Of a stretch of 34,505 bases of DNA, positions 1 to 34,505 are shown piece after piece. The position numbers and the translations under genes are program-made. Position 1 is the stretch's first letter. Each line of letters opens with the position of its first letter. The notes beneath the pieces are model-generated. The model was given only the letters and a program-made list of their open reading frames with translations, was not told the origin of the DNA and ran no database searches. Source of the DNA: Verrucomicrobiota bacterium (GTDB lineage Bacteria > Verrucomicrobiota > Verrucomicrobiia > Chthoniobacterales > SZAS-18); NCBI GenBank assembly GCA_025353105.1, contig JANXRG010000043.1, positions 1 to 34,505 on the forward strand, in the 5' to 3' direction.

Positions 1-1
1 G

Positions 2-91
2 ATCATCGTCGGCGCCCTCAGCCACTTCCCGGTGCTCTGCCTCGGCCCAATCGTCGAGCATTTCCTCATGCAAGGCAGCCGCGTTTTCTGA
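2..91 (+). CDS. kdpA: KdpA C-terminus (partial; potassium-transporting ATPase, K+-channel-like subunit)
   Basis: The window opens inside this gene. Only the last 29 codons and the TGA stop are present. The frame reads IIVGALSHFPVLCLGPIVEH and continues for nine residues, which matches the usual KdpA ending (a last membrane helix with a GPIVEH motif). KdpA is the integral-membrane subunit that selects and conducts K+ in the KdpFABC pump. The gene lies 53 bases upstream of kdpB on the same strand, the standard kdp order. The assignment rests on the short motif plus position directly before an unmistakable kdpB. Its start, and any kdpF or upstream control region, lie outside the window. Confidence 0.9.
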   Translation: MIVGALSHFPVLCLGPIVEHFLMQGSRVF

Positions 92-107
92 CCAGAACCC
101 TCTGAAA

Positions 108-137
108 ACCCTCGTGCCCTTCGCGCCTTCGTGGCTA
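108..137 (+). repeat. Degenerate short-period repeat in the kdpB leader
   Basis: Three imperfect units of about nine bases (CCTCGTGCC, CTTCGCGCC, TTCGTGGCTA) fill the kdpA-kdpB gap and end seven bases before the kdpB ATG. The same pattern, in the same orientation and also ending in GTGGC, lies before the start codons at 7391 and 29754. No left arm is visible here, so this looks like half of the palindromic form seen at 7305-7380. It leaves no recognisable Shine-Dalgarno sequence for kdpB. Confidence 0.55.
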
Positions 138-144
138 CCCGCAA

Positions 145-2211
145 ATGAAACCGTCCACCTTTGATTCCGCCCTGCTCCGCCGCGCCGCCGTCGACGCATT
201 CCGCAAGTTCGATCCGCGCGAGCAGATCAAAAACCCCGTGATGTTCGTTGTTTTTGTCGGCGCCATCGTTACCACGATCGTCACGGCCCGTTCTTGCACG
301 CTTTTCAACGTGCAAATCACGTTGTGGTTGTGGTTCACGGCGCTGTTCGCAAATTTTGCCGAGGCGGTGGCCGAGGGTCGCGGCAAAGCCCAGGCGGATT
401 CGCTGCGCAAGGCGCGGACGACGACCGCGGCGCGCCGTCTCGATGCTCAGGGCCTCGAAGAAAAGGTGGGCGCCGGCGAGCTCCGCAAGGGCGATCGTGT
501 GGTCTGTGAGACCGGAGATCCCATTCCCTCCGACGGCGAGGTAATCGAGGGCATCGCGAGCGTCGATGAATCCGCCATCACGGGTGAGTCGGCGCCGGTC
601 ATTCGCGAAAGCGGCGGCGATCGCAGCGCGGTGACCGGCGGCACGCGCGTGCTGAGCGATCGCATCGTGATCCGGATCACGAGCGAACCCGGCCATGCGT
701 TTCTCGATCGCATGATTTCGATGGTCGAGGGCGCCAAGCGCCAGCGCACGCCAAACGAAATCGCCCTCGGCATCCTGCTCGTGAGCCTGACGATCATCTT
801 CCTGCTCGTCGTCGCGACCCTGCCGTTCTTTGCGCACTACAGCGCGAAGGCGAGCGGTGGCCACGCGATTAACACTTCGCTCCCCGTTCTCATCTCGCTC
901 CTTGTCTGCCTGATCCCGACCACGATCGGCGGCCTGCTCAGCGCAATCGGCATCAGCGGCATCGACCGCCTGATCCGCCGCAATGTGCTGGCCACTTCCG
1001 GTCGCGCGGTTGAGGCCGCCGGCGACATCGATGTCCTGTTGCTCGACAAGACCGGCACGATCACGCTCGGCAACCGCATGGCGGCCGCGTTCGCGCCCGC
1101 GCCCGGCGTCACCGAGCAGGAACTGGCCGACGTGGCGCAACTTTCCTCGCTCGCGGACGAGACGCCCGAAGGTCGAAGCATCGTGGTGCTCGCGAAGGAA
1201 CTGTTTGCGCTGCGGGGACGCGAGGTCGCTCCGCTGGGTGCCACCTTTGTTCCCTTCACCGCCCAAACGCGCATGAGCGGGCTGGACATCCCCGAGCCCG
1301 GCCGCAAGGCGCGGCAGATCCGCAAGGGGGCGGCCGACAGCGTGCGCCACTTCGTTGAAAAACACGGTGGCCTGTTTCCCGATGCGGTGAATCGTCGCGT
1401 CGATGAGATCGCGAAATCCGGCGGCACGCCGCTCGCGGTGGCCGATGGTTCCAAGGTCCTCGGCTTGATCTACCTCAAGGACGTCGTGAAGGGCGGCATT
1501 CGCGAACGCTTCGCGCAGCTCCGCCAGATGGGCATTCGCACGGTGATGATCACGGGCGACAATCCAATGACCGCCGCCGCGATCGCGGCCGAAGCGGGCG
1601 TGGACGACTTCATGGCGCAGGCCACGCCCGAGGACAAGCTCGGGCGCATTCGTCGCGAACAGGCGGCCGGCCATCTCGTCGCCATGACCGGCGACGGCAC
1701 CAACGACGCGCCCGCGCTCGCCCAAGCGGATGTCGGCGTGGCGATGAACACCGGCACGCAAGCGGCGCGCGAGGCTGGCAACATGGTCGACCTCGACAGC
1801 AACCCCACGAAATTGATCGAGATCGTCGAGATTGGAAAACAGCTCCTGATGACGCGGGGCGCGCTGACGACGTTCAGCATCGCGAACGATGTCGCGAAAT
1901 ATTTCGCAATCCTTCCGGCGATGTTCGGCGCACTCTACGCCGTGGGCGGCACCGGCAGAGGTCCGATGGCGGCGCTGAACATCATGCGCCTGCATTCGCC
2001 GGAAAGCGCGATCCTCAGTGCGGTCATCTTCAATGCGTTGATCATCGTCGCGCTCATCCCGCTGGCGCTCCGCGGCGTGACCTATCGCCCGATGGGCGCC
2101 TCGGCGGTGCTGAAGCGCAACATGCTCGTCTACGGCCTTGGCGGCATCATCGCCCCGTTCCCGGGCATCAAGTTGATCGATCTCCTCATCGTCACGCTGC
2201 ACCTCGTCTAA
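145..2211 (+). CDS. kdpB: KdpB, potassium-transporting P-type ATPase catalytic subunit
   Basis: This is the ATP-hydrolysing subunit of the KdpFABC K+ uptake pump in the inner membrane. It is 688 residues long, close to the 682 of the E. coli protein. All P-type ATPase landmarks are visible in order: the actuator TGES at residues 146-149, the phosphorylation site DKTGTIT with Asp301, then the [10 protein letters not shown] and [10 protein letters not shown] hinge motifs. Hydrophobic helices lie near the N-terminus, around residues 205-290 and at the C-terminal end. The TGES serine, which in E. coli is phosphorylated to switch the pump off at high K+, is conserved. The ATG at 145 gives the expected N-terminus, including the [13 protein letters not shown] stretch. 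kdpC follows after 41 bases, so the genes are presumably co-transcribed. Confidence 0.98.
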
Positions 2212-2252
2212 CGCGTCTTCGCACCCGTTTCTCTACGCCAAATCCAACTGCT

Positions 2253-2825
2253 ATGTTCACCGTCGCCCTTCGACTCCTTGTCTGGTTCACCATCCTCACC
2301 GGCGCCATTTATCCGGCCGCCGTCACCGCCATCGGCCACGGCCTCTTTGCCGAAAAGGCGCTGGGTAGCGTCGTTTCCGTCGGCGGCAAACCCGTCGGCT
2401 CCGAGCTGCTCGCGCAGAAATTCGCCGAAGTGAAATACTTCCAGCCGCGACCGTCGGCGGGAGACACGCCCTACGCCACGGTCCCGAGCGCCGCGAGCAA
2501 CGCTGGCCCGACCAGCGAGGCTCTGAAAAAGGCGGTCGACGAGCGCGTCGCGGCTCTGACACAACGATTCAGCCCGCGCGCGGGGGCCAGCCTGCCCTCG
2601 GATTTGCTGACGACGTCCGGCAGCGGACTCGACCCGCACATCTCGCCTGAAGCGGCGCGGATTCAGATTGCCTCGGTCGCAGCCGCGCGCGGCTTCGGCG
2701 CCGCGAAGACCAAGCAACTCACCGATTTGGTGGAGGCGAAGATCGAGCCCCCGCAGTTCGGCTTCCTCGGGGATCCGCGCGTTAACGTGCTCAAGCTCAA
2801 CCTCGCGTTGGATGCCCTGAAATGA
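2253..2825 (+). CDS. kdpC: KdpC, potassium-transporting ATPase subunit C
   Basis: KdpC is the single-span subunit that stabilises the KdpFABC complex and is thought to help ATP binding by KdpB. At 190 residues it equals the E. coli length. Residues 4-30 form the N-terminal membrane helix (LRLLVWFTILTGAIYPAAVT). Family motifs follow: KYFQPRPSAGDTPY, a degenerate AASNAGPTS (usually GGSNLGPS), TTSGSGLDPHISPEAA, and the C-terminal VNVLKLNLALD. It lies 41 bases after kdpB in the standard order. Nothing suggests truncation. Confidence 0.97.
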   Translation: MFTVALRLLVWFTILTGAIYPAAVTAIGHGLFAEKALGSVVSVGGKPVGSELLAQKFAEVKYFQPRPSAGDTPYATVPSAASNAGPTSEALKKAVDERVAALTQRFSPRAGASLPSDLLTTSGSGLDPHISPEAARIQIASVAAARGFGAAKTKQLTDLVEAKIEPPQFGFLGDPRVNVLKLNLALDALK

Positions 2826-2853
2826 CCGCGGACTCCTGCCTCCATCCACAACC

Positions 2854-3759
2854 ATGATCATGAAACGAACTTCGTTTTTCTTAGCGCTCGTTGCGCTAAT
2901 GGTCCGGGGGCCCATTGCCTCCGCCGGCGACGAAGACGCCAGCGCCGCGCCTCCGCCGCCGCCCGCACCGGACAAGTCGCAATACACGATCTTCAACCCA
3001 ACTCCGGTGAAGCTGTACCGCGCATTCAACACCGACCGCTCCAGCAAGACCGATAGTCCCTTCACGATCGACGCGGGGGCGTACCAGATCGAGACGGACG
3101 CGGTCAGCTACACGTGGGACCGGTACAATCCAGGTCGCACAGGGCGGACCGTCCAAACGCTGTTGTTCGGTCAGACCAACTTCAAGCTGGGACTGACCAA
3201 CTGGATGGAGTTCCAAATCTTCCCGCAGGGATACGTTGAAAAGCGCTTCAGCCCGTCCGCGGTTGGCCCCGCGAAAACCATCCGGGGGTTCGGCGACACG
3301 ACACTCCGTCTGAAAGTTAATATGGTGGGCAATGACGGCGGACCCTTTATCCTTGGCGTCATCGCGTCGGTCAAATTGCCGACGAACACCGCGAACCTTG
3401 GGAACAAGCTCTTTGATTTTGGACTCGGCGTGCCCTTCAATTACGCGCTTCCCGCCGGCTTCACGCTCTTCGGTCAGACGCGCATCGATCTTCCAACGGT
3501 CGACGGCCGTAGCGGCCGGAACGTTTTATGGAGCAATCCGATTGGGGTGTCGCGAACCATCGTGAGAAATCTGTCGGGTTACGCTGAATTCTACTCTGCG
3601 CTCAACTCCCAGCGGGCGCTTCCATGGGTGGGCACTGCGGACGTCGGCCTCATCTACCAGGTCACGCCGAATCTCTCGGTCGACGTGAATGCCTTCCTTG
3701 GCCTGACCCGATCCGCCGACAATCTCAATGTCTTTACCGGCATCGCTTATCGCTTTTGA
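2854..3759 (+). CDS. Outer-membrane beta-barrel protein inside the kdp cluster (transporter / phenol-degradation MetA-like family)
   Basis: A 301-residue exported protein. It has an N-terminal signal peptide (positive MKR, hydrophobic core, probable cleavage after IASA near residue 24), a proline-rich linker (PPPPPAPD), then alternating amphipathic segments typical of a beta-barrel. It ends in Tyr-Arg-Phe, and a terminal Phe is the usual sorting signal for outer-membrane barrels. The overall look resembles the family often annotated 'transporter' (Phenol_MetA_deg); that is recognition by style, not by alignment. Translation may start at the second ATG (2860), which puts MKRTSFF first. It sits between kdpC (28 bases away) and kdpD (104 bases away), suggesting a role in K+ entry or in sensing envelope state. 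Neither is shown by the sequence. Confidence 0.8.
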   Translation: MIMKRTSFFLALVALMVRGPIASAGDEDASAAPPPPPAPDKSQYTIFNPTPVKLYRAFNTDRSSKTDSPFTIDAGAYQIETDAVSYTWDRYNPGRTGRTVQTLLFGQTNFKLGLTNWMEFQIFPQGYVEKRFSPSAVGPAKTIRGFGDTTLRLKVNMVGNDGGPFILGVIASVKLPTNTANLGNKLFDFGLGVPFNYALPAGFTLFGQTRIDLPTVDGRSGRNVLWSNPIGVSRTIVRNLSGYAEFYSALNSQRALPWVGTADVGLIYQVTPNLSVDVNAFLGLTRSADNLNVFTGIAYRF

Positions 3760-3863
3760 CGAGTGCGCGGGGGGGCAATCCCCTTGTAGGATGACCAGAT
3801 GCACCGCCCGCTTGCTTTAACAACCGGGTCCGGGGCGGCTCCGCGCACCGTGACCTGACTCCG

Positions 3864-6551
3864 ATGAACGAGCGCCCGAATCCCGATGAATTGCTCGCGC
3901 AGCTCAAGCGCGACGCAAGCGCGGCCGGGCGCGGCAACCTCAAGATCTTTCTCGGCATGGCGCCAGGTGTCGGCAAGACCTACGCGATGCTGCTGATCGC
4001 GCAGACCAAATTCGACAGCGGCGTGGACGTCGTGGTTGGCCTCGTCGAAACGCATGGCCGCATCGAGACCGCGGCGCTGCTTTCCGGCCTGCCCTTCCTG
4101 CCGCGGCGGGGCGTCATTCACCGCGGAACCACGCTCGAGGAGTTCGATCTCGATGCCGCGCTCGCGCGCCGGCCAAAGCTGATCCTGCTGGATGAACTCG
4201 CTCACACCAATGCCTCCGGCAGCCGGCATCCGAAGCGTTACCAGGATGTGATGGAGTTGCTCGACGCGGGCATCGACGTTTTCACCACGGTGAACATCCA
4301 GCACCTCGAGAGCCGGGCGGACGCCGTGCGCGAGATCACGGGTGTGACCGTGCAGGAAACGGTGCCGGATTCCATGCTCGATGCCGCGGACGAGGTGGAG
4401 CTCATCGATCTTTCGCCCGAGCAACTGCGGCAGCGCTTGGACGATGGCAAGGTCTACGGAGGCGAGCGGGCCAAGGCGGCGACCGAAAATTTCTTTCGAG
4501 AGGGCAATCTTACGGCGCTGCGCGAGATGGCGCTGCGCTCGACGGCGGAACGCGTGAAGCGCGATGTGCGCGAGGTAATGGCCGCGGAGAACATCTCGGC
4601 CCCGTGGCGAACGAGCGAGCACCTGCTCGTCGCCGTCGGCCCGGCGCCGTCCTCGGAGCGCTTGATTCGTTACGCGCGGCGCATGGCGTCGACCATGGAT
4701 GCGCCTTGGATCGCCCTGCATGTCGAATCCAGCAAGCCGCTCTCGGAGTCGGACAAGTTGCGTCTCGCGGCGCATCTCGACCTGGCCCGGCGGCTCGGCG
4801 CGGAGGTGATTGCGACGGTCGGCGACGATTTTTCGGAGGCCATTCTGCGCACGGCGCGTCGCAACGCCGTGACGCAAATCATCGTCGGCAAACCGCTGAA
4901 ATTCTCGCTCCTCCAGCGCTTGGGCGGCAACAATCTGGTTGACCGCCTTATCCGCCAGAGCGGTGAAATCGATGTCTCGGTCGTGCGCGCGGAACGCGAG
5001 GATTCGCGCGCCCCGGTCGCCGCCGACACCCATGACCGGCGACCGTTCAGCCTTCGCCCGTACGCCATCGCCGTGGCCATCGTGACGATTGTGACGGTGC
5101 TTTGCTGGCCGCTGCAGGATCTCATCGGCTTCCGCGCGATCTCGATGATTTACCTGCTCGCGGTGGCGGTGTCCGCGCTGCTGGTCGGACGCGGGCCGGT
5201 GCTCGTCGTCGCGACGCTCAGCGCCTTGTTTTGGGATTTCCTGTTTCTGCCGCCACGCTTCACGCTGTACATCAACGAAGTGGCCGACGGGATGATGCTC
5301 GGCATGTATTTCGTCATCGCCCTGGTCCTGGGCGAACTCACTTCCCGCCTCCGCTCGCGCGAACGGGCGGAGCGGCGGCGCGAGGAGCGCGCGGTGGTCT
5401 TGTACCGTCTCACGCGCGAGCTTTCCGCCTCGGCCAACCTCGAAGCGGCGTTGCGCGCCGCCGCCGAGCAGATCGGCGGACTCTTTCGCGCGGCGGTTTC
5501 GTTCTTCCCCGCCGGCAACGGACATGAGTTTCCCCTCGCCCCGCATCCCGCCGGCGATCCCGGCGTCGTCTCGGAGAAGGAACTCGGAGTCGCGCGCTGG
5601 TCGTTCGACAATGGTCGCGCCGCCGGCCGGTCAACCGACACGCTGCCGGAAAGTGCGGCGCTTTATCTCCCGTTGCGCACCGCGCGCGGAGTCGTGGGCG
5701 TGATGGGACTGCGCCTGCGCGAGGCGCGCGCGCTCCTGCTCACCGAACGTGAGCTGCTTGAAACTTGCGCCACGCTGGTCGCGGCGGTCATCGAGCGGGA
5801 ATCGCTCCTGCGCACCGCGCGCCTGTCCGAAATGGCAGAGGCGTCGGAAAAATTGCAGCGGGCGCTATTCGATAGCGTGTCACACGAATTGAAAACGCCG
5901 CTCGCCGTCATCACGACCGCGACGGAACATCTGTTGTCGCCGCTGGTGGCGCGGAACGAGGAAACGAAGACGGCGCTGCTGGGCGAAGTCCGCACGGCCG
6001 CGCGGCGACTCGAGCGCACGGTTAACAATCTCCTCGACATCTCGCGCCTCGAATCGGGCCACTTGAAACCAAATCTCGAATTCTGCGACGTGCGGGAGTT
6101 GATGGAATCGACGACCGCCATCGCGCGCGAGCAGCTGAGCGGAAACCCGCTTACGCTCGACGTCGCGCGCGACATCCCGCCGTGCAAAATTGATTACGCC
6201 CTGATCGAAACCGCTTTGTTGAACCTGATCCTGAATGCAGGATCGCATGGGGCCGCGCGCGGTCCCATCGAAGTCCGGGCGGCAATCCGGGAGGGCGAGC
6301 TCATCCTGCAGGTGCGAGACTTTGGGCCCGGCTTCGCGGCGAGCGAGGAGCAGAAAGTCTTCGAGAAATTTTATCGCGGCCCGGGCGTCGCGGCGGGCGG
6401 GCTCGGGCTCGGGCTTTCGATCGTGAAGCGGCTCGCTGAAGCGCATGGCGGCAGGGTTTCCGCGCGCAACGCGGCGGAAGGCGGAGCCATTTTCGAGGTG
6501 GCATTGCCCGTGGAGTCCATGCCGCGGCCGAATCCCGAACCTGCGACCTGA
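3864..6551 (+). CDS. kdpD: KdpD, osmosensitive K+ channel sensor histidine kinase
   Basis: This is the inner-membrane sensor kinase that phosphorylates KdpE when K+ is low. At 895 residues it matches the E. coli size (894). Domain order: N-terminal KdpD ATPase domain with Walker A GMAPGVGKT (residues 31-39) and LILLDELAHTN; a universal-stress-like domain from about residue 250 (HLLVAVGPAPSSERLIRYARR); four close membrane helices of the DUF4118 type (about 395-495); a GAF-like region; HisKA with SVSHELKTPL and phosphorylated His674; and an ATPase domain with DFGPGF and GLGLGLSIVKR. The ATG at 3864 gives a normal N-terminus. A 599-residue reading frame on the opposite strand is a GC-driven shadow. 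kdpE follows after 47 bases. Confidence 0.97.
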   Translation: MNERPNPDELLAQLKRDASAAGRGNLKIFLGMAPGVGKTYAMLLIAQTKFDSGVDVVVGLVETHGRIETAALLSGLPFLPRRGVIHRGTTLEEFDLDAALARRPKLILLDELAHTNASGSRHPKRYQDVMELLDAGIDVFTTVNIQHLESRADAVREITGVTVQETVPDSMLDAADEVELIDLSPEQLRQRLDDGKVYGGERAKAATENFFREGNLTALREMALRSTAERVKRDVREVMAAENISAPWRTSEHLLVAVGPAPSSERLIRYARRMASTMDAPWIALHVESSKPLSESDKLRLAAHLDLARRLGAEVIATVGDDFSEAILRTARRNAVTQIIVGKPLKFSLLQRLGGNNLVDRLIRQSGEIDVSVVRAEREDSRAPVAADTHDRRPFSLRPYAIAVAIVTIVTVLCWPLQDLIGFRAISMIYLLAVAVSALLVGRGPVLVVATLSALFWDFLFLPPRFTLYINEVADGMMLGMYFVIALVLGELTSRLRSRERAERRREERAVVLYRLTRELSASANLEAALRAAAEQIGGLFRAAVSFFPAGNGHEFPLAPHPAGDPGVVSEKELGVARWSFDNGRAAGRSTDTLPESAALYLPLRTARGVVGVMGLRLREARALLLTERELLETCATLVAAVIERESLLRTARLSEMAEASEKLQRALFDSVSHELKTPLAVITTATEHLLSPLVARNEETKTALLGEVRTAARRLERTVNNLLDISRLESGHLKPNLEFCDVRELMESTTAIAREQLSGNPLTLDVARDIPPCKIDYALIETALLNLILNAGSHGAARGPIEVRAAIREGELILQVRDFGPGFAASEEQKVFEKFYRGPGVAAGGLGLGLSIVKRLAEAHGGRVSARNAAEGGAIFEVALPVESMPRPNPEPAT

Positions 6552-6598
6552 GGAGCGACGGGCTTGGCGCGACGGTCCCGCACCGCTTTACTGTCAGC

Positions 6599-7303
6599 AT
6601 GTCCGCCACCGCCGCTCCATTTGCCCTTGTCATCGATGACGAGCCGCAAATCCGCCGGCTGCTGCGCACGTTGCTCGAAGCGGATGGTTACCGCGTCGCG
6701 GAGGCACCAACTGGCGAAGCAGGGCTGGCCGCCGCAGCGCAAAAACCTCCCGGGGTCGTGCTCCTTGATCTGGGTCTGCCCGATTTGGCAGGAATCGAGG
6801 TCCTGCGTCGCCTGCGCGAATGGACGCCGGTGCCGGTGCTGATCCTTTCCGTCCGCGACGCGGAGGAAGAAAAGGTCGCGGCGCTCGACGCGGGGGCCGA
6901 CGATTATGTGACCAAGCCGTTTGCGAGCTCGGAACTGCTCGCGCGGTTGCGCGTGATGTTGCGGCATGCCAGCACGCCGGCGCAGGCGGCGCCGTCTCCG
7001 ATTTTTCGGTCCGGTCCGCTGGAGGTCGATCTCGCCGCGCGGGTCGTGCGCGCGGAGGCGCAGGAGGTAAAGCTGACGGCCACCGAGTACGCGCTGCTGG
7101 CGCTTTTCATCAAGCACACGGGGCGCGTCCTCACGCATCGGCAGATTCTGCGCGAGGTCTGGGGGCCGCGCGCGGAGGAGCACCGGCAGTACCTGCGCGT
7201 GTACGTCGCCCACCTGCGGCGCAAGATCGAACCCGGGGAAGGGCCGCCCAAGCTCATCGTGACCGAATCCGGCGTGGGCTACCGCCTGTGCGCACCGGAG
7301 TAA
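6599..7303 (+). CDS. kdpE: KdpE, OmpR-family response regulator of the kdp operon
   Basis: A 234-residue response regulator with an N-terminal receiver and a C-terminal winged-helix DNA-binding domain. The receiver is complete: acidic pair Asp13-Asp14, phospho-acceptor Asp57 in LLDLGLPDLAG, Ser84, and Lys106 in DDYVTKPF. The effector half shows the OmpR/PhoB-type signature (LTATEYALLALFIKHTGRVL, then YLRVYVAHLRRKIE and GVGYRL). The partner is KdpD immediately upstream. Phosphorylated KdpE would be expected to activate the promoter ahead of kdpA, which is outside the window. Its length and ending (GYRLCAPE) are normal for the family. Confidence 0.96.
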   Translation: MSATAAPFALVIDDEPQIRRLLRTLLEADGYRVAEAPTGEAGLAAAAQKPPGVVLLDLGLPDLAGIEVLRRLREWTPVPVLILSVRDAEEEKVAALDAGADDYVTKPFASSELLARLRVMLRHASTPAQAAPSPIFRSGPLEVDLAARVVRAEAQEVKLTATEYALLALFIKHTGRVLTHRQILREVWGPRAEEHRQYLRVYVAHLRRKIEPGEGPPKLIVTESGVGYRLCAPE

Positions 7304-7304
7304 A

Positions 7305-7380
7305 TTGGCACGGAGGCACAGGAGCACTGAGAAAAAAAATTTCCCGGAAAAAACTCTGCGCTTTCGGTGCCGTTGTGGCA
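7305..7380 (+). repeat. Imperfect inverted repeat of CACRGAG-like units between kdpE and the aldo/keto reductase gene
   Basis: The left arm (about 7305-7335) reads as GCACGGAG, GCACAGGA and GCACTGAG units. The right arm (about 7350-7380) is an approximate reverse complement with CTCTGCG, TTCGGTGCC and GTTGTGGC. The centre is A-rich and then CCCGG. The arms match only partly, so pairing is interrupted. The element begins two bases after the kdpE stop and ends ten bases before the ATG at 7391. The right arm is the same type of sequence as that before kdpB and before the gene at 29754. It could also act as a weak transcription barrier after kdpE. Confidence 0.7.
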
Positions 7381-7390
7381 GATCCCTCCC

Positions 7391-8353
7391 ATGGAATATC
7401 GACGTTTGGGGAAATCGGGGTTGAAGGTCAGTGCCCTTTCGTTTGGGGCGTGGGTCACGTTCGCGCAGCAAATGTCCGAGGAGGAGGCCGGCGCCTGCAT
7501 GACGGCCGCCTACGACGCGGGCGGAAACTTTTTCGACAATGCGGAGGCCTACGCCAGAGGCAAGGCCGAGGAGGTGATGGGGCGCGTCCTCAAGCGTACC
7601 GGCTGGAAGCGCGAAACGTACATCGTCTCAAGCAAGGTGTTCTGGGGCGGCGACACCGCAAACGAAGAAGGCCTCAGCCGCAAACACGTCATTGAAGCCT
7701 GCCACGCCGCGCTGCGCCGGCTGCAGGTCGATTATCTCGACCTCTATTTCTGCCATCGCCCGGACCCGAACACGCCGATCGAAGAGACGGTCCTCGCGAT
7801 GGGCGACCTCGTCCGCCAGGGCAAGGTGCTCTACTGGGGCACGAGCGAGTGGGAGGGCAAGGACATCGCCGAGGCCGCGCGCCTCGCCCGCGAATGGCAC
7901 GTTGCGCCGCCGCAAATGGAGCAGCCGCAATATAACCTGTTCGAGCGCCACAAGGTGGAAGTCGACTACGCGCCGCTTTACGATTCCATTGGCCTTGGCA
8001 CGACAATCTGGTCGCCACTCGCGAGCGGCTTGCTGACCGGCAAGTACAACACCGGAGTGCCGAAGGGATCCCGCCTGGACATGCCGAGCTACGAATGGCT
8101 GCGCAAGAATTTGGAGAAAACGCTCCAGGATGGCCGCGCGCAAAAGGTGGAGAAGCTCGGCCGGCTCGCGGCCGAAGTCGGCGTTGCGTTACCCGCGTTC
8201 GCGCTCGCGTGGTGCCTCAAGAACCCGCACGTCAGCACGGTCATCACCGGCGCGTCACGCGCAGCGCAGGTGACCGAGAACTTCAAGGCGCTCGACGCCG
8301 TGGTAAAACTGACTGATGACGTGATGAAGCGAGTCGAGCAGATCCTCGCCTAG
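7391..8353 (+). CDS. Aldo/keto reductase, Kv-beta (KCNAB-like) type
   Basis: A soluble NADPH-dependent oxidoreductase of 320 residues with a TIM-barrel fold. The catalytic tetrad is visible: Asp49 and Tyr54 (FFDNAEAYARG), Lys82 (VSSKVFWGG) and His122 (LYFCHRPDP). The opening MEYRRLGKSGLKVSALSFG and the later STVITGASRAAQVTEN are typical of the subgroup that includes voltage-gated K+ channel beta subunits. A GTG at 7367 would add eight residues, but that stretch lies in the upstream repeat, so the ATG at 7391 is preferred. The neighbouring kdp genes are also about potassium, but no K+ channel gene is present here and this enzyme subgroup is common as a stand-alone reductase. The natural substrate is not evident. 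Confidence 0.92.
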   Translation: MEYRRLGKSGLKVSALSFGAWVTFAQQMSEEEAGACMTAAYDAGGNFFDNAEAYARGKAEEVMGRVLKRTGWKRETYIVSSKVFWGGDTANEEGLSRKHVIEACHAALRRLQVDYLDLYFCHRPDPNTPIEETVLAMGDLVRQGKVLYWGTSEWEGKDIAEAARLAREWHVAPPQMEQPQYNLFERHKVEVDYAPLYDSIGLGTTIWSPLASGLLTGKYNTGVPKGSRLDMPSYEWLRKNLEKTLQDGRAQKVEKLGRLAAEVGVALPAFALAWCLKNPHVSTVITGASRAAQVTENFKALDAVVKLTDDVMKRVEQILA

Positions 8354-8362
8354 TTGGTCTTA

Positions 8363-8497
8363 AAAACTCGAAACCCAAAGTTCGAAACTCGAAGGAAGTT
8401 CTAAGATCGACGGGGCAGAAAGTATAATAGGCCCGCTTATGGAACTTTAGTGTTTCGGGCTTTGAAACTTTCTTCGAGTTTCGAATTTCGAGTTTCT
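8363..8497. repeat. Palindromic element of GAAACTCGAA-like units between convergent genes
   Basis: The left arm (8363-8405) and right arm (8443-8498) are long imperfect reverse complements. At their core is a perfect 14-base match: TTCGAAACTCGAAG at 8381-8394 against CTTCGAGTTTCGAA at 8472-8485. Each arm is built of degenerate units of about nine or ten bases with a TTCGAAACTCGAA theme. The loop (about 8406-8442) contains TATAAT at 8423-8428. The element fills the gap between the ends of two convergent genes, where it could serve as a two-way terminator. It resembles a small non-coding palindromic or miniature mobile element. No target duplication was identified. Confidence 0.75.
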
Positions 8498-8511
8498 TGT
8501 AGAGGCGGCCA

Positions 8512-8940
8512 TCAACTGCCCAACTTCAAGATTCGCGCCGCCTCGGCGTCTGTGACAGGCAGCACCGAAAGTCTCGACTGGCGGATGAGTTCGATATTTT
8601 TCAGCGCCGGGTCCGCCTTCATGACCGCGAGCGAAACCGGCTTTCGCAGTGGTTTCAAGACCTTCAAGTCCACGGCGCTCCAGTCGCCCTCGTCGGCGGT
8701 GGGATCGGGATAGGCTTCCTTGGCGACCTCGGCGGTGCCCACGATCTCTTTCCCGACATTGCTGTGGTAGAAGAAGACCTGGTCGCCCTTCTTCATGGCG
8801 CGGAGGTGTAGACGCGCGGCGAAGCTGCGCACGCCGGTCCAGGCCGACTTCCCCTCGGCCACGAATTGCGACCAACTGTAGGATTCCGGCTCCGACTTCA
8901 CGAGCCAGAATCGCGCGGGCGACGGGGATGTCTTGGCCAT
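8512..8940 (-). CDS. EVE domain-containing protein
   Basis: A 142-residue protein that consists almost entirely of an EVE (PUA-like) domain: it opens with FWLVKSEPESYSW, then GVRSFAARLHLRAMKKGDQV with FFYHSN, then EIVGTAEVAKEAYPDPTA, and near its end KNIELIRQSRLSVLPVT. These are the usual EVE landmarks. The family binds modified bases in DNA or RNA; the human relative is THYN1. The ATG at 8940 gives a normal N-terminus. It is divergent from tmk and convergent with the aldo/keto reductase gene. Its substrate cannot be read from the sequence, and no restriction or modification gene lies nearby. Confidence 0.93.
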   Translation of the reverse strand: MAKTSPSPARFWLVKSEPESYSWSQFVAEGKSAWTGVRSFAARLHLRAMKKGDQVFFYHSNVGKEIVGTAEVAKEAYPDPTADEGDWSAVDLKVLKPLRKPVSLAVMKADPALKNIELIRQSRLSVLPVTDAEAARILKLGS

Positions 8941-9045
8941 GGAAAGAAAAATCGAGCGTTGCAGGTTGATTGTTGATCGGCGCTGGCTAGTTGGGAACGT
9001 CCGCGTTTATCGGCCATCCTGTCGCCCCCTTCAACCACACCCATC

Positions 9046-9708
9046 GTGCCCGGAACTTTCATCAGCTTCGAAGGATCGGAAGGCTGCGGCAAGAGTACCC
9101 AGTTCGACCTGCTCGCCGGACGGCTGCGTGAAGCCGGCGCGACGGTCATGACCGCGCGCGAGCCCGGCGGGACAGCGATCGGCGAAGAGATTCGGCGCCT
9201 GCTGCAGTTCTCGCGCGAAGGCCATCACCTCGCCGCGGAGTCGGAACTGCTCCTCTTTGCCGCGAGCCGCGCGCAACTCGTGCGTGAGGTCATCGTCCCG
9301 GCCCTCGCCGATACGAAAATCGTGCTCTGCGATCGCTTCCTCGACTCGTCGGCGGTGTACCAGGGCGTCGCGCGGGGCTTGAACGCGGACGCCGTGCGCG
9401 CGATCAACGCGTTCGCGGTCGGCGCCACGATGCCAGACGTGACGTTGCTGTTCGACCTGCCGCCGGACGTCGCCCGCGCTCGTCTGCTGCGGCGGCCGCG
9501 GCCCGTCGGACAGCCGGTTGACCGGATGGAATGCGAGCCGCCGGAATTCTACGAACGCGTGCGCGCCGGATATCTGGCGCTGGCGGAGCGGGAGCCGGAT
9601 CGTTTTGTCGTCCTGGACGCGAGTCTCACCAAGGAAGATGTCGCCCAGTCTGTCTGGAATACCGTCAGCCCCCGCCTGCATGGCCTTCTCCCCGGAAATT
9701 GCGCTTGA
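9046..9708 (+). CDS. tmk: Thymidylate kinase
   Basis: Converts dTMP to dTDP for DNA synthesis. It is 220 residues long, usual for the family. Motifs in order: P-loop FEGSEGCGKST (about residues 7-17), the TAREPGGTAIGEEIR substrate loop, CDRFLDSSAVYQG, and the LID segment ARLLRRPRPVGQPVDRME. Translation starts at GTG 9046, because no in-frame ATG lies upstream and the family motif FISFEG follows within a few residues. Its last 29 bases overlap the start of holB, indicating translational coupling; the tmk-holB pairing is common in bacteria. Confidence 0.96.
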   Translation: MPGTFISFEGSEGCGKSTQFDLLAGRLREAGATVMTAREPGGTAIGEEIRRLLQFSREGHHLAAESELLLFAASRAQLVREVIVPALADTKIVLCDRFLDSSAVYQGVARGLNADAVRAINAFAVGATMPDVTLLFDLPPDVARARLLRRPRPVGQPVDRMECEPPEFYERVRAGYLALAEREPDRFVVLDASLTKEDVAQSVWNTVSPRLHGLLPGNCA

Positions 9709-10744
9709 TTTTCTGCGTCGCGCGCACGCCGCGAACCGGCTCGCCCACGCGTACCTGATCGCGGGCGGCGATGACGCCTCGCGGCGCCGACTCACGGCGA
9801 AGCTGACCCGCCTGGCGCTGGGCCTGGAGGATGGCGACGACCAAATTCCCGTCGACCCAGATGTGCGCGTCGTCGAGCCGGAGTCCAAGTCACGGCGGAT
9901 CAAGATTGAGGCGATGCGCGAGCTTTCGAACGCGCTGGCACTGTGTTCGACGCGCGCAGGCGGCCGGAAGGTGGGCATCCTGCTGGACGCGGATCGCCTG
10001 CAGCCGGAGGCCGCCAATGCCTTCTTGAAAACCTTGGAGGAGCCGCCAGGAGATACGCTCTTGCTGCTCGTCAGCGGCCGGCCGGAAAATCTGCTCGAGA
10101 CGATCCTCTCGCGCTGCATTCGCGTGGAGTTGAAGCCATCGTCCAAACCAGGCGGCGCCTCGCCCCGCGAACTGGCCGTCGCGCGACTGCTCGACGATCG
10201 GGCGGGCTCCCCCTCTACGGCGGCGACGCGCATCTCGGCCGCCTACCGGATCCTGCGGGAATTTCAGCTGGTGCTCGGCGCCGCGAAAGATGAAATCCGG
10301 GCGGAAGAAGAATCGGAATTTGAAATGGAGGAGGACAAATACGAACGGAGAGATTACGGCGACTGGCTCGACGAACGCGAGGCCCACCACAAGGTCCGGG
10401 GCGACGCGCGGTACCTCGCCGAACGCGAGCGCCTCGTCGCGGCGCTGGCGCGCTGGTGGCAGACGGTGCTGCATGCCTCACTCGGGGTCGCACGCGGGGC
10501 GACCGCCGCGCAGGCCTCCCTCGCGGCCCGCCTGTCCACGCCGGATATCCTGCGCCGGCTGACTCGGCTGGAGGACTTGCACGAATGGCTCGGGCGCAAC
10601 ATCCAGGAACCCCTCGCACTCGAAGTCGCGTTTCTCGAGGTGTTCGCCTCGGAGCCTTTTGAAGTCCAGGCACGGACCGCGCGAGTGTCGATTGGGCTGG
10701 AGGGCGGCGGCGCGAGGAGGGAGCGGGTTCCAATGATCCCGTGA
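9680..10744 (+). CDS. holB: DNA polymerase III delta-prime subunit
   Basis: A 354-residue clamp-loader subunit. Recognisable parts are LDFLRRAHAANRLAHAYLI at the start, EAMRELSNALALCSTRAGG with KVGILLDADRLQPEAANAFL, and then KTLEEPPGDTLLLLVS followed by a typical LLETILSRCIRVEL. No intact Walker A motif (GxxGxGKT) is seen where it would lie (residues 30-40 read GGDDASRRRL). This fits delta-prime, which does not need to hydrolyse ATP, rather than the gamma/tau subunit. The ATG at 9680 is chosen over longer in-frame starts because it begins just before the family motif and overlaps the tmk end. The C-terminal third is weakly conserved, with an acidic EEESEFEMEEDK insert. Confidence 0.9.
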   Translation: MAFSPEIALDFLRRAHAANRLAHAYLIAGGDDASRRRLTAKLTRLALGLEDGDDQIPVDPDVRVVEPESKSRRIKIEAMRELSNALALCSTRAGGRKVGILLDADRLQPEAANAFLKTLEEPPGDTLLLLVSGRPENLLETILSRCIRVELKPSSKPGGASPRELAVARLLDDRAGSPSTAATRISAAYRILREFQLVLGAAKDEIRAEEESEFEMEEDKYERRDYGDWLDEREAHHKVRGDARYLAERERLVAALARWWQTVLHASLGVARGATAAQASLAARLSTPDILRRLTRLEDLHEWLGRNIQEPLALEVAFLEVFASEPFEVQARTARVSIGLEGGGARRERVPMIP

Positions 10745-10801
10745 CCGACGAGCAACGCCGCCAACCGGCCCAATCCACGCTCGCCCGCAGGATTGCGCCA
10801 C

Positions 10802-10885
10802 TTTTTGGTTTGGGCGGTGTCGCCGCGCCCGGGCAGGACCGCAAAGGATCCAGCGGCTTCGCGCACTCCTTGCCCAAACCAAAAA
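10802..10885. repeat. Perfect 14-base inverted repeat with a 56-base loop between holB and fabG
   Basis: TTTTTGGTTTGGGC at 10802-10815 is the exact reverse complement of GCCCAAACCAAAAA at 10872-10885. A second pairing is possible inside the loop: GGGCAGGA (10831-10838) with TCCTTGCCC (10867-10875), sharing bases with the right arm, so the two hairpins would exclude each other. The T-run precedes and the A-run follows the stem, so this is not a normal terminator for + strand transcription. It lies 94 bases before fabG. Function unknown; it may be a structured leader of fabG. Confidence 0.6.
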
Positions 10886-10978
10886 TCAACCGCAACGCGG
10901 GCCATGCCTGTACCTCAACAGGCTCCGATATGATTCTGCTCGCGCCGCGCGGGCGCCTTTGCTGAACTTCTCCATCGC

Positions 10979-11725
10979 ATGACCTTGAAAGATCAAGTCG
11001 CCGTTGTCACCGGGGCGGGCCGCGGGATCGGCCACGCTATCGCCCTCCGCCTCGCGAACGAGGGTGCGAAAGTCGCCTGCGTCAGCCGCACCGCCACCAA
11101 CGCGGAACGCACCGCGGGCGAAATCAACGCCGCACATCCGGGTGCGGCGAAAGCGTATGCCGCGGACGTGGCGGACCTCGCCAGCGTGCAGGCCGCCGTC
11201 GCGCAAATCCTCAAGGATTTCGAGCGTTGCGATGTCCTCGTGAACAACGCTGGCGTCACGCGCGACGGTCTCAGCATGCGGATGACGGGCGACGATTGGG
11301 ACACGGTGCTCGACACCAATCTCAAGGGCGCGTTCCACTGCATGCAGGCGTTTCAGCGGCAGATGCTCCGGCAGCGGAGCGGGCGCATCATCAATATCAG
11401 CTCCGTCATTGGATTGATCGGCAACGCCGGCCAGGCAAACTACGCCGCCAGCAAGGCCGGCCTCTTCGGCCTGACCAAATCCATGGCGCGCGAGCTGGCA
11501 AGCCGCGGCATCACCGTGAATGCCGTCGCCCCGGGATTCATCACGACCGAGATGACCTCCGTTCTGTCCGACGAAACGCAGAAATCCATTCTTAGTCAGG
11601 TGCCCCTGGCGCGCTTCGGCACGGTGGCGGAGATTGCGGGCACCGTGGCGTTCCTCGCCGGGCCGGACGCGGCCTACATCACCGGTCAGACCTTGACCGT
11701 GGACGGTGGCATGGTGATGTCCTGA
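10979..11725 (+). CDS. fabG: 3-oxoacyl-[acyl-carrier-protein] reductase
   Basis: An NADPH-dependent reductase of the fatty-acid elongation cycle, 248 residues, a classic short-chain dehydrogenase. It shows the cofactor motif VVTGAGRGIGHAIA, NNAGVTRDGL, the catalytic serine in INISSVIG, and the YxxxK pair Tyr155 and Lys159 in NYAASKAG, then TVNAVAPGFITTEMT and a C-terminal GQTLTVDGG. These are the features of true FabG rather than a general SDR. No acpP, fabD or fabF genes accompany it here, so the fab genes are probably scattered. The 234-base gap ahead of it holds an inverted repeat at 10802-10885. Confidence 0.93.
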   Translation: MTLKDQVAVVTGAGRGIGHAIALRLANEGAKVACVSRTATNAERTAGEINAAHPGAAKAYAADVADLASVQAAVAQILKDFERCDVLVNNAGVTRDGLSMRMTGDDWDTVLDTNLKGAFHCMQAFQRQMLRQRSGRIINISSVIGLIGNAGQANYAASKAGLFGLTKSMARELASRGITVNAVAPGFITTEMTSVLSDETQKSILSQVPLARFGTVAEIAGTVAFLAGPDAAYITGQTLTVDGGMVMS

Positions 11726-11760
11726 ATTCGCCGACCAAATCATTTTTCAAAAGGAATCCC

Positions 11761-12126
11761 ATGAGCGACCCCGTCATCGAAACGCCGAAAGACGACACAA
11801 ACACCTGGGCGATGTTCACCCATCTAAGCGCCCTGTGCGGTTTTATTGGCGTGCCATTCGGCCACGTCGTCGGGCCGCTCATTATCTGGCTGATCAAGCG
11901 CGACGGTAATCCAACGCTGGATGCGCACGGCAAGGAGGCGCTGAATTTCCAGATCTCGCTGACGATTTACGCGATCGTGTCGTGTATCCTGATGCTCGTG
12001 CTCATCGGCTTCGTGCTGATCTTCGTGGTGGTCATCGCCGGATTGATCCTGACGATCGTCGGGGCGATCAAGGCGAGCAAAGGCGAGCTCTACCACTATC
12101 CGGCGACGATTCGCTTCCTGACTTGA
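11761..12126 (+). CDS. DUF4870 domain-containing small membrane protein
   Basis: A 121-residue inner-membrane protein with a short charged N-terminus and about three hydrophobic segments. Motifs typical of DUF4870 are visible: TWAMFTHLSALCGFIGVPFG, then VGPLIIWLIKRDGNP with a nearby HGKEALNFQISLTIYAI, and a C-terminal IVGAIKASKGELYHYPATI. The family is distantly Tic20-like, and its role in bacteria is unknown. A good Shine-Dalgarno-like AAAAGGAAT lies seven bases or fewer before the ATG at 11761. It is 35 bases downstream of fabG on the same strand, so it may share its transcript. Confidence 0.9.
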   Translation: MSDPVIETPKDDTNTWAMFTHLSALCGFIGVPFGHVVGPLIIWLIKRDGNPTLDAHGKEALNFQISLTIYAIVSCILMLVLIGFVLIFVVVIAGLILTIVGAIKASKGELYHYPATIRFLT

Positions 12127-12154
12127 GGCCGGCCGCACGCGAGGCGCGCCCTGT

Positions 12155-12406
12155 TCAATGCCCGGCGTCCCCGCCCTCCAGCCACGCGAGCGCCTTGTCG
12201 TAGCTGCAGCGTTGCAGGTAATGCGCGAGCATCGGATCCACCGGCTGCGGCAAACGTCCCTGCAGCGAGACGATCGACTCGGAAACTTCCTGCAGCCGGG
12301 CGAGTTGGCCCGCCGAATCACGTTCCCGCCACGCGGAGTCGCGAATGACAATGAGCCGTTCGCGCAAGGCGCCGGCGAGTTCGTCGTAGATCGGGGTTGG
12401 ATTCAC
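12155..12406 (-). CDS. Small hypothetical protein
   Basis: An 83-residue soluble, mostly helical and charged protein with no membrane segment, signal peptide or cysteine cluster (one Cys). It probably starts at GTG 12406, as no ATG lies near the N-terminus. The sequence (PIYDELAGALRERLIVIRD, then QLARLQEVSESIVSLQGRLP) reads like a regulatory helical bundle, but I do not recognise a family. It is divergent from trpF (start 47 bases away) and convergent with the DUF4870 gene (28 bases). Support is the open frame with sensible composition in an otherwise empty gap; no stronger + strand candidate exists there. Confidence 0.6.
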   Translation of the reverse strand: MNPTPIYDELAGALRERLIVIRDSAWRERDSAGQLARLQEVSESIVSLQGRLPQPVDPMLAHYLQRCSYDKALAWLEGGDAGH

Positions 12407-12453
12407 GGTGACAAGATTGCATGTTCGTGGGCTGGACTCCAGCCGCTCGACGC

Positions 12454-13146
12454 ATGATTCGAATCCGCGCCAAAATTTGCGGCCTCACCAACGAGGCCGA
12501 TGCCCGGGCCGCCCTCGCGGCCGGAGCGGACGCTCTTGGGTTCAATTTCTGGCCCGGCTCGAAGCGATTCGTTGAACCGGCGGAGGCGCTGCCTTGGATC
12601 GCCGCGCTCCCCGCCAGGGTCACCCGCGTGGCCGTGATGGTGGATCCGGACTTTTCCACCGCGCTCCGCGGGTTGGAGACGCCCGGCATTGATGCGCTCC
12701 AATTGCACGGGGACGAGACCCCGGAATTTTGCGCGCGCCTCGCCGCTGCGGGTCACCGGTTAATCAAAGCTATTCGCGTCCACGGCGAGGCCTCGCTCGT
12801 CGATGCGCTCCGCTATCCGGTCGAACTTCCGTTGCTGCTCGATGCGTACCGGCCCGGCGAGCCGGGGGGCACGGGAACGACCATCGACTGGACGCTGGCG
12901 GCCGCTTTTGTCCGCGATCACGCCGATCGTCGGGTGCTTCTTTCGGGCGGATTGACGCCTGAAAATGTCAGTAACGCCGCGCAGAGAGTGCGACCATTCG
13001 GCGTGGACGTCGCCAGCGGCGTCGAAGTTCCCGGTCAGCCGCGACGCAAGGATCTGAGCCGAATGCGCGCGTTTCTCGACGCGATTCGAAGGTTGAATCT
13101 CGCCCCCGCCGCCCGCATTAGCGGAAATTCGCCCGGGCTCTATTGA
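12454..13146 (+). CDS. trpF: Phosphoribosylanthranilate isomerase
   Basis: The third step of tryptophan synthesis, an Amadori isomerisation on a TIM barrel. The enzyme is 230 residues, slightly longer than usual because of a short C-terminal tail. Motifs: the catalytic cysteine in AKICGLTNEADA, the LGFNFWPGSKRFV phosphate loop, VAVMVDP, LQLHGDETPEFC, the catalytic aspartate in LLLDAYRPGEPGGTGTTIDW, and LSGGLTPENV with GVDVASGVE. A longer in-frame start at 12421 would add 11 residues not typical of the family. No other trp gene is nearby, so the pathway genes are dispersed. Confidence 0.95.
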   Translation: MIRIRAKICGLTNEADARAALAAGADALGFNFWPGSKRFVEPAEALPWIAALPARVTRVAVMVDPDFSTALRGLETPGIDALQLHGDETPEFCARLAAAGHRLIKAIRVHGEASLVDALRYPVELPLLLDAYRPGEPGGTGTTIDWTLAAAFVRDHADRRVLLSGGLTPENVSNAAQRVRPFGVDVASGVEVPGQPRRKDLSRMRAFLDAIRRLNLAPAARISGNSPGLY

Positions 13147-13255
13147 CAGCAGCACTGCGAAAAAAGGTGGCGTTCGGACGAATTGTCTGGATTAATCGGG
13201 CGCTGGTGTGTTTTCTGCTCAGTTGATCTCCCCAGTACCTTAACCTATTCGTGCG

Positions 13256-16199
<2,944 letters not shown>

Positions 16200-16207
16200 C
16201 GCCAGCG

Positions 16208-17401
16208 TTAAAATCCGAGGAAGTGCCGCAGGCCGGCCGCGCTGGTGAGAATGCGCTCGTGGTTGAGGGAACGCCGGCGCAGCAGGACGAGACCCGCGGC
16301 GAGAAGCATCAGGCTCGGCGCCCACGCCGCCCAAAACGGCGAGAGTCGGTTGCCCTGCCCTAGTGCGAGAAAGAAATTACTGAGAAACACGAGCGTGAAA
16401 AAAATCACGATCGCCCCGGCCACACCTGCGATCACGCGGCGGCGGGCGTAGCCCATGCTGAGCGGCGCGGCGACCAACACGAGAAGAAAGGCCGCGCACG
16501 GTAGCGCAAAGCGGTAGAAGAGATGGGTCCGGAAAGGCGCGAGTTGCGCCGCCGTGCCGTCGGCATTGTCCGCCAGGTAGGCGCGCAGTTCGGCCACGGA
16601 GAGATACTGCGCCTGCAGTGTGGCGGCGGCAATCCGTGCCGGGGTCTCCGTCCAGCCCGTGATCCATTCCTCCGGCGGAAAACGCTCGCCAATCAGGTCG
16701 CCCGCCGCGTCGAATTGGACGATCCGCGGTGTCACGAGTCGCCAGGTCTTCGACTTTGCATCGTAGCTCGCCTCGGGGGCCGCGTATTTCGCCACGATGT
16801 TGCCGTTGGGATCCTGCTGGGTCACCTGGACGCCGAGGAACGGCGCCCCGCCGCGCCGCAACAATCGCTGCACGTACCACAACCGGCCGTCGCGGGTGTT
16901 CGCGTAAAGATGCCCCAGCGCGTACTCGTAACGCTCCAGCTTCAGCCGGCCGTCTCCGTCGCGCGAATTCGTCAGTTCCGCGACAATCCGGCCCTTTGCG
17001 CCCTCGGCCTGCGGCGCGAGCTCGTAATTCAACGCGATGCCCACCAGCGTGAGGACGAGTCCGCTGAGGAGGAACGGCGAGACGATGCGCGCAAAGCTCA
17101 CGCCCGCGCCCGAGACTGCCAGCAGTTCGTTGGCCTGCGAGAGCCGAATCAGCGAGTAGAGCAGCGCGAGCAACGCGCAAATCGGCAACATCTGCACGAC
17201 CACGGACGGAAGCTGGCCCCAGTACAGGCGCGCCAGCTGCGCCGGGGAAACGCGCGCCTCGAGGAAGTCGTTGAGATAATTTGCCAGGTCTGCGACCAGC
17301 CAAATCGCCAGCATCGCCAGCAGCAGGTAGCTGAATGGCAGCAGAAAACTCTTGAGCAAGTATCGGTCGAGAAGTCGCAAAGTCGCGCAGGAAGGAACCA
17401 T
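16208..17401 (-). CDS. LptF/LptG family permease (LPS export)
   Basis: A 397-residue inner-membrane protein with three N-terminal helices (about residues 17-40, 66-88, 103-128), a large periplasmic domain (about 130-300) and three C-terminal helices (about 310-385). Features fit the YjgP/YjgQ family: LLDRYLLKSFLLPFSYLLLA, PICALLALLYSLIRLSQANE followed by LLAVSGAGVSF. These permeases extract LPS from the inner membrane with the LptB ATPase. The start LLDRYLLKSF is more like LptG than LptF, but one gene alone does not settle it. The partner permease and LptB are not in the window. It is divergent from the helicase gene. Confidence 0.9.
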   Translation of the reverse strand: MVPSCATLRLLDRYLLKSFLLPFSYLLLAMLAIWLVADLANYLNDFLEARVSPAQLARLYWGQLPSVVVQMLPICALLALLYSLIRLSQANELLAVSGAGVSFARIVSPFLLSGLVLTLVGIALNYELAPQAEGAKGRIVAELTNSRDGDGRLKLERYEYALGHLYANTRDGRLWYVQRLLRRGGAPFLGVQVTQQDPNGNIVAKYAAPEASYDAKSKTWRLVTPRIVQFDAAGDLIGERFPPEEWITGWTETPARIAAATLQAQYLSVAELRAYLADNADGTAAQLAPFRTHLFYRFALPCAAFLLVLVAAPLSMGYARRRVIAGVAGAIVIFFTLVFLSNFFLALGQGNRLSPFWAAWAPSLMLLAAGLVLLRRRSLNHERILTSAAGLRHFLGF

Positions 17402-17565
17402 CCGCCGGGGGAATGACCCGCAATGAACGCGAAAATCCCGCGCGCTGAAATCACAATCTTTCGCGCCCGCCCCCGATTTCCAACGCCGCGCCTTTCGGAG
17501 GTCCCGCGAACGTGCTTGTTTGCCTGCCCCGCCGCCCCCCGCCGATGATCGCCCTTCGCCGCCAG

Positions 17566-19542
17566 ATGAACGACCAGTTCACCGACCAGGTGCGCGCGTT
17601 TTTTGCCGAGGACGGGACCATGTCTCGAGCGCGAAACTTCGAGTTTCGCGAGGGGCAGCAACAAATGGCGGTCGGGGTCGCGCAAGCGCTCGCCGGCGGA
17701 CGGCATCTCGTCTGCGAGGCCGCCACCGGCGTCGGTAAATCGCTCGCGTACCTGGCGCCCGCGATCCTGCACGCGCTCGCCACCGGCGGCAAAGCCATCG
17801 TCTCGACGCACACGATCAACCTGCAGGAGCAATTGCTGGACAAGGACATCCCGATCCTGACGAAGCTGCTGCCGGTGGAATTCGAGGCCGCGCTCGCCAA
17901 GGGCCGGCACAATTACGTTTGTCCCCGCCGGCTGGCGCGCGCCACGCATGCCGGCGACGATCTCTTCACCAGCTCCGCCCAGGCGGAACTGGCCCGCATC
18001 CGCACATGGGCGGCGAGTTCACGCGACGGCACCTTGAGCGATCTCCCGTTTGCGCCCGAACCCACTGTTTGGGGAGAGGTGTGCAGCGAAAGGCATCTCT
18101 GCACCCCGAAGACTTGCCCGCCGGACTCCGGCTGCTTCTATCAGGCGGCACGCCGGAAACTGCAAAACGCCCACGTCATCGTGATGAATCACCCGCTCTT
18201 CTTTCTGCTGCTCGGCGGCATGGAGGAAATCGAGGGACGGGAATCGGGCTACATTTTTCCGAATGATTTCGTGATTTTCGACGAAGCGCACACCGTCGAG
18301 GAGGTCGCGGCCCGGCACATCGGCCTGACCGTTTCGCAGGCTGCGCTGCGCTCGCAACTGCAGCGCCTGTACCACCCCCGGACGCGGAAGGGCCTGCTTA
18401 CCATGCTGCGCCAGGGCGAGGCGGTGAAGCTGGTCGCCGAAACGGTCGGGGAAGTCGACACTTTCTTTCAAACGGTCGCCGCAAAGGCCGACTTCGACCG
18501 CGGCCGCGAATTGCGCGTGCGACGGCCCGTGCTGGCCGGCGACTCACTTTCCCGACCGCTCCTCGCGCTCGAGGAGTCGCTCGGTCTCATCGCACGCCGC
18601 CTCGAGGAAGACGACCATTCGCGGTCGGAGTTGCTCGACCACGCCCGGCGGCTGGCTGCCGCCCGCGCCGGCGTGCGCACGTTTCTCGATCAGTCGGAAA
18701 ACGACAGCGTCTACTGGCTGGAGAAGACCGGTTATCGGAGCGAATCGATCAGCCTCAATGCCGCGCCCATCGATCTGGCCGGGCGACTGCGCACGCTGCT
18801 CTTTCGGCCGGAACATTCCGTCGTCATGACCAGCGCCACGCTCTCGATCGGGGGCGAGAACCTCGCCTATTTCCGGCGGCGCATCGGCGCCGATGCGGAG
18901 GAGATCGAGGCGCTGCAGGTCGGAAGCCCGTTTGATTTTACGCGCCAGATGAAGCTGTATCTGACGCGCCGCCTGCCGGATCCGCGCGAGCCCGGCTATG
19001 ACGATGCCCTCGAGGAAATGATCGCCCACTTCCTCGACCTTTCCGGCGGGCGCGCCTTTGTGCTGTTCACGAGTCACAAGACCCTGCAGGCGCTCGCCAG
19101 CCGGCTGGAAAAATTCATCGCGAAACGCCACTGGCGCCTGCTCGTGCAGGGCGTCGGGATGTCGAGGAAGCAGCTTCTCGAGGAGTTTCGCAAACCCGAC
19201 GACGCGCCCGCCGTGCTGTTCGGTGCGGATAGTTTCTGGGGCGGGGTCGACGTGGCGGGCGACGCGCTGAGCAATGTCATCATTACGCGGCTGCCGTTCG
19301 CGCCACCCGATCACCCGCTCACCGAGGCCCGACTCGAGGCCATCACCGCGCGCGGCGGCGATGCCTTCCGTGAATATTCCCTGCCCGAAGCCATTCTCCG
19401 GCTCCGCCAAGGCGTCGGCCGCCTCATTCGCACCAAACAGGACAAAGGCATGGTCGCGATCCTCGATCCTCGGATTCTCTCCAAATCCTACGGACGCGCC
19501 TTCCTCGCCGCGCTCCCCAAGTGCCCAGTGGAAATCATCTGA
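17566..19542 (+). CDS. DinG/XPD-type ATP-dependent DNA helicase with probable iron-sulphur cluster
   Basis: A superfamily 2 helicase, 658 residues from the chosen ATG. Walker A is ATGVGKS (Gly55 onward), Walker B DEAH begins at Asp239, and the late motif LRQGVGRLIRTKQDKG is the family's motif VI. Cysteines 119, 173, 179, 184 and 190 lie in the interval where DinG and XPD carry a [4Fe-4S] cluster. The family unwinds DNA 5' to 3' and resolves R-loops and repair intermediates. Other possible starts are ATG 17545 and GTG 17512; the choice is uncertain, as no clear ribosome site is seen. It converges on the receiver gene with only three bases between stop codons. Confidence 0.93.
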   Translation: MNDQFTDQVRAFFAEDGTMSRARNFEFREGQQQMAVGVAQALAGGRHLVCEAATGVGKSLAYLAPAILHALATGGKAIVSTHTINLQEQLLDKDIPILTKLLPVEFEAALAKGRHNYVCPRRLARATHAGDDLFTSSAQAELARIRTWAASSRDGTLSDLPFAPEPTVWGEVCSERHLCTPKTCPPDSGCFYQAARRKLQNAHVIVMNHPLFFLLLGGMEEIEGRESGYIFPNDFVIFDEAHTVEEVAARHIGLTVSQAALRSQLQRLYHPRTRKGLLTMLRQGEAVKLVAETVGEVDTFFQTVAAKADFDRGRELRVRRPVLAGDSLSRPLLALEESLGLIARRLEEDDHSRSELLDHARRLAAARAGVRTFLDQSENDSVYWLEKTGYRSESISLNAAPIDLAGRLRTLLFRPEHSVVMTSATLSIGGENLAYFRRRIGADAEEIEALQVGSPFDFTRQMKLYLTRRLPDPREPGYDDALEEMIAHFLDLSGGRAFVLFTSHKTLQALASRLEKFIAKRHWRLLVQGVGMSRKQLLEEFRKPDDAPAVLFGADSFWGGVDVAGDALSNVIITRLPFAPPDHPLTEARLEAITARGGDAFREYSLPEAILRLRQGVGRLIRTKQDKGMVAILDPRILSKSYGRAFLAALPKCPVEII

Positions 19543-19545
19543 CGC

Positions 19546-20337
19546 CTACGTCGAGTCCGCGTCCTCACCGCTCGTGCGGCGCCGGCGTGACAGCACCGCC
19601 TCGACCTGCTGCAGCAGCTTGTCCTGCTTGTACGGTTTGGGAATAAATCCGTTCAGGCCCTTCATCAACATCTCGCTCACCTTGGCCGGCTCGGAGAATC
19701 CACCGCACACCACCACCGCGGCATCCGGCCGCATGCAGCGGATTTCGTCGAAAATTTCCTCGCCGCCGATCTGCGGCATCAGCACCTCGATGATCACGAG
19801 ATCGATCGCCCCGCCCGCCTGCCGATAAATGTCGAGCGCGCGAAATCCGTTGCCGCACTGGATCACGCGATAGTCATCCATCGTCAGTAACACCTCCGCG
19901 AGCGTGCGTGAGCGTTCGTCGTGGTCGATCACCAGGATCAATTCCTTTTGGCCCTCCGGGTTCGACACCGTGATCTCGCCGAAATCAAACACGGTCTCCG
20001 ACGTGGATTGCGGGTCCCGTTGGTGGGCGGCGAACGTGGGGTCGTTCGAGTCTCCGCCATCCATGGCCTGGGGGCTTTCGTGGCTCAGCGCCCCGGCATA
20101 TTCAGCCGGCATGGTCGCCAGGACTCGCTGGAGCTGCGCGATCCGCTGGTTGAGGTGAAGTCCGAGCTGCTGCGCATGCTCGGCGCTCTTCATGATGTAA
20201 CCCGTGAAATCGCGCAGCATGTCGCCTTCCGGCGTGCAGCCGACGACAATCGAGCCGTACCCCACGATTTCCTGCAAGCGGGTGTGCAGGTCGTCGAGCG
20301 CGGTCTGAACGTCTTGAAATTCAGCCGGAAGGGCCAT
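19546..20337 (-). CDS. Atypical response-regulator receiver protein (Asp-to-Glu at the phospho-acceptor site)
   Basis: A 263-residue protein. Residues 1-100 are a helical region of unknown type (e.g. FQDVQTALDDLHTRLQEIVG), about 100-135 are a polar linker, and 136-250 are a receiver domain (ELILVIDHDERSRTLAEVLL). At the usual phospho-acceptor position the sequence is DLVIIEVLMPQIGG: Glu184 (codon GAG at 19786-19788) replaces Asp. The second acidic residue of the N-terminal pair is His (IDHDE), and the usual Thr/Ser is Gly (VVVCGGFSEP), while the Lys of IPKPYK is kept. No output domain follows. The chosen start is ATG 20337; an upstream frame start at 20400 is less likely. It lies 31 bases downstream of rppH on the same strand. 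Confidence 0.85.
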   Translation of the reverse strand: MALPAEFQDVQTALDDLHTRLQEIVGYGSIVVGCTPEGDMLRDFTGYIMKSAEHAQQLGLHLNQRIAQLQRVLATMPAEYAGALSHESPQAMDGGDSNDPTFAAHQRDPQSTSETVFDFGEITVSNPEGQKELILVIDHDERSRTLAEVLLTMDDYRVIQCGNGFRALDIYRQAGGAIDLVIIEVLMPQIGGEEIFDEIRCMRPDAAVVVCGGFSEPAKVSEMLMKGLNGFIPKPYKQDKLLQQVEAVLSRRRRTSGEDADST

Positions 20338-20368
20338 GGCGCGGCGCGCAAAATGGCGCCAAAGCCCA

Positions 20369-20848
20369 CTATGAAGCAATTTCCATCCCAAAAAAATCAC
20401 GAAGTACCTGCCGGTACACGTCCCGCTTCACCGGCGGCACCCACGGGAGCCGGACTTGCGAGGGCATCACCCACCGGACCGCGCGGAATTCGGGCTCACT
20501 GGTCGCCACATCGACCTTCTCGGGCGGTGCCACCAAATCGAGCAAAAAATAAATCTGCTCCTGCCCGCGGTAACCCTGCTTTCGGCTTCCCCCCGTGAAC
20601 AAATACCGGTAGGGCCCGCGACTCGTCACGATGTGGTAGTCCCCCGGTTCCAGCGAGATCTCCTCGCGCAGTTCGCGCGGGAGGGCGTCCTCGGCCGATT
20701 CCCCGGGGTTTCGACCGCCCTGCGGGAATTGCCACGAGTCCGGGAAGTCTGTCCGCTCGCCGAGCAGGATGCGGCCCGTCGCGTCGCGCACGATCGCCGC
20801 CACATTCGGACGATAGATGCGGAACTCGCTCGGATCGGAAATGGACAC
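20369..20848 (-). CDS. rppH: RNA pyrophosphohydrolase (Nudix family)
   Basis: Removes pyrophosphate from the 5' end of transcripts to start RNA decay. It is 159 residues from GTG 20848. The opening YRPNVAAIVRDATGRILLGE, the box SWQFPQGGRNPGESAEDALP followed by RELREEISL, and the later EFRAVRWVMPSQV and FKRDVY-like VKRDVYRQVLRDFF all line up with E. coli RppH. The Nudix consensus Gly near the end of the box (EEIG) is Ser here, a tolerated change. The open frame continues upstream without a stop to 21307, but that part overlaps the divergent rhomboid-like gene and lacks family character. Downstream is the receiver gene. Confidence 0.9.
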   Translation of the reverse strand: MSISDPSEFRIYRPNVAAIVRDATGRILLGERTDFPDSWQFPQGGRNPGESAEDALPRELREEISLEPGDYHIVTSRGPYRYLFTGGSRKQGYRGQEQIYFLLDLVAPPEKVDVATSEPEFRAVRWVMPSQVRLPWVPPVKRDVYRQVLRDFFGMEIAS

Positions 20849-20951
20849 GTGAGACTGAAAATGTCTGGCCGGCGGATTTTTTGCAACACATCCGATCCGC
20901 GGTGGACCATTCCACGTGGCAACCCGTATGCTGTTCTGAAGCAACACTCCG

Positions 20952-21914
20952 ATGTCCGCGAAATTGCGCGTCCCGAATTCCCCGCTCGCGACCTGGCCCC
21001 CCAGCGCGACGCGGGTCTTGATTTCGCTCAGCGTCGGATTATTTCTGTGGCAATGGTCGCTGCTCTTTCTGTCGCCCGCGTTCTGGCGCGAAAACGGCGT
21101 TTTATCTCTCGAAGCGCTGCGCGCCGGGCTGTTTGACCTGGACCGGCCGGGTCCGGTGGAAACCTTCGGTGCAATCTCGCTGGCCGGCCTCCAGGCCGGA
21201 CGGTGGTGGCAGCCGATCACGCACCTTTTCCTGCACGGCGGACTCATCCAGCTCGCACCCGGCATGATCGTGCTTGCGGCAGCCGGACCCGCGCTGGAAC
21301 GAATCATCGGCCGCCGCCATCTCCTGGGCGTTTACCTGCTCGGCGGGGGCGCCGGCGCCACGCTTCAGCTCGCCGTCGAGAAAGACATTCACGTGCTCGG
21401 CTCGGCCTCCGCCGTGTGCGCCGTCGCGATCGCGGCAACCACCATCCTGGCGGAACAGGACCTTCGCGTGTTCCGCCTCTTCCGCCGCCTGCCGCTGGTG
21501 CTGTCGGCAAAATATTTCGCGGCCGGCCTCGTCTTCGCGCTCGTACTGCTCTTCTTCGTCGATAACGGGCCCGCCGTTTCCGCACGCCGGCTGCAGACCG
21601 CGCACCTCGCCCCCCTCGCCGGTTGCTTCGTCGGCTGGCTCTACGCGCGTTTGCTTGGCTTTGGCCGGCGGGTGCCCGTCTACGCGCACTCGCGTCCCGT
21701 CCCCGCCCCCGTCGCGCCGTATCGGCCGCCGGATTCCGAGCCGGTGGACGCAACGAGCGATGGCGCGGACGCGCACGACTTCATCCGCGATGCGATCGAC
21801 CCGATTCTGGAAAAGATCAGCCGGGAGGGCCTCGATCGCCTGACTCCGGACGAACGACGGCTCCTCGAACAAGCCAGCGAGCGCCTGCCCGACTCGCGCG
21901 CGTCGAAGCAATGA
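20952..21914 (+). CDS. Rhomboid-fold membrane protein lacking the protease active site
   Basis: A 320-residue protein with about six membrane helices (residues 20-230) and a polar cytosolic C-terminal tail. The fold is suggested by RWWQPITHLFLHGG, then GPALERIIGRRHLLGVYLL with GGGAGATLQLAV, and AHLAPLAGCFVGWLY near residue 218. In active rhomboids a GASGA-type motif carries the catalytic Ser; here the stretch is GSASA at 150-154, with Ala at the aligned position. The second-helix HxxxN pattern reads QLAPGM, so the oxyanion Asn is also absent. His218 is kept. It therefore looks like an inactive relative. Its stop overlaps the glnE start (ATGA), so the two are translationally coupled. Confidence 0.75.
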   Translation: MSAKLRVPNSPLATWPPSATRVLISLSVGLFLWQWSLLFLSPAFWRENGVLSLEALRAGLFDLDRPGPVETFGAISLAGLQAGRWWQPITHLFLHGGLIQLAPGMIVLAAAGPALERIIGRRHLLGVYLLGGGAGATLQLAVEKDIHVLGSASAVCAVAIAATTILAEQDLRVFRLFRRLPLVLSAKYFAAGLVFALVLLFFVDNGPAVSARRLQTAHLAPLAGCFVGWLYARLLGFGRRVPVYAHSRPVPAPVAPYRPPDSEPVDATSDGADAHDFIRDAIDPILEKISREGLDRLTPDERRLLEQASERLPDSRASKQ

Positions 21915-24649
21915 CGCGCCTGCTCCAAGCGCAGGTGGAGGCCTCACCCGATCCCACCCAAGCCGCCGCGGCGCTCGATTCGCTCGCCAGCGCCTGGTCG
22001 GCTGCCGGCCGCACGCACGACGATTTCGTCCGCGTCCTCCAGACCTTTCGCCTCGGACCCGACGCACTGGTGCATTTACTCTCGATCTCGCCGATCTCGG
22101 TCGAGAAGATCCGGCGCGAGCCGGAGCTGCTCGAGTGGCTAGCGCGGATCGAGATTTGTATTTCGGATCGCGGGCCCCGACGGATGCGCGCGGAGTTGCA
22201 GGCGTTGCGCGGCGGCGATGGCTCTTTCGATCCACGCTTCGTCGCGTTGCGGCGCCTCCACCGGCGCGAACTGCTCCGGCTCGCGTTGCGCGAAGTCGCG
22301 GGGGTCGTCTCGCCGGCGGACACCACGCGGGAGCTCAGCGCGCTCGCCGACGTGTGCCTGCAGGACGTGCTGCAGGGCTGGCAGGAGGATTGCGCTCGGC
22401 GCTGGGGCGGCGCCCCGGAGACGGGCTTCGCCGTCCTCGGTCTCGGCAAGCTCGGCGGCCGCGACCTGAATTTCTCGTCGGACGTCGACCTGATGTTTCT
22501 CTACGGCGAAGACGGCGCGTTCCGCGGAAATTTTTTGAATCACGAATACTTCACCCGGCTCGGCGAGAAATTTATCGGCACGTTTGCCGCCAACGACCCC
22601 GCGGGGCCGCTCTTTCGCGTCGACTTCCGCCTGCGCCCCGAGGGACGCGATGGTCCGCTCGTAACGTCGCTCAACCACGCCGAAAATTATTACGCGGGCC
22701 ACGGCGAGACTTGGGAGCGGCTTGCACTCATCAAGGCGCGGGGCGTCGCGGGCGACATGGAGGTCGCGTACGAATTCTGCCAGCGGCTGCAGCCTTTCGT
22801 TTTCCCGCGCTCGCTCGCGCCGGATACGCTGGTCGAGATTGGCGACCTCAAGGCGCGCATCGAGCAGGAGATTCACTGCGACGACATTGCGGCCCCCGGG
22901 GGAAACGTGAAGCTCGGACCGGGCGGCATTCGCGAGATCGAGTTCATCGCCGGATCGCTGCAACTCCTGCACGGCGCGAAGCACGCCTTCCTCCAGGAAT
23001 CGAATACCACGAAGATCCTCGCCGAGCTCGCCCGGCTGGAATTTCTGCCCCGCGCCGAATTCGAGGCGCTGGCCGAAGCCTACGCATTTTTCCGACTCGT
23101 CGAGCACCGCCTGCAGATCGAGAACGAGGCCCAGACCCACTCGCTACCCACGACGCCCGACGCGCTCCACCGCCTGGCGCGCAGCCTGCGCTTTGCCGGG
23201 GCCGACGCGCTCTTCGCCGCGCTGCGGACGCGCGCGGCGCTGGTGCGCACGGTGTTTCAGCGGATTCTTGGTTCCGGCAACCGGGAGGAGCGCGGCCCGC
23301 GCGATTTAGCGATTTTCGCGGACGCGCCCGCCGCGCAACGCAACCTGCGCGACCTGGCCGATGGGCCCTCCGGTGTCCACGCGGCACCGCGCACCCGCCG
23401 GTTGTTCGCCCGGCTCGAACCTTCGCTGATGCAGCATCTCGCCGCGGCTGCCGACCCGGATGGTGCCCTCCGCCGCTTCGTCCGCTTCGTCGAGGGCTAC
23501 GGGATTCGCGGACTCCTCCTCGAGACCCTCGTCACCCATCCACGCCTGCTGGATTTGCTGCTCCGCGTGTTCGACTCGAGTGAATATTATTCGTCGCTCA
23601 TCATCCGCCGGCCGGCCTGGATTGAGGAACTGGTGCGCGGCGCGGCGCTCGACGACGCGCTCGACGTGGAGGGTCACCTCGAGCATCTTCGATCCGGCAG
23701 CCCGGACATCGCGGCGCTCCGGCTGCATCAGCAGGGCGCGCTGCTCCGCATCCTGATGCGAGACGTGCTTGGCCTGAACGGCTCCGCCGGCCCGTGGCCC
23801 GAGATTTCCGCGGTGGCCGAGGCCTCGCTCATCCACGCGCACGCGCTGCTCGAACTCGGGCCGCATCTGACCATCGTCGGTTACGGAAAATTTGGTGGAC
23901 GTGAACTGGGGTTCGGCGCCGACGTCGATGCGATCCTGATCGGCGAGGACCCAGCGCCGGCCGAAGCGCTCACCCGGGCGCTGGCGAAATCGGTCGCCGA
24001 GGGCGGCGTCTTTCCGCTCGACACCCGGTTGCGACCGGAGGGCGTGAACGGATCGCTCGTTTCCTCGCTCGCCAATTTCGAGCAGTATTTTTCGTCGGGC
24101 CGAGCCCAGGTTTGGGAGGCGCAGGCGTTGACGAAATCGCGCGCGATCTGCGGACCGCTGGCGGACGCGTTCACATCCACTGCGCGACGCCTGTGGCGGA
24201 CGGCGGGCCAGCGTCCCGATCTGTTTGAGCAAATCGCCGCGATGCTCGACCGCGTCCGGCGCGAACGCGGCGCGAGCGAGACCGACGGCCCCCATTTCAA
24301 GACCGGGCCCGGCGGATTGATGGCCGCAGAATTTGCAACGCAGGCGCTGCAGCTCCGCCACCGCGTCTGGGAGCCGAACACCCTGCGGGCGCTCGATCTC
24401 CTCCGCGCCGGCGGCCTCATCGCTCCCGGTAGCCACGAGCGTCTTTCGACCTCCTATCGATTTCTCCGTCGCATGGAATCCTGCCTGCGCCGCGACAACA
24501 ACACCGCGGTCTCGGCCCTGCCGATCGCGGAGCCGGAACTACTCCGCCTGGCGCGGCGGATGACGTGCGCGACCACCGCGGAATTTCAGCAGTCTCATCG
24601 CGCGGCGCGCGAATCCATCGCGGAGATCGCTCGGGAAATACTCGGCTAG
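21911..24649 (+). CDS. glnE: Bifunctional glutamine synthetase adenylyltransferase / adenylyl-removing enzyme
   Basis: Controls glutamine synthetase by adding or removing AMP, in answer to PII and glutamine. It is 912 residues (E. coli 946). Both nucleotidyltransferase domains are present: the N-terminal (removase) VLGLGKLGGRDLNFSSDVDL with Asp191/Asp193 and DFRLRPEGRDGPLVTSL, and the C-terminal (transferase) VGYGKFGGRELGFGADVDAI with Asp671/Asp673 and DTRLRPEGVNGSLVSSL. Between them is a PII-uridylyltransferase-like helical segment (GPGGIREIEFI). The ATG at 21911 overlaps the stop of the upstream membrane gene by four bases. The overlap with a rhomboid-like gene is not the usual neighbourhood of glnE. 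Confidence 0.96.
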   Translation: MTRLLQAQVEASPDPTQAAAALDSLASAWSAAGRTHDDFVRVLQTFRLGPDALVHLLSISPISVEKIRREPELLEWLARIEICISDRGPRRMRAELQALRGGDGSFDPRFVALRRLHRRELLRLALREVAGVVSPADTTRELSALADVCLQDVLQGWQEDCARRWGGAPETGFAVLGLGKLGGRDLNFSSDVDLMFLYGEDGAFRGNFLNHEYFTRLGEKFIGTFAANDPAGPLFRVDFRLRPEGRDGPLVTSLNHAENYYAGHGETWERLALIKARGVAGDMEVAYEFCQRLQPFVFPRSLAPDTLVEIGDLKARIEQEIHCDDIAAPGGNVKLGPGGIREIEFIAGSLQLLHGAKHAFLQESNTTKILAELARLEFLPRAEFEALAEAYAFFRLVEHRLQIENEAQTHSLPTTPDALHRLARSLRFAGADALFAALRTRAALVRTVFQRILGSGNREERGPRDLAIFADAPAAQRNLRDLADGPSGVHAAPRTRRLFARLEPSLMQHLAAAADPDGALRRFVRFVEGYGIRGLLLETLVTHPRLLDLLLRVFDSSEYYSSLIIRRPAWIEELVRGAALDDALDVEGHLEHLRSGSPDIAALRLHQQGALLRILMRDVLGLNGSAGPWPEISAVAEASLIHAHALLELGPHLTIVGYGKFGGRELGFGADVDAILIGEDPAPAEALTRALAKSVAEGGVFPLDTRLRPEGVNGSLVSSLANFEQYFSSGRAQVWEAQALTKSRAICGPLADAFTSTARRLWRTAGQRPDLFEQIAAMLDRVRRERGASETDGPHFKTGPGGLMAAEFATQALQLRHRVWEPNTLRALDLLRAGGLIAPGSHERLSTSYRFLRRMESCLRRDNNTAVSALPIAEPELLRLARRMTCATTAEFQQSHRAARESIAEIAREILG

Positions 24650-24684
24650 TCCATGCGCACCGTCGCCTTCACGATTTCTCCCGG

Positions 24685-25518
24685 ATGAAAGCGTCCATTT
24701 CAGTCCTGGTGCTCGCGCTCGCGCTGACGCTTGCAGCAGCGGAGGGCCGGGCCCAGCGCCCGGATCTTCGTGCCGATCGACCCGCGAAGGAGACCGCCGA
24801 ACCGATTCGCGATCGGACCGGTGCGGTCCTCGACAATCCGCACATCACCGATTTCGACGGCGCCGATTTCACGGTCGAACACCATGGGGGCATCGCGCGG
24901 ATTCCCTACGACCAGATGCCGCTCGCCTATCGTAAATTTTTTCTGCCCGACCCTGAGCACGGAAAGGAAGAGGCGGAGCGCAGGAAGAAAATGGTCGAGG
25001 ACGCTCAGCGCCAGGCGATTCTGGAAGTGCAGCGCGGGGTCCTCGAACGCCAGATGCGGGCCAGCCTGGAAGCAAAACGGGCCCAGCAGACCAACGCCGT
25101 CCGGCCGGGACCGACCTATGATCTCCCCACCGCCTACACCTCCCGCGAGACCAACGATCCAACGAAGCCAATGCGGTTCGAAGTATCACTGCACCAAGGA
25201 GTGGTGACAGACCTATTCCCGCTCGGCGGCCCGCTCATGTCGCTTGAGTTGGTCGCCGTCGACGACGACGTGATCGCCGTGCGTCGCTCGCGCCACGAGC
25301 GCAGCCTGGTGGCGAAAATTCAGCATGGCCGGGAGGAAAGCGGTCAGAATCTGACCTGGTTGTATTCCGACAAGAACGGGTGCTCTGTGTACTGGCTCGA
25401 TACGCTGCGCAAGCCCGCCGACAGCGGCATCTTTATCATCGAATACGCGCCGCAGTCCCCGCTTCGACCGGGAAGCCCACTGCGCCAACAGCTCCCGCAG
25501 ATTCCGAAGCAGCCATAA
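24685..25518 (+). CDS. Secreted hypothetical protein with a coiled-coil middle
   Basis: A 277-residue protein with a signal peptide (MKASISVLVLALALTLAAA, cleavage near GRA-Q, residue 24). It continues with RDRTGAVLDNPHITDFDGAD, then FTVEHHGGIARIPYDQMPLA, a pattern that I recall in many verrucomicrobial and planctomycete exported proteins. Residues about 95-140 are strongly charged and likely helical or coiled-coil (EEAERRKKMVEDAQRQ). The C-terminal half has no recognised domain. The ATG at 24685 starts the signal peptide 35 bases after glnE. It converges on the glycosyltransferase gene with nine bases between. Function not recognised. Confidence 0.75.
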   Translation: MKASISVLVLALALTLAAAEGRAQRPDLRADRPAKETAEPIRDRTGAVLDNPHITDFDGADFTVEHHGGIARIPYDQMPLAYRKFFLPDPEHGKEEAERRKKMVEDAQRQAILEVQRGVLERQMRASLEAKRAQQTNAVRPGPTYDLPTAYTSRETNDPTKPMRFEVSLHQGVVTDLFPLGGPLMSLELVAVDDDVIAVRRSRHERSLVAKIQHGREESGQNLTWLYSDKNGCSVYWLDTLRKPADSGIFIIEYAPQSPLRPGSPLRQQLPQIPKQP

Positions 25519-25527
25519 TTCCGCTCG

Positions 25528-26514
25528 TCACCCACGGTCCGGATCCGACAGGAATTCCGCCAGCCGTCGCGCATTCTCCGTCCGCGTGTGATTCGCGACG
25601 AAGCGCGCACGGGCGGCGCCGCCGAGGCGTTCGCGTTCCGCGACGGAGTCGAGCAACGCGTGCAAGTGCGTCGACCAGTCGGCCGGCTTGCGCACGAGCC
25701 GCGCACCGCCTCCGGCAAAAATTTCCTCCACGCCCGCGCCCGCACCGGCGATCGTCGGCACTCCCGATGCCATGTACTGCAGCGCTTTGATGGGCGACTT
25801 GCCCGCCGCAAACGGATCCCGCGGCAACGGCAGCAGACCGATGTCGAAGCTCCGGACCACCTCGGCTTCGCGACCTGCTTCGTACGGCAGATAATCGAAA
25901 TCGATCCGCCGGAAATTCGGACGCGCGCCGGAAAACACCGCCAGACGCGTATCGGGAAATTCCTCGAGCACCCGCTCCAACTCAGGCTCGAGGGTCTCGA
26001 GGTAAGGCAGGTTGCCCGGGGCTCCGGCCCAACCGAGCCGAATTGCGCCGCCCGGGTGCACGACGCGCGGAATCCAGATCGATTCGTCCAGCGCCATTGG
26101 CAGAATCCGCACCTTGGCGGTGAACCGGCGCACGCCGGCCGCGAGATACTCATTGGCAGCGAGACAAAGGTTCGCGCCGCGGGCGATGGCCGCCAGGCGT
26201 CGGTTGGTCCGCCAGCGCGTAAGCCACGCGTGTTCGCGCCGATGCGGTTGCCAGATCGCGTCGTCGATGTCGTAAATGACCGGCCGGCCCGCGCCCAGAA
26301 CCGCGCGGCGCTCGCCCCCGCGCAGCAGCTTCTTTTGCACGAGAACCCGATCGAAACTCCGCGGATCCGGCGCGTTCGCGAAATCATCCGCGCGATGCAT
26401 CGCCAGCTCGATGCCGTGAGCCTTCCGCAAAGTGTCCACGTACTGCGCGACCCGGTAGTAGGTGCTCGCCGTTTCCGGCCCGCCAAACGTCAGGGCCAGC
26501 ACGCGGAGACTCAT
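25528..26514 (-). CDS. Glycosyltransferase, GT4-like
   Basis: A 328-residue soluble enzyme with the two-Rossmann-domain look of GT-B glycosyltransferases. The C-terminal half shows RLGWAGAPGNLPYLETLEPE, then FDIGLLPLPRDPFAAGKSPI followed by KALQYMASGVPTIAGAGAGV, the typical donor-binding region of GT4 enzymes including the Glu-less variant of the E-x7-E motif. An acceptor-side segment reads VIYDIDDAIW. The ATG at 26514 overlaps the stop of the upstream GT9 gene by four bases. Sugar and acceptor cannot be read; a surface polysaccharide or LPS core is likely from the partner gene. Confidence 0.88.
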   Translation of the reverse strand: MSLRVLALTFGGPETASTYYRVAQYVDTLRKAHGIELAMHRADDFANAPDPRSFDRVLVQKKLLRGGERRAVLGAGRPVIYDIDDAIWQPHRREHAWLTRWRTNRRLAAIARGANLCLAANEYLAAGVRRFTAKVRILPMALDESIWIPRVVHPGGAIRLGWAGAPGNLPYLETLEPELERVLEEFPDTRLAVFSGARPNFRRIDFDYLPYEAGREAEVVRSFDIGLLPLPRDPFAAGKSPIKALQYMASGVPTIAGAGAGVEEIFAGGGARLVRKPADWSTHLHALLDSVAERERLGGAARARFVANHTRTENARRLAEFLSDPDRG

Positions 26515-27527
26515 GAAAGCAACTCCTCGCAGGCGCGAATGACCGTGTCCGTCGCGACCACGCCGATGTCGCGCTGCTCGGCGAGTTGCATGCGGCGCAC
26601 GGGCTCTAGATCTGCCGGCGGCGCGGGCGGCGCGCACACGCGATGCGAACATTTCCACGGAGACCACTGCCAGTCGATCGAAGGTCCAAAGATTCCAACG
26701 GTCGGGGTCTGGCAGGCCGCGGCGAGATGCATCGCCGCCGTGTCGACGCCGGCAAACAATTTCGCGCAGCCAATCAAGCCGGCCATCTGCGTCCACGTCA
26801 GGCGCCCGCCTGTGGGTTGCACCTCGCCGCCGATGGCGCGGGCGATTTGCTCCGCGGTCGCCACCTCCGCGGGATCGGGCCCGCTGCTCACGACCAAGTG
26901 CATTCCGCGCCCGACGAGATGCCGGCCGACCTCCACCCAACGATCCGCGGGCCATTCCTTTTGTCGCCAACGCGTGGCTGGATGCAGAACCGCAAACGGT
27001 TTCGCCGGCAAGTGCGGCGGAGATTCCCAACGCGACCGGTCAAAAATCAGCGGACCCGGTTCGCCGCCGATGGGCAGGACGGCGGCCACGGTGTGAAAGT
27101 CCTTTTCCACGCGATGCGCAATCCACCAATTGTAATCAGGCAGGTGATGAAACGTCGCGCGCCAAATCGGACCGAGTCGCGGATTCCAACCGACGGTCGT
27201 GCGCTCCCGCGCCCCGCTTAGCAGCGAGAGCCAGCGCCCGCGGTCGTTGTCGCCAAGCTCAAAAACGTGATCAAACTGCGCCCCGCGCAATTCGCGCAGC
27301 AGCTGAATCGACTGCCGCAATTGCCCGGGACCGCGTCGGTCCGTCTCCGGCGCAGGGCCGGTGCGGAGATGATCGATGTGCGGACAGCCCGCGAGGATGG
27401 GCTCGGTCCCGCGGCGGGCGAGCACTGTGATTTCCGCGTCCGGGTGGGCGGCCTTCACCGCGGCCAGGGTCGGCGTCAGCAGCAGGAGGTCGCCAATGTG
27501 CTTGAGCTTGATGAAGAGCAGGCGCAT
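26511..27527 (-). CDS. GT9 family glycosyltransferase (heptosyltransferase-like)
   Basis: A 338-residue enzyme with the ADP-heptose:LPS heptosyltransferase fold. The opening MRLLFIKLKHIGDLLLLTPT is characteristic of the WaaC/WaaF family, as is AKLFAGVDTAAMHLAAACQT followed by PTVGIFGPS near residues 265-295. The chosen ATG at 27527 gives the family N-terminus; a longer frame adds seven residues. The stop overlaps the GT4 start, so the two form one unit, led by a small exported protein gene 21 bases upstream. The work is probably on the LPS core, but the transferred sugar is not known. Confidence 0.9.
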   Translation of the reverse strand: MRLLFIKLKHIGDLLLLTPTLAAVKAAHPDAEITVLARRGTEPILAGCPHIDHLRTGPAPETDRRGPGQLRQSIQLLRELRGAQFDHVFELGDNDRGRWLSLLSGARERTTVGWNPRLGPIWRATFHHLPDYNWWIAHRVEKDFHTVAAVLPIGGEPGPLIFDRSRWESPPHLPAKPFAVLHPATRWRQKEWPADRWVEVGRHLVGRGMHLVVSSGPDPAEVATAEQIARAIGGEVQPTGGRLTWTQMAGLIGCAKLFAGVDTAAMHLAAACQTPTVGIFGPSIDWQWSPWKCSHRVCAPPAPPADLEPVRRMQLAEQRDIGVVATDTVIRACEELLS

Positions 27528-27548
27528 CCGCGCTCCGGTTCCCCCCAA

Positions 27549-27878
27549 TCAAAACTCGTACGAGAACACCTTGATCGCGATGGGCCTCTCGCCCGGCAGG
27601 GAGGAACCAGGCTCGCCGGCGCTCATCGTCATGTTCGTGCCGTTGCCGTATTTCGCCGGGGCAAAGGGATTGATGAGTTGCAGCGGGTTGCCCGAGCGCA
27701 GCGCCCGCGGCACCACTCCGCCCGTGCGGCTGCCCTCGTCGATCTTGGGCTCCTCCGGCTTCACCACCTTCTTTGTCTTGGGATCCACCAACGGTTTTAC
27801 GAAGACGATGTCCTCCGCGAACGCCGCCGTGGAAAACGCCAGAAGGCCGAGTATTGCGAGGATGCGAATCGATTTCAT
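27549..27878 (-). CDS. Small exported hypothetical protein
   Basis: A 109-residue protein with a clear signal peptide (MKSIRILAILGLLAFSTAAFA, cleavage before ED, about residue 21). The mature part has a lysine-rich stretch (VDPKTKKVVKPEEPKIDEG) and a glycine/serine-rich tail ending FSYEF. No cysteine or lipobox is seen, so it should be a soluble periplasmic protein. I do not recognise a family. It starts 104 bases upstream of, and divergent from, kdsD and leads into the GT9-GT4 pair. It probably shares their transcript. Confidence 0.75.
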   Translation of the reverse strand: MKSIRILAILGLLAFSTAAFAEDIVFVKPLVDPKTKKVVKPEEPKIDEGSRTGGVVPRALRSGNPLQLINPFAPAKYGNGTNMTMSAGEPGSSLPGERPIAIKVFSYEF

Positions 27879-27982
27879 AAGCCGGTTTGTTGTCTCTTCC
27901 AATCTACTATACGTTTCGGACCCCGCTCAATAGCGTATTTTCCTGCCGGCCCCCTCCCGTCCGACGCGCCGCACCCCAACCC

Positions 27983-28954
27983 ATGGACTATCTCGACCAA
28001 GGCCGCCGCGTGCTGGATCTCGAAATCGGCGAGCTCAAACGCCTGCGCGACCGTCTCGACGAGAACTTCAGCCGCGCCGTCGAAGCCTTAAAGCGCGTGG
28101 TCGATGGTCGCGGCAAGATCGTGGTGGTCGGGGTCGGGAAATCGGGCCACATCGGCGACAAGATCGCCGCCACGCTGACCAGCACAGGCTCGCCGGCGGT
28201 GGTGCTCGACTCGATGAACGCCCTCCACGGCGATCTCGGCATCGTGTCGGACGGCGACGCCGTGCTGGCCCTGAGCGCCAGCGGCGAGACCGATGAACTG
28301 GTCAACCTTCTGCCCGCGCTCCTGCGCTTCAACATTACCCTCATCGCAATCACCGGCCAGATGGACTCGACGCTGGCGCGCGCCGCGCACGTCACGCTCG
28401 ACGCCAGCGTGACGCAGGAGGCGTGTCCGTTGAATCTCGCGCCGACCTCGAGCACGACCGTGACGCTCGCGCTGGGCGACGCGGTGGCGATGGTGCTGCT
28501 CGAGGCGCGGGGCTTCAGCAAGGCGGATTTCGCAAAGTTCCATCCCGGCGGTTCCCTCGGGCGCGCGCTTCTGCTCACGGTCGAGCTCGTCATGCGTCCG
28601 CGCGACCAAATCGCGCTGGTCACCCCGGAAACGAACGTCGCCGACGTGCTCCAGGCAATGAGCCGCGCGCGGGCCGGCGCGGCGGTCATCGTCAATTCCG
28701 ACGGGACGCTATACGGCATTTTCACGCACGGGGATTTTGCGCGTCATTTCCAGGCCGACCCCCGGCTCGGACCCAAACCGGTGGGAGACTTTGCCACGAG
28801 GAAGCCACTCACGATTCGCGGCAACGCGCTGGCGGTCGAAGTGTTGCAGGCCTTTGAGCGCTCGCGGGTTGACGACCTGATCGTCGTGGATGACTCTTCC
28901 CGCCCCATCGGTCTGGTGGACACGCAAGACCTGACGCGCTTGAAGCTCATCTGA
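27983..28954 (+). CDS. kdsD: D-arabinose 5-phosphate isomerase
   Basis: Converts D-ribulose 5-phosphate to D-arabinose 5-phosphate, the first step toward Kdo for LPS. It is 323 residues, as is usual. Residues 35-180 form the SIS sugar-isomerase domain (VVVGVGKSGHIGDKIAATL, ALSASGETDELVNLLP, and LNLAPTSSTTVTLALGDAVA, then KADFAKFHPGGSLGRALL, which match KdsD closely). Two CBS domains follow (about 205-320, ending GLVDTQDLTRLKLI). The ATG at 27983 begins the family N-terminus MDYLDQGRRVL; longer frames are not typical. It is on the + strand upstream of efp, with 56 bases between. Confidence 0.95.
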   Translation: MDYLDQGRRVLDLEIGELKRLRDRLDENFSRAVEALKRVVDGRGKIVVVGVGKSGHIGDKIAATLTSTGSPAVVLDSMNALHGDLGIVSDGDAVLALSASGETDELVNLLPALLRFNITLIAITGQMDSTLARAAHVTLDASVTQEACPLNLAPTSSTTVTLALGDAVAMVLLEARGFSKADFAKFHPGGSLGRALLLTVELVMRPRDQIALVTPETNVADVLQAMSRARAGAAVIVNSDGTLYGIFTHGDFARHFQADPRLGPKPVGDFATRKPLTIRGNALAVEVLQAFERSRVDDLIVVDDSSRPIGLVDTQDLTRLKLI

Positions 28955-29010
28955 GGCTCGCCCGTCGCGCTTCCTCCGGCCGGTCGAATCAAACCCGAAT
29001 TCCGCCCGCC

Positions 29011-29568
29011 ATGCCCGCCGCCAACGATCTCCGCAAAGGACAAGCCATCCGCTACAACGGCGATATCGCCATCGTCCTCGAAGTCATGCACCGCACGCCC
29101 GGCAACCTCCGCGCGTTCGTCCAGGCCATCATCCGCAGCATTAAGACCGGGAAGTCCGCCGACGTCCGCTTTACCTCAACCGAAAAGGTCGAACTCGTCG
29201 ACGTCGAACGCCGCGAGGTGGAGTTCAGCTACCAGGATCGCGATGGTTATTACTTCATGGATCCGACGACGTACGACACCGTTCAACTCGACGAAAAGTT
29301 GCTGGGCGGCGCGAAGGATTACCTTGTTGAAAACATGAAGGTGCAGGTGCTCTACGCCGAGGATCGGGCCGTGGAAGTGGAACTCCCTTCGACCGTGACG
29401 ATGAAGGTTGTCGAATCCGCCGAGGGCGTCCGCGGCGACAGCGCGAACAACGTGCAGAAGCCGGCCAAGCTCGAAACCGGCAAGATCATCAACGTCCCCT
29501 TGTTCATCAAGGAAGGCGAGCTGATCAAGGTCGACACCCGGACTGGCTCGTACCTCGGGCGAGCCTAG
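29011..29568 (+). CDS. efp: Translation elongation factor P with an Asn tip residue
   Basis: Binds the ribosome between the P and E sites and relieves stalling at polyproline runs. It is 185 residues with the three expected domains; the C-terminal IINVPLFIKEGELIKVDTRT and GSYLGRA match the family. In E. coli the tip loop is KPGKGQAF with modified Lys34; the aligned loop here reads TPGNLRAF, so the tip is Asn32 and the nearest basic residue is Arg34. No lysine- or arginine-modifying enzyme gene (EpmA, EarP) is in the window. The start ATG is at 29011, and the N-terminal KGQAIRYNGDIAIVLEVMHR aligns well. Confidence 0.96.
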   Translation: MPAANDLRKGQAIRYNGDIAIVLEVMHRTPGNLRAFVQAIIRSIKTGKSADVRFTSTEKVELVDVERREVEFSYQDRDGYYFMDPTTYDTVQLDEKLLGGAKDYLVENMKVQVLYAEDRAVEVELPSTVTMKVVESAEGVRGDSANNVQKPAKLETGKIINVPLFIKEGELIKVDTRTGSYLGRA

Positions 29569-29606
29569 GTAAGCCGAAGGTTGACGGTCGTCGACCAGAG
29601 ATTTTT

Positions 29607-29683
29607 CCACCGATTAACGCAGATTTTCGCAGATTATTTTGCCGGAGATTTGTCTGAAATAATCTGCGAAATCTGTGGTTCCA
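29607..29683. repeat. Palindromic element of CGCAGATT-like units after efp
   Basis: A perfect 14-base inverted repeat: TTCGCAGATTATTT (29626-29639) against AAATAATCTGCGAA (29657-29670), loop of 17 bases. The match continues outward with one bulge (ACGCAGATT against AATCTGTGG). The arms consist of eight- to ten-base units, CGCAGATTTT and CGCAGATTAT. It lies 38 bases after the efp stop and could end transcription in either direction, although no U-run follows. Confidence 0.8.
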
Positions 29684-29709
29684 TCAGTCGCCTTTTAAGT
29701 CGATCCAGT

Positions 29710-29741
29710 TTTCTCTGTGCCCTCTGCGACTCTGTGGCTAA
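29710..29741 (+). repeat. CTCTGTG-type repeat in the leader of the M50-like gene
   Basis: Three units, CTCTGTGCC, CTCTGCGA and CTCTGTGGC, follow one another and end at GTGGCTA (29734-29740), 13 bases before the ATG at 29754. The same arrangement is found before the ATGs at 145 and 7391. Confidence 0.75.
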
Positions 29742-29753
29742 ATTAGTGCGCGA

Positions 29754-30572
29754 ATGAGCAAGCGCGAGCGACCGAAACGTCGTGAGAAACTCCGGGCGCA
29801 AGCCGCCGCCCTGCCCGGCATCGGTGCCGCGCCGAAGACGCGTCGCGTCGGCTCCCGGGCCGCCACCCCTCCCGAGCGCCGGTCCATCGTCGTGCCGACC
29901 CGTTGGGTGAAGCTCATTGTCGGGATCTTTCTTCTTCCTCCTTGCTGGCTGTTGAGCTCGGCGTTCTTCAAGGAGTTTGCGCGCGTCACGATCAGTGGCG
30001 CGTTCTGGGCCACCGAGGAGTTCTATTTCTTCGGCCTCGGCGCGGTGCTGTGGGGCATCGCGTTCTTTGGCTTGCCACGCCCGCTCTGGCTCTACGTCTT
30101 CGGCCATGAGTTGACCCACGCGCTGTGGGTGTGGTTGCACGGGGGTCGGGTGCGCGAATTCAAGGTCGCGCGAGCCGGCGGTTACATCGTCACCGACAAG
30201 ACCAATTTCTGGATCGCGCTCGCGCCCTATTTCTTCCCGCTCTACAGCATCGCGCTCGTGCTCGCGTGGGCGATCGTGGGGGCGTTCCTCGAGATCTGGC
30301 CGTACCACCGCTGGCTGTACGCGGGCGTCGGCGCGACTTGGGGCTTCCACGTCACCTTCATGGTCTCAATGATAAAACGTGGTCAAAGCGACCTGACCTC
30401 GCACGGCACATTTTTTTCCCTCGTGTTCATCTACCTTGTGAACCTGGCGATCCTTTCGTCCCTGCTCGTCCTCGCCTGCCCCGATGTCACCGGCATGGAA
30501 TTCCTCCAGCGCCTCCTCCACGACGCGGTGCGCGCCTCGTCGAGGATTCGCGCGCTGACGGGATGGTGGTGA
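29754..30572 (+). CDS. Putative membrane zinc metalloprotease, M50-like
   Basis: A 272-residue protein with a basic N-terminus (MSKRERPKRREKLRAQAAAL), then about five or six membrane helices. A FGHELTHALW sequence places HExxH at residues 118-122 beside a hydrophobic stretch, as in M50/M50B intramembrane metalloproteases. The later polar segment before the last helix (RGQSDLTSHG) is where a third metal ligand (Asp) would be expected, but the family's usual NxxPxxxxDG is not clear. So it is either an M50-like protease or an inactive relative. It is unlike any neighbour in function. The ATG at 29754 follows the leader repeat. Confidence 0.7.
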   Translation: MSKRERPKRREKLRAQAAALPGIGAAPKTRRVGSRAATPPERRSIVVPTRWVKLIVGIFLLPPCWLLSSAFFKEFARVTISGAFWATEEFYFFGLGAVLWGIAFFGLPRPLWLYVFGHELTHALWVWLHGGRVREFKVARAGGYIVTDKTNFWIALAPYFFPLYSIALVLAWAIVGAFLEIWPYHRWLYAGVGATWGFHVTFMVSMIKRGQSDLTSHGTFFSLVFIYLVNLAILSSLLVLACPDVTGMEFLQRLLHDAVRASSRIRALTGWW

Positions 30573-30593
30573 GGGGGCGCGGCGTAAATGGTG

Positions 30594-31187
30594 TCACGCA
30601 CAGCACTGGACCCCGAGTTGGATGGGCGGGCAGGACACGGAGCCGTAACTGCAAAACACGCAACAGTCGCCTTGCTTTGGTCTGAGATGCGCGTGGCAGC
30701 CGCGACATTCATAAAAGAACCAGCAGGCGTCGGTGGGCATCGTTTCCTCGGACTGCAATCCACATTCCGGGCAGGTAATAATGGAATGCAACATCGATTC
30801 CTGACTCCCCGGCACGCCGCAAGACCTGGCCCGCGCAGCCCAACGATTCCACAAGGTCGCAAGGAGCAAGCCGCCGAGTCCCCCGTAAAGAGCCGCCGTC
30901 GAAGAATCGCGGTAGAACACGTATGCGAGTGCCGCCGCACTGAGAACCCCGAGAAGCAATGGACCAATGGAACGGTGCCGGCGAAAGCCCACGGCCAAGC
31001 CGACCACAGTGAGAGCGACAAAGCCCTGAAATATATAGAGCACGATCCCCTCGAACTGACCCAGAGCGCCAAGTCCCACCGCGGCGCTCAAACCTGCAAA
31101 AAGCGGGAAGCAACACGGTGCCGCGATGGCGGCGAGGAGCGAGCCCACGGTTCCGACCCGGTCAAGCGTCGAGAGAAGACGATTCAT
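30594..31187 (-). CDS. MerC-like membrane domain fused to a GDCCVxC cysteine-rich domain
   Basis: A 197-residue protein. The first half (about residues 12-115) is a MerC-type integral-membrane domain with the cysteine pair in AAPCCFPLF (Cys25, Cys26) near the first helix and about four helices. The last 59 residues form a soluble cysteine-rich domain with CPECG, CRGC, then the GDCCVFCSYG motif at 173-182 and SCPPIQ, matching the GDCCVxC family, some members of which carry selenocysteine. Here all positions are Cys. A metal or redox role at the inner membrane is a fair inference. It converges on the M50-like gene. The base composition looks less G+C-biased than its neighbours, so it may have been acquired. 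Confidence 0.85.
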   Translation of the reverse strand: MNRLLSTLDRVGTVGSLLAAIAAPCCFPLFAGLSAAVGLGALGQFEGIVLYIFQGFVALTVVGLAVGFRRHRSIGPLLLGVLSAAALAYVFYRDSSTAALYGGLGGLLLATLWNRWAARARSCGVPGSQESMLHSIITCPECGLQSEETMPTDACWFFYECRGCHAHLRPKQGDCCVFCSYGSVSCPPIQLGVQCCA

Positions 31188-31247
31188 CGAAATTAAGCTT
31201 GGGAGATCGTACCTGAACCTAGCGGCTGTTTGTCATTCTTTCAAAGA

Positions 31248-32021
31248 TCAATACATCACCCGCCGCAGGTAAAGCCCGTCGGCGGGCGCCTGGTAATGGT
31301 TCTTTGCCACACGCGGATGGACGAGCAATCGCTGCATCCACTCGAGGGTCGCCTTTCCTTCCGCCACGCGGACGACGGCACCGGTCATGAGGCGCACCAT
31401 CTTGTAGAGAAATCCGTCACCTTCGAACTCGAGCGTGAGCAGCGCACCGCGACAGGCGAACGTCGCGCGGCGGATCGTGCGCACGGTCGTCGACGGCGCG
31501 CCGCCGGGACCGCGGTTCGCGGCGAACGCGGCGAAATCGTGCTTCCCGACAAAGCAACGGAGGGCGGACTGCAGGGCGTCCCGATCGAGTGGCGCGTGGA
31601 CGTGCCAGGCGCGGTGCAATTCAAACGGGTTCATCGCGGGCGCGTTCCAGATCCGGTAGCGATAGACCTTTCCCCGCGCGTCGAAGCGCGCGTGAAACGC
31701 GCCCATGACAAATCGCGCCGCCTTCACCCGGATTTCCGGCGGGAGGTGCGCATTGAGCGGCTTTGGCCAGTCGCTTGCCTTCGCCAGCGCCCCGCTCGTC
31801 CCATCGACATCCGCGTGCGCGATCTGCGCGAGCGCGTGCACCCCCGCGTCCGTGCGACCGGAGCCCTGCACCATCACGCGCCGTCCACCGCACAGTTTCG
31901 AGAAGGCGGCTTCCAAATGGCCCTGCACCGTTCCCTTCTTGCTCGCCTGAATCTGCCAGCCCGCGAACGGCGTGCCATCGTACGCGACCTCGATCCGCAA
32001 TCTGCGCGTGCCGGCCGCCAT
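31248..32021 (-). CDS. truA: tRNA pseudouridine(38-40) synthase
   Basis: Modifies tRNA positions 38-40. It is 257 residues from ATG 32021 (a TTG at 32030 would add three). Motifs: RLRIEVAYDGTPFAGWQIQA at the N-terminus, catalytic Asp58 in GSGRTDAGVHALAQIAH, VYRYRIWNAPAMNPF and the C-terminal FLYKMVRLMTGAVVRVAEGK. It is the last gene of the tight manC-ruvX-truA minus-strand unit; the ruvX stop is five bases upstream. Confidence 0.96.
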   Translation of the reverse strand: MAAGTRRLRIEVAYDGTPFAGWQIQASKKGTVQGHLEAAFSKLCGGRRVMVQGSGRTDAGVHALAQIAHADVDGTSGALAKASDWPKPLNAHLPPEIRVKAARFVMGAFHARFDARGKVYRYRIWNAPAMNPFELHRAWHVHAPLDRDALQSALRCFVGKHDFAAFAANRGPGGAPSTTVRTIRRATFACRGALLTLEFEGDGFLYKMVRLMTGAVVRVAEGKATLEWMQRLLVHPRVAKNHYQAPADGLYLRRVMY

Positions 32022-32026
32022 CGGGA

Positions 32027-32464
32027 TCAATTCGCGGCCTTGTAGGCCTCGCGGTCGAGGTAGGTCTGCAGGATCATCTGGGCGGCGACCTGGTCGATCA
32101 TGCTCCGGCCCTGCTTCACGTTACGACCGCTCGCGTGCAGTGCCTTTTGTGCCGCGACGGTCGAGAGCCGTTCGTCGACGAAGCTCACCGCGCAGGGTGC
32201 AATCCGGGATTTCAGCTCCTCCGCAAACGCCCGCACCTTGATGGAAGCTGGTCCATACGTCCCATCCATGTTGCGCGGCAGGCCGACCACGACCATGCGC
32301 ACGCTCTTCGCGGCAACGACCGTGGCGATCCGATCCAACGCGATCTTCGTGTCGCGCGCCGGCACCGTTTCGAGTGGATGCGCGAACATCCCGAGTTCAT
32401 CGGAAATCGCGAGGCCGATGCGGGCTTCGCCGTGGTCAATGCCGAGTGCGATGGGCAGGCTCAT
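32027..32464 (-). CDS. ruvX: Holliday junction resolvase-like protein / 16S pre-rRNA nuclease, YqgF family
   Basis: A 145-residue RNase H-fold nuclease with ALGIDHGEARIGLAISDELG at the start, VGLPRNMDGTYGPASIKVRA, the VSFVDERLSTVAAQKAL segment and a C-terminal SMIDQVAAQMILQTYLD, all typical of YqgF. Such proteins process the 5' end of 16S rRNA and may act on DNA junctions. It starts three bases after the manC stop and ends just before truA, so the three genes should be co-transcribed. Confidence 0.94.
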   Translation of the reverse strand: MSLPIALGIDHGEARIGLAISDELGMFAHPLETVPARDTKIALDRIATVVAAKSVRMVVVGLPRNMDGTYGPASIKVRAFAEELKSRIAPCAVSFVDERLSTVAAQKALHASGRNVKQGRSMIDQVAAQMILQTYLDREAYKAAN

Positions 32465-32467
32465 GGG

Positions 32468-33523
32468 TCAATGCAGCTCCGGCGGCAGATGGGGAATCAA
32501 CTGCTTGATGTGCTCCGCTCGATCCCGCGGACAAATCAGGAGGGCGTCATCGGTTTGGACAATGAGCAAGTCACTCACCCCCAGCAAAGTGATGTTTTTG
32601 GCGGAATCGGAGTACACAAGATTGTGACTGGCCTCGAGGGCCACGATGGGTCGGTTCGAGGCGTTGTCGTGCGCGTCGACCGGCAGGTACCCGGAGATGG
32701 CCGGCCAGCCGCCGACGTCGTCCCAATCAAAGCTCGCCTCGACCATCAGCGTCGTCGTCGCCTTTTCCATCACGGCATAGTCAATCGAGATTTTGGGCAG
32801 CTTGGAAAACTTGGACGCGAGCACCGCGGCCGGGTCGGCGGACCGGGCATAAGCGGTCGCGAAATCCGCGAGCTCGGGCGCCTGCCGGTGCAGCTCGCGG
32901 AGAATCGCCGGGATGCTCCAGACGAACATGCCCGCGTTCCAGCGGAAGCAGCCTTCCTCGAGGAATTGCTGCGCGAGATCGGGTGCGGGCTTTTCGCGGA
33001 ATCGGCGCACGCGAAAGATGCGTTCGCGCACCGCCTCGCCAAACTCGATGTAACCAAAGCCGGGACACGCCCACGTCGGCTTCACCCCCACCGTCACGAG
33101 CGCCGAAGAATCGAGTCGCACCGCCTCGCATGCCGCCCGCAAATCCGCCTGGAACGCGGCCGCGTCGCGGATGATGTGATCCGCCGGGAGGACAATCATC
33201 GTCGCGGCGGGATCGCGCCGCGCGACCCACGCAACTCCAAGCGCGATGGCGGGCGCGGTGTCGCGCTTGGCGGGTTCCGCGACGATATTTTCCGCCGGCA
33301 ACCGTTCACCGAGAAGCGTGCGCACGGCGTCTTCCTGTTCCGTGTTCGTGAGAATGAGCACGCGGTCGAGTGAGGTCAGATCACCGAGTCGGCGCATGGT
33401 TTCCTCGAGTAACGTCTGGTCCGAGAAGAGACGCAGCAACTGCTTCGGTCGATTCCGGCGGCTCAGCGGCCAGAAGCGCTCGCCGGTGCCGCCGGCAAGG
33501 ATCAGGACAAAGGGCTGGGACAT
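32468..33523 (-). CDS. Mannose-1-phosphate guanylyltransferase
   Basis: Makes GDP-mannose from mannose 1-phosphate and GTP for surface glycans. It is 351 residues, containing the nucleotidyltransferase domain only, with no fused phosphomannose isomerase domain. Motifs: LILAGGTGERFWPLSRRNRP with KQLL, IVLPADHIIRD, CPGFGYIEFGE and the FRWNAGMFVWS stretch. The first ATG that gives a normal N-terminus (MSQPFVLILAGG) is at 33523; a longer frame starts at 33613 but is not typical. ManC would be the name if it feeds capsule or LPS synthesis. It leads the operon with ruvX and truA, an unusual mix. Confidence 0.92.
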   Translation of the reverse strand: MSQPFVLILAGGTGERFWPLSRRNRPKQLLRLFSDQTLLEETMRRLGDLTSLDRVLILTNTEQEDAVRTLLGERLPAENIVAEPAKRDTAPAIALGVAWVARRDPAATMIVLPADHIIRDAAAFQADLRAACEAVRLDSSALVTVGVKPTWACPGFGYIEFGEAVRERIFRVRRFREKPAPDLAQQFLEEGCFRWNAGMFVWSIPAILRELHRQAPELADFATAYARSADPAAVLASKFSKLPKISIDYAVMEKATTTLMVEASFDWDDVGGWPAISGYLPVDAHDNASNRPIVALEASHNLVYSDSAKNITLLGVSDLLIVQTDDALLICPRDRAEHIKQLIPHLPPELH

Positions 33524-33723
33524 GGGTTGGAAGCAGTATCGCCACCCCTCGTCCGAAGGCAACGGTCGGGAGGGGGTCGCGGCCCTTCGCCTCGCGCCGC
33601 GCTGATTCACCAAATTCAGGCACGTCCCTAGCTATCTCGATGGGTACGGGTTCCCCGGATAGTTTCCTCATTTTTCCCGGTTTCCATTTGCAACTCGCGA
33701 CGTAAATTAAAAAAACCTTGTCC

Positions 33724-34029
33724 ATGTCGTTCGTCACTTCCAAGTCTCTCGAAAGCGTACCGGCCCACGGCATCCTGGCCGTTGGCCGAGCCGCCATCGG
33801 CTGCGCCCTCGGTCTGCTCATCGCTGGCCGGCTTCGCCATTCCGTGCGCAGCACCACCGCGCTCGTATTGCTCGTCGCCGGACTCGCGGTAAACCTGCCA
33901 TCCATCGCGGTCCATCTGAACACGCTGCTCAACGGACCGCAGTCGAATCGCGGCATTCAGAAGCGCCTGCGCTCGATCCGCCGCGATGTCGACCTCCCGG
34001 TCGAGGATGGGGACGAACGACTTTACTAG
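33724..34029 (+). CDS. Small membrane hypothetical protein upstream of crtYc
   Basis: A 101-residue protein with two hydrophobic stretches (about residues 17-35 and 45-65; AVGRAAIGCALGLLIAGRL and TTALVLLVAGLAVNLPSIAV) and a charged tail rich in Arg and Asp/Glu. I do not recognise a family. The ATG at 33724 follows a TTG six bases earlier. It lies 21 bases before the lycopene cyclase gene on the same strand, with its own A+T-rich leader (AAATTAAAAAAACC). A link to carotenoid synthesis is only suggested by position. Confidence 0.65.
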   Translation: MSFVTSKSLESVPAHGILAVGRAAIGCALGLLIAGRLRHSVRSTTALVLLVAGLAVNLPSIAVHLNTLLNGPQSNRGIQKRLRSIRRDVDLPVEDGDERLY

Positions 34030-34050
34030 GCCCCGGCGGCGCGCGATGTC

Positions 34051-34392
34051 GTGACCTACCTCACGTTTCACCTCGCGTTTAATCTTCCCGCGCTGGTCCT
34101 GCTGCTGTGGTTTACCCGGCGGCGCCTGCGACCCACCCACTGGAAGTGGATCGCGATCGTTTGCGGCATCGTGTTTGTCGCCACGGCGCCGTGGGATAAT
34201 TGGGCCGTCCACCGGCGGATCTGGGACTTTGATTGGAACCGCGTCACGCCCGTCGAAGTCCCGCTGGGTGGCGTCCGCTGGCGCCTGCCGGCGGAAGAAT
34301 ACGCCTTCTTCTTGATCGAAACCGTCATGGTTTCCCTGGTCACGATCCTGTTTCTGCCGGTCGCACCCAAAGCGGATTCCCCGCGCGCCTGA
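34051..34392 (+). CDS. crtYc: Lycopene cyclase domain protein, CrtYc-like
   Basis: A 113-residue membrane protein with about three helices. ATAPWDNWAVHRRIWDFDW and LPAEEYAFFLIETVMVSLVT carry the PWDN and PxEEYxFF patterns of the small heterodimeric lycopene cyclase subunits (CrtYc/CrtYd). In such systems both subunits together form beta or other rings on lycopene. The start is GTG 34051. Its stop overlaps the next start by one base (TGATG). Confidence 0.85.
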   Translation: MTYLTFHLAFNLPALVLLLWFTRRRLRPTHWKWIAIVCGIVFVATAPWDNWAVHRRIWDFDWNRVTPVEVPLGGVRWRLPAEEYAFFLIETVMVSLVTILFLPVAPKADSPRA

Positions 34393-34505
34393 TGGAACGC
34401 TGGAACTATTTGATCCATCTCGTCGGCTGGTCCGCGCCGATTTTCGCGGGGCAATGGATCATCGCACACCGGTCGTTCCGGCGGAATCTTCCGGCGGTTT
34501 TCCTA
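34392..34505 (+). CDS. Lycopene cyclase second subunit, CrtYd-like (partial)
   Basis: The 38 codons that remain begin ERWNYLIHLVGWSAPIFAG after the ATG, one long hydrophobic stretch at the position where CrtYd should follow CrtYc. The window ends inside the gene, so the diagnostic second PxEE motif cannot be seen. The start overlaps the crtYc stop (TGATG), indicating coupled translation. Confidence 0.65.
   Translation, partial: MERWNYLIHLVGWSAPIFAGQWIIAHRSFRRNLPAVFL

Follow-up and report, generated by a model that had tools for sequence, protein, structure and literature searches.

A gene in the window, by which we mean the whole 34,505-nucleotide stretch of Verrucomicrobiota contig JANXRG010000043.1 analysed here, codes for a MerC-type membrane protein that carries a cysteine-rich GDCCVxC domain as its C-terminal tail (30594..31187, minus strand). 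We consider, with moderate confidence, that this protein is a four-helix carrier of the MerC superfamily with a built-in cytosolic GDCCVxC thiol acceptor for a thiophilic metal, most likely Hg(II), and that it works without MerA. The fusion to a carrier, together with the operon linkage of GDCCVxC to MerT and MerP, gives this 'hypothetical' domain a testable role.

The gene is a single open reading frame without interruption, with 197 codons and an ATG start, and both parts that a sequence-only reading of this DNA had recognised in the one polypeptide were recovered in Pfam and NCBIfam searches. Residues 9–115 (30843..31163; all coordinates of this gene are on the minus strand) match the Pfam MerC family (PF03203) with 52.9 bits, against a cut-off of 27.6, over profile positions 1–107 of 108, a match on which the reading had made its case depend. 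The NCBIfam MerC equivalogs NF033784 and NF010318 ('organomercurial transporter MerC') were missed (52.2 bits vs 140 and 53.7 vs 170) and, since these scores are far under the cut-offs, we regard the protein as a distant MerC and not as an equivalog. The fusion is the sole MerC-family match in its genome. A linker defined from the alignment (residues 116–134, including C123; 30786..30842) leads to the GDCCVxC domain (residues 135–190; 30618..30785), which matches NCBIfam NF041374 with 104.1 bits against a cut-off of 40. Two cysteines, C25 and C26, form a vicinal pair in the motif APCCFP of the first membrane helix (31110..31115), and twelve more, the number that had been estimated for the tail, are found from residue 123 on (C123, C139, C142, C155, C161, C164, C175, C176, C179, C186, C195 and C196). 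They include the GDCCVFC motif (residues 173–179, with C175, C176 and C179; 30651..30671) and a C-terminal Cys-Cys pair (residues 195–196; 30600..30605).

The fusion architecture is rare yet widely scattered. Another 23 loci, spread over Verrucomicrobiota, Bacteroidota, Methylococcales and Omnitrophota, encode the same full-length fusion, each time in one open frame, which makes 24 loci in four phyla with the window copy and the later-found L086, L200, L217 and L218 included. Full-length relatives in the GTDB species genomes belong to Spartobacteria (58–59% identity) and to Flavobacterium, Chitinophagaceae and other Bacteroidota (43–46%); those of Methylococcales, Crenothrix polyspora among them, are 42–47% identical and one from Omnitrophota 45%. 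Two of the Flavobacterium carriers, F. saccharophilum DSM 1811 (L007) and F. succinicans (L005), are in culture. Profile searches of 395 Bacteroidota genomes matched either part in 102 and the full-length fusion in three, and two of 387 evenly drawn Verrucomicrobiota genomes carry the fusion. These loci, found by the search that the sequence-only reading had proposed, bear on the objection which it had itself raised, namely that a sequencing or assembly frameshift has merged two neighbouring genes. Such artefacts do occur, as exemplified by one ORF in a relative (L083, see below) and by two frame-shifted plasmid copies of GDCCVxC, but an error confined to the window could not recreate the fusion at 23 other loci with an identical continuous frame and a conserved linker position, and therefore we reject the artefact for the family and consider its probability negligible.

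Several other candidate fusions were set aside or are of a different kind. The MerP-GDCCVxC ORF of L083 (1471–1989, minus strand), from a relative of the same order, is probably not a second fusion type, as it joins two genes by an apparent frameshift; because its MerP C-terminus looks frame-shifted, reading LPKRLRTRAILPPST where MerP has ...ATANAGYPST, it was left out of the fusion counts. Where a long open frame precedes GDCCVxC in Pseudomonadota, it is DNA read out of frame and not a fusion. In L038 (2746–3186, plus strand), GDCCVxC shares one ORF with a short segment of two helices that contains a Cys-Cys motif, and Pfam gives no MerT match. The trees of the two parts do not agree on whether there was one fusion event or several: the GDCCVxC tree, built from few columns, needs 10 label changes, 3 of them forced by well-supported branches, and a single change is forced by the MerC tree.

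Across 20 aligned fusions, C26 of helix 1, the GDCCVFC motif and the cysteine residues of CPxCG, CxxC and the CP after GDCCVFC do not vary. C25 and the terminal cysteine are nearly invariant (C196 is kept in at least 90% of the fusions), and a CxxC is present in the linker of some Bacteroidota homologues. The GDCCVxC domain has nine invariant cysteine residues, all of which are present in the window copy, and the three of the motif are invariant in 59 domains. The low-confidence AlphaFold model of the whole protein (mean pLDDT 61.6) places helices at residues 2–21, 27–38, 46–71, 74–92 and 97–124, which is consistent with the four predicted membrane passes provided that helices one and two make up one broken span. 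The mean number of lysine and arginine residues over 20 homologues is 2.20 in the N-terminus, 0.15 in loop 1, 2.05 in loop 2, 0.10 in loop 3 and 3.00 in the linker, a clear positive-inside pattern from which both ends (N-in/C-in), and hence the GDCCVxC tail, are predicted to be cytosolic. Typical standalone GDCCVxC proteins begin, as judged by eye, a few residues ahead of the domain, so there is no space for a signal peptide.

The GDCCVxC domain modelled alone from 59 sequences reached a pLDDT of 85.6, and its predicted fold is zinc-ribbon-like; the structural matches are mostly of this type (aRF1, MCM, S27e and LysW) and weak (Z of 3.1 or less, Foldseek E of about 1). A fold search with the whole-protein model retrieved nothing significant, and a sequence search of the PDB gave zero matches. 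The CPxCG and CxxC motifs may hold a structural zinc, which would leave C155, C175, C176, C179, C186 and the terminal Cys-Cys pair as spare thiols.

In the window, the neighbours of the fusion are efp, truA, ruvX and a ManC-like gene, with truA, assigned with Pfam (31248..32030, minus strand), upstream on the same strand after a gap of 60 bp; there are no mer-operon genes among them, and this genome has no MerT and no MerA over the cut-off. The order ManC-like/ruvX/truA is kept in three relatives of the same genus or family (G001, G003 and G006), and a fourth (G002) keeps ruvX-truA, in all cases without the fusion; a search of the six nearest genomes (G001–G006) detected no GDCCVxC gene. Moreover, GC3 is lower in the fusion (0.68) than in any other called gene (0.73 to 0.84). 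The conserved run without the fusion in relatives and this low GC3 suggest that the window copy was acquired laterally. Convergent with the fusion, at 29754–30572 (plus strand), we noticed a gene for a zincin-like membrane protein with a HELTH motif and sub-threshold matches to DUF3267/M50.

GDCCVxC was identified in 101 of 398 sampled Pseudomonadota genomes (about a quarter), and the gene neighbourhoods of its standalone form point to Mer-type carriers. A MerT/MerP-type gene lies within 5 kb at 30 of 50 distinct standalone loci, directly upstream at 26, and ars-type genes, mostly for an ArsR regulator, are present at 21. The gene order is merR-merT-merP-GDCCVxC in the annotated plasmid pRA2 (Tn5563; L090, 2870–4201), and GDCCVxC likewise comes after merR-merT-merP in a Methylophaga plasmid; in a Rhodanobacter plasmid it follows a merP-like HMA gene and precedes an ars cluster. 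In Sphingobium and Leisingera it is preceded by a MerT-family gene or by a small ORF that lacks annotation but has a CC motif like that of MerT, and at one Sphingobium locus (L067) an alkylmercury lyase gene, MerB (81 bits in Pfam), comes after MerT-GDCCVxC. The Sulfuricella gene is inside an ars operon, and ArsR-MerTP-GDCCVxC operons are present in Bacteroidota. In a member of Limisphaerales (L016), MerR, MerC and GDCCVxC are separate genes, the last two adjacent, which is the window protein in its unfused form. Since standalone GDCCVxC already accompanies Mer-type carriers, the MerC-GDCCVxC fusion joins existing operon partners. The suggestion of the sequence-only reading that the fusion would give a clue to the role of GDCCVxC agrees with this linkage; that the role was 'unknown' was overstated, as the protein is annotated within mer operons.

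None of the 17 fusion genomes examined has MerA over the cut-off, and the best sub-threshold MerA-like proteins that were inspected are devoid of the C-terminal cysteine pair of MerA. Among genomes with standalone GDCCVxC it was found in only 4 of 55 (absent from 51), and in none of 20 genomes without GDCCVxC, a small control, the whole comparison being uncorrected for kinship; a large survey reported MerA in 7.8% of genomes (PMC8261052). A 448-amino-acid MerA-like neighbour in L067 was not counted as MerA, the sole match over the cut-off in that genome lying elsewhere. With MerA in so few GDCCVxC genomes, GDCCVxC is, within these limits, not a mere MerA accessory, and the question arises of how these cells would render imported Hg(II) harmless.

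In the mechanism that we propose, the carrier would use the helix-1 pair C25/C26 to import a thiophilic ion, most likely Hg(II); MerT and MerE need the cysteine pair of their first membrane helix to transport Hg(II) (PMC5715351). The metal would then be handed to those conserved thiols of the tail that are spare (C155, C175/C176/C179/C186 and perhaps the terminal Cys-Cys pair), where it could be stored, or relayed to an efflux pump or a different cytosolic thiol; in this way, one chain would do the job of MerT/MerP and a separate GDCCVxC protein in operons, usually without MerA. We infer the identity of the metal, its direction, the hand-over and its fate; an importer without MerA could be harmful, and the linkage to carriers leaves the direction either way. 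An exchange of metal between the MerC part and the cysteine-rich tail, as put forward in the sequence-only reading, is partly favoured by the position of MerT/MerP directly upstream of standalone genes, by the annotated plasmids and by the predicted cytosolic tail, but some of the neighbourhoods are of Cu/Ag and ars types.

The neighbours of the fusions, which the same reading had advised to list, are indeed diverse. A MerR-type gene overlaps the fusion ORF by 4 bp in L003 and precedes it in L020, and the best models for these two regulators include Hg-MerR, yet under the equivalog cut-off. Two copies in one Bacteroidetes genome (L014 and L200) are in or beside ars genes, and no metal gene is among the assignable neighbours of the window copy, L004, L010, L013, L017 and L021. 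As mer-, Cu/Ag- and ars-type neighbourhoods all occur, soft thiophilic metals are the common factor. A MerR or mer context favours Hg, and in Bacteroidota the CopA, Cus and multicopper-oxidase genes beside the fusion speak for Cu/Ag; against a Hg carrier role are the Bacteroidota fusions in CopA/multicopper-oxidase or Cus clusters, and not in mer operons, the two copies with ars genes, the window copy without a metal gene among its checked neighbours, and the MerR scores under the cut-off. The main rival, which applies most to the copies of Bacteroidota, is the handling of Cu(I)/Ag(I), in which the MerC fold would carry the ion and the tail would buffer it and pass it to a P1B ATPase or a Cus pump, which we consider rather unlikely. 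In L218 the fusion is flanked by a gene for a copper-translocating P-type ATPase (TIGR01511, 582 bits), itself preceded by an HMA/AraC regulator, and by a multicopper oxidase gene, and in L217 the order is a long ORF (CusA type by position), CusB, fusion and P-type ATPase, but the latter enzyme fits the cadmium family better than the copper family by score. HMBD, DUF3347, CusB, CusA or OEP genes adjoin fusions in L002, L005, L007, L012 (CusA) and L015 (CusB with HMBD), and HMBD, DUF3347, haem-binding, RND and OEP genes are near the Flavobacterium fusions. Nevertheless, several fusions have no copper genes nearby, the carrier is homologous to MerC, and standalone GDCCVxC keeps company with MerT/MerP, MerR and once MerB. 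Resistance islands often contain both copper and mercury genes.

The second rival, which we judge improbable, is that the tail is redox or structural, keeping the cysteine residues of the carrier reduced or docking a partner and never holding the transported metal. The GDCCVxC family can carry selenocysteine (PMC2398784; PMC13188914), often the mark of a redox site, genes for thioredoxin or a pyridine-nucleotide oxidoreductase are near the L003, L019 and pEMTOL01 copies, and the zinc-ribbon-like prediction, on its weak matches, would suit a structural tail. However, the most consistent neighbours are metal carriers and not redox enzymes, and the conserved cysteine residues of GDCCVxC exceed the four required by a zinc ribbon.

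The protein can be compared with several known systems. It resembles Tn21-type MerC in its Pfam match across the full domain, and in the MerC tree a branch with full support leaves the fused MerC parts and Tn21-type MerC on one side. It differs in its vicinal CC of helix 1 (APCCFP), at the place of the CxxC of Tn21-type MerC (CAGCFP; the Omnitrophota fusion L020 has CPACFG), in its added GDCCVxC tail, in its equivalog score below the cut-off and in the absence of a mer operon. Another 'MerC' subfamily of Bacteroidota (L186–L194), with C..HC in helix 1 and a His-rich loop, is well apart from the fused type, and its members are perhaps not mercury transporters. The GDCCVxC protein is normally free-standing, with about 70 amino acids, whereas in the window it is the C-terminus of a membrane carrier and contains cysteine only. 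The Bacteroidota MerTP operons also have the carrier directly followed by GDCCVxC, but this carrier is MerT with a C-terminal HMA/MerP domain and GDCCVxC is separate. The merR-merT-merP-GDCCVxC locus of Tn5563 likewise pairs a Mer-type carrier with GDCCVxC, in a transposon without merA, although with separate genes and with MerT/MerP in the place of a fused MerC. The mer locus of Tn5563 was termed defective in a description of p10265-KPC, the gene list of which does not include the GDCCVxC gene (PMC4785139).

We tentatively extend this reading, as a possibility that we hold more doubtful than the role proposed for the fusion itself, to GDCCVxC in general, which would be the cytosolic endpoint of a widespread detoxification without reductase: Mer-type carriers would import Hg(II) or another thiophilic ion, GDCCVxC would sequester or relay it with no reduction by MerA, and the MerC fusion would be the single-chain form. 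If so, 'defective' merRTP loci such as that of Tn5563 would be complete systems, and the merA-less loci of this kind that recur on clinical plasmids would be re-read as possibly functional. Our literature search, which covered few subscription journals, found no paper naming GDCCVxC, its place in mer operons or the fusion.

The use of selenocysteine by some GDCCVxC proteins, mentioned in the sequence-only reading, is in agreement with the literature, where NF041374 corresponds to the 'hypothetical protein GOS_B' selenoprotein family (PMC13188914), first reported in 2008 from marine metagenomes with 11 selenocysteine and 125 cysteine forms and without functional evidence (PMC2398784). It does not extend to the aligned fusions or to the stop-containing Pseudomonadota copies that were inspected: an in-frame TGA at the motif is absent from all 20 aligned fusions, which have cysteine instead, and three Pseudomonadota GDCCVxC matches with in-frame stops proved to be a terminal stop, a degraded copy and a frameshift. 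Two plasmid copies considered as selenocysteine candidates were also rejected, both being frameshifts; these are unannotated, frame-shifted GDCCVxC genes of Ensifer and Variovorax plasmids (L094, 3900–4240, and L095, 3900–4260, respectively), the Variovorax copy lying downstream of merTPCAB. Finally, a family of about 200 amino acids with the motif LVCxAAPxIGCGS, which neither Pfam nor NCBIfam matches, is a recurrent third partner, either free beside MerC-GDCCVxC, after MerT-MerP-GDCCVxC, or C-terminal on a 424-amino-acid MerTP; examples are L014 (4297–4980, plus strand), L083 (809–1435, minus strand) and the C-terminal half of an ORF in L022 (3831–5105, plus strand).
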